64,000 bases of DNA from Kangiella sp. (lineage in GTDB: Bacteria > Pseudomonadota > Gammaproteobacteria > Enterobacterales > Kangiellaceae): the NCBI GenBank assembly GCA_028284185.1, contig JANQSG010000017.1, forward strand, positions 1 through 64,000, given 5' to 3'. The first letter of the stretch is position 1; the number at the start of each line of letters is the position of its first letter. Below the pieces are notes generated by a model. That model ran no database searches. It was given only the letters and a program-made list of their open reading frames with translations, and was not told the DNA's origin. This document shows positions 1 to 64,000 of this stretch, one piece after another. Both the position numbers and the translations under genes were made by a program.

Positions 1-35
1 CGCCAGCAATTAATTGATGTTGAGAGCGAGAACGA

Positions 36-1217
36 TTAAGCATCTGGTTTTAGATTTTGCTGTGAATACCAATGGATAATAGAGTCAGCGGCGTATTGAT
101 CAGCATTTTTACGAAGCTTTTTATGCCAATCGGTAAAAATAGCCTTTGTCTCCTGCCAACGTTCAGGCTCCGCTTCCAGCCAGGCTCGTATCTCCCCAAA
201 TAAAGCATCAGGCGTACACTCATGCTGTATTGCTTCTGGCACCAAAGTCTCACCTGATAACAGATTGGGAATAGCAAAAGTATCGATCACCAATAACTGT
301 TTGAAAATCTTATAACTTAAAGCTCCGACCTTATAAGCCACTACCATTGGACGTTTGATCAGCATGGCTTCTAAGGTGGCAGTCCCAGAAGCCATTAGAA
401 TCAGATCAGAAGCTGCCATAGCTTCTCTTGATTGACCATCAATTAATTCTATTTTAGGTAAATCAGTTTGTTCAGCGATAGCTTTTTCAAATTGTTCACG
501 ACGCACCTTATTAGCCATGGGCGCAATAAAACCTATATCCGGATAAAACTGATTGATCAGTTTGGTGGCTTTTAAAAAATCATCGGATAAAAATTTAAGC
601 TCGCTGCCGCGACTACCGGGCATCACGCAGATATAACGCCTGTCCTGTGCTAGATTTAGCTTTTGCCGGGCTTTGACTTGATCAGATTCCAAAGGAATTT
701 GATCGGCTAATGGGTGACCAACACAAAAATTATCAATGGCATGTTTTTGATAAATCGCTTGCTCAAACGGGAACAAACACAGCATTAAATCCACAGCCTT
801 TTTAATCTTAACAATGCGTTTGGGGCGCCAGGCCCAAACCGAAGGACTGACATAATGAATCGTTTTAATCTCAACCGCTTTAAGTTTTTTAGCCAGGCCT
901 ATATTAAATTCAGGGGCATCAATGCCGATAAACAGATCCGGTGGACTTTTTTTCCACCTTTTTGCCAATTGTTTACGCATTTTTAATAATTCAGGTAAGC
1001 GCTTTAAAATGGGTACAATCCCCATCACCGATAGCCGCTCCATAGGATAAAGTGACTGACAACCATTAGCCTGCATTAATGGACCACCAATACCCTCTAC
1101 TTTAAGCCACGGATACTTTTCTTTTAGTTTTTCAATTAAGCCTGCACCTAAAATATCGCCGGAAGATTCTCCGGCGATGATAGCAATTTTCTTTAATTGA
1201 TAAACGGCTTCCGACAT
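36..1217 (-). CDS. lpxB: Lipid-A-disaccharide synthase LpxB
   Basis: LpxB condenses UDP-2,3-diacylglucosamine with lipid X to give the beta-1,6 disaccharide of lipid A, at the inner face of the cytoplasmic membrane. The 393-residue protein has the normal family length. It shows the N-terminal glycine-rich GESSGD motif at about residues 16-21, the GIDAPEFN segment near residue 98, and the C-terminal donor-binding segment MASGTATLEAML, all typical of this GT19 glycosyltransferase. The ATG at 1217 directly follows the lpxA stop codon with no spacer, so translation is probably coupled. It is the last gene seen in the pyrH-to-lpxB transcript. The 35 bases beyond its stop contain no identifiable start of a further gene before the window ends. 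Confidence 0.97.
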   Translation of the reverse strand: MSEAVYQLKKIAIIAGESSGDILGAGLIEKLKEKYPWLKVEGIGGPLMQANGCQSLYPMERLSVMGIVPILKRLPELLKMRKQLAKRWKKSPPDLFIGIDAPEFNIGLAKKLKAVEIKTIHYVSPSVWAWRPKRIVKIKKAVDLMLCLFPFEQAIYQKHAIDNFCVGHPLADQIPLESDQVKARQKLNLAQDRRYICVMPGSRGSELKFLSDDFLKATKLINQFYPDIGFIAPMANKVRREQFEKAIAEQTDLPKIELIDGQSREAMAASDLILMASGTATLEAMLIKRPMVVAYKVGALSYKIFKQLLVIDTFAIPNLLSGETLVPEAIQHECTPDALFGEIRAWLEAEPERWQETKAIFTDWHKKLRKNADQYAADSIIHWYSQQNLKPDA

Positions 1218-1976
1218 TTAACGCAAAATACCTCTTTCGGTAGACTCTAAGAACCCCACCATCTGTTGAACACTTGCATCATCCGAAGCCGATAACTCTT
1301 CAATTGCTTCATCAAGTTTCAAGGACTTGCGGTATATAGTACGATAAGCCTTCTTTAATTCGCTAATGGTTTCAGGACTAAAACCACGACGTTTTAAGCC
1401 TTCACTGTTCAAACCATAGGGGGCATTTTCAGCCACCAGAACAAATGGTGGAATATCCTTGCTAATGGCACAATCCATACCGACAAAAGCATGAGCACCA
1501 ATTTTGCAGAACTGATGAATTTTGGCAAAACCTGAAAGAATTACCTGATCCCCTACCTGCACATGACCTGCTAAGGTAGCATTATTCGACATGATAATAT
1601 TATCACCCAAAATACAATCATGCGCGATATGAGTATAGGCCATAAACCAGCCATTATTACCTATGCGAGTTTCTGATTTGTCCTGAATGGTACCACGATG
1701 CACCGTACAGCACTCACGAAACACATTACCATCTCCAATAATGGTTTTCGTTGGCTCACCAGCATATTTTTTATCCTGATTTTCTTCTCCAATGGATGAA
1801 AACTGAAAAAAACGATTATTTTGACCAATTTCCGTATAATCACCAATCACCACATGAGGCCCAACTTCTGTACCAGTCCCGATAGTAACTTCTTTGCCAA
1901 TGATTGAATAAGGACCAATAGTAACTCCCTCTTCAATCGTGGCACTTGGGTCAATAACAGCAGTTGGGTGGATCAT
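1218..1976 (-). CDS. lpxA: UDP-GlcNAc acyltransferase LpxA
   Basis: LpxA transfers a 3-hydroxyacyl chain from acyl carrier protein to the 3-OH of UDP-N-acetylglucosamine, the first step of lipid A synthesis. The protein has 252 residues, slightly shorter than the usual 260 or so. Nearly all of the N-terminal two thirds is made of hexapeptide repeats (I-G-x-x-x-x, V-x-I-G) forming a left-handed beta helix. The catalytic histidine lies in the AYTHIAHDC segment around residue 120. The C-terminal helical part begins after GLKRRGF. It lies 14 bases behind fabZ and touches lpxB, the classical fabZ-lpxA-lpxB order, which links fatty acid and lipid A synthesis. Confidence 0.97.
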   Translation of the reverse strand: MIHPTAVIDPSATIEEGVTIGPYSIIGKEVTIGTGTEVGPHVVIGDYTEIGQNNRFFQFSSIGEENQDKKYAGEPTKTIIGDGNVFRECCTVHRGTIQDKSETRIGNNGWFMAYTHIAHDCILGDNIIMSNNATLAGHVQVGDQVILSGFAKIHQFCKIGAHAFVGMDCAISKDIPPFVLVAENAPYGLNSEGLKRRGFSPETISELKKAYRTIYRKSLKLDEAIEELSASDDASVQQMVGFLESTERGILR

Positions 1977-1990
1977 AAGAATTATTCCGG

Positions 1991-2455
1991 TTAAACGTCT
2001 GATTTAGCGCACATTAATTCTGCAGCACAAACCACTTTGCCGTCAACTCTGGCTTCTGCTTCAAAACGCCATAAATTACGCTTACGTTTTAACAACTTAA
2101 CCGTCATCACCAATTGATCACCTGGTTCAACTGGCTTTTTAAAGCGCGCATTATCAATGCCCGCGAAATAATACAGCGAGTTTTCGTTCGGTAAATCCTG
2201 AGTAGTTTTGAATGACAGAATACCTGTGGCTTGAGCCAGCGCTTCCAACATCAAGACTCCGGGGAAAACCGGGCGATTCGGAAAATGGCCAGGGAAAAAA
2301 GGCTCGTTAACCGTTACATTTTTAATGGCCGTTAATTGTTCACCTGGAGTGTAATCCACCACTCTGTCAATTAATAAAAAAGGATAGCGATGAGGTAGAT
2401 GCTTCATTACCTCGTAAATATCCATAGAATTCATTAAAGTTTGTTCGTCACTCAT
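1991..2455 (-). CDS. fabZ: 3-hydroxyacyl-ACP dehydratase FabZ
   Basis: FabZ dehydrates beta-hydroxyacyl-ACP in fatty acid elongation and competes with LpxA/LpxD for the same acyl-ACP pool. The hot-dog fold signature is clear: [10 protein letters not shown] near residues 21-30, the catalytic histidine in GHFP (about residue 57) and the catalytic glutamate in the LEALAQ helix (about residue 71). I chose the ATG at 2455, giving 154 residues, because a GAGAG Shine-Dalgarno sequence lies 5 bases upstream. A GTG at 2461 would add two residues but would overlap that ribosome-binding site. It lies between lpxD and lpxA in the envelope operon. Confidence 0.96.
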
Positions 2456-2478
2456 TATCACTCTCAGTAGCTGGACAG

Positions 2479-3516
2479 CTATTTTTTTAGATCATTAATA
2501 TCTTTAGTTAAGGATTTCAGTTTACGCCACATAGCATCCAATTGTCGAAAACGTACCGCACTTTTTTGCCAATCCCGGTTGGTTTGAAAAGTTGTTCCAG
2601 ACGAATAGGCGCCAGGCTCAGTTATGGATTTATTAACAAAAGTACAAGCCGTAATATGCACTCCGTCGCAAATTTCAAGATGTCCAATTATGCTGACTCT
2701 GCCAGCAATAGTGCAAGCAGAACCAATGCTGGTACTACCAGCAATAGCGGTACAACCCGCAATAGCAGTGTTTTCGCCAATAGTAACGTTATGCGCTATA
2801 TGGATATGATTATCCAGAATCACGCCATTAGCAATAACCGTATTTTCTATAGCGCCGCGATCAATAGCAGTATGGGCGCCGATTTCAACATTATCGCCAA
2901 TGATAACCGAGCCTACTTGCGGAATTTTAACCCAGGAACCTTGTTCATTAGCATAACCAAAGCCATCACTACCGATAACCGCATTTGCATGAATAATACA
3001 GTTATCGCCAATTTCAACCCCGTAATAAATGCTGACATTGGAATAAATCCGGCAGCCAGCGCCAATTTTTGCATTTTCAGCAATAACTGTCCCTGCTTCA
3101 ATAATGGAGTTATCACCAATAACAACATTCTCTGCAATAGAAACAAAGTCACCAATAAATACATTTTGCCCAATAAGGGCCGATTTTGAGACAGAAGCCT
3201 TTGTGCTTATTTTGGGCTCAGGAATGGGGGTAATATCAAAAAGTTGTGCTACTTTGGCAAAAGCAAGATATGCATCCGGTACAATAAGAATTGAGCCAGA
3301 ATAATTTTGTTGTAACACATCAGTGGCTTTTTGAGAAATTATTATGGCCACAGCTTCAGTATTCGATACCTGCTCTAAATATTTGCTATCACTGATAAAG
3401 CTAATTGATGTTTCATGCGCTTTATCTAATGGCAAAACCGCAGTGATTTCGCACTGCGGTTGACCGATTAATTCAGCATTAATAAACCTGGCTATTTCCT
3501 GAAGCGTTTTTTTCAA
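2479..3516 (-). CDS. lpxD: UDP-3-O-acylglucosamine N-acyltransferase LpxD
   Basis: LpxD adds the second (N-linked) hydroxyacyl chain to UDP-3-O-acylglucosamine. The N-terminal about 100 residues form the uridine-binding domain. They are followed by a long left-handed beta helix of hexapeptide repeats (about residues 100-300) and a C-terminal helix. The catalytic histidine region [11 protein letters not shown] is present. The start is decided by the ribosome-binding site: an AAGGAG lies 5 bases before a TTG at 3516, whereas a GTG at 3522 falls inside that site. I therefore call a TTG start and 345 residues. The gene follows skp closely (17 bases), as in most gammaproteobacteria. Confidence 0.95.
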
Positions 3517-3533
3517 AAGCACTCCTTAGTGAG

Positions 3534-4034
3534 TTACTTCTTTAATTCAGCTAAAACTTGCTCTGTTAAATCCGGGATAGAAACATCCACAAATACCGCA
3601 GCCTGACGATCAACAATCAAATTGAAGCCACCTTTAATAGCTACTGCATCAATAGCCTTCTTAACTTTTTGTCCTAACTTCTGCTGCTCATCACGAGTAG
3701 CTTTGGCAACGTCATCTTTAGCATTACGCTCCTTTAATTGCAAATCAGAGATTTTTTTTTCTAATTCACGACGCATATTTGTTGCTTGAGTTTCAGACAT
3801 GGTGGCAGAATTTTTAATTAAATTCTCACGATCTTTTTTAATCGTTTCTGCTAAACGTTTAATTTCGTTTTCTCGACCAGAAAATTGCGACTTCAAACGC
3901 TGCCTAATCGCATCGTTTTGAGGGGCTTTCGCTAATACATAGCCCGTATTAATTGTGGCAATACGAGTTTCAGCTACTGCCGAAAACGAAAACAAACTTA
4001 AAGCTGCAGCTAAAATAATAATAAACTTATTCAA
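3534..4034 (-). CDS. skp: Periplasmic chaperone Skp/OmpH
   Basis: Skp is a trimeric periplasmic chaperone that holds unfolded outer-membrane proteins on their way to the BAM complex. The 166-residue product has a Sec signal peptide (hydrophobic residues 4-20 ending near AVAE). A long charged, coiled-coil-forming helical stretch rich in K, E, R and Q forms the tentacles (about residues 40-115), and a short C-terminal strand region ends the protein. The start is a TTG preceded by AGGAG at 7 bases, so this gene, like lpxD, uses a rare start codon. It sits directly after bamA, whose product receives the same substrates. Confidence 0.93.
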   Translation of the reverse strand: MNKFIIILAAALSLFSFSAVAETRIATINTGYVLAKAPQNDAIRQRLKSQFSGRENEIKRLAETIKKDRENLIKNSATMSETQATNMRRELEKKISDLQLKERNAKDDVAKATRDEQQKLGQKVKKAIDAVAIKGGFNLIVDRQAAVFVDVSIPDLTEQVLAELKK

Positions 4035-4063
4035 AATGTTACTCCTAACTAAAATAATATAAT

Positions 4064-6541
4064 CTAAAAAGTTTGACCAATAGTAAAGGTAAAAGTTTTG
4101 GTCTCATCAAAAATGTCCGATTTAAAGGTTCTGGATAAACTAAACTGTAGTGGTGCTATAGGGGAATACCATTGCAATGAAATGCCATATGAACCTCTAT
4201 AGGTCGATGGATCACTATAATCTGGTATGGACGATAACTCGCTATTTATAAGTTGCAAACCCTCAAATCGTTTGGGATCAAACTTTGTATCCCACACATT
4301 TCCTACATCTACAAATGCGCTAGTCCTAACATTATTCTTATTTTCTACAAATGGGGTTGGGAAAATTAGTTCGAATGATGCAACAGCCTTAGCATTACCA
4401 CCTACAGAAAATCTATTGTTAATGAATAATAGATCATTTTCAGGTGGTAAAACAATACTAGTAGAACTGGATCCAGGTATGGGATTACTAACTGTCAATG
4501 TTTGCAACTGTCTTAAAATACTTTTAGGTCCAATAGTATTACCCTCAAATCCTCTTAAAGAGTTAGAACCACCGGCATAATAATTTACAAAATAAGGTAA
4601 TCTATCTGTATCCCCCAGGCCATCACCAAAACCTAAATTAGCCCTAATTGAAAAAATCCAGCCCGTATTACTGATAGGGAAATAATGTTTATAGTCATAA
4701 TTAAGCTTGTAATATTCAATATCACCGACTGGTGTAGCATATTCTAACCCAACATTATGGCTATATCCCGATGTTGGAAAAATAAATCGGTTTAGAGTAT
4801 TTTTCTGATACCCAAGATTTAAAGAGAAAACATTAAAATCAACCGAGTTATCAACTCTTCCATTCGCGCCAAGTAGTTCAAAAAAATCCAAAACTCTTTG
4901 ATCTTGCTGATTATTTAAAATTGGGGCATTCAAAGTATTGTCTTGAAAATTAAACCCAAAACTAATATTGGACGTTTCAGATATCGGATAAAAAAGGCCC
5001 GCTCCCAAAGCTAAAGTATCTAAACTTCTGCCTACAGTATTAAATTCAGAAAAATCTGTTTCTTTATAACTAAGACTAGAACTTAAACCAATAATATCAT
5101 CAAAAAAGTAAGGATCTGAGTAATTCAAATTAAGACTTTTTACAGCCTTATTAGAACTTAAATTTACCCCTATAGTTTTGCCTTCACCTAAAAAGTTCCT
5201 ATTGGTAACTCCGCCTTGGATTTGAAAACCAAAAAAATCATTATATCCTAGGCTAAATGTAGCTTCTGAAGAGCTTCGTTCCTTTACTGTGTATACAATA
5301 TCAGCTTCACCTAATTCTTCAGACTTTCTTACATCGACATTTACTTCTTCAGCAAAAGGAAGCCTTTGAATTCTTTGCTTACTTCGCTCAACAAGTGAAG
5401 ATGATAAAGGTTCACCCTCTTTCAATCTGGCTTCACGTCTAAATACATTATCATCAGTGATATAATTACCAACAAAGCTTATATCATTAGCGTAATAACG
5501 TTCCCCTGGATCAACTATAACATTTAGATCAACTTCATTAGTATCTGCAATTATTTCAGGAATTACTCTTACCTCTGCAAATGCAAATCCTTTTAAACCT
5601 AATAAGCTTTTTATTTGCTCTTCTATAAACGTATTTATAGCTTGAGAAAAATTATCCCCTTCATTATATGGAATAATCCTTTTAAGAAAATCATCTGTAT
5701 AAACCAGCTCACCAACTAAGTTAACATTTTTAATATTGAAAACATTACCTTCTGTAACATTCAAAGAAATATAAACTTCTTCTCTATTATCGGAAAGTGA
5801 TACCAAAGTGCTATCAACATTAAACTTTAAATAGCCACGATCTTTATAAAAAGAAGTTACCGCTTCAATATCCTTTTCAAGCCCTGAACTAGAATATTTA
5901 TTATCGTCCATCAGAAAACTAAACAGTCCTCCTGTAGCAGATTCCATATTGTTCAGTAACTCTTCATCAGAAAATAGCTTATTACCTATTATATTTAGGC
6001 CTTTTATCCTAGCAGACTTTCCTTCTTTTATATCAATTTTAAGTTGAACTCTATTTCTAGATAAATCAATGATCTGCTTCTTTATACCTAAATGATAATG
6101 ACCATTATTAAAATATTCGTTAGTAATTGCTTGCTCAATTTTATCTAATATAAAACTATTTAATACTTCACCTTTTTCTATACCAGAACTTTTCATATTC
6201 TCCAGCAATTGTTCACTCTTTAGAATTTTATTTCCTGATAAAACAATACTTGAAATTACTGGACGTTCGACAACTAAGACCTTAAGCGTAGCGTCAACCC
6301 TCTCCAACTTCACAAAATCAAAGTTACCGGTTTTATACAAAGAACGAATAATATTGGGAACACGGGCATCATCGATGGTTTCACCCACACGGATAGGTAA
6401 AGCAGTGAAAAAAGTACCAAGCTCAACACGTTGCAAGCCTTCTACCTGAATATCTTCTACTACAAATGGCCCAATAGCTTTTACTTGTGCCAGCGCCAAA
6501 AAAAGAAATAAGGCAGTTAATATTTTTGTTATAAAGCGCAT
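4064..6541 (-). CDS. bamA: Outer membrane assembly factor BamA
   Basis: BamA is the core Omp85 pore of the BAM complex and inserts beta-barrel proteins into the outer membrane. At 825 residues it has the usual length. After a signal peptide (about residues 1-22) come five POTRA domains (about residues 25-425), the first beginning FVVEDIQVEGLQRV. The 16-stranded barrel follows, with the conserved GGSNSLRGFEGNTIGP segment near residue 650 (the VRGF/Y-type motif of loop 6). The last residues, TFTFTIGQTF, give the terminal aromatic outer-membrane signature. It lies between rseP and skp in the conserved operon. Base composition is more AT-rich than in neighbouring genes, mainly in the POTRA and barrel parts. 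Confidence 0.97.
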   Translation of the reverse strand: MRFITKILTALFLFLALAQVKAIGPFVVEDIQVEGLQRVELGTFFTALPIRVGETIDDARVPNIIRSLYKTGNFDFVKLERVDATLKVLVVERPVISSIVLSGNKILKSEQLLENMKSSGIEKGEVLNSFILDKIEQAITNEYFNNGHYHLGIKKQIIDLSRNRVQLKIDIKEGKSARIKGLNIIGNKLFSDEELLNNMESATGGLFSFLMDDNKYSSSGLEKDIEAVTSFYKDRGYLKFNVDSTLVSLSDNREEVYISLNVTEGNVFNIKNVNLVGELVYTDDFLKRIIPYNEGDNFSQAINTFIEEQIKSLLGLKGFAFAEVRVIPEIIADTNEVDLNVIVDPGERYYANDISFVGNYITDDNVFRREARLKEGEPLSSSLVERSKQRIQRLPFAEEVNVDVRKSEELGEADIVYTVKERSSSEATFSLGYNDFFGFQIQGGVTNRNFLGEGKTIGVNLSSNKAVKSLNLNYSDPYFFDDIIGLSSSLSYKETDFSEFNTVGRSLDTLALGAGLFYPISETSNISFGFNFQDNTLNAPILNNQQDQRVLDFFELLGANGRVDNSVDFNVFSLNLGYQKNTLNRFIFPTSGYSHNVGLEYATPVGDIEYYKLNYDYKHYFPISNTGWIFSIRANLGFGDGLGDTDRLPYFVNYYAGGSNSLRGFEGNTIGPKSILRQLQTLTVSNPIPGSSSTSIVLPPENDLLFINNRFSVGGNAKAVASFELIFPTPFVENKNNVRTSAFVDVGNVWDTKFDPKRFEGLQLINSELSSIPDYSDPSTYRGSYGISLQWYSPIAPLQFSLSRTFKSDIFDETKTFTFTIGQTF

Positions 6542-6560
6542 TAAATAGAGTCTCTATAAA

Positions 6561-7892
6561 TTATATTCGGTTTAAATCGTTATATAGCGCAATCGCCATA
6601 ATTGTCAGCAATAATATGATGCCTAAGCGCATACCAAGTTCCATTATTTTTTCAGAAACTGGTTTTCCACGCACTAATTCGGCCAAATAGTACATTAAAT
6701 GACCACCATCAAGCATCGGAATAGGCAATAAATTCACGAATCCCAGATTGACGCTTATCATAGCGAGATAAAGCAAGAATGCAACCATTCCAGCTTGTAC
6801 CATTTGCCCGGCACCTTGTGCGATTCCAACCGGGCCGCCAAGGTTTTTAATAGATAATTTGCCAGTGACCAATTTACCCAAAAAACTGACTATTCGTTCG
6901 ACCATCAACCAGGTCTGTTCTGTACCTTTTTGTAAAGATTCAAAAAAGCCATATTGAATGGTGTTATAAGGCATATCCTTGAGTTGGATCCCTAATACAC
7001 CGTATTTTTCAGAGCCTCGCACACTCAGAGTGGGCTTGACAATCACTGTTTGTTGGTAGCCATTACGTTCAATTTCAATGACAACATTTTTATCATGCTT
7101 ATTTAGCAATGCTGAAGAAATCTCAGACCACCATTGGATAGGCTGCTGATCAATAGCCAGAATCTTATCATCAACCAATAAACCTGCTTTATCAGCCGCA
7201 GACTCACTTTGAATACTCCCAACAACAGGAGCTACTTTATAAGTGCCAAACCTTAAGCCCAAACTGTCAAAAACCGTTCCTTCATCGGGCTCTTTCCAGT
7301 TTTGCACATCCAGATAAACGGTTTGTCTGGATTTATCTACCGGTAAAACGTCAATGGCAACTTTATCTTCATTACCAATTTCATCAACTAGCGCAAAAAT
7401 AACGTCTTCAAGCTGTTTAACTTCAATCCCATTAATCGCTACAATTTCACTATTTTCGGGAAATCCAGCTTCAGCGGCTATAGTATTCGGCTTCACTTCC
7501 GATACAAAAGGTTTGCTTACCGCAATACCCATCATATAAACACCAGCATAAAGTAAAATTGCCAGCAAAAAATTCGCCATTGGGCCAGCCAAAACGATCA
7601 GGATACGCTTCCATACTGGTGCGCGATTAAAAGCATAAGGTAAATCTTCAGATGTTACATCACCTTCCCTTTCATCAATGAATTTGACGTAACCACCCAA
7701 TGGAATCGACGCTATCGCAAATTCAGTACCTTCTTTATTAAATTTACTCCAAAAAGGCTTACCAAAACCAACCGAAAAGCGCAGCGCTTTGACTCCCAGT
7801 TTTTTAGCAACCCAATAATGCCCCCATTCGTGGAAGGTTACTAAAACACCTAAAAGTATTAACAAGCCAAAAATACTGTAGAAAAAAGTCAC
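6561..7892 (-). CDS. rseP: Site-2 intramembrane protease RseP
   Basis: RseP cuts the anti-sigma factor RseA within the membrane, after DegS, to free sigma-E. It also clears remnant signal peptides. The zinc-binding HEWGH motif is at residues 21-25 in the first membrane helix, and the third ligand motif LDG is at about residues 394-396. Two PDZ domains lie between them in the periplasm, with GFPENSEIVAINGIEV marking the first and AGLLVDDKILAIDQ the second. The start is a GTG whose bases overlap the dxr stop codon as GTGA, so translation is coupled. Family length is about 450; this one has 443 residues. Confidence 0.96.
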   Translation of the reverse strand: MTFFYSIFGLLILLGVLVTFHEWGHYWVAKKLGVKALRFSVGFGKPFWSKFNKEGTEFAIASIPLGGYVKFIDEREGDVTSEDLPYAFNRAPVWKRILIVLAGPMANFLLAILLYAGVYMMGIAVSKPFVSEVKPNTIAAEAGFPENSEIVAINGIEVKQLEDVIFALVDEIGNEDKVAIDVLPVDKSRQTVYLDVQNWKEPDEGTVFDSLGLRFGTYKVAPVVGSIQSESAADKAGLLVDDKILAIDQQPIQWWSEISSALLNKHDKNVVIEIERNGYQQTVIVKPTLSVRGSEKYGVLGIQLKDMPYNTIQYGFFESLQKGTEQTWLMVERIVSFLGKLVTGKLSIKNLGGPVGIAQGAGQMVQAGMVAFLLYLAMISVNLGFVNLLPIPMLDGGHLMYYLAELVRGKPVSEKIMELGMRLGIILLLTIMAIALYNDLNRI

Positions 7893-9085
7893 TTTTGGAT
7901 CTCTGTCATGATTTGTTGTGCCAATTGTCGCGCCGCTTTATCGGCAACTAATACAGCTTCTAAGTCCGCCACTCCAGCATAGCCCGTCTGGCTTAACGTT
8001 TGCTGAATTACCGCTGAAATTTGGCTAAAGCCTATTTGCTTATTTAAAAAAGCTTCAACTGCCACTTCATTCGCTGCATTAAGCGTTGCCAGCATATTGC
8101 CGCCTTGATTTATGGCCTCAATCGCTAATTTCAAGCATGGATAGCGCTTAAAACAGGGCTTATCAAAAGTCAGCTGGCTAATTTGCATAAAATCTAATGA
8201 CGCCACTCCAACCTCAATTCGTTCTGGGAAAGCCAGTGCATGAGCTATCGGCGTTCGCATATCAGGATTGCCCATTTGCGCCAATACCGAACCATCCTGA
8301 TAACGAACCATTGAATGAATAATACTTTGTGGATGCAATACCACTTCAATATCAGCCGGCTTTACATCAAACAACCAACAAGCCTCTATCAATTCCAGGC
8401 CTTTATTCATCATAGTTGCCGAATCCACCGAGATTTTGCGTCCCATATCCCAGTTAGGGTGAGCACAAGCCTCATCCGGCGTGATAGAAGTAAATTCAGT
8501 CAGTGGTTTATCTAAAAATGGTCCACCAGAACCTGTCAGCACAATATTTTCGATACCACAGGATTGAATACCACCTGATACAAAGTGTTCCGGTAAACAC
8601 TGAAAAATCGCATTATGTTCACTATCAATAGGCAATAAAGTTGCACCATGTTCTTTCACCGCCTGCATAAAAATAGAGCCAGACATAACTAAAGCTTCTT
8701 TATTGGCCAGCAAGACTTTTTTTCCAGCCTTAACTGCTGCCAAAGTCGGTAACAAACCAGCAGCACCGACAATCGCCGCCATCACAGTATCCACTTGTGC
8801 ATGACTGGCAACCATATTTAAATCATCAATTGTAGATAAAACCTGGGTTTCTAAATTATGAGCCGCTAAGGCTTCTTTTAATAAGACAACTTTTTGACTA
8901 TCAGTAATAACCGCATACTTTGGCTGAAACTTAAGACACTGCTCTTTAAGCAATTGCAAATTCTGGTGCGCGGTCAAAGCAAAGACCTGATATTTATCAA
9001 GGTGACGAGCAATAACATCTAAGGTGTTAACACCAATCGAACCCGTAGCGCCTAAAACCGTAATTTGCTCTTTTTTCTTAGACAT
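7889..9085 (-). CDS. dxr: 1-deoxy-D-xylulose 5-phosphate reductoisomerase (IspC)
   Basis: Dxr converts deoxyxylulose phosphate to methylerythritol phosphate with NADPH and a divalent metal, the committed step of the MEP isoprenoid pathway. The NADPH-binding loop GATGSIGVNTLDV is near the N-terminus, the metal and substrate motif LPIDSEHNAIFQ lies in the middle, and the SATMMNKGLELIEA loop follows. Length (398 residues) is standard. The gene lies between cdsA and rseP and shares four bases with rseP. IspF of the same pathway is found at the other end of the window. Confidence 0.97.
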   Translation of the reverse strand: MSKKKEQITVLGATGSIGVNTLDVIARHLDKYQVFALTAHQNLQLLKEQCLKFQPKYAVITDSQKVVLLKEALAAHNLETQVLSTIDDLNMVASHAQVDTVMAAIVGAAGLLPTLAAVKAGKKVLLANKEALVMSGSIFMQAVKEHGATLLPIDSEHNAIFQCLPEHFVSGGIQSCGIENIVLTGSGGPFLDKPLTEFTSITPDEACAHPNWDMGRKISVDSATMMNKGLELIEACWLFDVKPADIEVVLHPQSIIHSMVRYQDGSVLAQMGNPDMRTPIAHALAFPERIEVGVASLDFMQISQLTFDKPCFKRYPCLKLAIEAINQGGNMLATLNAANEVAVEAFLNKQIGFSQISAVIQQTLSQTGYAGVADLEAVLVADKAARQLAQQIMTEIQK

Positions 9086-9090
9086 AAAGC

Positions 9091-9984
9091 TTAAAAACCA
9101 GTGCTAAGCCAAAGCAATAGAATCACAAAAAATGGCGCCACTGAAAGGGTACTGTCCAGCCGATCAAGCAAACCGCCATGACCAGGCAAAATATTACTGG
9201 TGTCTTTCACTCCTGCCTGACGTTTCAGCATAGAAACAAATAAATCACCAATCACCGAGACAACAACCAACAGCAACACAAAAGGAATAAAATATTTTAG
9301 TGGCAACGGCATACCCATATAAGTCGCCAAACCATAAGCTACTAACACCGAAGTTATCATGCCACCAAAAAAGCCTTCCCAGGTTTTATTCGGACTTACC
9401 ACTGGTGAGAGCTTATGTTTACCCATGGTTTTACCAGCAAAATAAGCCCCAACATCAGCGCCCCAGATAATCAAGAACATCAAGAGCAATAAAAAGCCAC
9501 CATAATAATGGTCACTTCCTATATTGATAGAGCGGATCATAACGACCGCTAACCAGGCAGCTGCCAACATGACCCAACCGAATAACATTCTTAAGGCTGC
9601 GCCACGAGTCCATAACCTGATTCCTTTGGGGAATAGCAATACTAAAACAAACGCCAACACCCAGACTAAAGCCGCGACCATTAAGGATTTAAAAGGATAA
9701 TCCATCAGCCAACCATTACCTTTAAATAAAAGCTCATTGGCATTACTAAAGAAATGCTGATTACTTAATTGATAATAGAAAAATCCAATTACTGCTAAAA
9801 AACCAGCTATAAATCCATATTTTACGATTGAATTTTTAGCTTCTAATAGCCTTGACCACTCCCAGGCCAATAATCCAAATACAGGAATAAGAATTAAAGA
9901 GAAGTTTTGCAAAGAAGGATAAAACAATAAAACAATTGCCAATGGCAATAATAATAAAGCGGTGATAACTCTTTGTTTTAACAT
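9091..9984 (-). CDS. cdsA: Phosphatidate cytidylyltransferase CdsA
   Basis: CdsA makes CDP-diacylglycerol from phosphatidic acid and CTP, the precursor of all phospholipids. The protein is hydrophobic throughout, with about eight predicted membrane segments. It carries the family signature near the C-terminus: SPNKTWEGFFGG, then GDLFVSMLKRQAGVKD and the LPGHGGLLDRLDS stretch whose aspartates bind metal. The 297-residue length is normal. It lies 28 bases after uppS and 5 bases before dxr, as in the standard operon. Confidence 0.96.
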   Translation of the reverse strand: MLKQRVITALLLLPLAIVLLFYPSLQNFSLILIPVFGLLAWEWSRLLEAKNSIVKYGFIAGFLAVIGFFYYQLSNQHFFSNANELLFKGNGWLMDYPFKSLMVAALVWVLAFVLVLLFPKGIRLWTRGAALRMLFGWVMLAAAWLAVVMIRSINIGSDHYYGGFLLLLMFLIIWGADVGAYFAGKTMGKHKLSPVVSPNKTWEGFFGGMITSVLVAYGLATYMGMPLPLKYFIPFVLLLVVVSVIGDLFVSMLKRQAGVKDTSNILPGHGGLLDRLDSTLSVAPFFVILLLWLSTGF

Positions 9985-10012
9985 TAATTCTACCCTTTCT
10001 AACTTTTTTAAA

Positions 10013-10732
10013 TCAGTCTAGTTGTTCGCTAGTTTGACCAAAACGTCGCTGGCGTTTAGCAAAATCATCAATGGCTTTTTGTAATTCATCACTATTAAAA
10101 TCCGGCCATAAGGCATCACTGAAATACAGTTCCGAATAGGCTGTTTGCCATAATAAAAAGTTACTAATACGCTGTTCGCCACCCGTTCGGATCATCAAGT
10201 CAGGCTCAACAATTTCAGCAGTTACTAATTCTTCAGACAGTAATTCCTCAGTAATTTCAATGATGCCCGACTTAGCCACTTTAGTCGCTGCTTGGGCAAT
10301 ATCCCAACGACCACCATAATTTGCAGCAATTTGTAACAACAAGCCATCATTATCTTTAGTTAAGTCTTCGGCCTTATCAATGGCTTTTTGCAAACGCCTA
10401 TCAAATCCGAACTTATCACCAATAATGCTTAATTTTACCTTATTTTTATGCAGTTTTTTGGATTCATTTTTCAAGCTGGTAGCAAACAAGTCCATTAAGA
10501 AAGTCACTTCTTCTTGTGGTCGCTTCCAGTTCTCACTGGAAAAAGCAAATAAAGTTAAAATCTTAATGCCCTGCTCACCACAATATTCCGCCATTTCACG
10601 CGCACGCTCCATTCCTGCCTTATGGCCCATAACACGCTTCTTACCACGCTTCTGTGCCCAGCGACCATTACCATCCATAATGATAGCTATGTGCTGTAAG
10701 TTCTCCGGAATGTATGGCTTAATTTCGCTCAT
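10013..10732 (-). CDS. uppS: Undecaprenyl pyrophosphate synthase UppS
   Basis: UppS is the cis-prenyltransferase that adds eight isoprene units to farnesyl pyrophosphate, making the lipid carrier for peptidoglycan and O-antigen. The N-terminal IIMDGNGRWA motif contains the catalytic aspartate (about residue 19). The C-terminal part carries DLMIRTGGEQRISNF with the pyrophosphate-binding arginines and the SELYF segment. The length of 239 residues is a little below the E. coli enzyme. It is followed by cdsA and preceded by a 75-base gap containing a strong stem-loop after frr. Confidence 0.97.
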   Translation of the reverse strand: MSEIKPYIPENLQHIAIIMDGNGRWAQKRGKKRVMGHKAGMERAREMAEYCGEQGIKILTLFAFSSENWKRPQEEVTFLMDLFATSLKNESKKLHKNKVKLSIIGDKFGFDRRLQKAIDKAEDLTKDNDGLLLQIAANYGGRWDIAQAATKVAKSGIIEITEELLSEELVTAEIVEPDLMIRTGGEQRISNFLLWQTAYSELYFSDALWPDFNSDELQKAIDDFAKRQRRFGQTSEQLD

Positions 10733-10763
10733 AACTTAATAATCAATATCTTATAAATACAAC

Positions 10764-10788
10764 AACGCCGTGAACAGCTCACGGCGTT
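10764..10788 (-). terminator. Stem-loop between frr and uppS
   Basis: Two 10-base arms (AACGCCGTGA and TCACGGCGTT) are perfectly complementary around a 5-base loop. On the minus strand the stem is followed by a mixed, not pure, T-rich stretch. It may therefore be a partial terminator or attenuator inside the operon, or an mRNA-stabilising hairpin, rather than a full stop. Confidence 0.55.
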
Positions 10789-10807
10789 ATCAAAAACAAC
10801 TGAAGAA

Positions 10808-11365
10808 TTATATCTCCATCAATTCCTGCTCTTTATCCGCCACCATAGTATCAACAGATTTAATCTTTTCATCAGTCAATGTCTGAATATTCGACTCAGC
10901 AGCACGTAACTCGTCCTCAGATATTTCTTTCTCTTTCTCTAAATCTTTCAAAGTCGAATTAGCATCACGACGAATATTACGAATGGCTACTTTAGTATTC
11001 TCACCTTCACCGCCGACAATTTTTGTTAACTCGCGACGGCGCTCTTCGTTTAGCGGTGGCAAAGTAATGCGAATCACTTGACCCGCTACATTTGGCGTTA
11101 AACCCAAATCCGAAGTTAAAATCGCTTTTTCAGTGGCTTCAATCGCACCTTTATCAAAAATCTGCAACACCAAAGTACGCCCTTCCTGCACCGAAATACT
11201 CGCCACCTGGGTAATAGGAGTATCCACACCATAATAAGGCACCATAATATGCTCTAAAAGACTTGGATGGGCGCGCCCAGTGCGAATCTTGGTTAATGCG
11301 CCTTTTAAAGCCTCTAGAGACTTTTCCATACGTTGTTCGGCATCTTGATGAATGTCGTTTATCAC
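10808..11365 (-). CDS. frr: Ribosome recycling factor Frr
   Basis: RRF works with EF-G to split the post-termination ribosome. The 185 residues fit the family exactly. The three-helix bundle shows in the N-terminal [26 protein letters not shown] segment (read in two parts) and the C-terminal long helices. The central beta domain contains PYYGVDTPI. The start is GTG at 11365 with an AGGAG ribosome-binding site 6 bases upstream. It follows pyrH, but with a 202-base gap that contains a REP-like repeat. Confidence 0.97.
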
Positions 11366-11483
11366 TGCAAACTCCTAAATTCTTTCTAAAAACCTTGAGC
11401 AGAGCATCAATAACCACTGCAAGGCGCATATTATGCCCTAAAATGAGTTAAATTCTAAGTAAAATAATGATTTATTGAAACTT

Positions 11484-11554
11484 GTCATTGCGAGGAAGAA
11501 TGACGAAGCAATCTCAGATTACTTGGGTAGATTGCCGCGCTACGCTCACAATGA
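11484..11554. repeat. REP-like palindromic repeat, copy 1 (pyrH-frr gap)
   Basis: The outer ends GTCATTGCGAG and CTCACAATGA are inverted, and the inner AGCAATCT and AGATTGCC are inverted as well, so the whole can fold as an imperfect hairpin. The same outer motif recurs at 12318-12400 and 20405-20491. It lies in non-coding DNA between pyrH and frr. Confidence 0.75.
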
Positions 11555-11567
11555 TCAGGTAAAATAC

Positions 11568-12284
11568 TTAAGGATGAACCAAAGTACCTTCAGCCTGACC
11601 CGATACTACATTCTGCAAAGCACCCTTTTTGGTCATATTAAAGACTCGAAGGTATTTGTTATGGTCACGTGCTAAATGAAATGCAGTTAAATCCATTACT
11701 GCCAACTCTTTATCCAAAGCTTCTTTATAACTTAATTGGTCATATTTCATCGCATTAGGATCTTTGGCTGGATCGGCGGAGTAAACCCCATCAACCTTTG
11801 TTGCCTTTAAGATTAAATCAGCCTCAATCTCAATACCGCGCAAGCAAGCCGCCGTATCGGTTGTGAAGAAAGGATTACCCGTACCGGCACAGAAAATGAC
11901 CACCTTACCCTTTTCCAACGCATTAATAGCACCACGGCGTGAAAAACCCTCACAAACCCCATCAATGGGCATAGCCGATAAAACTTTAGTAGCAATATTA
12001 TTGCGCTCTAAAGAGTCTTGTAATGCCAGCGAATTCATCACTGTAGCCAACATTCCCATATGGTCGCCCGTCACCCGATTCATGCCCGCTTCTGACAATG
12101 CCTGACCACGATAAATATTGCCACCTCCAATCACCACACCAACTTGTACGCCCATTGCCGTGATTTCCTTAATCTCATCCGCCATCTGCTGCAAAATTAC
12201 CGGATCGATACCAAACGACTGCTCACCCTGTAAGGCTTCACCGCTAAGTTTTAACAGAATTCGTTGATAGGCAAGTTCAGGCAT
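11568..12284 (-). CDS. pyrH: UMP kinase PyrH
   Basis: PyrH phosphorylates UMP to UDP in pyrimidine nucleotide synthesis. It is a hexameric amino-acid-kinase-fold enzyme. The N-terminal [10 protein letters not shown] motif binds phosphate, [12 protein letters not shown] is the glycine-rich loop (about residues 52-63), and the [13 protein letters not shown] segment near residue 163 is typical of the family. Length (238) is normal. In relatives tsf lies directly upstream; here about 7.2 kb of accessory DNA separates them, so pyrH must have its own promoter or depend on read-through. An own promoter was not clearly identified. Confidence 0.97.
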
Positions 12285-12761
12285 AGTGACTCCTTATTGG
12301 AATTGATGATTATATCCGTCATTGCGAGGAATGGTAATGACGAAGCAATCTCTATCGAATTGGCATGGATTATAGATTGCTTCGCTAATGCTAGCAATCA
12401 CAAACTCATGAAACTCCTGCGAAAGCAAGAGTCTATTCAATGCCTAAGCCAATCGACGCCTTCTTACTATCATTGTGAAGAAGCTGGCGACGAAGTAATC
12501 GTACGTCGCCACGAAGTTCCAGTACAACCCAAATCTTATCCTCCGCATGGTACTTCTTACGCGTGTTGTACGTCACCAAAACTTAGACTTGCCGCTAATT
12601 TTGCTGAGTTCAGTCGATAATTTTCAACTTTTGTAGAAGATTGGTAAGACTTACAGCAAAGCATAAAACCAAATTGCTCATTACTTAAACAGTTTAGCTT
12701 TGAAAAATATCATTTAAGCTCTATCGGACATACGGACAGGACATCTCTTGACCCTCACAAT
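12285..12761. other. Repeat-filled intergenic region upstream of pyrH
   Basis: These 477 bases hold no convincing gene. The first part is a REP-like repeat (12318-12400). Next is a fragment at 12414-12433 (CTCCTGC...GAGTC) like one half of the repeat at 54742-54817. A decayed second REP piece (about 12470-12510) follows, with the hairpin GGCGACG...CGTCGCC. The open frame running through the repeats on the plus strand has no ribosome-binding site and is a by-product of the repeats. The last 140 bases are AT-rich with no visible signal. It forms the left edge of the accessory island. Confidence 0.7.
12318..12400. repeat. REP-like palindromic repeat, copy 2 (upstream of pyrH)
   Basis: It opens with GTCATTGCGAGG, as copy 1 does, and contains ACGAAGCAATCT facing AGATTGCTTCG as the inner inverted pair. 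The right outer arm (CTAGCAATCA) is degenerate. It lies 34 bases upstream of the pyrH start codon. Confidence 0.75.
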
Positions 12762-13205
12762 CTACTTAAGACTCAACAATAAATTCCTACATATAATATT
12801 CATTTCAATGCCACTTGAAAAGGTTATGGAATGTTTATAGTTACCTTCTAATACTTCTACTTCATGATAGCCTATATCACCAAACCCAAGAGGCCCAGGT
12901 AATCCTAAGCCTTTGTTAGCCCTTAATTCAAACAGACTAACGTCTTGATACTCCAGTTTGATATTAGACGGGCCTCTTTCTTCGTTTTGATTAAGCACCT
13001 TCAATATTAAATTATTCTCACTACTCATATAACGACTTTCGTAAAGCTCACCGTCATGCAAAAAAACTTCCTCATGAAGAGTTACAAATGAAGTAGGTAA
13101 TATATCTTTAATACTTTTATAATAGTCATTATATTTCTGTAAAGGCTTTGGATCGTACTCGTTACTTTGCGCCTGATTCCACCACTTTAAAGTCATATAT
13201 TTCAT
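12762..13205 (-). CDS. Hypothetical protein, candidate immunity protein of a displaced RHS tip
   Basis: A 147-residue soluble, acidic protein with no signal peptide or membrane segment. I do not recognise it securely. The start (KYMTLKWWN) and the LHDGELYES segment around residue 48 resemble small DUF4085-like or immunity-type proteins, but this is a weak impression. It has an AGGAAG ribosome-binding site before the ATG. Sixteen bases upstream ends a 43-codon open stretch without a start (13222-13353). This gene-after-tail arrangement is what is expected for an immunity gene behind a broken RHS tip. The role is inference. Confidence 0.6.
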   Translation of the reverse strand: MKYMTLKWWNQAQSNEYDPKPLQKYNDYYKSIKDILPTSFVTLHEEVFLHDGELYESRYMSSENNLILKVLNQNEERGPSNIKLEYQDVSLFELRANKGLGLPGPLGFGDIGYHEVEVLEGNYKHSITFSSGIEMNIICRNLLLSLK

Positions 13206-13221
13206 ATATTCTTCCTATTAT

Positions 13222-13353
13222 TTATGCTTGGCAATTACTTCCCCAATTAACTGTTCCCCCTAACTTTTCGAATTGAATACAGCTTTGAACATCACCTTGC
13301 AAACATCCCTCTCTTGCCGCGGCCTTTGCAAAAAATAAAGCATTTGTAGCAAA
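13222..13353 (-). pseudogene. Start-less 43-codon remnant, probable displaced RHS C-terminal tip
   Basis: On the minus strand a frame is open from 13353 to a TAA at 13222-13224, preceded by an in-frame TGA. The product is protein-like: FATNALFFAKAAAREGC at the start, then GDVQSCIQFEKLGG and a final NWGSNCQA, with three cysteines. There is no start codon or ribosome-binding site of its own. It ends 16 bases before the ATG of the 147-residue gene. Length, composition and position fit the last part of a polymorphic tip that has lost its RHS core. Homology to a known toxin was not recognised. Confidence 0.5.
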
Positions 13354-13488
13354 TCATTTGCCAAAGTTTAAACTCATATTAACGCTATATATAATCAAAT
13401 TGTTTTTGCACTTTTAACAAGCTTTATTTAAATAGATTGATTGCTAATTAAAATCTCAACAATATGAGTTGCGCTGAGGCGCTTTTGC

Positions 13489-13947
13489 TTAATCAATAAC
13501 TCCTAATTGTTGAGCTTTGTTTAGCCATACTTCACTTAAATCTTTATTTTGAACACAGCCAATACCGTAGTAATACATACGACCAACTTCATAAAATGCA
13601 TCAGCATCTCCATAAAGAGCTGCTTTAACATACATCTCAAATGCTTTATCAAGATTTTTTTCTTTTTCTAGCAATGTGGCATAATCAAAACATGCATCAG
13701 AAAAATTTTTTCCCGATGAAAACTTTAAAAGCTCTTCGGCTAGTTTCCTGTCTTGATCTACATGCTCGCCATGTAAATACCAAGTTGCAAGTGCATAAGC
13801 AGCCTGAGCTGAACCAAGCTCAATAGCTTGATTCAATTTATTAATGACATTACTTATATCCGGCCTTTCACCATCCATCATTTTCAATGCTTGATTATAC
13901 AGCTTTTCAGATTCTCCAAAATTGTTAATTTTGTTACTACTGTTCAT
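13489..13947 (-). CDS. SEL1-like repeat protein, candidate immunity protein
   Basis: A 152-residue cytoplasmic-type protein made of SEL1/TPR-like helical repeats. The clearest are SAQAAYALATWYLHGEHV (about residues 46-63) and DADAFYEVGRMYYYGIGC (about 113-130), with the A-x-Y-x-L-G-x-x-Y-x-x-G pattern. Its ATG overlaps the TGA of a start-less 55-codon remnant as ATGA, so it was translated as the second gene of a pair whose first gene is now broken. SEL1 repeats mediate protein binding. An immunity role toward a lost RHS tip is inferred from position only. Confidence 0.75.
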   Translation of the reverse strand: MNSSNKINNFGESEKLYNQALKMMDGERPDISNVINKLNQAIELGSAQAAYALATWYLHGEHVDQDRKLAEELLKFSSGKNFSDACFDYATLLEKEKNLDKAFEMYVKAALYGDADAFYEVGRMYYYGIGCVQNKDLSEVWLNKAQQLGVID

Positions 13948-14111
13948 TTTAATTCTCGCTCAGATGAATAAAAAAACAAGGCTATTGAATTAGGAGTACT
14001 TAATAATTTACTGAATCCTTTTGATATCAATTTTTTCCATACTTTTTTATTCTTAAGTTTTTTTGGATCTGTTCCATGACTTCCTATCCCGCCATTATTC
14101 GGATTGAAATT
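13944..14111 (-). pseudogene. Start-less 55-codon remnant overlapping the SEL1 gene, probable displaced RHS tip
   Basis: A minus-strand frame is open from 14111 (after an in-frame TAA at 14112-14114) to a TGA at 13944-13946. Its product reads NFNPNNGGIGSHGTDPKK, then a lysine-rich helix-like part, and ends SIALFFYSSERELK. The GSHGTDPKK piece has the look of an RHS or other polymorphic-toxin tip linker. There is no start codon. The TGA overlaps the ATG of the SEL1-like gene as ATGA, a junction typical of toxin/immunity pairs. It begins immediately at the end of the 155-residue gene, consistent with replacement of an older tip by the present one. Confidence 0.55.
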
Positions 14112-14562
14112 TTATATTAAAGTGTTCTAAAAAATTTTCTATTGACTCTTTTAAATAGCCTGAGTCTTTGTAATCATCCTCACTTATACTTAGCAGAATA
14201 TCTTTGGCAGTCTTGCTCTCTTTATTCTCTTGCAGAAGAAGCTCAACAAGTTCGATCTTACAGTCTATATCACCCAAATCGACTCCTTTTTGTAAAATCC
14301 TTTTTGCATTGCCTAAATCATTTTCTTTTATAAAATGTGATGCAAGATTACTAAAAGCAACAAATGATCCCGATTTAATAGATGCCCAATACCACTTTTT
14401 AGCTAACAGACTATTAGGTAAATAAGAATCATAAACCGCCCCAATATTATTCATAATATCGGGATCTTTTTTGAAAAGTAATGCAAATCGCCAAAAGGCT
14501 ACTGCTAAACGGTAATTCTTTCTATCGAAAAAATAATTCCCAATTTTAAACATTTTATCCAT
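14095..14562 (-). CDS. TPR/SEL1-like protein, candidate immunity protein for the RHS tip
   Basis: A 155-residue soluble protein of paired helices. Segments such as NYRLAVAFWRFALLF, KDPDIMNNIGAVYDS and AFSNLASHFIKENDLGNA follow the TPR/SEL1 pattern, with the regularity lost toward the C-terminus. The ATG at 14562 overlaps the end of the RHS gene by 8 bases, so the two are translated together. The gene directly behind a polymorphic tip is normally its immunity gene; that is the reason for the proposed role. No direct family match was recognised, and a helical-repeat adaptor is an alternative. Confidence 0.7.
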   Translation of the reverse strand: MDKMFKIGNYFFDRKNYRLAVAFWRFALLFKKDPDIMNNIGAVYDSYLPNSLLAKKWYWASIKSGSFVAFSNLASHFIKENDLGNAKRILQKGVDLGDIDCKIELVELLLQENKESKTAKDILLSISEDDYKDSGYLKESIENFLEHFNIKFQSE

Positions 14563-17500
14563 CCTGCATGCAATCTAAGAAACCCCATACTTCTTCATAC
14601 GTTTTTCCGGTATTGTCATCAAAGCCATCATTATCAGAGTCGCAAAATAATTCTGCACAAGCCATTTCAGAAGGCCAAAGAGCGCCAAGTACTACACCAA
14701 GCATTCTGCCTAAGTGGCTGGGTGAAACTGAGCCCCCCATTTTCTTTGGAAATCCTTTCGGACGAGGTTTCACAATCTTTTTCCCGGTTCTAGGATCTTT
14801 AAATATTACCTTGTTAGGATTGGTAGGGTGAGGCTTATAATGCTTAAACTGGTTATTTGTACCTGAAGCGCTTCTTGCAAAGTTCCTTTCACCTTTCCCT
14901 TTTCCTGATAGCCCAAGGGGATCGATGACACTAACAGGGTTGTTGCTTACATACGCAAAAATATTAAGACCACCAGCAATGCCTATTGGGTCAGATTGCA
15001 AATATCTTCCAATACTAGCATCATAATATCTAAATATATTATACCAAAAACCTGATTCAGTATCGTAGTACTGGCCTGGGAAGCCAATATTGAAACCATT
15101 TAAATTATTTTGCTGAACTACTCTATCAAAGGCCATATTCTTAGCTTTCCAAACTATGGACTGACTTGAGTTAGTTATTACTTCAGGTCTATCTAAGTGA
15201 TCATTATGTACATAATATAATTGATTGTTTTTAATTAAGCCGATAACTCTGCCCTCAAATCTGATGTAAAGAGATTCTATTGAACTAGAGCCACTTGTTG
15301 TTTCTGCTAATAATTTCCCTGAAAGATCGTAAATGAATTTTTTAACTCCCGATATGCCAACTTTCTTTGAAACTCTTTGATTAAACGCATTTGTTTTATA
15401 TGAAGTAACAACACCACTTTTTGTTATCGAAGTTAATTTATTCAGACCATTATAATTCAGAGACAAATTACTATTATCCGAAGATATCATAGATATAATA
15501 TTTCCACGACCATCATAAGTGAATGTTCTATTTAACCCACTTCTGTTTGCAGATACTAAACTATTATTAGAAGAGTTCGTAGTGTAATTTGTGGTATTAG
15601 TGTTCTGAGTATGGCTAGTTCTATTACCATTAGAATCGTAGTTGAAAGACTCATTTCTAAATGCTGAGTTTTGTGTTTTTAACCTCGATAAATTATCGTA
15701 AGAATAGTTTTGAGTAACGGTAGTATTTTTATTATTAGTAATTTTGATTATCTCATTTACCGTGTTATAACTAAAAGATAAATCTTGAATAGTACCTGCT
15801 TTAATACTTGATATTCTTCCATCTGCATCAACGCTTCGATTTGTCCATACTCCATTACCATAGCCAAACCCAGTTGCTGTACCAAATGGTAAGTAATCAG
15901 TGCTGCTAATTACTGTTTTCCACACTCCGTTTACATACGCTTCAATCTTATTAATCCTATCAGCAGAATCATAGGAGTACTTAACTTTATAACCACCTGG
16001 GTAGTTTGTTTGTAAAAGTCTTCCAAAAGAATCATAGCTAAACGACTGTGTAAAGTTACTGCCGTCAACATTACTAGTTAAATGTGTAACTTTACCCTGA
16101 TCATTGTATTGGTAAGTTGTAAAACCACTTATATCGTCTACTCGACACAACTTACCTATACCATGACTACAACTATCATATGTATAAGAAATATTGGATC
16201 CAGTTGTTGAAGTTGTTTTAATTCTTCCTATAGCATCGTAGGTAATAGAGACACTAGTTCCATCGTTCCTCGCTACATTAGTCAACTGTCCTGCTATATC
16301 GTATGTATAATTTGTGACCCCAGAATCAGGGCTATTAACACTAATTTTCTCACCAAAAGAATTATTTTTATAAGTGGTTATCTTACCGCCAGGGTCAGTA
16401 ACAGAAGACAGGTAACCATAATGATCGTAATTAAACGTGATAAATTTATTGTCAGGTCTGATTTCCTTAATTTTTCTACCTGCACTATCATATTGATATG
16501 TTGTTAAGCGATTAAGAGCATCTGTCATTGTTTTAACTCGACTATTCTTATCGTAACTATAAGTTAATTTTTGACCGTTATTTCCCGAACTAAAATGCAA
16601 ATAACCTAAGCTGTCATAGGTATCTGAGGTTGATACGTGAGTATCAACTGAAATTTCATCGACCCAAATTATTCCTCCTGGTTTTCTTGGCCCTCCAGTG
16701 TTCTGCGGAACACGCTTATGTATTTCTGTTGCGGTTAAAGTACCTGATAAATTATTTAAGTTATCATATAGATACTCTATATACTCATATTCAGCTTGAG
16801 TTCCTACCGCAAAGTTATTACCTCGAGTATCTGGTAGTCGCTGTTTCTTAAGCCTACCGAAGTTATCGTATAGATACTCGATATAGGAACCGCTACTAGA
16901 AATGATTTTACTGACTTCACTAAAGCGATTGTACTCTATTATCGTTGACTGTATGCCAGCATCGAGCAATTCATCAGTTTGTATCAAACGACCTCTATCA
17001 TCATACGTAAAGTTAGTACGAGTCCCATTTGGATCGATACTATACCCAACCAACCCTCTTGCATCATAATTCCCAAATAATGTTTGATGACCTAAACCAT
17101 TAACAATTTTGGAAATATTTCCCAAGCTATCGTAATAAGTAGTGATAGCATCACTACTACCAGCCAAAGGGCCATCAATTTTGGTAGAGGTTAATTTGGT
17201 CCCATTTAATGTATAAGTATAATTAGTCGTCCTCTGTTGATAGGGTAAACCATTGACCGCATATTGAATAATCGTCGAAGATTTCAGTCTACGTTTGGCG
17301 GCATGGCTTACGGCATAATAGGTATTTTCTGTAGAGCTTAGCTTTGTACTGCTACCGGCAGCACAGAAAGTTCCAGCAACGCAACTTGATGAAGCTGACG
17401 CGTAGAAATCTATCTTTGTAATTTGATTATCTGTATTTCTAAAATAATGATAAAGCTTATTATCTTTCGTCACACGAGATAAAATTTGCCCTTTTTCGTT

Positions 17501-18820
17501 ATAGGCTAACTTTTCGGACTTCCCTTCCCAATCTTTTTTCTCAATAGGATACCCGTCAGAATTATAAACCGTACTGGCGGTAGCTGCTATACAAGATGCT
17601 GAAGATGGTCTGTTAACGCTAACAAGCTTTACATTACCATTAATCTTTTGGTAGTTATAAATAGTTTCAGCGCCTTTAGCATTCTTTTCTTTAGTTTGAT
17701 TTTGACTATAAGTAAAGGTTGACTCATTAACTCCACTTTGGCGACCACTTCTAATAACTTTGCCTGCTGAATTGTATGAGTTAGTCGAAAATCGAATGTC
17801 GTTATACGAAACTCCAGTAATTTTCGTGGTTCTATTACTATCTTCATAATGGTATTTAGTAGAGCCAGTATTGTTCGGGAAATTAACAGTTTGAAGTCTA
17901 CTGCTGCTTAAGTAATTGTAATTATACGTCTTATTTCCTGGAACAATCACTTGAGAAACAACAGAGCCATTCCAGTACAGCTTCAAATATTTTCCATAAG
18001 GATCAGTTACTTTATCTAGCTTGCCATTAACGTAGGAGAAGGAGATTTTTTCACCATGCGCATTCACCTTTTCTACAATTTTCCCACGATTATCGCCAGA
18101 AGTGATTTGATATTTTTCATGGCCTCCATCACCAGTATATCGCGTCCAGCTACCATCAGAATTTTGGATAGCATAACTAATGGATTGGGATTTTCTATCT
18201 TCCCATCGGCTCCTTTCTGCAACCCAAAAATAAGTATATCCGTAGCCACCCAAAGTAAAGGTGACAGAGCTTATTTCTCCTTGATAGGGGTTACACTCTT
18301 TGTTAGGTGGGCAAGTAAAACGTGTGCCTTCGAAATACTTTCTTAAATATAAGTCACCTTCCAAATTTGATGACCAGCCATAACCAAAAATCGACGGCGC
18401 TCGGTTAGAGTCATACCTTCTGACTAAGGAAAGTGAGGAATTACCAAACGCTGGAATATCAACATGGTTAAAGTTTTTAGATCCAGAAGACAATAATACA
18501 GGCTCTTCAGAGGAAGGGTTCTCACAGTTAGCTTTAGAATTGTCATCATCCGATGTGGGCTCACCAAAATCAACATTCTCAGCCATTTCTGGCATTTCTT
18601 GGTAATACATCAAGGCATGAAACAGCCAATCCATATCAAGCAAAGTTACGTCTTTAATTCTCTGCCCTGTCACAGTAACAATATTGTCACTTTGCTCTGG
18701 TGCAGGAGCGGTGACAATAACTACACCGTCTACGTCATCAGCAAATACAATACTCGGGCTTATGGTTAGAATAGATAGGCATATTAATAATTTTAAGTAG
18801 TATAAGGGGGTTGTTTTCAT
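14555..18820 (-). CDS. RHS/YD-repeat protein with Sec signal and variable C-terminal tip
   Basis: A 1421-residue exported protein. Residues 1-28 form a Sec signal peptide ending near VFADD. A region around residues 118-160 (FGNSSLSLVRRYDSNR, FGYGWSSNLEG) is the usual lead-in of secreted RHS proteins. Dozens of YD repeats (Y-D-x-x-G-R/N-x) follow from about residue 230 to 1200. The RHS core is HNDHLDRPEVIT, the aromatic RYYDASIGRYLQSDPIG block and the closing DPLGL near residue 1304. Residues 1305-1421 are a distinct tip beginning with a basic, proline-rich part (FKHYKPHPTNPNKV, KDPRTGKKIVKPRP) and ending with an aspartate-rich segment and three cysteines. YD repeats form a shell that encloses a toxic tip. 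There are no T6SS genes nearby, and the signal peptide suggests Sec export. A related type is WapA-like contact toxins. The activity of the tip is unknown. Confidence 0.92.
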   Translation of the reverse strand: MKTTPLYYLKLLICLSILTISPSIVFADDVDGVVIVTAPAPEQSDNIVTVTGQRIKDVTLLDMDWLFHALMYYQEMPEMAENVDFGEPTSDDDNSKANCENPSSEEPVLLSSGSKNFNHVDIPAFGNSSLSLVRRYDSNRAPSIFGYGWSSNLEGDLYLRKYFEGTRFTCPPNKECNPYQGEISSVTFTLGGYGYTYFWVAERSRWEDRKSQSISYAIQNSDGSWTRYTGDGGHEKYQITSGDNRGKIVEKVNAHGEKISFSYVNGKLDKVTDPYGKYLKLYWNGSVVSQVIVPGNKTYNYNYLSSSRLQTVNFPNNTGSTKYHYEDSNRTTKITGVSYNDIRFSTNSYNSAGKVIRSGRQSGVNESTFTYSQNQTKEKNAKGAETIYNYQKINGNVKLVSVNRPSSASCIAATASTVYNSDGYPIEKKDWEGKSEKLAYNEKGQILSRVTKDNKLYHYFRNTDNQITKIDFYASASSSCVAGTFCAAGSSTKLSSTENTYYAVSHAAKRRLKSSTIIQYAVNGLPYQQRTTNYTYTLNGTKLTSTKIDGPLAGSSDAITTYYDSLGNISKIVNGLGHQTLFGNYDARGLVGYSIDPNGTRTNFTYDDRGRLIQTDELLDAGIQSTIIEYNRFSEVSKIISSSGSYIEYLYDNFGRLKKQRLPDTRGNNFAVGTQAEYEYIEYLYDNLNNLSGTLTATEIHKRVPQNTGGPRKPGGIIWVDEISVDTHVSTSDTYDSLGYLHFSSGNNGQKLTYSYDKNSRVKTMTDALNRLTTYQYDSAGRKIKEIRPDNKFITFNYDHYGYLSSVTDPGGKITTYKNNSFGEKISVNSPDSGVTNYTYDIAGQLTNVARNDGTSVSITYDAIGRIKTTSTTGSNISYTYDSCSHGIGKLCRVDDISGFTTYQYNDQGKVTHLTSNVDGSNFTQSFSYDSFGRLLQTNYPGGYKVKYSYDSADRINKIEAYVNGVWKTVISSTDYLPFGTATGFGYGNGVWTNRSVDADGRISSIKAGTIQDLSFSYNTVNEIIKITNNKNTTVTQNYSYDNLSRLKTQNSAFRNESFNYDSNGNRTSHTQNTNTTNYTTNSSNNSLVSANRSGLNRTFTYDGRGNIISMISSDNSNLSLNYNGLNKLTSITKSGVVTSYKTNAFNQRVSKKVGISGVKKFIYDLSGKLLAETTSGSSSIESLYIRFEGRVIGLIKNNQLYYVHNDHLDRPEVITNSSQSIVWKAKNMAFDRVVQQNNLNGFNIGFPGQYYDTESGFWYNIFRYYDASIGRYLQSDPIGIAGGLNIFAYVSNNPVSVIDPLGLSGKGKGERNFARSASGTNNQFKHYKPHPTNPNKVIFKDPRTGKKIVKPRPKGFPKKMGGSVSPSHLGRMLGVVLGALWPSEMACAELFCDSDNDGFDDNTGKTYEEVWGFLDCMQDG

Positions 18821-18868
18821 CCTTCAGTTTCCTTGATAATCATTAAATCTAATTTTTATTATCGAAGG

Positions 18869-18897
18869 TTTATACTTGATTTCTTTGAAATACACAA
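18869..18897 (-). promoter_or_regulatory. Possible sigma-70 promoter of the RHS gene
   Basis: On the minus strand TTGTGT (18892-18897) and TATAAA (18869-18874) are separated by 17 bases, 49 bases before the RHS start codon. The minus-35 box is weak (TTG matched only). An AAGGA ribosome-binding site lies 8 bases before the ATG at 18820. Confidence 0.45.
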
Positions 18898-18913
18898 TTA
18901 ATAAAATTAAAAA

Positions 18914-19245
18914 ATGCAAATTTGTATTGAGATAATTAGACATAAGCTTAATCGCCTTCCTCATAATATTAAAAAGCACTCTAGAACCAAGTTTCATGCT
19001 CATGTTAGTGACTTAGGAATGATACATACTTATATCAAGCCAAGAACCCCTAGACTTAACGGAAAAGTTGAAAGATCACACTTAACCGACCAAAGAGAGT
19101 TTTACCAACTAATCGATTATAACGATGACATAGACTTACGTAGAAAACTGGTTCAATGGGAAGATTATTATAACTTTATCAGACCACATTCAGCTCATTA
19201 TGGAAAACACCTTATGAAAAACTTAAGCAACGTATGTTAGGATAA
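18914..19245 (+). pseudogene. IS481-type transposase remnant, truncated and frameshifted
   Basis: Only the last third of a DDE integrase-core transposase is left. The segment KFHAHVSDLGMIHTYIKPRT, then LNGKVERSHLTDQREFYQL containing the catalytic glutamate (GKVER), and YYNFIRPHSA are typical of IS481/IS3-related enzymes. The frame breaks after HYGK: a one-base loss shifts it to a stop at 19238-19240. The neighbouring frame continues with PYEKLKQRMLG to a TAA at 19243-19245, which restores the family's usual ending. The first two aspartates and the helix-turn-helix part are missing. No terminal inverted repeats were found. Confidence 0.82.
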
Positions 19246-19340
19246 AAGCTAATGCCTACCATAGTCTGCAAAAAGACACTGGCACTTCTTTGGAGTTCAC
19301 CCTAGCACTATCCTGATAAACGTATGAGCAACTAATTGGG

Positions 19341-19366
19341 TGGATTTCCGCCTTCGCGGGAATGAC
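19341..19366. repeat. Short dispersed hairpin repeat (TGGATTTCCGCC...GCGGGAATGAC)
   Basis: The stem CCGC-CTTC-GCGG is within a sequence that recurs nearly unchanged at 54792-54817. This copy lies at the right edge of the accessory island, downstream of tsf. Confidence 0.7.
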
Positions 19367-19382
19367 GATAATAAGAGGTACA

Positions 19383-19419
19383 AAAAAGCTGCTGCTCTTA
19401 TCAAGAGCAGCAGCTTTTT
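19383..19419 (-). terminator. Rho-independent terminator of tsf
   Basis: Two 17-base arms (AAAAAGCTGCTGCTCTT and its exact complement) around a 3-base loop, with T tracts on both strands. It lies 46 bases past the tsf stop codon. It can stop transcription from both sides, so it isolates the rpsB-tsf unit from the RHS island. Confidence 0.92.
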
Positions 19420-19464
19420 ATCTTTGAAGATAATATCTTCAGAAAGAAGTGTTCAAAGAATCAA

Positions 19465-20331
19465 TTAAGCACCCATTTGAGCTGCTACTTCTGCAGCGAA
19501 GTCTTCTTCTTTCTTATCGATACCTTCACCTACCTCGAAGCGAGTGTAAGATACCACATCAGCACCAGCTGCTTTAACCAGCTTGCCAACAGTAGTTGAA
19601 GGATCTTTAACAAAGGCCTGACCTTCCAAAGTGATTTCGCCGATGAATTTATTGATACGACCACCAATCATTTTCTCAACGATGTTCTCTGGCTTACCAG
19701 CCATATCTGGTAATTCACGGATAATTGATTTTTCTTTCTCAATTACCGCAGGATCAACGTCGTCGGCTTTGTTGAACTGAGGGTTAGCAGCAGCAACGTG
19801 CATCGCAACGTCTTTTGCTAACTCTTCAGAACCGCCAGTCATAGAAACGATAACGCCGATACGGCCACCGTGAATGTAACCACCCAGGTTGTCACCTTCA
19901 ACTTTAGTTACACGACGAACCGTGATGTTTTCACCGATTTTAGCGACCAGGTTTGCACGCGCTGTTTCAACGGTTTCGCCAGAAGCCATTTCTGTAGCGT
20001 TTAAAGTATCAACATCGTTGATACCTTTTTCTAACGCTAAATCAGCAACTGCGTTGGCGAAACCCAGGAAGTTTTCGTCACGAGCAACGAAGTCAGTTTC
20101 TGAGTTGATTTCAACCAAAACACCAGCACCGTTTGCAGTACGAGATAAGATGATACCTTCAGCCGCAACACGACCCGCTTTCTTGGCAGCTTTAGCAGCG
20201 CCAGATTTACGCATATTATCGATTGCAACTTCGATGTCACCGTTAGTTTCAACTAGAGCTTTTTTACACTCCATCATGCCAGCGCCAGTGCGCTCACGTA
20301 ATTCTTTAACTAATGCAGCAGTAATTGCCAT
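19465..20331 (-). CDS. tsf: Elongation factor Ts
   Basis: EF-Ts exchanges GDP for GTP on EF-Tu. The 288-residue protein has the N-terminal UBA-like domain ([20 protein letters not shown]), the [10 protein letters not shown] motif at about residues 80-89 that contacts EF-Tu, and the two core subdomains ending in [23 protein letters not shown] ribosome-binding region precedes the ATG. It is the second gene of the rpsB-tsf unit, but with a 325-base repeat-filled gap after rpsB, and pyrH no longer follows it. Confidence 0.97.
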
Positions 20332-20404
20332 GATATTTTCTCCGGTTTGATCAATGAGCTTTATATAAAGCCATTCATCAGAAATTCAATAATTAAACTT
20401 TTGT

Positions 20405-20491
20405 GTCATTGTCTCGGCAAATCTTTATGAGATTGTGACCGAAGGAAATCCCTTTAGGGACCACGTCATTTTTCAAATGACTCGCAATGAC
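20405..20491. repeat. REP-like palindromic repeat, copy 3 (rpsB-tsf gap)
   Basis: Outer arms GTCATTG (20405-20411) and CAATGAC (20485-20491) are exact inverses. Inside are two further hairpins: TCCCTTTAGGGA and GTCATTTTTCAAATGAC. The interior differs from copies 1 and 2, and only the outer motif is shared. Confidence 0.7.
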
Positions 20492-20510
20492 GGAATTTAT
20501 TTAGCGCATA

Positions 20511-20632
20511 TTAACTTAGCGAAAAGCTCAAGGGCGCGGCGGAAACTATAAAGATTGCGGAGGTTACCTAACAGGTAATCGAGCATAGATTTATAGTTTC
20601 CAACAAAGCAATTGAGCTTTACAGCAAGTTAA
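20511..20632. repeat. About 120-bp imperfect hairpin element, copy A
   Basis: The left arm (TTAACTTAGCGAAAAGCTCAA, then GGAAACTATAAA) is complementary over about 40 positions to the right arm (TTTATAGTTTCC, then TTGAGCTTTACAGCAAGTTAA), with small bulges. The centre is GCGGAGGTTACCTAACAGG followed by TAATCGAGCAT, itself a TTACCT/AGGTAA palindrome. A second copy with the same layout is at 52981-53105. No coding capacity. Confidence 0.85.
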
Positions 20633-20656
20633 TCAGACTTTGCAGCCAGTGCGAAA

Positions 20657-21388
20657 TTATTCTGCAGCTACAAACTCTTCGCTTGAATCAGCTGTAGTAG
20701 TAGCAGAAGCCTGCTTGCCATCCAGGATAGCGTCAGCCACAGCACCACAGTACAAACGAATCGCACGGATCGCATCATCGTTACCTGGGATGATGTAATC
20801 TACGCCTTTAGGGTTTGTGTTGGTATCTACAACAGCCACAACAGGAATACCCATCTTGTTTGCTTCTGCGATAGCGATGTTTTCGTGGTCTGCGTCTACA
20901 ACGAATAATACGTCTGGAAGACCGCCCATGTTCTTGATACCGCCAATAGACGCTTCTAACTTAGTCATTTCACGAGAAAGCATTAGAGCTTCTTTCTTGG
21001 TTAAACGCTCGAAAGTGCCATCTTCAGCTTGCTTTTCAAGATCTTTTAAACGGTTAATTGAACCACGGATAGTTTTATAGTTCGTCAACATACCGCCTAA
21101 CCAACGCTTGTCTACAAAGAACTGACCCGCACGAGTCGCTTCTTCTTTAACAATGCTGCCAGCTGCACGTTTAGTGCCTACAAAAAGAATTTTACCTTTG
21201 TTCGACGCCACTTTACCTAAGTAGTTAAGAGCATCGTTGAACATTGGAACCGTTTGCTCCAAGTTGATGATATGAACCTTGTTACGAGCGCCAAAAATGT
21301 ATGGACGCATTTGAGGGTTCCAGAAACGGGTTTTGTGACCGAAGTGCACACCCGCCTGTAGCATGTCACGCATACTAACTTTAGACAT
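20657..21388 (-). CDS. rpsB: 30S ribosomal protein S2
   Basis: S2 joins the small subunit late and binds at the head-body junction near S1. The 243-residue protein starts [20 protein letters not shown], the conserved S2 N-terminus. It contains the FVGTKRAA segment, [11 protein letters not shown] and the C-terminal [19 protein letters not shown] segment. An acidic tail follows, as in other gammaproteobacteria. The GGAG ribosome-binding site lies 7 bases before the ATG. The long leader is described separately and is probably the site of S2 feedback control of rpsB-tsf. Confidence 0.98.
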
Positions 21389-21480
21389 AATTTTTCTCCG
21401 AATTTCGGGTTAAGCCTCCACAAACCCCATTAAGCCGACCAATCTTTCGATTAGCACCCCGACCAATGTGACGGTTCGTG
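21389..21480 (-). promoter_or_regulatory. rpsB mRNA leader, probable S2 autoregulatory site
   Basis: On the minus strand the stretch before the start codon contains GGTCGGGGTGCTAATCG, GATTGGTCGGCTTAAT, then GGAGGCTTAACCC and ATTCGGAGAAAAATT. The GAGGCTTAACCC and TTCGGAGAAA blocks resemble the conserved leader by which S2 represses rpsB-tsf in gammaproteobacteria. GGTCGG occurs twice, allowing alternative pairings. That it binds S2 here is inference from this resemblance. Confidence 0.6.
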
Positions 21481-21569
21481 TGTGTTTTTTCTTGTAAATC
21501 AAGTATTTACAACATATTGAAACGAAATCTATAAATCAGTGATTTACAGTATTTGCAATTTCGGCGCGC

Positions 21570-21598
21570 TTTATACCATTTTTACCAGTCAATCGCAA
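21570..21598 (-). promoter_or_regulatory. rpsB promoter with GC-rich discriminator
   Basis: On the minus strand TTGCGA (21593-21598) and TATAAA (21570-21575) are 17 bases apart. They are followed directly by GCGCGCC, a GC-rich discriminator typical of stringently controlled ribosomal promoters. It would give a leader of about 170 bases. Confidence 0.7.
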
Positions 21599-21624
21599 TT
21601 ATTTCGCTTAATTAATAATACATA

Positions 21625-21668
21625 TTGACATGTAACCTATAGGTGACTAAAGTAACTTGTAGGTTACA
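21625..21668 (+). promoter_or_regulatory. Promoter with overlapping inverted-repeat operator for the membrane protein/XRE pair
   Basis: TTGACA (21625-21630), 17 bases and TAAAGT (21648-21653) form a sigma-70 promoter. An inverted repeat, TGTAACCTATAGGT (21631-21644) and ACTTGTAGGTTACA (21655-21668), matches at 12 of 14 positions and covers the spacer and the bases after the minus-10 box. A regulator bound there would block RNA polymerase. The XRE protein encoded by the second gene is the natural candidate, which would make the pair self-repressing. Confidence 0.65.
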
Positions 21669-21699
21669 TAGATGGTTAAATTATATATTAGGTTAAGAT

Positions 21700-22155
21700 A
21701 TGCAAATTAATGAAGTCGATAAATTAGTCCGCTCAAGAATAAAAGTATTAATATTTGGAGCATTCTCGTTTGCCTTGTGGCAATTTTCTTGGATAGGTAT
21801 GGATTTAATGGAGGGAAGCAAAAGTAGTCTCCTCTATGTTGTAGCAGCCATGGTTATATTGGGAGCAATAGGCTGGGTTATCACCAGCTACTTTATATAC
21901 GTTTACACTAAAAAGGTTAAAAATTTAAATGCTTGCCACGCCTTAAATGATGAGTTAACACGCAAAAATAGAGCGCAAGCATTTATGGCAGGCTACTTTA
22001 TTTTATTTAGCTTGATTTGGTTGTTAATTCCTGCAACTGACTTTTGGCAGTTTGATTTAAAAATCGCGATACGTGCAATAGCAGTGTTAGCCATTGTTTT
22101 ACCTATGCTGATATTTGCTTATTCAGAGCTTAAAAATGATGAAGGAGCTGAGTAG
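21700..22155 (+). CDS. Four-helix membrane protein paired with an XRE regulator
   Basis: A 151-residue inner-membrane protein with four hydrophobic segments (about residues 17-35, 43-70, 92-112 and 122-140) and short charged loops. I recognise no named family beyond the many small membrane proteins encoded next to YozG-like XRE regulators. The stop TAG overlaps the GTG of the next gene (TAGTG), so the two are translated together. A promoter with an operator-like palindrome lies upstream. A role in sensing or in detoxification is possible but cannot be read from the sequence. Confidence 0.8.
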   Translation: MQINEVDKLVRSRIKVLIFGAFSFALWQFSWIGMDLMEGSKSSLLYVVAAMVILGAIGWVITSYFIYVYTKKVKNLNACHALNDELTRKNRAQAFMAGYFILFSLIWLLIPATDFWQFDLKIAIRAIAVLAIVLPMLIFAYSELKNDEGAE

Positions 22156-22373
22156 TGCAAGGGGAACAAAGGCATTTTGCAAATAACTTAAAGGCATTAA
22201 GAGCAAAACACAATTATACCCAGGCCGATCTAGCTCAATTGGTAGGTGTAACTCGCAAAACCATAAACACTATTGAAAACCGTGTTTTTATACCTTCTAC
22301 TTTTTTAGCCATAAAGTTGGCACAAGCATTTAATGTCACTGTTGAGGATATTTTTTATATCGAAAAACCTTAA
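22155..22373 (+). CDS. XRE-family helix-turn-helix regulator
   Basis: A 72-residue protein that is almost entirely a DNA-binding domain. FANNLKALRAKHNYTQADLAQ, then GVTRKTINTIENRVFIPS, give the five-helix lambda-repressor-like fold with the recognition helix VTRKTINTIE. The end (LAQAFNVTVEDIFYIE) is typical of YozG-type regulators of small operons. The start is GTG, sharing a base with the stop codon of the membrane protein gene. It probably represses its own operon through the palindrome at 21631-21668. Confidence 0.9.
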   Translation: MQGEQRHFANNLKALRAKHNYTQADLAQLVGVTRKTINTIENRVFIPSTFLAIKLAQAFNVTVEDIFYIEKP

Positions 22374-22445
22374 ACACTATAAAAGTACCTTTAGATAGAG
22401 TTATATTAAGAATCATTACTCATTCGAAAAAGCGGGAGCCTAAGC

Positions 22446-22799
22446 ATGAATTATGTTGATGGATATGTTTTAGCGGTACCTAAGGATAAAAAAGATGCCT
22501 ACAAAAAATTAGCACTTCAAGCGGCAGAAGTTTTTAAGGCTCATGGAGCTATAAGTGTGGTTGAGTGTTGGGGTGATGATGTACCAGATGGAGAACTCAC
22601 CTCTTTCCCAATGGCAGTCAAATGTGAACCTAACGAAACTGTAGTATTTTCTTGGACAACTTGGCCCAATAAAGCAGTTCGCGATAAAGGCTTACAAAAA
22701 TCGATGGAAGATCCGCGCATGGAAATGGATACCAGCAAATTACCGTTCGATGGCAAACGGTTGATTTATGGCGGTTTTGAGCCCCTAATCAATGAATAA
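22446..22799 (+). CDS. DUF1428 family protein (YbaA-like)
   Basis: A 117-residue soluble protein. NYVDGYVLAVPKDKK, the VVECWGDDVPDG segment and FSWTTWPNKAVRD followed by DPRM are characteristic of DUF1428, a ferredoxin-like alpha/beta barrel family related to dimeric ABM-type proteins and including E. coli YbaA. Function is unknown. A GGGAG ribosome-binding site lies 9 bases before the ATG. Neighbouring genes are small stress-type or accessory proteins. Confidence 0.9.
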   Translation: MNYVDGYVLAVPKDKKDAYKKLALQAAEVFKAHGAISVVECWGDDVPDGELTSFPMAVKCEPNETVVFSWTTWPNKAVRDKGLQKSMEDPRMEMDTSKLPFDGKRLIYGGFEPLINE

Positions 22800-22848
22800 T
22801 GAACCTTTATTAAAACTTCAATTACTTTGAGGTATCTAAATAACACTT

Positions 22849-23196
22849 ATGAATATTCATCCAATCGTTGCAAAATGGTTCGATTGCTGGAATAGCGGCA
22901 ATATCGATGACTTACCAATCACTGACGATTTCAGTCATACCAGTCCTTTCGGCACTATTAGCCCTAAGTCCAAGTATATGGATATCGTCAATAAAAACCG
23001 TAAAGACTTTCTTGGAAATACTCTAACCGTTACGGCTCATATTCAAGAAGGCAATCAGATATGCGTTCAGTTTGAACAGAAAAATACCAATACTGGATTA
23101 GAAATGACGGTTTGCGAGTGGTATCAGTTTGAAGGTGATCTGATAAAAACCATTCGTTCCTTTTATAATGTTGGTAATGCAGAAATAAAAGGCTGA
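22849..23196 (+). CDS. SnoaL-like (NTF2-fold) protein
   Basis: A 115-residue protein with the pattern of the SnoaL/NTF2 cone fold. An N-terminal helix containing KWFDCWNSGNIDDLP is followed by DDFSHTSPFGTISPKSKYMDI, then beta strands and a final FEGDLIKTIRSFYN. Such proteins are small-molecule enzymes or binding proteins. The polar pocket here includes D, H and W residues, but the substrate cannot be stated. No good ribosome-binding site is seen close to the ATG. It stands 49 bases after the DUF1428 gene. Confidence 0.75.
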   Translation: MNIHPIVAKWFDCWNSGNIDDLPITDDFSHTSPFGTISPKSKYMDIVNKNRKDFLGNTLTVTAHIQEGNQICVQFEQKNTNTGLEMTVCEWYQFEGDLIKTIRSFYNVGNAEIKG

Positions 23197-23368
23197 ATTG
23201 CGTCAAGACTCTGTCAGTAACAAACCAAACTGAAATATTTTATTACATTGAACCGAATTAGCACCGTAAATATTTTTCTTGATCCACGTTTTATTCACTT
23301 TTTTTTCATAAAATTTTTACTCACAAAGTGGTGTTATACAGCTGTTATTTTAACAATAGGAGAACACT

Positions 23369-23893
23369 ATGAATAACATTACCTTTCTGACACGTAAAAA
23401 GTTAATTACTCTTGCCATTCTTATGCTATCTATAGTTTTTACAAGTAACTCTCACGCTGGCGATTATGGCAAATATAAAGCTAAAAAAGATATTGTTGAA
23501 ACTGCTGTTGCTAATGGAAACTTTACAACTTTAGCTGCTGCTTTAGGTGCCGCAGATTTAGTTGAAACACTTCAAAATAAAGGCCCTTTTACAGTTTTTG
23601 CTCCAACAGACGAAGCATTTGCAAAACTGCCGGCAGGTACAGTTGAATCTCTACTGAAACCTGAAAATAAAGATAAGTTAGCCACAATTTTAACTTATCA
23701 TGTAGTTCCGGGAAAAGTTAAAGCTAAAGACGTTGTAAAACTATCAAGTGCTAAAACGGTTAATGGTCAAAGTATAGGCATTCAGGTAAATGGTAATACT
23801 GTAACTGTTGATAATGCGAATGTTATTGCTACCGATGTTGAAGCTAGTAATGGCGTTATCCATGTAATTGATAATGTAATTTTACCAAAATAA
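23369..23893 (+). CDS. Secreted fasciclin (FAS1) domain protein
   Basis: A 174-residue exported protein: a signal peptide of about 30 residues (ending SNSHA-GDYG), then one FAS1 domain. The domain shows [20 protein letters not shown], the H1 motif [15 protein letters not shown], the [13 protein letters not shown] segment and the final H2-like [15 protein letters not shown]1 proteins act in cell adhesion or surface binding. Single-domain bacterial forms are common and often stress-related. It has a strong AGGAG ribosome-binding site and its own terminator at 23911-23937. Confidence 0.93.
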
Positions 23894-23910
23894 ACAGTAA
23901 CCCTGATGTT

Positions 23911-23937
23911 AAAGGCGCACACTAGTGCGCTTTTTTT
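23911..23937 (+). terminator. Terminator after the fasciclin gene
   Basis: GCGCAC and GTGCGC arms around ACTA, flanked by AAAG and followed by seven T residues. Confidence 0.88.
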
Positions 23938-24087
23938 ATTGCTTTTATTTGTTACACTGTTCTCTTTATTAAACCAGTTAAAAGCACCCATAATTTTATA
24001 TGAATCTATCAATGATGAATCAATACCATCCAGCTCTGTACTGGTTGACTCAGATAGAAATTCAAACCTAATCAATCAACCTTGCTA

Positions 24088-24573
24088 ATGATACGCCCTG
24101 TTAATATTTCTGATGCTAAGTCAATTGCTAATATTTATAATTATTATATCGACACTAGCATTATCACTTTTGAAACTGAGCAGGTTTCATCCAAAGAGAT
24201 TAGGGATCGTATAGAAGAAACTCTAAATCAGGATCTACCCTACCTAATCGCTGAAGATAATGACAAAGTCTTAGGCTATGCTTATTCTAGTAAATGGAAA
24301 GGCCGCTGCGCTTATCGTTTTTCGGTTGAAGTGACTGTGTATTTATCACCTGATGCCACCGGCAGAGGCCTGGGCACTAAGCTATATCAAGTACTTTTTG
24401 ATAAACTAAAACAACTGGGCTACCATGCAGCCATTGGCGGAATATCCTTACCTAATACTGCCAGCATTGCTTTACATGAAAAAGTAGGTATGCAAAAAGT
24501 GGCGCATTTTGAGCAAGTTGGCTTTAAATTTGACCAATGGATTGATGTCGGCTATTGGCAGAAAATTTTATAA
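24088..24573 (+). CDS. GNAT acetyltransferase, phosphinothricin-acetyltransferase-like
   Basis: A 161-residue member of the Pat/YncA branch of the GNAT family, which N-acetylates small amines such as methionine sulfone or phosphinothricin-like compounds. IRPVNISDAKSIANIYNYY at the start, GYAYSSKWKGRCAYRFSVE in the middle and the acetyl-CoA loop DATGRGLGTKLYQVL (about residues 93-107) are clear. I start at ATG 24088, not the TTG six bases earlier, because IRP is the family's usual start. No ribosome-binding site precedes it, and the TAA of a small open frame overlaps as TAATG. Confidence 0.88.
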   Translation: MIRPVNISDAKSIANIYNYYIDTSIITFETEQVSSKEIRDRIEETLNQDLPYLIAEDNDKVLGYAYSSKWKGRCAYRFSVEVTVYLSPDATGRGLGTKLYQVLFDKLKQLGYHAAIGGISLPNTASIALHEKVGMQKVAHFEQVGFKFDQWIDVGYWQKIL

Positions 24574-24609
24574 TTTCCAATGGACCCAAAAGTACCTCAG
24601 GAAGCATAA

Positions 24610-24999
24610 ATGAATAAACCAGAAGGCTTTACCACCATAACTCCTTATATGTTTGTTGATAATGCAGAAGCGTTTGTAACTTTTCTAAAAACAGCTTTTG
24701 ATGCCAATGAGCTTTCCAGAACTCTGCAAGGTCAACGCATTGCCAATGTTTTGCTACAAATCAATGACAGTATGCTGTTTGTAAGCGAAGCTACAGAAAG
24801 TTACCCTGCTATGGCTTCGGCCTATTATATTTACGTAGAAAATGTCAATACAGGTATGCAAAAAGCCTTAGCGGCTGGCGGTCAATTGGAAATGGACATC
24901 ATGGATATGCCCTATGGCGATCGCCAGGGTGGTATTCGAGATAATTGGGGTAATATCTGGTGGATTTCACAAAGAATGATCAACGAAAGCTATCAATAG
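24610..24999 (+). CDS. VOC family (glyoxalase/PhnB-like) protein
   Basis: A 129-residue protein of the vicinal-oxygen-chelate superfamily in the PhnB-like group. TTITPYMFVDNAEAFVTFLK opens the first beta-alpha-beta module. The second includes YYIYVENVNTGMQKALAAGG and closes with YGDRQGGIRDNWGNIWWISQ, the usual PhnB ending. A metal-dependent or binding role is possible, but few histidines are present, so catalysis is doubtful. It has an AGGAAG ribosome-binding site and follows the GNAT gene by 36 bases. Confidence 0.88.
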   Translation: MNKPEGFTTITPYMFVDNAEAFVTFLKTAFDANELSRTLQGQRIANVLLQINDSMLFVSEATESYPAMASAYYIYVENVNTGMQKALAAGGQLEMDIMDMPYGDRQGGIRDNWGNIWWISQRMINESYQ

Positions 25000-25110
25000 C
25001 TTAGATTTGAAAAGCTTTGTTACAAGCCCGAATTGAGACAAACGAGCTTTTTACATAAGATGAAACCAGTTAATATTTAACAAAATGTATATCAATATCC
25101 AGGGGTTAAT

Positions 25111-25977
25111 ATGCCATTAAAGAAATTAAAACTAATTATCACAGCAGCAACTTTAAGCTTTGCTTTAGTCAGTTGTGCGCATCATAAAGTAGTCAGCTAT
25201 GATAAAGAGCTCAATGCAGCTATTGATTCACGGACAGCAGAAGATAAAGTCCGTGATTCAGCTCGCAAACCTGCGGAAACCTTGAAATTTTTTAGAGTTG
25301 AACCAGGTATGACAGTAGCCGAAGCTTTACCAGGCGGTGGTTGGTACAGCAAAATCATCGCCAATTACTTAGGTTCTGACGGTGCCCTATATGGCATCAA
25401 TTATGATGACGATATGTGGCCACGTTTTGGCTTTTTCTCGGAAGAGCGGATTAAAGAAAGAATCGCTGCAACCAGTTTATTCCCGGAAAAGGTAAAAACC
25501 TTTACTGATAATGGCATCAAAGCCAAAGGCTTTACTTTTAGTACAGCACCCGATGAGCTTGCTGGCACAGTGGATCGTGTCTTAATGATCCGTGCCCTAC
25601 ATAATCTTAATCGTTTTGAAGCAAAAGCTGGTACTCGCAGCAAAGCTTTAAAAACTGTTCATAAGCTTTTGAAAAAAGGTGGTATGGTTGGTCTGGTTCA
25701 ACATCAGGTTGCTGAATCAGTTAGTGACGAAAGTGCACAGGGACAAAGAGGTTACTTGAAAAAATCCGCTGTAATCAAAATGTTTGAAGAAGCTGGTTTT
25801 GAATTAGTGGACTCCAGCGATATACATCTTAATTCTAAAGATCAACCTGGTGAAAAAGATATCGTCTGGCGTTTACCACCAACTCTGTTAGGCTCAAAGG
25901 ACAAACCTGGACAAATGAAGGCTATGCAGGCGATTGGTGAATCCAATCGAATGACTTTATTGTTCGTTAAAAAATAG
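25111..25977 (+). CDS. Lipoprotein-type class I SAM methyltransferase-like protein (COG4798-like)
   Basis: A 288-residue protein with a lipoprotein signal: basic start, hydrophobic residues 8-20 and the lipobox LVSC with Cys22. The body is a Rossmann methyltransferase fold. The glycine-rich site appears as TVAEALPGGGWYSKIIA (about residues 69-85), a strand GALYGINYDDD follows, then a VDRVLMIRALHNL segment and a C-terminal GFELVDSSDI. Predicted exported methyltransferases of this kind are known as a family, but SAM is not expected outside the cytoplasm. The AGGGG ribosome-binding site precedes the ATG closely. Confidence 0.85.
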   Translation: MPLKKLKLIITAATLSFALVSCAHHKVVSYDKELNAAIDSRTAEDKVRDSARKPAETLKFFRVEPGMTVAEALPGGGWYSKIIANYLGSDGALYGINYDDDMWPRFGFFSEERIKERIAATSLFPEKVKTFTDNGIKAKGFTFSTAPDELAGTVDRVLMIRALHNLNRFEAKAGTRSKALKTVHKLLKKGGMVGLVQHQVAESVSDESAQGQRGYLKKSAVIKMFEEAGFELVDSSDIHLNSKDQPGEKDIVWRLPPTLLGSKDKPGQMKAMQAIGESNRMTLLFVKK

Positions 25978-25991
25978 CACCAAATAAGATT

Positions 25992-26020
25992 AATGCGCTG
26001 GCACTTTGGCGCATTTTTAT
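25992..26020 (+). terminator. Terminator between convergent genes
   Basis: AATGCGC (25992-25998) pairs with GCGCATT (26009-26015) and is followed by T-rich DNA. It lies between the methyltransferase-like gene and the convergent SPOR gene and can serve the former. Confidence 0.75.
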
Positions 26021-26385
26021 TTAACCGACTTTACAGTCAATACTCTTTTCAAAGAGCTCATGGGTCGAGCCCAAGCTGCAATCTGTTTGTAGGAAGCTTG
26101 TATTTCTTTCACCACCTGTTGAGCTTCTTTTTGATTAGAATAGATACCTTCCAAAATTACCCAGTGTTGCTTTTCTTTTACTAAGGTTTTAACAGCAACC
26201 AGACGTTTTTTATAGTTTAATTCTTTAACTGCACCTTCAAGATCAGTCATTGCGGGCAAACTCGCTATCTGCACAACATAATAGTCATCAGGGGTATTGA
26301 AAATAATTGCCATCAAACGTTCACTGGCTATAGAAACAAATGAGGAGATCATTAACAAAAGACTAAAGAGTAGTAGTTTCATCAT
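26017..26385 (-). CDS. Exported SPOR-domain protein
   Basis: A 122-residue protein with a signal peptide (about residues 1-20) and a single SPOR domain. YYVVQIASLPAMTDLEGAVKE (one strand-helix unit) and HWVILEGIYSNQKEAQQVV (the other) are followed by WARPMSSLKR. SPOR domains bind denuded glycan strands of septal peptidoglycan. The protein has no further domain, so it may be a periplasmic peptidoglycan-binding factor. It is alone on its strand, convergent with the methyltransferase-like gene and divergent from map. Confidence 0.82.
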   Translation of the reverse strand: MMKLLLFSLLLMISSFVSIASERLMAIIFNTPDDYYVVQIASLPAMTDLEGAVKELNYKKRLVAVKTLVKEKQHWVILEGIYSNQKEAQQVVKEIQASYKQIAAWARPMSSLKRVLTVKSVK

Positions 26386-26563
26386 TCAGATATTTTGATA
26401 GTAAGTTCTAATAAATTGTAGTGATCAAAAACAGCCGCTCAAGCCCTATAATCCAATTTTACAATTCAGGCTTTTTATCTGACAAAATGGTAAAAATCAA
26501 GTGGTTATGTACTCTTTAAGCGATTAAAGCTAAAATAGCCAAAAGTTCTTAGAGTTATATTCT

Positions 26564-27403
26564 ATGGGAATCAAATTAAAAACCCCTGAACAAATTGAAG
26601 GTATGCGCATTGCAGGCAAATTAGCCTCTGAAGTGCTTGAAATGATTGGTCAATATGTTGTTAAAGGCACCACTACCGAGGAGCTCAATCAAATCTGCCA
26701 CCAACATATTGTTGTCGTGCAAGGCGGTTATCCAGCAACCCTGAATTATGGCGGCTCCCCCTATCCTATGACCCTGGATGATGAGGGGGTTCCACAGGAG
26801 CTATTTCATAAAGATGGTTTTCCAAAATCTATCTGCACCTCAATTAACGACGTAGTTTGTCATGGTATTCCCAATAAAAAACCCTTAAAAAACGGTGATA
26901 TTTTAAATATTGATGTCACCGTAATAAAAGATGGCTTCCATGGCGATACCAGCAAAATGTTTGTGGTAGGTGAAGCGACCCCGCAAGCCAATAAGTTGAT
27001 CAAAGTGACTCAGGAAGCATTGTATCTGGCGATTGATATGGTCAAGCCTGGCAGACGTTTAGGCGATATTGGTTACGCCATTCAAAAATATGTAGAAAAG
27101 CACGGTTACTCTGTAGTGCGTGAATATTGTGGACATGGCATTGGTGAAGTCTTCCATGAAGAACCTCAAGTCACTCACTATGGTCGCCCAGGTACTGGCG
27201 TTGAATTACAGGCAGGCATGACTTTTACCATCGAGCCCATGGTTAATTTTGGAAAGCGTAATGTTAAACTCAATAAAAAAGATGGCTGGACCGTTTCCAC
27301 CAAAGATCGTTCTCTATCAGCCCAATGGGAGCATACCTTGCTTTGCACAGCTAAGGGCGTTGAAGTGTTAACCAAGCGTTCTGATGAAGCGTTCCAAAAC
27401 TAA
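26564..27403 (+). CDS. map: Methionine aminopeptidase, type I
   Basis: Map removes the initiator methionine from nascent proteins. The pita-bread-fold enzyme of 279 residues has all metal ligands: the aspartates in NIDVTVIKDGFHGDTSKMF, the histidine in YCGHGIGEVFHEEP, and the glutamates in FTIEPMV and QWEHTLL. It is slightly longer than the E. coli enzyme owing to a small insertion (VVVQGGYPATLNY region and PMTLDDEGVPQELFHKDG). It lies 10 bases before glnD, the conserved order. In relatives map usually faces rpsB directly; here about 5 kb of accessory genes lie between. Confidence 0.96.
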   Translation: MGIKLKTPEQIEGMRIAGKLASEVLEMIGQYVVKGTTTEELNQICHQHIVVVQGGYPATLNYGGSPYPMTLDDEGVPQELFHKDGFPKSICTSINDVVCHGIPNKKPLKNGDILNIDVTVIKDGFHGDTSKMFVVGEATPQANKLIKVTQEALYLAIDMVKPGRRLGDIGYAIQKYVEKHGYSVVREYCGHGIGEVFHEEPQVTHYGRPGTGVELQAGMTFTIEPMVNFGKRNVKLNKKDGWTVSTKDRSLSAQWEHTLLCTAKGVEVLTKRSDEAFQN

Positions 27404-27413
27404 TTAAAACGCT

Positions 27414-30068
27414 GTGGCAGCAACTGACAAATACCATTATCTTCCCAAAAGCTCTGAATTATTAAAAACTAATAATTCAACCCATTCTGAGTACCTAAAA
27501 ATCTACAAGCGGCACCTAGACAAAGGGTTACAAGCGCTGATTGAGCAATTTCAAAAAGGTACTAGCATTAGCCAATTACTTAAAGCCAGAAGCTCTTTAA
27601 TGGACCACATATTAATAACCAGTTGGCAACAATATGCTGTCAATCCTGATTGTGCATTAATTGCGGTAGGTGGCTATGGTCGCCATGAGCTGCAACCCTT
27701 TTCTGATATTGATATTTTAGTGCTACTTAGTGAATCAGATGTACAAACACAAGCTCTAGAAAGCTGGTTGGCCTTTTTATGGGATATTGGTTTGGAAGTT
27801 GGACATAGTGTACGAACCTTAGAACAATGTGAGACACTTGCACAAGCTGATATCACCATTGCCACCTCTTTAATGGAATCTCGCTATTTATGCGGCGCTA
27901 AAACTTTATATAAAAAACTGAATACTTTAGTCGAAGCTGATAACTTTTGGCCTTCAGAACAGTTTTTTAATGCCAAAGTTCGCGAGCATCGAGAACGCCA
28001 TAAAAAATTTAAAGACACCTCCTTCAACCTTGAACCCAATATTAAATCCAATCCGGGGGGCTTGCGCGATATTCAGGTGATGCAATGGATCACTTTGAAA
28101 CATCTAAAGTCCAATAGCTTACATCATCTAATTGAGCGTAATATTCTTACTCGACGCGAATATCGTAATTTGATTAGCCACCAACAATTTTTACGGCGAG
28201 TACGCTTTGCTTTACATGCACTAACTGGCAAGCGTGAAGATCGCCTATCCTTTGAGCATCAGAAAAAGGTCGCTGAATGGCTCGGTTATGAAGATGATGA
28301 AAACAAACTGGCGGTTGAATACCTGATGCAAAATTATTATCGCGCAGTTATGGCGATACGAAATTTGAATGAATTATTTATTCAAATCTTTGAGCAAGAG
28401 TATTTGTCCAGTCAGTTGAATTCGGAAAGTACCGTCTTAGATGAAGATTTCTTTATTCAAAATAAACGGATTGGTACTGATAATCCTGAGTTATTTAAGC
28501 AAAAGCCGCATACTCTGATTAAAATATTTACTTATATTGCATTGGATCCTGAAATCAGACAAATTCAGGCGAAAACCCTGCGCCAAATTCGCTCCAGTCA
28601 GCAGATCATTAATAAAGACTACCGTAACAATACAAAAAACATAGCTGCCTGGCTTGAATTTTTATCTAGCAGGCAAATCACCAGTCGTGGCTTTGCGTTA
28701 ATGAAAAGGACCAACGTATTAGGTGCACTGGTTCCTATATTTGCAAAAATTGAAGGGCAAATGCAGTTCGATTTATTTCACGCTTATACTGTTGATGAAC
28801 ACACCTTGTTTTTACTCAGACATATTATTCGTTATAACAAACCTGAGTGTCAGCATGAATTTCCCATATGTTCTGACATAGTGCGAGAACTGGCAGATCC
28901 AACAGTCTTACACTTGGCCGCCATTTTCCACGATATTGCCAAGGGGCGTGGCGGCGATCATTCAGAACTAGGAGCGATTGATGCATTAGAATATGCCAAA
29001 TCTATGGGTCTAAACCTACAAACGGCTAAACTGATTTCCTGGCTGGTAAAAAATCACTTGATCATGTCTTTGGTTGCTCAACGCAAGGATATTAGCGACC
29101 CCGAAGTGATAGAAACTTTTGCAAAACGGATTCCTGACGTTCTGCACTTGGAATTGCTTTATGTATTAACAGTTTCAGATATTCGAGCAACCAATCCCAC
29201 TTTATGGAATTCCTGGAAAGAATCTTTACTAAAAGAATTATTCCTAGCCACTAAATATTATCTTAGCCAAGCAACGCCTCGTACTAATCAACAGGAAATG
29301 TTGCAAGACACTCGCCAGCAGGTGTTGGAGCAGTTTGTAAAAAGTGAAAAGCCTATCGAACCTGTTCGCGAACTTCTACAGGAGCTTGGTGATGAATATC
29401 TGTTGCGTTATCATCCCGAACAAATCATCTGGCAATTGGAGCAACTGTTAGCTCAACCATTGTTTAAAGAAAACAACCAACCCTATGTTGCGATTAAAAA
29501 TCATCGCAGCCAGGCTGGCACGGAAATTTTTATTGCGATTAATGATCAGGCTGATTTATTTGCTGCAATTGCTAGCGTACTTTGTCAAAACCATTTGAAT
29601 ATTCAGGCAGCCACCCTGTTTACCTCGCCAAAAGGTCTATGCCTGGATACTTTTATTGTACTGGACGAGCAGGGACAACCACTTTCTTATCAGGAGCGCA
29701 TTGACGAGATTCAGAACAATTTAATCCAGCAACTATCTGATATCAGCAATATCCGTCTGGAGGTAAGTCGAGCCCTGCCAAGTCGCTATAAACACTTTAA
29801 TGTACCAACACTTATTACTTTTAGTCATGATAAAGCAACTAATTTAACCATTCTGGAGCTGGCAGCACTGGATCGGCCCGCGCTACTTGCTAAAATAGGC
29901 CAGGCTTTCCGTGATTGTCAGGTTAAGATTCATTCAGCAAAAATTGTGACTCTGGGTGAAAAGGTAGAAGATACTTTTATGATCAGCAAAACTAATGACA
30001 AGCCGATTACGGATACAACAGAATTAGCGCAACTCAAACAACATATTATTGAATTACTGGATGCTTAA
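27414..30068 (+). CDS. glnD: Bifunctional uridylyltransferase/uridylyl-removing enzyme GlnD
   Basis: GlnD adds UMP to PII proteins when glutamine is low and removes it when glutamine is high, controlling nitrogen metabolism. The 884-residue protein has the nucleotidyltransferase motif [17 protein letters not shown] at about residues 86-102, a central helical region, and the HD hydrolase motif with [16 protein letters not shown] near residue 510. Two ACT domains, which sense glutamine, complete the C-terminus (about residues 695-884). The start is GTG, 10 bases past map. Confidence 0.96.
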
Positions 30069-30094
30069 TTTATTGCATCCAACAGGAACTATTT

Positions 30095-30913
30095 ATGTCA
30101 TTACAAACTACTATAGAAAATGCTTTTGAAAATCGTGAACAACTATCTCCCTCAACGTCATCCATTGAAATTAAAGATGCAGTACAGGAAACCTTAAATC
30201 TATTGGACTCGGGCCAAGTTCGGGTAGCCGAGAAAATTAATGGTCACTGGACAGTGCATCAGTGGCTGAAAAAAGCGGTACTCTTATCTTTCCGCTTGAA
30301 TGACAATAAAGTCATTGACACAGATCTGGCGCAGTTTTATGACAAGGTACCCATGAAATATCAAAATATGACTGAAGCAGAGTTTCGTGAAGGTGGTACT
30401 CGCGTGGTGCCACATGCTATAGCTCGTCATGGCTCTTTTATTGCCAAAAATGTAGTCTTAATGCCAAGTTATACCAATATCGGTGCTTATATTGATGAGG
30501 GTACTATGGTGGACACCTGGGCTACTGTAGGTTCTTGTGCGCAAATTGGTAAAAATGTACACCTTTCCGGTGGTGCAGGTATTGGTGGCGTGTTGGAGCC
30601 TTTGCAAGCCGGCCCTACCATTATTGAAGATAATTGTTTTATTGGAGCTCGTTCAGAAGTTGTTGAAGGTGTGATAGTTGAAGAAGGCTCGGTGCTTTCT
30701 ATGGGGGTATTTATTGGTCAAAGTACTAAAATTTATAACCGCCTGACAGATGAATTCACCTATGGTCGAGTGCCAGCTGGCTCGGTGGTAGTGCCCGGTA
30801 GCCTGCCATCCGATTGTGGTAAATATAACCTGAATTGCGCCGTAATCGTAAAGCAGGTTGATGCCAAAACCCGCTCAAAAACTTCAATTAATGATCTATT
30901 AAGAATGGATTAG
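30095..30913 (+). CDS. dapD: Tetrahydrodipicolinate N-succinyltransferase DapD
   Basis: DapD succinylates tetrahydrodipicolinate in the lysine/diaminopimelate pathway. The 272-residue protein has an N-terminal helical domain, then a left-handed beta helix of hexapeptides around [20 protein letters not shown] (catalytic aspartate/glutamate region) and [21 protein letters not shown] short C-terminal domain follows. The AGGAA ribosome-binding site is clear. DapE, two genes on, uses a later intermediate of the same pathway, so the cluster supplies peptidoglycan cross-link precursors. Confidence 0.97.
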
Positions 30914-30925
30914 GAGCTTATCATT

Positions 30926-31270
30926 ATGGTAAAAATTTATGGGATCCCAAATTGCGATACGGTGCGTAAAGCAATCAAATGGTTAGAAACAAATGCTATT
31001 GAGCATGAGTTTATTGATTATCGCAAAAATCCGCTGGCTAAATCGGAAATTGAAAGCTGGGATAAAGCCATTGGCTGGGAAACTTTGTTAAATAAGCGCA
31101 GTACCGCTTGGAAGCCGTTAGAATCATCGGTAAAAGATAATATCAATCGTGATGTAGCGATTGAGTTAATGCTGGAAAAAGTGACCCTAATTAAACGTCC
31201 AGTTTTAGTGAAAGGCAAAGACGTTTACTTAGGCTTTAAACCTGAAATGTATCAAGATATTTTTGTCTAA
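30926..31270 (+). CDS. ArsC/Spx-family protein (YffB-like)
   Basis: A 114-residue thioredoxin-fold protein of the ArsC/Spx/YffB family. The single active cysteine is in YGIPNCDTVRKAIKWLE (about residue 9). RSTAWKPL and the conserved arginine region KRPVLVKGKDVYLGFKPE complete the pattern. YffB-like members lie next to dapE in many gammaproteobacteria, and glutathione-dependent thiol chemistry has been suggested. An AGGAG ribosome-binding site precedes the ATG, 13 bases past dapD. Confidence 0.9.
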   Translation: MVKIYGIPNCDTVRKAIKWLETNAIEHEFIDYRKNPLAKSEIESWDKAIGWETLLNKRSTAWKPLESSVKDNINRDVAIELMLEKVTLIKRPVLVKGKDVYLGFKPEMYQDIFV

Positions 31271-31312
31271 GTCCGAATGGATCTGAAAAATCCTGAAAGA
31301 ATAAAATAAATT

Positions 31313-32449
31313 ATGAGCCGAGTATTAGAATTAACGAAAAATCTGATTAATCGTCAATCAGTCACTCCTGAAGATGCCGGCTGTCAGGATTTAATGATGG
31401 ATTTTTTAGCCAACCTTGGTTTTAACAATGAAATTCTCAACTTCGAAGATACCAAAAACTTTTGGTCATTACACCAGGGCAGCTCTGAGCAGCCAATTTT
31501 TGTTTTTGCTGGTCATACCGATGTAGTGCCAGCAGGAGCTTTAGACCAATGGACAACCCCACCTTTTAGTGCAACCAAACAAGGCAATTATTTATTCGGT
31601 CGTGGCGCTGCCGATATGAAAGGTAGTTTGGCTGCTATGTTAGTGGCAACAGAAAAGTTTGTGAGTGACTATCCCGAACATAAAGGCTCTATCGGTTATT
31701 TGATTACCAGTGATGAAGAAGGGCCATTTGTCAATGGCACAGTACGAGTAGTTGAAGAATTACAAAAGCGAAACCAACCCATTGACTATTGTGTAGTCGG
31801 CGAACCTTCAAGTAGCGAACAACTAGGTGATGTCATAAAAAATGGTCGCCGTGGTTCTTTAACCGGTTTTTTAACCATTAAAGGCCAGCAAGGTCATGTA
31901 GCCTACCCTCACCTGGCAGATAATGCCATCCATAAATCATTCAAGGCACTTGATGAATTAGTTAATACCCAATGGGATCAAGGTAACGATTTTTTCCCGG
32001 CAACCAGTTTCCAAATTGCCATTATCAAATCCGGCACTGCAACCAATGTTATTCCCGGTGAGTTATATACCGAATTTAATTTCCGCTATTCCACCGAAAC
32101 CAATAGCCGTGAATTGGAAGAAAAAGTTATCGCTATATTAGATCGTCACCAACTGGAGTACCAACTGCGATGGAAGCTCAATGGTGAACCTTTTTTAACA
32201 GAAACCGGTGATTTGTTAAAAGCTTCCGCTTTAGCGATCCAAAAAATCTGCGCTATTCAAACCGAAGCCTTAACTAGTGGTGGTACTTCCGATGGTCGCT
32301 TTATCGCTAAAACCGGTGCTGAAGTTATTGAAATTGGTCCTGTTAATAAAACCATTCATCAAATTAATGAATGCGTAAAAATATCCGATTTGGATAAATT
32401 ATCAGAAATCTACTATCAAATTTTAGTGGAACTACTCGCTGATGACTAA
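31313..32449 (+). CDS. dapE: Succinyl-diaminopimelate desuccinylase DapE
   Basis: DapE hydrolyses N-succinyl-LL-diaminopimelate with two zinc ions. The M20-type ligands are all present: [44 protein letters not shown] and, near the end, [10 protein letters not shown]. The 378-residue length is usual. The ribosome-binding site is weak. The gene ends with an 8-base overlap onto the VanY-like peptidase gene, linking a lysine/DAP enzyme with a wall enzyme. Confidence 0.97.
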
Positions 32450-33161
32450 AAGTTTAATGACACCTGAACAACTCCTCGGTCTTAACCAGGATCATCTTCT
32501 GTGCATTAACGATAATATCGAATTGATTGGTCAAAAATTCCAGTGCCATCATGAAGTGCTAGTGCCTTTAGCCAGATTAATTCGCCAATCGGAACAGGAT
32601 GGAATTCCACTAAGGATCATCAGCAGTTACCGCTCTTTTGAGCAACAGCTTGCCATCTGGAATAAAAAGTTTTATCAAGAAGTCGAGCTTAATTTACGCG
32701 ATGGCAGCAAAGTCAATTCGCAGGATCTGGATGAGGCTGCCAGAGTCAAAGCTATCCTACACTATTCAGCACTGCCGGGAACCAGTCGTCACCATTGGGG
32801 GACCGATTTTGATGTTTTTGATGCCAGTCATATTGATCAAGGTTTAACAGTTGAATTAACCGAGCAGGAATTCGAGGAACAAGGCCCCTGTGGTAATCTT
32901 AACTTTTGGTTGCAAGACATTTTAACCGATTATCAATTCTTCAAACCTTATTTCAAAGATCAGGGCGGTATTGCCTGCGAACCCTGGCATATCAGCTATC
33001 AACCGATTGCTACAGCCGCTTTAGCAGATTATCCCGTAGCGTTATTAAAGCACACACTGGAAAGCACAGATATTGGCGGTAAAAATATTATTATTCCGAT
33101 GCTCAATGATATTGTTGAGCAGTATGTGATGAATATTTGCAATCCCGACCAGCAAGGATAA
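32442..33161 (+). CDS. LAS-superfamily (VanY-like) D,D-carboxypeptidase family protein
   Basis: A 239-residue zinc peptidase of the M15B/VanY group. It shows [18 protein letters not shown] (about residues 63-80), the [13 protein letters not shown] motif with His and Asp zinc ligands, and the terminal EPWHISY motif with the third ligand. No clear signal peptide is seen, so it may act in the cytoplasm or reach the periplasm another way, which is a little odd for a peptidoglycan enzyme. Substrates are likely D-Ala-ended or similar muropeptides. It overlaps dapE by 8 bases. Confidence 0.88.
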
Positions 33162-33164
33162 ATT

Positions 33165-33353
33165 ATGTGGATGGCAATCGGTGTTACTTTCCTGATTTTT
33201 GCAGTTCTATATTCGGGGATCTATATGCTTAAACGCTCTGCCGATAAATTTAAAATTCCCGATAATGTTAAGGCTCAACCTTATAACAATGATGACTACG
33301 ATAATAGCGATAGCCATGAAAAAATTAACCACAAAAAAGAACAAAAATCTTAA
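33165..33353 (+). CDS. DUF2897-like small membrane protein
   Basis: A 62-residue protein: one membrane segment (WMAIGVTFLIFAVLYSGIYML), then a hydrophilic tail rich in K, D, N and E. The start and layout match DUF2897, whose function is unknown and which is often found near dapE. The AGGA ribosome-binding site lies inside the end of the previous gene, 7 bases from the ATG. Confidence 0.78.
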   Translation: MWMAIGVTFLIFAVLYSGIYMLKRSADKFKIPDNVKAQPYNNDDYDNSDSHEKINHKKEQKS

Positions 33354-33359
33354 TTGTTT

Positions 33360-34790
33360 ATGAAAGAAAAACTGGCGCGCCTTTCACTACTTCTGGGCCC
33401 TGTAATAGCAACTTTAATTTTGCTTCTGATGCTGCAATCCGGTTTCGACTGGCCTGCCAGCATCACTGCCGCCGTTATCACTTTATGTGCCATCTGGTGG
33501 ATTTTTGAACCTATTCCAATTCCTGCGACTTCATTAATCCCTATAGCCGCTTTCCCAATGTTCGGTGTATTAAATGGTGCTCAGGTTGCCAGCGCTTATG
33601 GCCATTGGTTGATTTTATTATTACTGGGCGGTTTTATTCTTTCTACCGCTCTGGAGCGAAGCGGCACCCATAAGCGTTTAGCCATGGGAATGATCAGATT
33701 GGTTGGTGGTCATGCAACAGAAACTAGCCAAAAACGCCTGATTTTAGGCTTTATGATTGCCAGTGCCGTACTAAGTATGTGGATTTCCAATACTGCCACT
33801 ACTTTAATGTTACTACCGGTAGCGATTGCCATTATTCAGTCCTTTGAAAAAAACCACGCCGATACTTTAACAAAGCCTTTTGCCACCGCTTTAATTCTTG
33901 GCTTGGGCTATGCCGCCAGTGTTGGTGGTATGGGAACCCCTATTGGTACCCCACCCAATACCTTGTTTATGAATGTTTATGCAGAGGCCACTGGGCAAGA
34001 ACTAGCCTTTACCGATTGGATGCAATGGGCCATACCCATTGTAGTATTGATGATCCCGCTAATGTGGTTATGGCTTACGCGGAAACTATCATCTGCAGCA
34101 AATAACTTCCAATTACCCGAACTTGGAGCCTGGCGCATTGAAGAAAAAAGAACTTTATTGGTTTTCCTGATCACTGCTTTTTTATGGGTATTCCGTAAAG
34201 AACCTTTTGGTGGCTGGAGCGGGGCTTTAAATTTAACTACCGTCAACGATGCTTCTGTCGCTTTATTGGCAGTAATTGCTATGTTCATTATCCCCAATGG
34301 TAAACAGGTCAATGGTAAAAAAGAACGCCTGCTGGACTGGCAAACGGCCAATAAAATCCCCTGGGGTGTGCTGTTATTATTTGCTGGTGGTATCACCATC
34401 GCCAAAGCTTTTACTATTACCGGACTCAGTCATTCGCTCGGTGAATCTCTTTCCTTCTTATCACAACTGCCACCCATATTAACCATTTTGGCAATCTGTT
34501 TGTTAGTTACTTTTTTAACCGAACTCACCAGCAATACCGCAACGGTAGCGTTATTAATGCCGGTGCTGGCAGCCGCCGGACATGCAGCTAATATTGATCC
34601 CGCCTTGTTTATGGTTCCCGCTGCTATCAGTGCCAGCTGCGCCTTTATGTTGCCCGTTGCTACTGGCCCTAATGCAGTAATATTTTCAAGTGAACGACTA
34701 ACCGTTGAACAAATGGTTCGTCATGGCTTTGTTTTGAATTTAATTGGGGTTCTGGTGGTTAGCAGTATGATTTATCTGTTAATGAGATAA
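33360..34790 (+). CDS. DASS-family sodium:dicarboxylate symporter
   Basis: A 476-residue transporter of the SLC13/DASS family. It has two inverted halves, each with a Ser-Asn-Thr motif: SNTATTLMLLP (about residues 145-155) and TSNTATVALLMPV (about residues 390-402), which bind sodium and substrate. About eleven membrane segments are visible. Substrates in this family are C4-dicarboxylates, citrate or sulfate, and the specificity here cannot be read. I use the ATG at 33360, although a TTG two codons earlier is possible, because no ribosome-binding site separates them well. Confidence 0.9.
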   Translation: MKEKLARLSLLLGPVIATLILLLMLQSGFDWPASITAAVITLCAIWWIFEPIPIPATSLIPIAAFPMFGVLNGAQVASAYGHWLILLLLGGFILSTALERSGTHKRLAMGMIRLVGGHATETSQKRLILGFMIASAVLSMWISNTATTLMLLPVAIAIIQSFEKNHADTLTKPFATALILGLGYAASVGGMGTPIGTPPNTLFMNVYAEATGQELAFTDWMQWAIPIVVLMIPLMWLWLTRKLSSAANNFQLPELGAWRIEEKRTLLVFLITAFLWVFRKEPFGGWSGALNLTTVNDASVALLAVIAMFIIPNGKQVNGKKERLLDWQTANKIPWGVLLLFAGGITIAKAFTITGLSHSLGESLSFLSQLPPILTILAICLLVTFLTELTSNTATVALLMPVLAAAGHAANIDPALFMVPAAISASCAFMLPVATGPNAVIFSSERLTVEQMVRHGFVLNLIGVLVVSSMIYLLMR

Positions 34791-34814
34791 ACACTTTAAA
34801 ACGTAGAGAAAAAT

Positions 34815-35555
34815 CTAACGCGATAGAAATTTTTTGAAGATGGCTTTTGCCTCTTCAGCTTTTAATAAGTTGGAAAACTCAGTAATTTCCTGATCAATCG
34901 CCTGATGCAGTTTTTTATTATCCACTTTCATCAAGCGTTTGTTAGTCATTAAAGCCTGTAGCGGTTTTTGCGCTAACACTTCTGCCTGTTCCTGGGCAAA
35001 TTGCCAATAACTGTTTTCATCAATAATAGCATTGATAATGCCATATTCTTTTGCTTTTACTGCATCAAAAGAATTACCGCTTAAAATCAACTCTGCAGCT
35101 CGAAGGTGCCCAACTTGCCGAGCTAATAAAAAACTGGAACCCGCTTCAGCACAAACCCCTAAATTCACAAATGGTAAACTAAATACTGCCTTATTAGTCG
35201 CAAATACCAAGTCACAATGCAGTAATAAAGTCGTACCGATACCAATCGCAGGTCCAGAAACTGCAGCAATCATGGGTTTATTGACATCAGCCAACTCATG
35301 CAGGAAAGTAGCAATAGGGCCATCAGCATCCAGTACCGACTCATCTAAAAAGTCACTAATGTCATTACCTGCACAAAAACAATTTTCACCACCTTTGAAT
35401 AAAATCACATGAACTTCAGGGTTGTTTTTTGCATCAACCAGGGCTTGCTTTAAAGCCCAGTACATTTCTGCAATCAAAGCGTTTTTTTTATCCGCACGAT
35501 TTAATTCAATATGCTGTACTTTATTTAAAACAAAACTTTTTACTAGCTCCGTCAT
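34815..35555 (-). CDS. Enoyl-CoA hydratase/isomerase family protein
   Basis: A 246-residue crotonase-fold enzyme. The oxyanion-hole segments are CFCAGNDISDF (about residues 59-69) and AVSGPAIGIGTTLLLHCD. The acidic residue of FVNLGVCAEAGSSFLL is where delta3-delta2-enoyl-CoA isomerases (ECI/PaaG-like) carry their single glutamate. The second hydratase glutamate seems to be lacking, so isomerase activity is more likely than hydration. It lies convergent with the DASS transporter and behind serC with a 28-base gap. Confidence 0.85.
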   Translation of the reverse strand: MTELVKSFVLNKVQHIELNRADKKNALIAEMYWALKQALVDAKNNPEVHVILFKGGENCFCAGNDISDFLDESVLDADGPIATFLHELADVNKPMIAAVSGPAIGIGTTLLLHCDLVFATNKAVFSLPFVNLGVCAEAGSSFLLARQVGHLRAAELILSGNSFDAVKAKEYGIINAIIDENSYWQFAQEQAEVLAQKPLQALMTNKRLMKVDNKKLHQAIDQEITEFSNLLKAEEAKAIFKKFLSR

Positions 35556-35583
35556 TTGATATTCCTATTTATACCCAAAAAAA

Positions 35584-36675
35584 TTATCCTTTTTCACGCA
35601 CAAAATCATCCATAAATTGAACTAAAGTTTTCACTCCATCAATAGGCATTGCGTTGTATAAACTTGCACGCATACCACCAAAATCACGGTGGCCTTTTAA
35701 TGCTATCAGGCCTCGCATTTTAGCTTGTTGCAAGAAACTTTGATCCAACTCAGGCTTGGCCAGGGTAAAAGCAACATTCATAATAGAACGTGAGTCCTTA
35801 GCTACTGGAGAGTGATAGAAATCAGAAGCATCAATATAATCATAAAGTATGCTTGCTTTTTGTTGATTCAGCTTTTCCATAGCTTCCACCCCACCCTGCT
35901 GCTTTAACCAATCAAATACCAGACTAGCTAAATAAATCCCAAAACTCGGTGGTGTATTATAGAGCGAGCCGTGTTTGGCCATTAAAGGATATTGGAATAA
36001 AGCAGGCACCCGCTCGGTTTGCATTTTCTCAAATAAGTCTTCGCGTACTATCACTAGTGTCATACCCGATGGCCCGATATTTTTTTGTGCTCCCGCATAA
36101 ATTAGTGCATATTTTTCGATATCAATTGACCGCGATAAAATATCGGAACACATGTCGCAGACTTGTCGCCCCCGAAACTGCTCTGGTTCCTGCTGAAACT
36201 GTACCCCAACAATAGTTTCGTTGGAGGTAAAATGCAGGTATTTTGCCGCCTCATCCAGTTGCCACTGACTCTCAGGAACTATAGACAAACCATTTTTGGT
36301 CTGTTCAAAAGCTTTTTGAATATGAATATTGCCAAATCTTTGTGCTTCCTTAATCGCTTTTTTTGACCAATGAGCCTGTTCTAAATAATTGGCGGTATCG
36401 TCTGCGCCCAGAAAATTCATCGGCACCATAACAAATTGATGAGAAGCGCTGCCATGCATAAACAGCACCTTATAGTGTTCAGGAATTTTTAATAACTGGC
36501 GTAGCTCCAACTCAGCTTTATCGATTAACTCTTGAAATTCGGGAGTTCGATGCCCAAATTCCATCACCGAACAACCTTGATTGTTCCAATTTAAAAGTTC
36601 CTGTTGAGCTTTGCGCAAAACGTCAGTAGGTATCGCTGCCGGCCCAGCGGAAAAGTTAAAAGCACGCTCTAACAT
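35584..36675 (-). CDS. serC: Phosphoserine aminotransferase SerC
   Basis: SerC makes phosphoserine from phosphohydroxypyruvate and glutamate, and also acts in pyridoxal phosphate synthesis. The PLP lysine is in YAGAQKNIGPSGMTLV (about residue 195). The substrate-binding ends FNFSAGPAAIP and ALKGHRDFGGMRASLYNAM are intact. I start at ATG 36675 (363 residues, start LERAFNFSAGPA), since a TTG 12 bases earlier would give an unusual extension. The neighbouring gyrA gene ends 26 bases upstream, the order gyrA-serC being common in gammaproteobacteria. Confidence 0.95.
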   Translation of the reverse strand: MLERAFNFSAGPAAIPTDVLRKAQQELLNWNNQGCSVMEFGHRTPEFQELIDKAELELRQLLKIPEHYKVLFMHGSASHQFVMVPMNFLGADDTANYLEQAHWSKKAIKEAQRFGNIHIQKAFEQTKNGLSIVPESQWQLDEAAKYLHFTSNETIVGVQFQQEPEQFRGRQVCDMCSDILSRSIDIEKYALIYAGAQKNIGPSGMTLVIVREDLFEKMQTERVPALFQYPLMAKHGSLYNTPPSFGIYLASLVFDWLKQQGGVEAMEKLNQQKASILYDYIDASDFYHSPVAKDSRSIMNVAFTLAKPELDQSFLQQAKMRGLIALKGHRDFGGMRASLYNAMPIDGVKTLVQFMDDFVREKG

Positions 36676-36701
36676 AAAGCTATCCAAACTAAAATAATGG
36701 T

Positions 36702-39278
36702 TTATTCTTCAATTTCAGTGGAAATATCGTCTGACTCTTCTTCGTCATCATCCAACTCAACAATACGTTGCAAACCAACCAAAGTTTCACCTTCATCCAA
36801 CTTAATCAAACGTACTCCTTGTGTATTACGTCCCATCACACGAATATCGTCAACGCCGGTACGAATTAAAGTTCCGCCTTTGCTGATCAGCATCACTTCA
36901 TCACCATCAATCACTGGCACTGCACTCACCACAGCCCCATTGCGCTCACTCATTTGAATCGAAATAACACCCTGACCACCTCTTCCTCTTAGCGGATGGT
37001 CATCCATTGCAGTACGTTTACCATAACCATTTTCAGTAGCAGTCAGTACCGAGCCATTTTCTTCAACCACGATCATGGCAATGACTTTAGCGCCATTTAA
37101 TAAACGAATACCGCGTACCCCTTTTGCAGTACGGCCCATTGGACGCACATTCGATTCATCAAAACGGATCACCTTGCCAGCATCACTAAACATCATCATG
37201 TGATTGGAGCCGTCAGTTTTAGCCACCCCAATCAGCTCATCATCATCCATAATGGTCAAAGCAATAATACCGTTGGCTCTCGGCCGTGAAAATTGCTCCA
37301 AAGAAGTTTTCTTAACGGTACCATTAGCAGTTGCCATAAACACATATTCGTCATCTTTATATTCACGAATTGGTAAAATAGCACTGATTTTTTCACCGTC
37401 TTCCAATGGCAATACATTCACAATCGGCTTGCCGCGAGAACCGCGACCAGCATTCGGCAATTCAAATACTTTGAGCCAATAAACCTTACCGCGTGAGGAG
37501 AAGCATAAAATCGTATCGTGAGTTGAAGCTACTAATAATTTTTCAATAAAGTCTTCATTTTTCATCTTAGTCGCAGATTTACCACGGCCACCACGGCGTT
37601 GTGCTTTGTATTCTGACAAAGCCTGATACTTCACATAACCCTCATGCGAAAGAGTTACCACCACATCTTCTTCGGTAATTAAATCCGCAATCGTTAGATC
37701 AAGTTTACTCTCAAGAATTTCCGAGCGGCGTTCATCGCCAAACTCTTCTTTTACCTGATTTAATTCTTCACGGATCACTTCTAACAAGCGCTCAGTACTC
37801 ATTAAAATATGCAGCAGTTCTTCAATAATACCTAAAAGATCTTTGTATTCGCCTAAAATTTTATCGTGTTCCAAACCGGTTAATTTATGCAAACGTAAAT
37901 CCAGAATGGCTTGTGCCTGCGCTTCCGATAATTTGTAAACATCGTCGTGAAAACCAAATTCAGCAGCCAGATCTTCCGGACGACAGGCTTCAGTACCCGC
38001 ACGTGCCAACATGCCACTGACTTGACCGGGTTTCCAGCCACGAGCAATCAGTTCTGCTTTCGCCTCTTTCGGGGTTGGTGATTGCCTAATTAACTCAATT
38101 ACTTCATCAATATTGGCCAGCGCTATAGCTAAGCCTTCTAGCACATGAGCTTTTTCACGCGCTTTGCGCAAATCGAAAATGGTACGGCGTGTTACCACTT
38201 CACGGCGATGGGTTACAAAGGCATCCAATGCATCTTTCAAATTAAACAAACGTGGCTGACCATTATCCAGCGCCACCATATTGATACCAAATACGTTTTG
38301 CATTTGCGATTGAGCATAAAGATTATTGAGTACCACCTCCGGTACTTCACCTTTACGCAGCTCGATCACCATACGCATACCATCTTTATCCGATTCATCA
38401 CGCAGGCCGGTAATGCCATCAATCTTCTTGTCTTTAACTAACTCTGCAATCTTTTCCAGCAAACGGGCTTTGTTTACTTGGTATGGTAACTCAGTCACCA
38501 CAATAGAATCCTTGCCATTTTTTTCATCGGTTTCGATATGACTGCGGGCTCGCAAATAGATCTTGCCACGTCCTGTGTTATAAGCATCCACAATACCGGC
38601 ACGACCATTAATAATGGCCGCCGTCGGGAAGTCCGGACCTTTGATATATTCCATCAATTCCGAAATGCTGATATCTGGGTTATCAATCAAGGCCAAACAA
38701 CCATCAATCACCTCATTCAGATTATGTGGTGGAATATTGGTGGCCATACCTACCGCGATACCGGAAGAACCATTGACTAACAAATTTGGAATACGGGTGG
38801 GGAGTACCGTTGGTTCACTTTCAGAACCATCATAATTTTCTTCAAAATCGACCGTTTCTTTTTCCAGATCAGCCAATAACTGATGTGCCATCTTATCCAT
38901 ACGCACTTCGGTATAACGCATCGCAGCAGGCGAATCACCGTCCACCGAACCAAAGTTACCCTGACCATCCACCAGCATATAGCGAAGCGAAAATGGCTGC
39001 GCCATACGCACAATAGTGTCATAAACTGCAGTATCACCATGTGGATGGTATTTACCGATCACATCACCAACCACACGAGCGGATTTTTTATAGGGTTTAT
39101 TAAAGTCATTACTCAACACATCCATGGCATAAAGCACGCGACGATGCACCGGCTTTAGACCATCACGCACATCAGGCAGAGCGCGCCCGACGATAACGCT
39201 CATGGCATAATCCAGATAGGAGTTTTTCAGCTCATCTTCAATATTGATCGGAAGAATTTCTTTGGCGACTTCACCCAT
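36702..39278 (-). CDS. gyrA: DNA gyrase subunit A
   Basis: GyrA is the DNA-breaking subunit of gyrase. The catalytic tyrosine is in [11 protein letters not shown] (about residue 122). The C-terminal DNA-wrapping domain carries the GyrA box QRRGGRG, and the end is acidic ([15 protein letters not shown]), as in other gammaproteobacteria. The quinolone-determining region reads [12 protein letters not shown], with threonine at position 83 and aspartate at position 87. Threonine here is a natural state in several genera rather than a resistance change. The 858-residue length is normal. It has a long upstream region (255 bases) shared with the divergent gene. Confidence 0.98.
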
Positions 39279-39374
39279 TATAAAAACCTTTTATTTTCAA
39301 TGACTTATTTTAATTTTAAATTAATTCAAATGCTTGCTTTTGAGGCCTTTTAGTAGGCCTTACATAAGCGCAAA

Positions 39375-39383
39375 ATTATAGCA
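39375..39383 (-). promoter_or_regulatory. Probable gyrA promoter, extended minus-10
   Basis: On the minus strand TGCTATAAT forms a consensus extended minus-10 element 96 bases before the gyrA start. No good minus-35 box is seen, which extended minus-10 promoters can lack. Confidence 0.5.
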
Positions 39384-39474
39384 TAAGCAGCTATTTCTAG
39401 CGACATTTTCTTGGGTTTTTTGCTGATAAATGACTGGAGTTTTTGTAAGCTTTATTTTCTTCATCAGAGCTGGG

Positions 39475-39480
39475 TATAAT
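39475..39480 (+). promoter_or_regulatory. Possible minus-10 box before the amidohydrolase-fold gene
   Basis: A perfect TATAAT lies 53 bases upstream of the start at 39534, with only a poor minus-35 region about 17 bases before it. Confidence 0.35.
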
Positions 39481-39533
39481 TTGACTGGAAATGATTAATA
39501 AATACACAAAACAAGCCGCGACTGGTTCGATTG

Positions 39534-40874
39534 ATGAGCACCAATCCCATTAAAAAAATTGACGTTGAACTGCAAATAAACGCCAAATATATCACTCCCA
39601 TGAAGACTAGTTCCCGGGACTATTTGCGCGATCATGCAGTTTTAATCGATCAAGGCCGGATTATCGAACTAGTGCCCATTCAAGAAGCTCAACAAAAATA
39701 TCAGGCAGCAAAAGTTATTTCGCTAAAAAATCATGTTTTGCTGCCAGGGTTAATCAACAGTTACTGCTCTATTGGTGCCAGCTTGTTCCATTCTATTGGC
39801 CATGATTTACCACACAGTTTGCGCCTGCAAAACCATTTAATACCGCTTGAGCAGCAATGGCTAGGTGATGAATTAATAGAGCTTGCCTCTGAACTCTCCA
39901 TTGCTCAAATGTTAAAGACTGGCACCAGTGCTTTTAGCAGCCACTACTTTGCACCTCATATCAGCGCAAAAACTGCAGTTAAGCATGGTATCAAAGCCAG
40001 TATTGGTATCTTTATCAACCCAGCTTCCAGCTGCCCTGCATTAAGCTCTGAATCAGAATTGGCTCATGGTTTGCAGCTCAGGGATGACTACAAACATCAG
40101 AGTCTGGTCGACTTCAATTTTTCATTACCGGATTTAAATACCATTAGTGATGACCTGCTTACAAAAATTGCGACTATTAGTAATGAACTGGGAATTAAAC
40201 TTAACATTCAGGCACATAGAAGTTTAGCCGAAATAGAACAATCAGTTCGCCGTTTTACTAAAAGACCGATTAAACGGCTAGAACAGTTTTCTTTATTATC
40301 GCCCGATTTAAATTTAAGTCAGGTTAATCATTTACAGCGAAACGAAATTGAAATTTTAGCTAAGGCTAAAACTTATAATTTAGTTTGTCCTCAAGCCTCA
40401 ATTAAAACCGTTAATAGCATAGCTCCTATCAGCTCTCTATTAATGGCTAAAGCCAATCTGGTATTGGCTTCACACAATCTTGATAGCTCAAATTTAAACC
40501 TACTTAAAGAAATATCATTAGCCGCTCTGCTCGGTAAGATCGAAGGTCGTTCCAGCAATGCCACAACGGCTTATCAAATGTTGCAAGCAGTTACTATTAA
40601 TGCAGCTGAAGCTTTAGCCATCAGTGATACCTCAGGCTCTGTCAGCCCAAATAAGGATGCTGATCTATGCGCTATTGAGCTGGATGACTTACAAGATATA
40701 AGCGCAATACACTGTGATCCAAATGAGCAAATCGTTTATAATGCCCAGCAGTCACAAGTGAGCCATCTTTGGCTTAAAGGTAAGGCCAAAGTTACAGACT
40801 ATCAATTAACCGATATAGATGAAGCTTATCTGGTTAAAAACGTCAGTCAGTGGCAGAAAAAATTAAGCCACTAA
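39534..40874 (+). CDS. Amidohydrolase-fold protein (TRZ/ATZ type) lacking metal ligands
   Basis: A 446-residue protein in the place where many gammaproteobacteria have the TRZ/ATZ hydrolase (MtaD-like S-adenosylhomocysteine/methylthioadenosine deaminase) before ubiG. The fold is recognisable: [42 protein letters not shown] and a [17 protein letters not shown] end. The metal site is gone. The usual N-A-H-T-H is N-S-Y-C-S (residues 75-79), the H-C-P motif is V-C-P, the histidine before the T-D-E-E-I helix is not kept, and the T-D-G catalytic aspartate position reads S-H-N. One histidine (QAHRS) may remain. It is therefore probably not a hydrolase. I start at ATG 39534 rather than the TTG before it. 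Confidence 0.82.
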
Positions 40875-40899
40875 CTTCAAATTGAAAAAGAGAAATTGC

Positions 40900-41610
40900 A
40901 TGCAAACCAATCAAAACGTCGATCAGCACGAAATTTCAAAATTTGAGCAAATGGCCTCTCGTTGGTGGGATAGAGAAGGCGATTTCAAGCCATTGCACGA
41001 TATTAATCCTCTGCGCCTCGGCTTTATCTTGCAGCATGCCAAAGGTTTGTTAGGCAAGCAAGTATTGGACATCGGTTGTGGCGGTGGTATTTTGGCTGAG
41101 TCCATGGCCAAAGAAGGCGCTCAGGTTACCGGCATTGATATGGGTGATATGCCTTTAGAAGTTGCAAAACTTCATCTACATGAATCGCAACTCGAAGTGG
41201 ACTATCAAAAATCTACCGCCGAAGATTTTGCAGCAAAATACCCTGGTAAATTTGATGTGATAACCTGCCTTGAAATGCTGGAGCATGTCCCTGATCCTGA
41301 TTCCATTATTAAAGCCTGCCGCAAACTGGTTAAGCCGGATGGTCATGTATTTTTTTCCACCATTAATCGTAATCCGAAAAGCTTCTTATTTGCCATTGTC
41401 GGCGCCGAATACTTATTACAGATGTTACCCAAAGGCACTCATGATTTTAAAAAGTTTATTCGTCCTTCAGAACTGGAGGCCTGGTCGCGTCCAGCGGGTT
41501 TACATTTCCAGCATATAACGGGAATGCATTACAATCCACTAACGAAAAAATACTGGCTGGCTGATAATGTGGATGTGAATTATATTGTTCACTGTCTGCC
41601 CAGCAAATAA
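40900..41610 (+). CDS. ubiG: Ubiquinone biosynthesis O-methyltransferase UbiG
   Basis: UbiG carries out both O-methylations of ubiquinone synthesis using SAM. The class I motif [19 protein letters not shown] (about residues 53-71) and post-motif [13 protein letters not shown] are exact for the family. [19 protein letters not shown] near the start and [13 protein letters not shown] near the end are also UbiG-specific. I use ATG 40900 (236 residues), preceded by an AAAGAGAAA stretch, rather than an upstream TTG. It lies 3 bases before mupP, the usual order. Confidence 0.96.
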
Positions 41611-41613
41611 TTC

Positions 41614-42273
41614 ATGATCAGACATCAATACCAAGCCGTTTTTTTTGACTTGGATGGTACTTTAATTGATACTGCGCCGGATATGGGGTTGGCGCTTAAT
41701 TTGCAATTGGTCAAACACCATAAAGCTCCTCTCAGTATGGCCGAAATTCGCCCCTGGGTTTCACATGGCGCGGCAGCCCTGCTAAAGTTAGGGTTTGGCG
41801 TTTTACCAAATGATCAGATGTTTGCAACCTTACGCCAGGAGTACCTGAATATTTATGCGGATAATCTAGTGATTAAATCGCAGCTGTTTGCAGGGTTGGG
41901 AACTTTATTGACACAATTGGAATGCCATTCTATTCATTGGGGGGTTGTAACTAACAAACCAGAATTTCTGGCGCTACCGTTACTGGAACAGTTAAAATTA
42001 AAAGATAGAGCCAGCGCCATTGTCTGTGGTGATACCATCAAGCCAGCCAAACCCAGTCCTGTTCCATTGTTCTTGGCCTGCAAACAAGCAGGCACAATCG
42101 CTACTCAATCTATTTATGTGGGCGATGCCGTACGTGATATTCAGGCAGCCAATGCTGCCGGGATGTTTTCAATTGCTGCGGCTTATGGCTATGTTGAACA
42201 GGAAAATAACTTGCAAGGCTGGAAAGCTGACCGGATTGTGAACTCGCCTCAGGAATTAGTAACTCTTTTATAA
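41614..42273 (+). CDS. mupP: N-acetylmuramic acid 6-phosphate phosphatase MupP (HAD family)
   Basis: A 219-residue HAD phosphatase with FFDLDGTLIDTAPDM (about residues 10-24), the VVTNKP motif, lysine KPAKPSP and GDAVRDIQAANAAG. In Pseudomonas the HAD gene in the same gyrA-ubiG-yciK neighbourhood is MupP, which dephosphorylates MurNAc-6-phosphate in peptidoglycan recycling. Older annotation calls such genes phosphoglycolate phosphatase (gph). I assign MupP from the combination of family and gene order. Gph activity is the alternative. Confidence 0.8.
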   Translation: MIRHQYQAVFFDLDGTLIDTAPDMGLALNLQLVKHHKAPLSMAEIRPWVSHGAAALLKLGFGVLPNDQMFATLRQEYLNIYADNLVIKSQLFAGLGTLLTQLECHSIHWGVVTNKPEFLALPLLEQLKLKDRASAIVCGDTIKPAKPSPVPLFLACKQAGTIATQSIYVGDAVRDIQAANAAGMFSIAAAYGYVEQENNLQGWKADRIVNSPQELVTLL

Positions 42274-42307
42274 ACTAGCACTCCCACTCCATAAACTTTA
42301 GATTATT

Positions 42308-44326
42308 TTATGACACAAGATAATTAGTTTTTTTCCAAATTAATTTGATAATAACGCCTCTGCTATCTTTTCTATTCGATGCAATAATATGAGCCTTATG
42401 TTTTCGTGCAATTAATTTGGCTATATATAACCCCAAACCAAGATTGGATTCAGTTGTTATAACTTGTGGCTTATCTCTAAAGGATTCCATTAAATTAAAG
42501 ATACTTCTGATGCGCTCTTGTGGAATGATTGGACCACTATTTTTAATCATCATAATCAAATCACTGGAACTTTGCTTCAATTGAATATTAATCGCTTCTT
42601 TGCCATCAGAAAAATCAACTGCATTTGAAATAACCTTGTCTAACATCTGGGCGAATAAATCCTCAGCGCCTTTTATTTTTATGGTTGGTTTACACAGTTT
42701 TAACTCAAATTCAGATTGCGGCCAGGTGTTTTGATAAGAGTTTAATAAATTATTTAGCAGAGGTTTAATCTCAAACCAGTCAGAGGATACACTGTCGATG
42801 GATTGCTCTAACCGATTGGCTTCACTTAACCTCCCAAGACTTAAACTTAATCGCTCCAACCCTGAACGGGCACTGGTTAATAAAGATTGATCCGGTCCGG
42901 TTAAATCGGAAAGTGCTAGATTATCAATGGATGAACCAATAATGGCTAATGGCGTTCTTAATTCGTGATTTAAACGCGATAGTAATTTTTGCTGATGATC
43001 GCGCCTTTGCTCCAAACGTTCATTAAAATAATAAATACTGTTATAAAGCTGAGCAACTTCATCATTCCCTTCTATTTTCAAACTCTCTAAATCAACACTA
43101 CCCAGATCCTGTTCATATGCTTGTTCAGTGATTTCTCTTAATCGGTCAATTCTTTGTCGTAGCTGTCGTGTTTTACTAATTAACAAGAAGCTCACCGCAA
43201 GCCAAATAAGTACAAATAGAACTGTACCTATGAGTCTAATCCAGTGGAGATTTAATTTCGAAGTTAAGGCCGAGCTTTCAAGAACCAGTTGCCCAACCGA
43301 TTTATTATCCTTAAATAAAACCTTTCCTGAGCGTGTGATAAAAGTTAATTGGTTTAAGTTAACGCTTTCCTGGGCAGCAGTAGCATTTAAGATGCTTTGT
43401 GTGAAGGCATTGTTGAGTCGTGATATTTGGTCATTACTATCTGCCAATATAAGTTCTGCATTTTTAATAAATAGATTGTTGGTTGCCTCAAAAAGCTCAC
43501 CGATACTATAAATTACCTGTCCTTGATGATTGAGAATAAGTAGTCGCTCAGAACTTAAATGATTGGAGAGCAGCCAATCCATCGTTTTTTCACGGCTTAA
43601 AGGTAAATTAGTAAAATTGGTAAAGGAAAAGATACCTTGATAGTTTTCATTAAAGCTTGCAACATTTTTATCATCTAAATCGTATAATACGGCATTAATT
43701 CGATTACCAATCAAAGACTTTGGTGCCCTAAATTCGATATTAAAACCTTTTTGTGTTTCCTGCCAAATAGCAAATACCGAATTTACGGTTTTAAAGCTAT
43801 TTCCATACTCCATCAAAACGTTTAACTTGCCAGGTGCTATCGCCTGAAATAACCAAAAGTCACTGCCTAAGTTGATTCGCAGCATATCTGAAGGACGGCT
43901 AGAATAAGGGCTTTCGCGATAGACGAGGCTATTATCACTAACCTCAACCAAACCATAAAAAAAACGCTCATCTTCTGCTAAATATAAATAGGAATCTTGT
44001 TGTGAATTTCGTACCACTAAACGATCTTCTGCATATGGAAACCACTCATCGGCATAACCATCAATTAAAATAGGTGCAACTCTATTTGCAACTTTGGCAC
44101 TTTCTGTTTTGGTGTATTGGGTTAAGCTATTACTAAAACTGGGATCTTCCTGTAGTAATTTTTGGAAATAATTATGATATAGATTTAACTGTTCTTGATT
44201 ACGGACTTCTAATTCCTGCTCTATCTGCCGCTCGACCAGACTTAATCCCCACCAGCACAGCAAGGGAAAAACAAAAAATAACAATAATATAAATAAAAGC
44301 TTCCAGCTAAAGGAAAAATAACTCAT
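42308..44326 (-). CDS. Sensor histidine kinase, PdsS-like, with periplasmic carbohydrate-binding-like domain
   Basis: A 672-residue membrane kinase. It has a first membrane helix at about residues 8-28 and a large periplasmic part starting near ILIDGYADEWFPY (about residue 85), which has the strand pattern of CBM9/DOMON-like sandwiches. A second helix lies near residue 365, then a HAMP-like linker, the H-box with His454 (NHELRTPLAIIG), the N-box (DKVISNAVDFSD) and the G-box (SNLGLGLYIAKL). The layout resembles the histidine kinase of the proteobacterial dedicated sortase system. The start overlaps the regulator's stop (TAATG), so both are translated together. Confidence 0.85.
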   Translation of the reverse strand: MSYFSFSWKLLFILLLFFVFPLLCWWGLSLVERQIEQELEVRNQEQLNLYHNYFQKLLQEDPSFSNSLTQYTKTESAKVANRVAPILIDGYADEWFPYAEDRLVVRNSQQDSYLYLAEDERFFYGLVEVSDNSLVYRESPYSSRPSDMLRINLGSDFWLFQAIAPGKLNVLMEYGNSFKTVNSVFAIWQETQKGFNIEFRAPKSLIGNRINAVLYDLDDKNVASFNENYQGIFSFTNFTNLPLSREKTMDWLLSNHLSSERLLILNHQGQVIYSIGELFEATNNLFIKNAELILADSNDQISRLNNAFTQSILNATAAQESVNLNQLTFITRSGKVLFKDNKSVGQLVLESSALTSKLNLHWIRLIGTVLFVLIWLAVSFLLISKTRQLRQRIDRLREITEQAYEQDLGSVDLESLKIEGNDEVAQLYNSIYYFNERLEQRRDHQQKLLSRLNHELRTPLAIIGSSIDNLALSDLTGPDQSLLTSARSGLERLSLSLGRLSEANRLEQSIDSVSSDWFEIKPLLNNLLNSYQNTWPQSEFELKLCKPTIKIKGAEDLFAQMLDKVISNAVDFSDGKEAINIQLKQSSSDLIMMIKNSGPIIPQERIRSIFNLMESFRDKPQVITTESNLGLGLYIAKLIARKHKAHIIASNRKDSRGVIIKLIWKKTNYLVS

Positions 44327-45018
44327 TAATGCTGATTCCAGCGGTAGCCCATACCATAAACCGTATCAATATGATCGAACTTGGCGTCAAGTTGTTGAAA
44401 CTTTTGCCGGATCCGTTTGATATGTGAGGTAATGGTACTATCATCAACCACAGCTTTGACCGCCTGCATCAATTGTTCACGGCTTTTCACATGGCCAGGT
44501 TTGCTTGCCAAAGAGGACACAATCCAAAACTCGGATACAGTTAAATCAACCAGCTGTTCTTTCCACTTTACCGCCAAACGCTCATTATCAATTACCAGCT
44601 TGCCAATAATCTGCTCCTGTTCAGGCTCGGACTGTGATTGTAATAACTCCATCCGTCGAAACAATGCAGAAATTCGGGCCAATAAATGTGGCATACTAAT
44701 ATCTTTAGTCAAATAATCATCTGCTCCCAAGCGCAGACCTGAAATAATGTCAAAGTCACTATCCAATGCCGTTAAAAAAATAATCGGCAAATGACTTGAT
44801 TGCTGCCTGAGTTCCCGACAAATTTCAAAACCTGCTTCAGGCTCATTTCCTAAGCCTATATCCAATAAAACCAGATCAGGCAACCGTCCCCTAAAAGCTT
44901 TCATAGCGGCAGCTTTATCACCATAAATCATTACTTCATAACCCGATTTTTTCAGAGCCATACTATAATTTTGTTGTAAAATCGGTTCATCTTCTACTAG
45001 AGCAATACGCTTTGCCAT
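44326..45018 (-). CDS. OmpR-type response regulator, PdsR-like
   Basis: A 230-residue regulator. The receiver has the phosphorylated aspartate Asp53 (LVLLDIGLG), the acidic pair at residues 10-11 and lysine in DDYLTKDIS. The C-terminal winged helix contains LTVSEFWIVSSLASKPG, KSREQLMQAVKAVVDDSTIT and a final YGMGYRW. The IGLGNEPEAGFEICREL segment and DDSTITSHIKRIRQKF block look much like the response regulator of the proteobacterial dedicated sortase system. No sortase gene is in the window, so the target genes are unknown. Confidence 0.87.
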   Translation of the reverse strand: MAKRIALVEDEPILQQNYSMALKKSGYEVMIYGDKAAAMKAFRGRLPDLVLLDIGLGNEPEAGFEICRELRQQSSHLPIIFLTALDSDFDIISGLRLGADDYLTKDISMPHLLARISALFRRMELLQSQSEPEQEQIIGKLVIDNERLAVKWKEQLVDLTVSEFWIVSSLASKPGHVKSREQLMQAVKAVVDDSTITSHIKRIRQKFQQLDAKFDHIDTVYGMGYRWNQH

Positions 45019-45126
45019 TTAATATTCCTGCCATCAATAATAAAAGCCAGCTTTTAGCGACTTCGGTTGTTAGTCATTGGTCATTTCAGTAAAATACCTC
45101 TTTACCAAGCTCCTCTCAAGGATTCT

Positions 45127-45876
45127 ATGAAAAATTATCAGGCTCCTCAAAATTATCTTAAAGATAAAGTGATTATGGTTACAGGCGCGACCGATGGCAT
45201 CGGCAAAGAAGCTGCATTGAGTTATGCGGAACATGGTGCAACCGTCATTCTACTGGGCAGAAGCACTCATAAATTAGAACAGATATATGATGAGATTGAG
45301 GCTAAAGGCTATCCTCAACCAGCTCTTATTCCGTTAAATTTACAAAATACGGCACCAGAGCAGTATCAGCAGGTGGCTGAAGTGATCGATAAAGAATTCG
45401 GAAAGCTTGATGGTTTGCTGTTAAATGCCAGTGATTTGGGACTATTAAGCCCGATTGAACATTTCGATGAAGAAACCTGGTTTCGAGTGATGCAGGTTAA
45501 TGTTAACGCCACCTTCTTATTGACCAAATATTGTTTGCCCTTACTCAAAAACTCTGCAGCGGCATCAATAGCCTTCACCTCTTCCGGAGTTGGTCGTCAA
45601 GGCAGAGCTTACTGGGGAGCTTATTCGGTCTCTAAATTTGCCACCGAAGGTTTGATGCAGGTGTTAGCAGACGAACTGGAAAAGTCGCCTATCTTAGTTA
45701 ATAGTATAAACCCTGGAGCCACACGAACTAAAATGCGGGCGAATGCTTATCCTGGTGAAGATCCCAATGAACTACCGTCAGCACAGGACATTATGCCTGC
45801 ATACCTATGGCTAATGGACACAGATGCAAATACCAACACGGGCCAAGCAATCAATGCTCGAGATTTTTTAGTTTAA
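45127..45876 (+). CDS. yciK: Short-chain dehydrogenase YciK
   Basis: A 249-residue SDR oxidoreductase. The cofactor motif VTGATDGIGKEAALSYAEHG, the NAS segment (LLNASDLG) and the catalytic Tyr/Lys in YSVSKFATEG are intact. YciK-type members are oxidoreductases of unsettled substrate that lie beside mupP/ubiG or topA in gammaproteobacteria. I use ATG 45127 (start KNYQAPQNYLKDKVIMVTG), which has an AAGGA ribosome-binding site 4 bases upstream, rather than an upstream TTG. Confidence 0.9.
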   Translation: MKNYQAPQNYLKDKVIMVTGATDGIGKEAALSYAEHGATVILLGRSTHKLEQIYDEIEAKGYPQPALIPLNLQNTAPEQYQQVAEVIDKEFGKLDGLLLNASDLGLLSPIEHFDEETWFRVMQVNVNATFLLTKYCLPLLKNSAAASIAFTSSGVGRQGRAYWGAYSVSKFATEGLMQVLADELEKSPILVNSINPGATRTKMRANAYPGEDPNELPSAQDIMPAYLWLMDTDANTNTGQAINARDFLV

Positions 45877-45878
45877 GA

Positions 45879-47381
45879 ATGACACATCTGGAAAATAACT
45901 CATCCTACTATGCGGCCGTAGATTTAGGCTCTAACAGTTTTCATATGGCCATTGCTCAATACGATGGCCAAAGTTTCCAAATTATCGGCAAACTGAAAGA
46001 AAAAGTTCAGTTAGCCAGTGGTCTCAATGCTAAAGATATGCTTTCTAATGAAGCTATGGACAGAGGTTTAAACTGTTTAAAACTTTTTGCCGAAAGGCTC
46101 AATGGCATTCCCAAAGAACATATCAAAATTGTCGCTACCTATACTCTGCGTAAAGCCCAAAATGCAAATAAATTTATTGAACAGGCTGAAGCTATTTTGT
46201 CCGCTCCAATTGAAATTTTACCAGGAACAGAGGAAGCACGCCTGATCTATAATGGGGTATCCCACAATCATCCTGATATTGAAAGAGCACTGGTTATCGA
46301 TATTGGTGGTGGCAGCACCGAAATAATCCTGGGTGATAGATTTGAACATTTATCGTTAGACAGCTTGTCCTTAGGTTGTGTCACTTACCAACGCTATTTT
46401 CCTGACGGTGTCATCAACGAAGAAAATTTTCAAAAAGCGCTACTAAATGCTTCTTTAACCATATCTCCGGTAGAAAATCGTTATATTTCAACCCACTGGC
46501 AACATTGCCTGGGGTCATCTGGCTCGATTGAAGCTATATATAAAGTAATTCAAGGCTTCGGGTTTAAAGACACTACTATCAAACTCGAACATTTACTGTT
46601 CCTTAAAAAACGACTTATCGAAATTGGTTCTGTTGATAATATTCAACTTGAAGGGCTATCTAATAGTAGGGTGAATACCTTCACCACTGGACTGGTCATT
46701 TTATTGGCATTATTTCAAGAGCTGAAAATTCCGAAAGTTTATATCTCAAATGCTTCGCTAAGAGAAGGCATTTTGTTAGAGCTGGCAGACGAGTTGCAAG
46801 GTAATGACAATAGAAATCAAACCGTAACCAGCTTAATCCAGCGTTTTAATATTGATCAAAAATATGCACAGGAAATAAAAGATACTGCACAAATCATTTT
46901 TAATGAAGTCAGTGATATGTGGGGAATATATGATCCTCATTATAAAAACCTATTGGATTGGGCCTGCTTGTTACACGAAATAGGACTATCGATTAGCTTT
47001 TCAAAAATGCACTACCACAGTGCACATATTATTCAGTATGCCGATATGCCAGGTTTTAGTCTACAAACACAAACCTCATTATCCACTATCATTCTTGCAC
47101 AAAATAAAAAGTTTTATCCGGACAAATTTGAAAATAAATATGAACCGAAACAGGCTTTACTGGCACTCGCCCAGATTTTACGCTTGGCTAAACTGTTTAA
47201 TATTAAAAGGGACGGTACCGATATTTCTGCTTTAGAATTTGAAGCCCAATGCGATAATGAACTTTTAATCAAGCTTCCGCAAAATTGGTCAAACGAACAC
47301 CAGTTGATTATTTTTGAGCTTGAAAAAGAAAAAGCTTATCTGAACTATCATGACATAAACCTAAACTGGCAATTTAAATAA
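45879..47381 (+). CDS. ppx: Exopolyphosphatase (Ppx/GppA family)
   Basis: Ppx releases phosphate from polyphosphate. The 500-residue protein has the ASKHA-fold phosphate-binding segments AAVDLGSNSFHMAIAQ (about residues 12-27) and VIDIGGGSTEIILG, plus the catalytic glutamate of LPGTEEARLIYNGV. The C-terminal part carries an HD-like helical domain (LLHEIGLSISFSKMHYHSA). I use ATG 45879, 2 bases past the yciK stop; an upstream start would overlap yciK by 70 bases. The gene converges on ppk, which makes the polymer, so the pair forms a polyphosphate module. Confidence 0.93.
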   Translation: MTHLENNSSYYAAVDLGSNSFHMAIAQYDGQSFQIIGKLKEKVQLASGLNAKDMLSNEAMDRGLNCLKLFAERLNGIPKEHIKIVATYTLRKAQNANKFIEQAEAILSAPIEILPGTEEARLIYNGVSHNHPDIERALVIDIGGGSTEIILGDRFEHLSLDSLSLGCVTYQRYFPDGVINEENFQKALLNASLTISPVENRYISTHWQHCLGSSGSIEAIYKVIQGFGFKDTTIKLEHLLFLKKRLIEIGSVDNIQLEGLSNSRVNTFTTGLVILLALFQELKIPKVYISNASLREGILLELADELQGNDNRNQTVTSLIQRFNIDQKYAQEIKDTAQIIFNEVSDMWGIYDPHYKNLLDWACLLHEIGLSISFSKMHYHSAHIIQYADMPGFSLQTQTSLSTIILAQNKKFYPDKFENKYEPKQALLALAQILRLAKLFNIKRDGTDISALEFEAQCDNELLIKLPQNWSNEHQLIIFELEKEKAYLNYHDINLNWQFK

Positions 47382-47394
47382 TTGATTTAGATAA

Positions 47395-49512
47395 CTATAA
47401 CGACAACTCTGCCAATAATCTGTCCTGAACTTTTAGTTCCTCTCCAGTTGCTTCAATATCATAAAGGCCATTGTTTTTAAGGCGCCAGTTTTGCTTGTGT
47501 GGTTCCAGCATTAGTCTTAAATCATTAACAACCTTTTGCTTTGCTGCTGGCTCCTGAATTGGAAAAGCCACTTCCACTCTGCGATATAAATTTCGTTCCA
47601 TAATATCTGCAGATGAAGCGTAAAGAATAGAGTCACCGTCATTATTAAAATAATAAATACGCGAATGTTCTAAAAATCGGCCTATTACAGAAGTCACCTG
47701 AATATTATCAGAAACATCAGGAATATCCGGTTTTAAACAACAAATACCTCGAACCAATAACTTAACCTGAACACCGGCTATAGATGCTTCAAATAGTTTT
47801 TTAATTAGTGCCGGATCAGTCAAAGAATTAATTTTGAAAATAATTTCTGCCGCTTCTCCTGATTTGGCCAGAGCTATTTCATTATCAATATTCTGTATTA
47901 ATTTTTTGTGTAAACTAAAAGGCGCATTCCATAATTTATTCAACTTATAAAGTTTTCCCATACCAGTTAATTGTTGAAATACTTTATGCACATCTTCACT
48001 GATTTCTTTATCCGCGGTTAATAGGCTATAGTCGGTATAAATTCGAGCATTACGCTCATGGTAATTTCCTGTACCCAAATGAGCAAAACGAGTCAATTTC
48101 TTTTTATAACGGCGCACCACCAGACTCATTTTGGCATGGGTTTTATACCCCACTACCCCATAAACCACCAGCACTCCAGCTTCCTGTAATTTTTGTGCCA
48201 GCTCAATATTATCTTCTTCATCAAAGCGAGCCCGTAACTCAATAACGGCCGTGACTTCTTTGCCAGCATGAGCAGCATCGATCAAAGCTTCTACAATAGG
48301 GGAATCACTGCCGGTTCGATACAGCGTCTGTTTAATTGCCAAAACATCCGGATCGTAAGCCGCCTGTTTAACAAATTCGATAACCGGCATAAAACTTTCA
48401 TAAGGATGATGCAGCAGAATATCCTTTTCCTGCAACACTTCTAAAATTGGGCGGCCCAACTGCAAATCCTTAGGCATCATAGGCGTAAAGCCAATAAATT
48501 TTAAATCATCACGCTCTACCAGATCAGGTAAAGACATTAGACGATTAAGATTTACTGGACCATCAACCAAATACAGTTCATCACTGGTTAAATTACATTT
48601 TTGCAGCAAGAAATTTACCAGTTTATTAGGGCAGGTTTTCTCAACTTCTAAGCGTACTGCAGCCCCAAAGTTTCTCGATTGCAATTCACGCTTTAAAGCA
48701 CTGGCCAAATCCTCAATATCCTGTTCATTGACCCATAAGTCACTATCGCGCGTTAACCGAAATTGATAACAACCACTAATTTCCATTCCTGGAAATAGAT
48801 CTTTAGCAAACTCTGACACAATGTTTGAAAGATAAACGAATTCATAACCATTGATTTCAGATAACTCTGAAGGTATCTCAATAATTCGAGGCAATGAACG
48901 TGGCATATGCAAAATCGCATATTCCAAGTCGCGGCCAAATGCGTCATTACCATGCAGATGAACTAAAAAGTGCAGCGACTTATTCACCAGGCGTGGAAAA
49001 GGATGTGCCAGATCCAAACTGATTGGAGTGATTACCGGGGTAACTTGTTGCTTAAAATACTTTTTAAGCCAGCTACGCTGCTCTTCTGTCCAGTTGTCTG
49101 AAGTTCTGAAATGAATATTTTCCTGCTCTAATTTTGGCAATAATTCTTCATTTAAAATTCGATACTGTTCCTGAACTAACAGGTGTGCGAAATCACGAAT
49201 GTTATTCAAGGTCTGTTCAGGAGATTCACCATTCAAACTCGGCTTGGTATCACCACGTTCAATTCTATGTCTCAGTCCAGCAACACGAACTTCAAAGAAT
49301 TCATCAAGATTATTACTACAAATACAAGCAAAGCGAATTCTTTCAAGTAACGGAATGGTTTCATCAAGCGCCTGCTGCAAGACACGCCAATTAAAACGCA
49401 GCAAGCTTATTTCACGTTCAAAATAATAATCCTGATTATCCAAATCAACAGTCTCAACCATTTCTGATTGCTCTGTTTTTAACTCAACAATATTATTTTT
49501 TTCTGCCGGCAT
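47395..49512 (-). CDS. ppk: Polyphosphate kinase Ppk1
   Basis: Ppk1 makes polyphosphate from ATP at the inner membrane. The 705-residue protein has the N-terminal domain (YFEREISLLRFNWRVLQQAL), the head domain, and two phospholipase-D-like catalytic domains. The phosphorylated histidine lies in THAKMSLVVRR (about residue 443), and the second in LEHSRIYYFNNDG. YHERNARIYTDYSLLTA follows. The gene is convergent with ppx, 13 bases apart at the stops, unlike E. coli where ppk and ppx are in one operon. Confidence 0.97.
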   Translation of the reverse strand: MPAEKNNIVELKTEQSEMVETVDLDNQDYYFEREISLLRFNWRVLQQALDETIPLLERIRFACICSNNLDEFFEVRVAGLRHRIERGDTKPSLNGESPEQTLNNIRDFAHLLVQEQYRILNEELLPKLEQENIHFRTSDNWTEEQRSWLKKYFKQQVTPVITPISLDLAHPFPRLVNKSLHFLVHLHGNDAFGRDLEYAILHMPRSLPRIIEIPSELSEINGYEFVYLSNIVSEFAKDLFPGMEISGCYQFRLTRDSDLWVNEQDIEDLASALKRELQSRNFGAAVRLEVEKTCPNKLVNFLLQKCNLTSDELYLVDGPVNLNRLMSLPDLVERDDLKFIGFTPMMPKDLQLGRPILEVLQEKDILLHHPYESFMPVIEFVKQAAYDPDVLAIKQTLYRTGSDSPIVEALIDAAHAGKEVTAVIELRARFDEEDNIELAQKLQEAGVLVVYGVVGYKTHAKMSLVVRRYKKKLTRFAHLGTGNYHERNARIYTDYSLLTADKEISEDVHKVFQQLTGMGKLYKLNKLWNAPFSLHKKLIQNIDNEIALAKSGEAAEIIFKINSLTDPALIKKLFEASIAGVQVKLLVRGICCLKPDIPDVSDNIQVTSVIGRFLEHSRIYYFNNDGDSILYASSADIMERNLYRRVEVAFPIQEPAAKQKVVNDLRLMLEPHKQNWRLKNNGLYDIEATGEELKVQDRLLAELSL

Positions 49513-49584
49513 AATTTTGTTTACAACTTTCTTACCTTGATACCACTATACCTTATTTGAATAACAAGCGATGTGACAATTACT

Positions 49585-50391
49585 TTACTTTTTCTTCCAT
49601 TGAAACTTCTTTTTATGGCTTTTTGCTGCTTTTGGTCGCTCTTTTCTAGGAGTAACCTGCAACTTTACCAGATTAGCCAAATCCTTAATCGAGTTTTCAC
49701 TCAAATCAACCCAGGAACCCCGATTTAAGTTATGAGGCAATTCAACCGGGCCATATTTAACCCGAATCAATCGCGACACTTCAACACCCTGTGACTGCCA
49801 TAATTTTCGCACTTCACGATTTTTACCTTCAGCTAAACTAACTTCATACCAGTGATTTGAGCCCTCTCCACCTTTATCCATTATGGAATCAAAGTGACAT
49901 AATTCACCATCAATTAAAACACCACTTTTTAAGTTTTTAAGCATATCACTGGTCACTTCACCAAATACCCTGACCGCATAGTTACGCTCTACCTGATAAG
50001 AGGGATGCATCAAACGGTGCGCTAACTCGCCATTATTAGTAAACAGTAATAAACCCGTAGTATTAATATCCAGGCGTCCGATACTAATCCAGCGCCCAAA
50101 CCTGGTTTTAGGCAAACGATCAAAAACCGTTGCGCGACCTTGAGGATCTTTGGCCGTAGATACCTCATCCAGCGGCTTATGATAGGCTAAAACCCGAGTA
50201 TAAATTTCCTCTGCTGACTTAAGGGTAATGATATTGCCATCGACTCGAATCGTATCATTGACCGTAGCCCTGTCACCTAATGAGGCAATTGAACCATTAA
50301 CACTAACACGCCCGGCAGCAATCCACTTTTCAATTTCGCGCCTGGAACCCAAACCTGCGTTGGCCAGTATTTTTTGCAGTTTTTCAGACAT
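49585..50391 (-). CDS. rluB: 23S rRNA pseudouridine synthase RluB-like
   Basis: A 268-residue RsuA-family synthase. The N-terminal S4 RNA-binding domain is EKLQKILANAGLGSRREIEKW in part. The catalytic aspartate lies in the GRLDINTTGLLLFTN motif (about residue 103). GKNREVRKLWQSQG is the second family segment, and the C-terminal tail is lysine-rich (KKKFQWKKK). RluB modifies U2605 of E. coli 23S rRNA. I assign RluB by length, tail and linkage to scpA-scpB. I start at the ATG at 50391, since an upstream TTG adds only six residues. Confidence 0.9.
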   Translation of the reverse strand: MSEKLQKILANAGLGSRREIEKWIAAGRVSVNGSIASLGDRATVNDTIRVDGNIITLKSAEEIYTRVLAYHKPLDEVSTAKDPQGRATVFDRLPKTRFGRWISIGRLDINTTGLLLFTNNGELAHRLMHPSYQVERNYAVRVFGEVTSDMLKNLKSGVLIDGELCHFDSIMDKGGEGSNHWYEVSLAEGKNREVRKLWQSQGVEVSRLIRVKYGPVELPHNLNRGSWVDLSENSIKDLANLVKLQVTPRKERPKAAKSHKKKFQWKKK

Positions 50392-50452
50392 TGGATTTAT
50401 TTTTAACAAACAGAAATTTCATTGTAATTCTTTAGCTATATAAGGTACAGAT

Positions 50453-50476
50453 AAAAAAAGGAGCTTAAAGCTCCTT
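50453..50476 (-). terminator. Terminator after the coiled-coil protein gene
   Basis: On the minus strand AAGGAGC and GCTCCTT arms flank a TTTAA-type loop and are followed by a run of seven T residues, about 22 bases past the stop codon. Confidence 0.88.
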
Positions 50477-50497
50477 CACATCATAAAGTAAAATCTT

Positions 50498-51073
50498 TTA
50501 GGCAAATTGTCTGACTTCTACCAACTTTGGTGTTACTGGTTTTTCTATAAAGTTATCTCTTAACTTGATAAATTCATTACGATAAAAATCACGCTCTTCT
50601 CGTAAATTATCATTACTTTTCTGTACAATATCTAAACTATGACTAACTTTTTTGTAAGACGATTCAACACGTTCAAACTCTTCCATTTTTTCATTCAAAG
50701 CCACTTCATGCTTTAGATCAATCTCAGCGATTTGTTGTTCTAACTCGGTTTTAGTCTGCTTGAGTTGCTTTAAATCATTAATCAGTTTCTGGCTAGAACG
50801 ATAGGAATCCGCCAGTTTTTCACTATGGGAGTTGTTAACTTTCGAGATTTTATTGATCTGTTCCAGCTGACGTTGATTGGTTTGGGTTAAATCCTTATTC
50901 AAGGTTTTAACCATTGCTAATTGATTGATGGTTTTGCCAATCATTACTTCCTGCTCATTAATCTTGTCATAAAGCGACTTGATATAACTAGTTCGAAGCT
51001 TGATAAATAAAAGACCAAAGGCCAAAAGACCCACTGCGGCGATTGAATAAATTAAAATTGTATTGTCTGCCAT
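50498..51073 (-). CDS. Membrane-anchored coiled-coil protein between scpB and rluB
   Basis: A 191-residue protein with an N-terminal membrane helix (about residues 6-25, ILIYSIAAVGLLAFGLLFIK) followed by a long heptad-rich, charged region (about residues 30-165). It ends with a short neutral tail. I recognise no family. AGGAG lies 6 bases before the ATG at 51073 (3 before a GTG at 51076), so I chose the ATG. It lies between scpB and rluB, which are normally adjacent, and has its own terminator. The topology with the coil inside the cell suggests a structural or scaffolding role, but that is inference. Confidence 0.75.
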   Translation of the reverse strand: MADNTILIYSIAAVGLLAFGLLFIKLRTSYIKSLYDKINEQEVMIGKTINQLAMVKTLNKDLTQTNQRQLEQINKISKVNNSHSEKLADSYRSSQKLINDLKQLKQTKTELEQQIAEIDLKHEVALNEKMEEFERVESSYKKVSHSLDIVQKSNDNLREERDFYRNEFIKLRDNFIEKPVTPKLVEVRQFA

Positions 51074-51265
51074 CACAAACTCCTAAACTGTCTTTACTTG
51101 GTCCGACCACATTAACAAAAAATGTGATGTGGTTCAAATTTTGAAATTTAAAACAATGTAAAACCAAACTAGCTACTATAAATCAACAAGTTAGGGTGGG
51201 AATTAATGGTTAAATGAGATTGAGTGACAATTTTTGTCGGTAATATGGTGTTGCTTCTAAAGTTT

Positions 51266-52003
51266 TTAAGATTGCTCTGCACTGCGTAGAGCAATCTCTT
51301 GTTCCAGATCCTGCTGCTCTTCATTGTAATCTTCCCCACCAAGATCCGTCTCTTCTCCATCTTCAGAGTTTGCTGTTAATTGCTCAGATGCCTGTTCAGG
51401 ATTATCTGATGCGGTGCCTGATGACTCTGCGATATCTGATTCGGCTTGATCGAATTTCAATTCAGGGTTGAGATTATCCAAATCCTGAATTTCAGCTAAA
51501 GACGGCAATTCATCCAGGCTTTTTAAAGCAAAATAATCCAAAAATTGTTTGGTAGTGGCATACAACGCAGGTTTACCAGGTACATCCCGATGCCCCACTA
51601 CCCGAACCCATTCACGCTCAAGCAGGGTTTTCATAATGCTGGAACTAACGCTAACCCCCCGCACCTGTTCCACATCACTACGTGTCGCTGGCTGGCGGTA
51701 GGCTATCAAGGATAAAGTCTCCAACAAAGCCCGTGAATAACGCGCTGGACGTTCCTCCCATAAACGTGCAATCCATTCGGCGTAATCCTGACGTGCCTGA
51801 TAACGATAACCCGTAGAAACCTCCACCAGCTCGATACCTCTGCCTTTTGCTTCCTGCTGCAAAGTTTCAATGGCCATTTTAATATCAGCGAGTTTAACTT
51901 TTTCGTCCTCTGCAAAAAGACTTAAAATTCGCTCTTTATTTAGACTTGAGCCAGCAGCTAATAACGCCGCTTCGATAATTCTGACTATTTTCTCTAATTG
52001 CAT
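51266..52003 (-). CDS. scpB: Chromosome segregation protein ScpB
   Basis: ScpB is a kleisin-binding subunit of the SMC-ScpAB condensin. Residues 1-170 or so form the two winged-helix domains: IVRIIEAALLAAGSSLNKER at the start, GYRYQARQDYAEWIARLW and LSLIAYRQPATRSDVEQVRG in the middle, and GHRDVPGKPALYATT next. The last about 75 residues are very acidic and probably disordered. The gene follows scpA by 20 bases. No smc gene is in the window. SMC-ScpAB in a gammaproteobacterium points away from Enterobacteria, which use MukBEF. Confidence 0.95.
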   Translation of the reverse strand: MQLEKIVRIIEAALLAAGSSLNKERILSLFAEDEKVKLADIKMAIETLQQEAKGRGIELVEVSTGYRYQARQDYAEWIARLWEERPARYSRALLETLSLIAYRQPATRSDVEQVRGVSVSSSIMKTLLEREWVRVVGHRDVPGKPALYATTKQFLDYFALKSLDELPSLAEIQDLDNLNPELKFDQAESDIAESSGTASDNPEQASEQLTANSEDGEETDLGGEDYNEEQQDLEQEIALRSAEQS

Positions 52004-52023
52004 CTTAATCGTTATTGTTAGGT

Positions 52024-52950
52024 TTATTCATCATCAATAGAACTAATTTCCGGCAAATGTTCAGAATCAATAACACCTGATTCATCAACCTTAGCTCTGA
52101 CATGGATAGGGCCATAGGATTCGGTTTGTATTAACTCCAAGAGTGATTCTTTGGCCAGTTCCATAATGGCCAAAAAGGTCACCACGACCCCCATGCGCCC
52201 CTCTTCCGGTGTAAATAACTGGCTGAAATCGCAGAAACTTTGTGCAGACAGTCGCTCCAAGACCTTACCCATTTTCTCACGAACGGATAAAGCTTCAAAC
52301 GAAATTTGGTGACTCGAGAACATTTCCGCACGCTTTAAGACATCCCTCAGTGCCAATAAAATTTCTTTCATATCCACTTCAGGATCCGGCTTGATAATCC
52401 GCAGCTCCGGCTTTTTCGCGCTCACCGCAAACAGATCGCGCCCCATACGCGGAATCTCATCCAGCTCTTCCGCCGCTTTCTTAAACTGCTCATATTCCTG
52501 CAAACGACGGATCAAATCGGCTCTTGGATCTTCATCCTCTTCATCATCGATTTTGGGTTTTGGTAGCAATACGCGACTTTTTATTTCCGCCAGCATCGCC
52601 GCCATCACCAGATATTCTGCTGCCAGCTCCAAATGTAAAGCCTTCATTAGCTCCACATACTCCATATATTGCTCAGTAATATGAGCCAACGGAATATCCA
52701 GAATGTCCACATTCTGGCGCTTAATCAGATACAACAACAAATCCAGTGGCCCCTCGAAAGCTTCCAAAAAAACTTCCAAAGCCTCTGGCGGGATATAAAG
52801 ATCTTCAGGAAACTTTTCCAATTGCGCACCAGCCACCAAGTGAAATGGCATTTCCTCCTGAACGGCCTGCGAATCGGCAACCACAGCAACACCCGCCGCT
52901 TCGACTTCAGTAGGATTCATATCTTGGCTGTCAGGAGTTTCGTTATTCAT
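52024..52950 (-). CDS. scpA: Chromosome segregation protein ScpA (kleisin)
   Basis: ScpA is the kleisin that bridges SMC heads. The 308 residues begin with a nonconserved acidic part, followed by the family core starting EAFEGPLDLLLYLIKRQNVDILDIP (read in two parts) and EYLVMAAMLAEIKSRVLLP. The C-terminal winged helix contains RMGVVVTFLAIMELAKESLLEL. It is upstream of scpB in the usual order. A large palindromic repeat (52981-53105) lies between it and trpS. Confidence 0.94.
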   Translation of the reverse strand: MNNETPDSQDMNPTEVEAAGVAVVADSQAVQEEMPFHLVAGAQLEKFPEDLYIPPEALEVFLEAFEGPLDLLLYLIKRQNVDILDIPLAHITEQYMEYVELMKALHLELAAEYLVMAAMLAEIKSRVLLPKPKIDDEEDEDPRADLIRRLQEYEQFKKAAEELDEIPRMGRDLFAVSAKKPELRIIKPDPEVDMKEILLALRDVLKRAEMFSSHQISFEALSVREKMGKVLERLSAQSFCDFSQLFTPEEGRMGVVVTFLAIMELAKESLLELIQTESYGPIHVRAKVDESGVIDSEHLPEISSIDDE

Positions 52951-52980
52951 TAATATTCTTAATTAAAAATTTTCACTTTA

Positions 52981-53105
52981 AAGTAGCTTACGAAAAGTTC
53001 AAGAGCAAGGCATAAACCTTTGAAAAAGCGGAGCTTACCTAATAGGGTAAGTGAGCATTTTGATAAGGTTTATAACACAGCTATTGGACTTTACAGTAGC
53101 TACTT
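52981..53105. repeat. About 120-bp imperfect hairpin element, copy B
   Basis: The left arm (AAGTAGCTTACGAAAAGTTC, then CATAAACC) pairs with the right arm (GGTTTATAAC, then GGACTTTACAGTAGCTACTT). The centre is GCGGAGCTTACCTAATAGGG followed by TAAGTGAGCAT. It shares with copy A (20511-20632) the blocks GAAAAG, GCGGAG, TTACCTAA, AGG, GAGCAT and CTTTACAG. The last six bases supply the final lysine codon and stop codon of trpS. Confidence 0.88.
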
Positions 53106-54317
53106 GTACGACAAACCCATGGCTTGTCGCACATCATCCATCGTCTCTCTCGCCACATCACGCGCCCGCTCCGAACCTTCCGATACTATATTACGTACAA
53201 TTTCAGGAGATTCCTGATACTCTTTGGCACGCTCTACAAAAACCTGCTGCTCGGCACATACCGCATCAATGACTGGCCCTTTACATTCCAGACAACCAAT
53301 GCCCGCGCTGGTACAGCCTTTTTGCACCCAGTCTTTTACCTCATCCGAAGAATAAATCTTGTGGAATTCCCATACAGGACAATCTTCCGGATTACCAGGA
53401 TCGGTCAAACGCACCCGCTTAGTATCTGTCGGCATGGTTCGAATTTTCTTTTCCACCACTTCCTTTGGTTCACGCATGGCAATCGCATTGCCATAAGACT
53501 TCGACATCTTTTGCCCATCCAGGCCAGGCATTTTTGAAACAGGCGTCAATAATGCTTGGGGTTCAGGTAATATCACTTTACCAACCCCGTCCAGGTTACC
53601 ATATAACCTTTCGCGATCATTGAGTGATACACTGCCCTGGGCTTCCACTAAAGCTCTAGCAGTTTCTAATGCTTCTTGATCACCCGTTTCCTGGAACTTC
53701 TTACGTAAGTTATTGTAAAGCTTGGCATTTTTCTTTCCCATCTTCTTAATGGCAGCAGCAACTTTTTCTTCAAAACCTGGCTCTTTACCATAAAAATGGT
53801 TAAATCTACGGGCAATTTCACGAGTCATTTCCACGTGCGGCACCTGATCGGCACCCACTGGCACATTGCCTGCTTTATAAATCAGAATATCCGCAGCTTG
53901 CAGTACAGGGTAACCTAGAAATCCATAGGTTGATAAATCCTTGGTATTCAATTTTTCCTGCTGCTCCTTATAGGTTGGCACTCTTTCCAACCATCCCAAA
54001 GGTGTGGTCATAGACAGCAATAAATGCAATTCCGCATGTTCGGGTACTTTAGATTGAATAAAAATATTAGCCGCGCTAGGACTAATACCTGCCGCCAGCC
54101 AATCAATAACGGTATCCCAAACATACTCTTCAAGACGGGAAGTATCCTCATAATTGGTGGTTAAAGCATGCCAGTCAACAACACAAAAGAAACACTCGTA
54201 CTCGTGTTGCATCTTAACCCAATTCTTTAAAACCCCGTGATAATGCCCCAAATGTAAAGGGCCGGTCGGACGCATACCAGATAAAACGCGCTGTTGACCA
54301 ACTGCAACTGAACTCAA
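53100..54317 (-). CDS. trpS: Tryptophan--tRNA ligase
   Basis: TrpS charges tRNA-Trp. The class I signatures are GHYHGVLKNW (HIGH-like) near residue 24 and GQKMSKSYGNAI (KMSKS) in the second half. The 405-residue length is that of the longer TrpRS type with an insertion (KKFQETGDQEALETARALV region), unlike the 334-residue E. coli form. The start is TTG with AAGGG 7 bases upstream. The last codon and stop lie in a palindromic repeat element. The gene leads the scpA-scpB group on the same strand. Confidence 0.95.
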   Translation of the reverse strand: MSSVAVGQQRVLSGMRPTGPLHLGHYHGVLKNWVKMQHEYECFFCVVDWHALTTNYEDTSRLEEYVWDTVIDWLAAGISPSAANIFIQSKVPEHAELHLLLSMTTPLGWLERVPTYKEQQEKLNTKDLSTYGFLGYPVLQAADILIYKAGNVPVGADQVPHVEMTREIARRFNHFYGKEPGFEEKVAAAIKKMGKKNAKLYNNLRKKFQETGDQEALETARALVEAQGSVSLNDRERLYGNLDGVGKVILPEPQALLTPVSKMPGLDGQKMSKSYGNAIAMREPKEVVEKKIRTMPTDTKRVRLTDPGNPEDCPVWEFHKIYSSDEVKDWVQKGCTSAGIGCLECKGPVIDAVCAEQQVFVERAKEYQESPEIVRNIVSEGSERARDVARETMDDVRQAMGLSYK

Positions 54318-54415
54318 TGGATTACCCTTAAGATATGGTTATTTTTAATAATTAATAACCGACTATTATAACGGGATTAAGAGAAAAGGCTATGGCTTAG
54401 AATCGACAATCTTAA

Positions 54416-54727
54416 CTAGACAAACCAAACACCATTAGTCGCTTGGCAATCAATGGAGTCCAGGATTATATGGATCATTAACCCTATCCCTATAATTCGA
54501 GTTTTCTTAAAAAAACACATAAGAAAGTAAAGACTTATTGGAATTAAGGTATGCAATGGATGAAAGCCAATACTGCATCTATTAGGATCGTAGATTGGGG
54601 TTGTCAACAGATGATCTAAATCTACTAACATGGTTAAGATCATGATAATAAAGGCTTTTTGCCACTGCTTCCGAAAGAAAATCAGTGCGACCAGCAAAGG
54701 AACTGCAAAATGTAGGAAAATATGCAT
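54416..54727 (-). CDS. DUF6122 family membrane protein
   Basis: A 103-residue protein with about four hydrophobic segments. HIFLHFAVPLLVALIFFRKQW at the start, DLDHLLTTPIYDPNRCSIGF in the middle and GFHPLHTLIP mark a family of small membrane proteins of unknown function (DUF6122). It has histidine/aspartate pairs (DLDH, FHPLH) that recall membrane metal-dependent hydrolases. It is alone between trpS and yciO, with hairpin repeats upstream. Confidence 0.85.
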   Translation of the reverse strand: MHIFLHFAVPLLVALIFFRKQWQKAFIIMILTMLVDLDHLLTTPIYDPNRCSIGFHPLHTLIPISLYFLMCFFKKTRIIGIGLMIHIILDSIDCQATNGVWFV

Positions 54728-54741
54728 CGGCTAGTTTATGA

Positions 54742-54762
54742 GGCTCCTGCAAAAACAGGAGC
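54742..54762. repeat. Hairpin GGCTCCTG...CAGGAGCC
   Basis: Eight-base perfect arms around CAAAA, next to a second hairpin at 54792-54817. A degenerate relative (CTCCTGC...GAGTC) is at 12414-12433. It could also act as a weak terminator for the yciO transcript. Confidence 0.6.
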
Positions 54763-54791
54763 CCACCTCAAGCGCATTAGAATAGTAAGTG

Positions 54792-54817
54792 TGGATTCCC
54801 GCCTTCGCGGGAATTTC
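54792..54817. repeat. Short dispersed hairpin repeat, second copy
   Basis: TGGATTCCCGCC-TTC-GCGGGAAT with a CCCGC/GCGGG stem matches the copy at 19341-19366 at nearly every base. It lies between DUF6122 and yciO. Confidence 0.75.
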
Positions 54818-54833
54818 TACTATATAGACTAGG

Positions 54834-55457
54834 TCACTCAAACAAACTCGGCTCACCAGCACCATAACGAATAACTTCAGGATAACCGGAGGTCATATCA
54901 ATAACTGATGTTTCCTCATGACCACAATAACCACCATCGATCACCGCATCCACGCGGCCATCGAGTAAATCAAAAATTTCGTGAGGTTCTAAAACCTGAT
55001 CTTCATTTTGCTGTGGCAAAATCAGTGAGGTACTCATCATAGGCTCACCTAGATCTTCCAGCATCGCCTGGGCAATGGCATTATCGGGTACACGAATACC
55101 GATGGTTTTCTTTTTCGGATGCTTTAAGCGATTGGGGACTTCCTGGGTAGCTCTTAAAATAAAAGTATAAGGCCCAGGAGTGTTGTTTTTAATTAGACGA
55201 AAAGCCAAATTATCCACACGGGCATAAACCGCCAATTCAGATAAATCGCGACAAACCAACGTAAAATTATGCTTTTTATCCAAATCACGGATTCGACGAA
55301 TTTTATCTAAGACCCGCTTATCACCAATATGACAACCCAGAGCGTAACCTGAATCCGTTGGATAAACGACTAATCCTCCATTTCGGATCATAGCCACCAG
55401 CTGGCTAATTAAGCGAGGCTGCGGATTCTCAGGATGTATTGCAATCAGTTGCGTCAT
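54834..55457 (-). CDS. yciO: YrdC/Sua5-family protein, YciO-like
   Basis: A 207-residue YrdC-fold protein. GGLVVYPTDSGYALGCHIGDKRV opens the fold (read in parts), KHNFTLVCRDLSELA and NTPGPYTFILRA follow, and KKKTIGIRVPDNAIAQ completes the ATP-binding region. YciO is a paralogue of the threonylcarbamoyl-AMP synthase TsaC, with weak or no activity in E. coli. The position beside rnm and the yci genes supports YciO rather than TsaC. Confidence 0.88.
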   Translation of the reverse strand: MTQLIAIHPENPQPRLISQLVAMIRNGGLVVYPTDSGYALGCHIGDKRVLDKIRRIRDLDKKHNFTLVCRDLSELAVYARVDNLAFRLIKNNTPGPYTFILRATQEVPNRLKHPKKKTIGIRVPDNAIAQAMLEDLGEPMMSTSLILPQQNEDQVLEPHEIFDLLDGRVDAVIDGGYCGHEETSVIDMTSGYPEVIRYGAGEPSLFE

Positions 55458-55478
55458 ATATTTTGGTGCTATTTAAAA

Positions 55479-56303
55479 TTACCAACGAGTCCAAACAGGC
55501 TCTACATCTTCTGGCAAAGGTGCAAACTTACCCAGCTTTACCCAAGTTCTATCAGGATTATGAAAATCAGAGCCTTGCGAACCACACAATTTATAGGCTT
55601 TTGTCCAAGAAGCCAATAAGTTTTTATGACCAGGATTAATATTGGGATAGCATATTTCCAAACCATCGCCACCCAATGCCTTAAATTCCTCCACCAAAGA
55701 CTTTAATTTGTTAGTGCCCATACCATAGCGCATAGGATGGGCCAGCAAGGCTTGACCGTTTGCCGCTTTAATTATGGCAATAACATCTTCCAACTCAAAC
55801 CAATCATCAGCCACATAAGCTTTACCGCCTTTAGCCAAGTATTTTTTAAAAGCCTCTTGAAAATTTTTCACATAACCCTGCTCTACCAGCAACTGCGCAA
55901 TATGGGTCCGACACACCATTGGCTGGCAATCGAGTAAGTAACCAATATCATTGCTAGCATCTTTTACCCCAGCTTGTACCAATTTATCGGCTATCTGCAA
56001 AGCTCTGGTTTTTCGACTCACCTGTTGCTGTTTTAAAAAGCTCTGTAAAGCTTGATGCTGGGGATCGATATTTAACCCCAGAATATGCAATCCTTGTTTA
56101 CCCCAATTGGCTGAGATTTCAACGCCAGCAATCACTCTAAGCCTTAAGTTTCTAGTGAGCGAATCAATGTCTTGAAGCCCATCAATGGAGTCATGATCGG
56201 TAATCGCCAGCTGCTCGATATTAGACTCTTGTGCTAACGCCAGTAACTCACTCGGCGATAAACTACCGTCAGAAAAACAGGTATGGCTGTGTAAATCGAT
56301 CAT
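55479..56303 (-). CDS. rnm: PHP-domain 5'-3' exoribonuclease RNase AM (YciV)
   Basis: A 274-residue PHP-domain phosphoesterase. The metal motifs are DLHSHTCFSDGSLSPSEL at the start, ITDHDSIDGLQ and RVIAGVEISANWG. HPMRYG and GSDFHNP near the end complete the trinuclear site. E. coli RNase AM (YciV) matures 5' ends of 23S, 16S and 5S rRNA precursors. The gene is divergent from yciB and precedes yciO, as in many gammaproteobacteria. Confidence 0.92.
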   Translation of the reverse strand: MIDLHSHTCFSDGSLSPSELLALAQESNIEQLAITDHDSIDGLQDIDSLTRNLRLRVIAGVEISANWGKQGLHILGLNIDPQHQALQSFLKQQQVSRKTRALQIADKLVQAGVKDASNDIGYLLDCQPMVCRTHIAQLLVEQGYVKNFQEAFKKYLAKGGKAYVADDWFELEDVIAIIKAANGQALLAHPMRYGMGTNKLKSLVEEFKALGGDGLEICYPNINPGHKNLLASWTKAYKLCGSQGSDFHNPDRTWVKLGKFAPLPEDVEPVWTRW

Positions 56304-56415
56304 TTTAAAAAGTGCTTAAATCATGGTCTTTATATATAAACCTATTGTGCCCTGCTTTGCAGTTGCCGTAAACAAGGGTTACACTGTTTGCCATTACAAA
56401 GTCCTCTCGAAAAAT

Positions 56416-56988
56416 ATGAATTTCCTCAAAGAAAACTATCCATTAGTCGGCTTCTTAGCAGCCTATTTGATTACCAAAAATCTGGTATTAGCCGCAGCGG
56501 TTTGGAGCACAGGCTCATTGCTTCAAATCCTGACGACTTTAGTGCTTAAACAGCCTGTAAAAAAATCACATTTGGCTTATTTTTTCTTAGGTTTAGCTTT
56601 GCTGGCTATGGCTTACTATTTTGATAATGACAATTTTATCAAATGGAAAACCACTATTATGGTGTGGGCTGGCGCCCTGGTCATTTTGTTTAGACAAGTC
56701 TTTAGTAAAAAATACGTTTTTATGGATCTAGTACAAAACTCTATTAATTTTAAATCTGAACCACCTATCTCAAAACTTAAAACCATTAACCTGATCTGGG
56801 TGATCACTTTAACTCTTTTTGGAGCTATTAATCTTTACATTGCGCATAATTTCAGCACCGATTTCTGGTTTTATTTTAAAATGATTGGTTTGTTTGTCAC
56901 TCTAATGGGGCTGATGGTTGGCAGCTTTGTTTTATTAGCCAAATACTTGAATTTTGATGAAGAAGAAGCCACATCAAACGATAGCTAA
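56416..56988 (+). CDS. yciB: Inner membrane-spanning protein YciB (septation protein A)
   Basis: A 190-residue inner membrane protein with five hydrophobic segments. It ends in an acidic tail. The FFDxDxFIKWK-like segment reads YYFDNDNFIKWKTTIMVW, and NLIWVITLTLFGAINLYIAH is the second family block. YciB works in envelope integrity and cell division. I start at ATG 56416 (start NFLKENYPLVGFLAAY), which fits the family; an upstream start would add 31 residues. It is followed by yciI. Confidence 0.9.
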   Translation: MNFLKENYPLVGFLAAYLITKNLVLAAAVWSTGSLLQILTTLVLKQPVKKSHLAYFFLGLALLAMAYYFDNDNFIKWKTTIMVWAGALVILFRQVFSKKYVFMDLVQNSINFKSEPPISKLKTINLIWVITLTLFGAINLYIAHNFSTDFWFYFKMIGLFVTLMGLMVGSFVLLAKYLNFDEEEATSNDS

Positions 56989-57018
56989 TATGGTAATAAC
57001 TATTAACTGGAATTAGAA

Positions 57019-57318
57019 ATGCTATACCTGATTTATTCTGAAGACGTAGAAAATTCTTTACCACTACGCAAAACTGCAAGACCCGCCCATGTGGAACGTT
57101 TGCAACAATTAAAAACTGAAGGCCGTTTAATTATTGCTGGCCCTACTCCTGCAATTGATGCAGCAGACCCAGGTGCAGCAGGCTTTACTGGTTCCATGAT
57201 CGTCGCACAATTTGAATCCCTGGAAGCAGCTCAAACATGGGCAGATACCGACCCTTACGTGGAAGCTGGCGTTTATAAAAAAGTCACCGTAAAACCCTAC
57301 AACAAGGTATTACCATAA
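57019..57318 (+). CDS. yciI: YciI family protein
   Basis: A 99-residue ferredoxin-like protein of the YciI family. [35 protein letters not shown] and [20 protein letters not shown] are exact family features. The conserved His in HVERL and Asp in the WADTDPY segment form the proposed active site. Function is uncertain. Its TAA overlaps the ATG of the bolA-like gene (TAATG). Confidence 0.95.
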
Positions 57319-57593
57319 TGGCAGGATCAATCATCAACAATAGTACACGCATAAAAGAAATGCATCGGCGCTTAACAGAAAATTTAGCGCCAAGCCATTT
57401 AGATATTATTGACGATAGCCATAAACATATCGGTCATGCAGGTGCCAAAGAAGGCAAAGGCCACTTTACCGTGATTATTTCAAGCGATGCTCTAAACGAT
57501 AAACCTAAGCTCCAGCAACACCGCCTAATCTACACTGCACTCGGCGATCTGATGGACACCGATATCCATGCTTTGAGTATCAAAGTGATCTAG
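57318..57593 (+). CDS. BolA-family protein
   Basis: A 91-residue protein with the BolA KH-like fold. MHRRLTENLAPSHLDIIDDS, then HKHIGHAGAKEGKGHFTVII (the loop and conserved H for Fe-S binding) and LQQHRLIYTALGDLMDTDIH. BolA proteins partner with monothiol glutaredoxins to carry iron-sulfur clusters. The position after yciI is usual for one BolA paralogue. Its end overlaps the convergent nlpD by 4 bases. Confidence 0.93.
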   Translation: MAGSIINNSTRIKEMHRRLTENLAPSHLDIIDDSHKHIGHAGAKEGKGHFTVIISSDALNDKPKLQQHRLIYTALGDLMDTDIHALSIKVI

Positions 57594-58537
57594 CGTTTTG
57601 GGAGGTGTTGCAAAGGATCGATGGGTTTACCTTTATAACGGATTTCAAAGTGGAGTTTTGGTAAATCGGTATCCGAATTACCCATTTCGGCAATTTTCTG
57701 ACCTGCTTTGATGATTTCGTTTTCTTTAACCAATAAACGGCGGTTATGGGCGTAAGCACTGATAAAACTGCTATTGTGTTTGATAATAATAAGGTTGCCA
57801 TAGCCTCTTAAACCACGACCAGCATAAACCACTCGGCCAGCAGCAGAAGCTCGAATGGGATCACCTATATTGCCTGTAATATCAATGCCTTTCTTACCTG
57901 TTGCAATAAAAGTTTTAGCCACTTTGCCCATATTCGGCCAGATCCAGAATTTTACAGGATTATTACTATCAGCGACTTGAGGTGATTTGCTTGGTTTTTT
58001 GCTTATAACTCTTGGTTTTGTCGCCGGAGTCACTCTACCTCTGGGTTTATTATTAGTTCCTGGTTTGGGTTTAGTGTTTGGCTTTTGAACTATAGGCTTG
58101 ATTACGGTTGAGGCAGTCGTAGTGGTTTCAGACTTTCTCGTTTCTATTTGAGCAACTTGAGTAGTCGTTACTTCGCGGTAACTTCTGGCAGCATCAATAT
58201 CTAATATTTGGTCAATTTTAATAAAGTAGCTAGAGTCGATATTATTGACCTTAGCTAGAGTTCGATAGTCCAAACCAAATCGAAATGCGATGGAGTATAG
58301 CGTATCACCAGCCCTAACCCGGTACTGATTGATCTTTTCATCTACCGCTGAATAATCGTCATCATCATTTACCGCAATACCAGAGCTTTTAACTTGACGC
58401 TCTTCTACCGAAGCCAATCGTTCATTACCGCAGCCCTGCAGCCAATAAACCAAAAATACGATAGCTACTATCCATAAGGCTCTAATAGCTGAGTCCTTGA
58501 GTATTTTGGATAAAGGTTTGGGTGCTTTTTTTTGCAT
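57590..58537 (-). CDS. nlpD: NlpD-type LysM/M23 murein-hydrolase activator
   Basis: A 315-residue envelope protein. A lipobox-like LQGC with Cys36 follows a hydrophobic segment. A LysM domain (YRVRAGDTLYSIAFRFG, near residue 70) binds glycan, a Thr/Lys/Pro-rich linker comes next, and the M23 (LytM) domain fills the C-terminus. The domain lacks the first zinc histidine (KKGIDITGNIGDPI) while keeping YGNLIIIKHN, SAYAHN and KLHFEIRYKG. This is the degenerate form that activates amidases such as AmiC rather than cutting itself. rpoS, which often follows nlpD, is not next here; nlpD instead converges with the bolA-like gene. Confidence 0.93.
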   Translation of the reverse strand: MQKKAPKPLSKILKDSAIRALWIVAIVFLVYWLQGCGNERLASVEERQVKSSGIAVNDDDDYSAVDEKINQYRVRAGDTLYSIAFRFGLDYRTLAKVNNIDSSYFIKIDQILDIDAARSYREVTTTQVAQIETRKSETTTTASTVIKPIVQKPNTKPKPGTNNKPRGRVTPATKPRVISKKPSKSPQVADSNNPVKFWIWPNMGKVAKTFIATGKKGIDITGNIGDPIRASAAGRVVYAGRGLRGYGNLIIIKHNSSFISAYAHNRRLLVKENEIIKAGQKIAEMGNSDTDLPKLHFEIRYKGKPIDPLQHLPKR

Positions 58538-58555
58538 ATATTTTATGACCAGTCT

Positions 58556-59143
58556 TTATCCTGAAAGTTGATAAATAATATATGCCACTACGCCCAGCAC
58601 CAATACTGACCAACCGATAATTTCCATATACTGGCGTAATTTATGCTCCATTTCTTTGCCGCCCCATTTGGCAAGGCCGCCAATTAAGAAAAACTGAGCC
58701 GCCCTGCCAATAATCGAAGCTATCACAAAAGGCAAAAATGCCATTTGCATGGCACCGGCGGTTAAAGTCAGAATTTTATAAGGGATCGGGGAAAAACCTG
58801 CTATCACCACAATCCAGATGCCATAGGTTTCAAACCAGTCCTGAGCCTTTTCAATTTTGTCCTGCCAACCAAACTGCTCTACCAATGGCATGACCCAGGA
58901 ATCAAAAGCGTAATAGCCAATAAAATAGGCGGCAATACCGCCTAACACTGAAAACAAAGTAGTGATGAAAGCTAAATGTAACGCCTGGTTTGGCCTAGCT
59001 AATGCCATTGGGGCAAACATAATGGCAGTGGGAACAGGGAAAACTATCGACTCGATAAAACTGACAAAACTCAGGATATAAACAGCATATTTATGACGCG
59101 CCCATTCAAGACATTTATCATACAGGCTGGTAAATAGCTTCAC
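58556..59143 (-). CDS. YqaA-like DedA-family membrane protein
   Basis: A 195-residue membrane protein of the DedA/SNARE-associated (VTT) superfamily, in the YqaA branch. SFIESIVFPVPTAIMFAPMA near the start and FSPIPYKILTLTAGAM in the middle are characteristic. The start is GTG, overlapping the pcm stop as GTGA. YqaA-like genes sit in the surE-pcm-nlpD group in many gammaproteobacteria. Function is unknown, perhaps lipid-carrier transport as for other DedA proteins. Confidence 0.9.
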   Translation of the reverse strand: MKLFTSLYDKCLEWARHKYAVYILSFVSFIESIVFPVPTAIMFAPMALARPNQALHLAFITTLFSVLGGIAAYFIGYYAFDSWVMPLVEQFGWQDKIEKAQDWFETYGIWIVVIAGFSPIPYKILTLTAGAMQMAFLPFVIASIIGRAAQFFLIGGLAKWGGKEMEHKLRQYMEIIGWSVLVLGVVAYIIYQLSG

Positions 59144-59808
59144 CTGGAAACGCCCCCGACTAATGGTACAAATTTCACCTTTTCAATAAAAGTTTTGCGG
59201 AATTTATCATCCTGACGCTCAATCAAATACAATTCCTGATAAGACTCCTGAGTGCCCACCGGAATGATCATGCGACCACCGTTAGCCATCTGTAATAACA
59301 GTTTTTCAGGGATATCCGAAGGTGCCGCCGTCACAATAATGCCATCAAATGGCGCATTTTGTTGCCAGCCATTAAAACCATCGGCAAATAATAATTGAAC
59401 ATTGTGCAAATTAAGTTGCTGTAAAGTTTGTCTGGCTTGCATATGCAGTTTACGAATCCGCTCAATGCTAAAGACTGTCTTACAGGTTTTTGCTAAAACC
59501 GCCGTTTGATAACCGCAGCCAGTACCAATTTCCAGTACCTTGCCTGTTTTACCCGTTTCCAATAATAATTCAGTCATTCGTGCAACAATATAAGGCTGAG
59601 AAATAGTTTGGCCTTGGCCGATTGGCAAAGCAGTATTTTCATAAGCGCGGTGAGACAAACCTTCGTCGATAAACAAATGGCGCGGAGTATCTTCCATAAT
59701 GCGTAGCACTTCTTGATTCTGGATTCCTTCATCCAATAACCATTGCACCAAACGACTACGCGTACGCTGCGAAGTCATACCAATACCGGAAAGTCGAGTT
59801 GCGTTCAT
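59140..59808 (-). CDS. pcm: Protein-L-isoaspartate O-methyltransferase
   Basis: Pcm methylates isoaspartyl residues in aged proteins to start their repair. The SAM motif VLEIGTGCGYQTAVLAKT (about residues 88-105), the substrate-side PIGQGQTISQPYIVARM motif and ILVTAAP-like IIVTAAPSDIPEKLL are all present. The length of 222 is standard. It lies 9 bases after surE, and the two are often encoded together. Confidence 0.97.
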   Translation of the reverse strand: MNATRLSGIGMTSQRTRSRLVQWLLDEGIQNQEVLRIMEDTPRHLFIDEGLSHRAYENTALPIGQGQTISQPYIVARMTELLLETGKTGKVLEIGTGCGYQTAVLAKTCKTVFSIERIRKLHMQARQTLQQLNLHNVQLLFADGFNGWQQNAPFDGIIVTAAPSDIPEKLLLQMANGGRMIIPVGTQESYQELYLIERQDDKFRKTFIEKVKFVPLVGGVSR

Positions 59809-59817
59809 TAAGTTTCT

Positions 59818-60585
59818 TTAGTTGTCTTTATTGATAGCTATCTTTTTTAAAAAGTCTTCAACTTCATCGAAGCTGTTATAAGCGGTTAGATCCACATTAA
59901 TTGGCGTTATTGAAACATAACCCTGTTCAACTGCGTGAAAGTCAGTACCTTCTCCAACATCCTGACCTTGCGGCTGCGGGCCAATCCAGTAAATATCACG
60001 CCCTTTAGGATCTTTCGCAGGGATAATAGTATCAGCCCTGTGTCGATTTCCCAAGCGCGTAAGCTGAATTCCTTTGATTTCTTCGTAAGGCAAATCAGGC
60101 ACATTAATATTAATTACCCGATTGGTTTTAAGTGGTTCTTTAATAAGCTCTTGGATAACCTCAAGCGCCACTTTTGCTGCAGTTTCATAATAACTACAAT
60201 TATGGCCATTCAACGACACCGCAACTGCAGTATATCCCAAAGCACGCCCCTCCATTGCCGCAGCGATGGTACCAGAATAAAGCGCATCATCACCCAGGTT
60301 AGCGCCCGTGTTAATCCCGGCGACCACCATATCCGGCTCTGAATTCATTAAATGATGGGTACCTAAATGCACACAATCCGTAGGAGTGCCAGTCACCGCA
60401 TAAAAGCCGCGTTCGGTTAGATGTGCTCGAATAGGCTGATCCAGAGTTAAGGAATTGGAAGCGCCGCTACGATTTCGATCTGGCGCTACCACGGTCACAT
60501 CGGCAATCTTTGCTAAATGGTCATAAAGCTCATTAATACCAGGAGCAAAAAAACCATCATCGTTGCTTAAGAGTATTTTCATCAT
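59818..60585 (-). CDS. surE: 5'/3'-nucleotidase SurE
   Basis: SurE is a metal-dependent nucleotidase and exopolyphosphatase active in stationary phase. The start [15 protein letters not shown] holds the metal-binding aspartates, [16 protein letters not shown] follows, and the [20 protein letters not shown] segment completes the active site. The first of two adjacent ATG codons was taken. The gene overlaps the end of truD by 29 bases. Confidence 0.97.
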
Positions 60586-61633
60586 TTCTCACAATCTGTA
60601 AATCCACCAGTTCACGTAAAAAACTGGTAGCAAAAGCACCTTTTGGCAGGCTAAAACAAAGTTCCAACAACTGATCATTATGCCAGTTTAATTTGACATT
60701 TTTAGGAAAAATCCGAATGGCCCGCCGCTCAGTATTTAAACCTTTGGACTCTAACCTGGCAATAAGCTCTTGATAAGGCAATAAAATCTCTTGCTCAAAA
60801 GCTAACGCATCGTTACCAGTGCTGTCTTTGCCTCTTCCCGGCATAGGTGCCGTCGGATGAATATCTTTTTGCTGAAAACGTGGCCATTCTTTTTCCGGTT
60901 CTTCCACCATAAAACCACTTTCGGAACCATCCAGTTGCACATAGTCACCTGATAAAAGTTGATCAAAATAATCCTGTTCTATTCTTTCCGATAGCACATG
61001 ATTAAACAAAAAAGAACGCACGGAAGAAAATAATAATCCCTGTAAATTACGGTTTTTAAGCTTCTTTCCTGAAGTTAATAAATCTATTCCACGAGTTAAA
61101 TTATCACCATTATAACCAAAGCGCTGTTCACCAAAATAATTGGCAAAACCTTCCACTTCAATCTGCTTAAGCTTCGTTTGTAATAAATTCTTATCGCCCT
61201 GAAAATTTCTCAAGATAATTTGAAATTGATTGGATTTCACCGCCCCAATACGTAATTTTTTATCATGACGGCTTGCTTGCAAAACTTGAACTTCGTCATC
61301 ATTAAAAACCTGCCAGTCAATTTCTTTAAGTAATGGTAACTGCACACTAAACCATTGGCGGGCAATAGCAAAACGATCTTTTTTGCCCGCATAACCAATA
61401 TCGACAGGCTTTACTTGTGCAAAACGACGTAACTTATGGCATACAATATCCGTATTGATATTGCGCTTTTCAATAAATAATAGATGGTGAGAACCTTTGC
61501 CAGAAGGCTCAAAACGTAAGCTCTCCTCAACCACAAAATCTTCTATTTTTTGACGAAAGTTAGCTCGACCAGCAACTTGTCCGGTGGTTCGCGTCCACTC
61601 ATATAATTCTATCGGAGCCGATAATTTATCCAT
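60557..61633 (-). CDS. truD: tRNA pseudouridine synthase D
   Basis: TruD makes pseudouridine 13 in tRNA-Glu. [20 protein letters not shown] carries the catalytic aspartate (about residue 82), [15 protein letters not shown] is the second motif, and the TruD insertion domain lies in the middle. [20 protein letters not shown] opens the protein. The 358-residue length is normal. The ATG directly follows the TAA of ispF. Confidence 0.97.
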
Positions 61634-62116
61634 TTATTTATCTGTTTTTTGCAGCAAACACACCGCATGAGCAGCAATACCTTCTTTACGACCAATAAAG
61701 CCCAGCTTCTCTGTGGTCGTTGCCTTGATATTCACCTGTGGAAAATCCAGATCACAAGCAGCAGCAATAATACCGCGCATACCTTCTATTTTATTCGCCA
61801 TTTTAGGAGCTTGTGCAATGATGGTCACATCAAGGTTGCCGATTTGATAACCTTCTTCTTGCACCAGGTTCATAACGTGAATGAGAAGTTTTTTGCTATC
61901 AGCGCCTTTAAACTCATCATCAGTGTCAGGAAAATGATGACCAATATCACCTTTTGCAATGGCACCCAACAAAGCATCGCAGATAGCATGCAAAACCAGA
62001 TCACCATCGGAATGAGCAATCAATCCTTGCTCGCCCTTAAATTCCACACCACCTAAAATTAACGGCTTATCACCACCAAACTTATGTACATCATAGCCAT
62101 GACCAATACGAAACAT
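61634..62116 (-). CDS. ispF: 2-C-methyl-D-erythritol 2,4-cyclodiphosphate synthase IspF
   Basis: IspF cyclises CDP-methylerythritol phosphate in the MEP pathway. [12 protein letters not shown] gives the zinc-binding Asp and His, [20 protein letters not shown] holds a further His, and the end [14 protein letters not shown] is also standard. The 160-residue length is normal. ispD, often directly upstream, is not present here; instead hisD lies 35 bases upstream. Together with dxr it marks use of the MEP pathway. Confidence 0.97.
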
Positions 62117-62151
62117 AAATTCTTCCTTAGGAAAATACAGCTAACATTAGC

Positions 62152-63390
62152 TCAAGATCTTACCTGCATACTGCGTTTATGCCAAACCAGTTGTTCTGCC
62201 TGAGCCAAAATCTGACCAGTCCATGCTAATTGAGCTCGACCAACATCTGAAACCTGCTGGAATGACTGTTGCTTTAAAAAGCTTAAAACGCTTAATCCAC
62301 TGGATCGATTGGCTGTCGCCAAAGTTGGTAAAGTATGATTAGGGCCAGCACAATAATCACCAAAAGCGACTGCACTATTTTCACCAATAAATAAAGAACC
62401 ATAATGTTTAAGTTGCGGTGGCTCTATTCGCCTATCTATCAATAACAAATGTTCAGCCGCATACCGCTCTGAAAACTCGATCATCTGCTGCACATTATCT
62501 GCCTGTAGCAAGATAATCTGTTGTCGTTCAACTAATTCCTGCAATTCACCATTATCCGCCAACTGTTCAGCTACTGTTTTTAGTAACTGCTGGTTATCCG
62601 TGAGCAAAAGACTTACCGCTTGTGGATCATGCTCAGCCTGGGCAGCCATATCCGCAATAATCCATTCAATATTTTCTATTTTATTGGCTAAAATCAGCAA
62701 CTCACTGGGCCCAGCAGCCACATCAATCGCAACCCGGTTTTGTAGTAACTGTTTGGCAGCATTGACATACTGATTTCCCGGGCCAACAATCATATGAACA
62801 GGTTTAAGATCCTGATAGCCCAAAGCCATTGCGCCAATAGCTTGAGCGCCGCCAATACGAATAAAATCGGTAGCGCCTGCCAAACTCGCTGCGGCCAGAA
62901 TAGCAGGATGATCCGAAGGTGAACAGGCGATGCGTTCTTCACAGCCAGAAACTTGCGCAGGAATCAAAGTCATAAGTGCGGTTGAAATCAAAGGAAAACG
63001 GCCGCCAGGAATATAGGCAGCAATTCGTTGTATTGGCTTATAGCTAAAACCAAAAACGCCTGCTTCGTCTTGATAAGACTGCTCAACCAGTTGCGCTTTT
63101 TGAAACTGACAAAATTTTTCAATACGGCCAGCAGCCTGCTTTATAGCACCTTTCAACTCATCTGATAAATCATATTCATCAAATGGCTTTAAGACTATTT
63201 TTTTAGGCTTAAAACCATCAAATTGCTCACTTAATTGAGTGATTTTTATATCTTTTTGCTCAACATCACAAGCTTCGATTTCTGATAACAATTGCTGAAC
63301 CAGCTGTAGCGTTTTATGGCTATCCTCAATGCCAGGGCGCTGCCACTGCATACAGTTCTTAAACTCGACAGGAAAAGATTTAGCTGGCAT
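62152..63390 (-). CDS. hisD: Histidinol dehydrogenase HisD
   Basis: HisD makes histidine from histidinol in two NAD-linked oxidations. The zinc ligands and catalytic pair are seen: Gln and His in MAAQAEHDPQAVS, Glu-His in YAAEHLLL, Asp in AFGDYCAGPNHTLPT, and the last His in LVWHKRSM. I start at the ATG at 63390 (PAKSFPVEFKNC), giving 412 residues. A longer frame would overlap hisIE by more than 130 bases and has no family support. The gene overlaps hisIE by 11 bases, so the two form one histidine operon fragment. Confidence 0.93.
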   Translation of the reverse strand: MPAKSFPVEFKNCMQWQRPGIEDSHKTLQLVQQLLSEIEACDVEQKDIKITQLSEQFDGFKPKKIVLKPFDEYDLSDELKGAIKQAAGRIEKFCQFQKAQLVEQSYQDEAGVFGFSYKPIQRIAAYIPGGRFPLISTALMTLIPAQVSGCEERIACSPSDHPAILAAASLAGATDFIRIGGAQAIGAMALGYQDLKPVHMIVGPGNQYVNAAKQLLQNRVAIDVAAGPSELLILANKIENIEWIIADMAAQAEHDPQAVSLLLTDNQQLLKTVAEQLADNGELQELVERQQIILLQADNVQQMIEFSERYAAEHLLLIDRRIEPPQLKHYGSLFIGENSAVAFGDYCAGPNHTLPTLATANRSSGLSVLSFLKQQSFQQVSDVGRAQLAWTGQILAQAEQLVWHKRSMQVRS

Positions 63391-64000
63391 TACGCGCCCC
63401 CAATTCATTAAGAATTTCCTGCGCCGATATCCCTTTGGCCTTGGCATTAACCAACGCAAAATAGAGTAAATCAGCGGCTTCCCAGCGAACCTCATCCTTA
63501 TCGACTGCCTCAATCAACTCCTGGCACTCTTCATTAAGTTTATCAATTTGTAATTGGGGCGAATCAAATAATTTGCGGGTAAAAGAGCTGCTGGAAAAAT
63601 TATCTTTTCGAGATTGCAACACCTTATCCAAAACAGTCAAATCAAAACAGGGACTTTGTGAAACAAAACAACTGTAACGATCATAATGGCAGGCATTACC
63701 CTGTTGCTTGACTCTAAAAATCAAACTATCACCATCACAATCGTAGTCAATATTCATCAGTTGTTGGCCGTTACCACTGGTTAAACCTTTTTGCCAAAGT
63801 TCATTGCGCGAGCGACTAAAATAAATACCTTTACGCTGCTGAATAGCCTGCTGTAATGATTCTTCAGAAGAATAAGCCAGCATCAAAATCTGATGGTTTT
63901 CGATATCCTGCACTATGGTCGGTATTAAGTCAGCTTTGGTAAAATCAAGACAAGTCATCAATGCTTCACTTAATTTAATTCTGCCGGTATAAACTGACAT
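63380..64000 (-). CDS. hisI: Bifunctional phosphoribosyl-AMP cyclohydrolase/phosphoribosyl-ATP pyrophosphatase HisIE
   Basis: HisIE catalyses the second and third steps of histidine synthesis. The HisI part spans about residues 15-115 with MLAYSSEESLQQAIQQRKG, IYFSRSRNELWQKGLTSGN and the metal-binding IDYDCDGDSLIFRV, QQGNACHY segment. The HisE part, residues 120-206, has an alpha-helical MazG-like fold with ELIEAVDKDEVRWEAADLLYF. The first ATG read here lies at the very last base of the window, so an upstream extension cannot be excluded. Confidence 0.9.
   Translation of the reverse strand: MSVYTGRIKLSEALMTCLDFTKADLIPTIVQDIENHQILMLAYSSEESLQQAIQQRKGIYFSRSRNELWQKGLTSGNGQQLMNIDYDCDGDSLIFRVKQQGNACHYDRYSCFVSQSPCFDLTVLDKVLQSRKDNFSSSSFTRKLFDSPQLQIDKLNEECQELIEAVDKDEVRWEAADLLYFALVNAKAKGISAQEILNELGARNAS

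Follow-up and report, generated by a model that had tools for sequence, protein, structure and literature searches.

A start-less 55-codon frame behind an RHS toxin gene of Kangiella sp., a candidate stub of a displaced tip

The displacement of toxin tips is a well-known type of event, described in 2009. In the account of Jackson et al. (2009; PMC2935791), dissociated, or displaced, rhs tips follow a complete rhs gene and lie in GC-poor DNA, frequently lacking a proper start, and they arise through the insertion of a new tip; the end of the old tip and its partner are left behind the new pair, as is also described by Poole et al. (2011; PMC3150448). The orphan cdiA-CT/cdiI pairs of the latter authors consist of a toxin-end open reading frame that lacks initiation signals and, behind it, an immunity gene that has a start of its own, and some have no homology to the full gene. 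Strings of immunity genes, or polyimmunity loci, are described by Zhang et al. (2012; PMC3482391).

Here we describe an RHS locus in a 64,000-nucleotide stretch of Kangiella sp. DNA (hereafter the window; Table 1), with a 55-codon frame that ends at the start of a SEL1-like gene. The frame resembles the displaced tips of Jackson et al. (PMC2935791) in that it follows a complete rhs gene, lies in GC-poor sequence and lacks ATG and GTG, but the fragments presented there keep part of the rhs core as well as a recognizable tip, and the frame has neither: no RHS core piece lies ahead of the peptide, and no tip of a complete gene matches it. It also resembles the orphan cdiA-CT/cdiI pairs (PMC3150448), as a start-less open reading frame followed by a gene with its own start, although the orphans in that description usually keep a VENN motif or match other tips, and several were tested, none of which is true of our peptide. 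As in polyimmunity loci (PMC3482391), several unrelated partner-like genes run in one direction behind the toxin gene; in contrast to the loci described there, the genes are only three, with gaps of 147 and 283 nt, and two are each preceded by a start-less frame that is maybe toxin debris.

We put at about one half (0.5) the probability that the 55-codon frame is the 3' stub of a displaced RHS tip that once stood ahead of the SEL1-like gene. An RHS polymorphic-toxin locus would have been inserted between two genes that we take, from their translations, to be tsf and pyrH, and it would now carry the current tip and its TPR-like partner. The SEL1-like gene would be an older partner left behind when a cassette of the new tip and the TPR-like partner entered ahead of it, severing the old tip from its start. 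Such a stub is not expected to be produced as a toxin, and the SEL1-like gene, which should still be readable from its own ATG, is predicted to confer immunity against that old tip. What is observed is the gene order, the strands and overlaps, the RHS nature of the locus, the RHS tip next to the SEL1 relative in a congener, and a similar arrangement elsewhere in this genome; that the frame once coded, that it belonged to a tip, that the partners act as immunity proteins, and the sequence of events are inferred. Should the frame be a tip stub, this locus would be a small added case of C-terminal displacement with SEL1/TPR-type partners.

Table 1. Features of the RHS island and frames of like layout on other contigs of the same genome
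Feature	Position	Strand	Size	Remarks
tsf	19465-20331			flanks the RHS island on one side
RHS gene	14555..18820	minus	1421 aa	RHS repeats, Rhs-associated core, DPLGL boundary, then a 117-residue tip
Current RHS tip	14555..14908	minus		last 75 residues (GGSVSPSHLGRMLGV...LWPS...C...CDSDNDGFDD) related to the tip of the RHS gene in congener G014
TPR-like partner gene	14095..14562	minus	155 aa	8-nt overlap with the RHS stop
55-codon frame	13944..14111	minus	55 codons	peptide NFNPNNGGIGSHGTDPKK...ERELK, then stop; without ATG or GTG; stop overlaps the next ATG (ATGA); candidate displaced-tip stub or chance frame over a 147-nt spacer
SEL1-like gene	13489..13947	minus	152 aa	RHS-partner gene by position of its G014 relative
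Second start-less frame (P0002)	13222..13353	minus	43 codons	ends in AAREGCLQGDVQSCIQFEKLGGTVNWGSNCQA, then stop, 16 nt ahead of the DUF4085-like gene
DUF4085-like gene	12762..13205	minus	147 aa	DUF4085 E 1.2e-4, under the Pfam cut-off
pyrH	11568-12284			flanks the RHS island on the other side
Frame on contig C14	20975-22129	minus	384 codons	no ATG; Rhs-associated core over the cut-off (L061)
Frame on contig C17	24275-24616	minus	113 codons	no ATG; no match in the compared set (L062)
Frame on contig C19	24986-25240	minus	84 codons	ATG at codon 32 (L063)

The RHS island between tsf and pyrH

An earlier reading of the sequence alone (the sequence-only reading) had named an RHS locus, and family searches bear this out. 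The RHS gene matches RHS_repeat (7e-42), Rhs_assc_core (TIGR03696; 6.9e-23) and DUF6531 (4.6e-7) in Pfam and NCBIfam, the DPLGL boundary is visible in its translation ahead of the tip, and it has the makeup of RHS polymorphic toxin genes, that is, RHS/YD repeats and an Rhs-associated core followed by a variable tip. The gene behind the 55-codon frame was likewise correctly read as SEL1-like (Pfam Sel1, E 7e-11). Pfam TPR matches of the TPR-like gene are weak (E 0.06 to 0.08, under the cut-off), and its protein has no similarity to the SEL1-like protein by BLASTP (best E 4.8). No full-length relative of the TPR-like gene was found among 394 genomes of the order, 15 of which, including its own, match at E 0.01 (best other genome 1e-4, over a portion of the protein); the genome of the window itself has a second weak match (E 0.008), which lies within a 272-aa frame behind an RHS tip on contig C19. 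The DUF4085-like gene, which follows the other two in the same direction, was not found in any of the 19 congeners searched.

The partner genes and the spacer are AT-rich, with a GC content of 0.29 to 0.34 versus 0.40 in the whole window, and this fits displacement because the region behind rhs genes is GC-poor in the account of Jackson et al. (2009). Against displacement, the GC content of the current tip (0.42) exceeds that of the RHS core (0.36), the reverse of the Serratia example given by the same authors. A promoter and terminator scan of positions 12250-14700 returned 11 promoter-like sites, where shuffled sequence gives 9.0 (sd 2.6), and three terminator-like sites versus 1.1 in shuffles. 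One promoter-like site falls inside the 55-codon frame (minus strand, 14030-14003), no terminator-like site lies between the TPR-like and SEL1-like genes, and nothing firm follows from these counts.

The gap between tsf and pyrH is 48 to 70 nt in 12 of the 18 congener stretches around pyrH and 864 to 3339 nt in the other six; the longer gaps share some frames and differ in content. The site (12285-19464 in the window) therefore takes up DNA in the nearest species, in which pyrH is 87 to 96% identical, and the RHS island is one of its several fillings. Between tsf and the RHS gene lies an open reading frame of 108 aa (18914-19240, plus strand) with an integrase core (rve_3, E 6e-12), which by this match appears to be a fragment of an insertion element next to the RHS island. 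Just downstream of tsf is a perfect 17-nt inverted repeat with a 3-nt loop (19383-19419), perhaps the tsf terminator.

The SEL1-like gene and its relative in a congener

Among the 394 genomes of the order, one close relative of the SEL1-like gene was found, in the congener G014 (46 to 49% identical, E 9e-36). It begins 3 nt after the stop of an RHS tip, and that tip and the current tip of the window have their last 75 residues in common (53% identity when aligned); from the DPLGL boundary to this tail the two tips align poorly. A profile of the two SEL1-like proteins passes E 1e-14 in 27 of the 394 order-sampled genomes, only the two profile members scoring above 270 bits and the next 69. A profile of the two tip tails is found in just the same two genomes of the 394, the window's and G014, and in both the tail and the SEL1 gene are neighbours; both profiles were built from the two genomes that they recover. 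One tip tail thereby accompanies a SEL1 partner in one species, and in the other a TPR-like gene as well as a SEL1 gene.

Over 951 aligned residues, the RHS cores of the two genomes share 34% identity, and the G014 RHS locus lies away from the tsf-pyrH site of that genome (contig C5 versus C27). We note that the G014 core and tip do not form one uninterrupted frame, as there is one TAA inside, and this RHS copy may be broken; the adjacency of tip and SEL1 gene is independent of whether the frame is intact.

Because its only close relative found adjoins an RHS tip by 3 nt, the SEL1-like gene very probably represents an RHS partner of the immunity type. A scan of genome contigs with the SEL1 protein found no relative; such scans are seeded by short peptide patterns, matched exactly and taken from one sequence, which brings only close relatives within reach, and this one missed any genome like G014. 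SEL1-like matches on plasmids come from 14 records, all below 60% identity, and were set aside as a clue to partner function: the three contexts opened were longer SEL1/TPR proteins with no RHS gene annotated in the stretch.

The 55-codon frame and frames of like layout

The coordinates and length first given for the frame stand, as does the overlap of its TGA (13946-13944) with the ATGA that begins the SEL1-like gene, but the claim that it has no start is true for ATG and GTG only, since TTG occurs twice, at codons 28 and 45. The frame had also been placed directly behind the RHS/partner pair. The frame, on the minus strand, begins inside the partner, its first 17 nt lying over the 3' terminus of that TPR-like gene (14562-14095). 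The frame's place speaks for displacement, between two partner genes behind the RHS gene, on the same strand and with a stop/start overlap. As expected of a displaced rhs tip or orphan rhs-CT, the frame is open yet has no normal start, it comes directly after a complete rhs gene with its partner, and the gene that follows at once is from an RHS-partner family, by one example (G014).

It is quite possible, if somewhat short of probable, that the frame is fortuitous, the SEL1-like gene being a retained partner in a string of genes (TPR, SEL1, DUF4085-like) with 147 nt of spacer upstream of it; the immunity-gene strings in Zhang et al. (2012; PMC3482391) are cited in support. Of the 54 window genes selected by an ATG start and a length of at least 120 aa, 23 begin with ATGA, and one of the 22 others (33360-34790) likewise has exactly 55 open codons before its TGA, in a frame that by eye overlaps an apparent small gene in another frame (about 33166-33353). 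The start-less criterion is weak because this equal frame exists elsewhere in the window. A start-less frame of 55 codons at an ATGA junction is within chance, its length alone is no evidence for coding, and it is the partner gene, not the frame, that bears the evidence. The codon score does not set the frame apart from random open frames, 52% of which score as high, again as a fortuitous frame would have it; the RHS gene is also negative with the same codon table, so this measure of codon usage is blind here. A fortuitous frame would also agree with the finding of no homologue of the peptide, and with G014, where the SEL1 relative stands right behind a tip of the current type and no other tip is needed. 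Against chance, 55 open codons in that one given frame arise in only 1.5% of simulated stretches (60 of 4000) under a first-order Markov model of the region, and frames of like layout occur in the same genome.

At least three frames of the window's own genome (G000), on contigs C14, C17 and C19 and all on the minus strand, share the layout of the 55-codon frame (Table 1). The stop of each overlaps the ATG of the next gene by one base (TAATG), each follows an RHS frame running off the contig end and one gene (C14 and C17) or two (C19), and GTG or TTG codons are present inside all three. The C19 frame matches the tip end of the C14 frame (34% over 76, E 6e-8). These frames are probably displaced tips, longer examples than the 55-codon frame, and two of them (C14 and C19) are RHS by sequence; the C17 frame shows the layout and not tip identity, because it has no match in the compared set. 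Cut-off tips followed directly by another gene do occur in this genome, and the pieces can be short.

A more doubtful explanation is replacement of the partner without replacement of the tip. The current tip and the SEL1-like gene would then be the original pair, the TPR-like gene, as a second and unrelated partner, would have entered between them together with the spacer, one tip type would have two different partners, and the frame would be part of the entering piece or chance. This is suggested by the related tip and SEL1 gene 3 nt apart in G014, and by the rare tail and the SEL1 gene being neighbours in the same 2 of 394 genomes; as the tip that accompanies the SEL1 relative is of the same kind as the one now in the window, a lost tip is not needed. 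The same relative tempers the pattern of displacement seen in the sequence-only reading, which agrees with the position of the frame and with the like layout on three other contigs, but not with a SEL1 relative that accompanies a current-type tip rather than the peptide. Displacement of a tip and entry of a partner between the tip and the SEL1-like gene are not separable with the present sequences.

Relatives of the peptide and minor observations

The peptide had been taken for a polymorphic tip end. No RHS tip or other protein matched it beyond chance, and the claim fails by the standard that came with it, a match to an RHS-type tip; identification of the frame by sequence fails, and its identification by position is plausible. 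The 55-residue peptide has no match in Pfam, NCBIfam, PADLOC or PHROGs (the first two searched also at E up to 10), among plasmid and phage proteins, in plasmid DNA or in viral contigs, and the scan of genome contigs by exact short patterns, which reaches close relatives only, found no relative. Among 369 genomes sampled from the class it finds only itself at E 0.01, the 368 others being without a match. Its own genome gives one further match (E 0.047, with a stop inside), and when 60 relatives are searched along with it, with E 1 as the limit, 9 of these 61 genomes, its own included, give matches (best other E 0.014); these were judged to be chance from the alignments alone, which are short. 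The sole match among PDB sequences, ribosomal protein L29 (E 0.21), was also taken as chance.

RHS loci were compared in 20 fetched stretches, where the peptide has no match at E 0.01, nor at E 0.1 against frames of 90 aa or more. Its resemblance to the window's own tip (HGTDPKKL...KGFSK and HPTNPNKV...KGFPK) has a score reached by 6 of 500 and 29 of 2000 shuffles, and is not counted as evidence, as 2 of 288 other frames score equal or higher. With the G014 tip, 440 of 500 shuffles score as high. The best score of the peptide over the 288 RHS-locus frames (50) falls at the first residues of a partner: NKKVWKKLISKGFSKLL resembles the N-terminus of a small protein (L067) whose gene, in the genome G016, comes directly after an RHS tip. 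The frame could thus be a piece of a decayed partner gene, but only 17 residues align and 17 of 200 shuffled peptides reach a score of 50 over the same frames, and we consider this improbable. That the frame is translated, either by a frameshift near the end of the TPR-like protein that would extend the latter (the two frames overlap, both open, for 17 nt) or from an internal TTG (codon 28 or 45) coupled to the SEL1-like gene, is very improbable, with no known shift site by eye and no relative of the peptide or of the TPR-like protein showing such a fusion.

The second start-less frame (P0002) has no significant relative in the searched libraries and plasmids; its match to 30 Sinorhizobium plasmid records (E 2 over 18 residues) was taken as chance. 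Over the 288 frames its best resemblance is to the SEL1 protein of G014, at a score that 11 of 200 shuffles reach, and from this comparison P0002 may be a remnant of a SEL1-type gene or of a tip, or may have arisen by chance. A further resemblance, under the 55-codon frame itself, is noted as a curiosity and not counted as evidence: the plus strand at 13974-14004 matches the coding strand of the end of the SEL1 gene (13492-13522) at 23 of 31 positions, with NKAIELGV resembling NKAQQLGV, a score reached by 1 of 200 shuffles.
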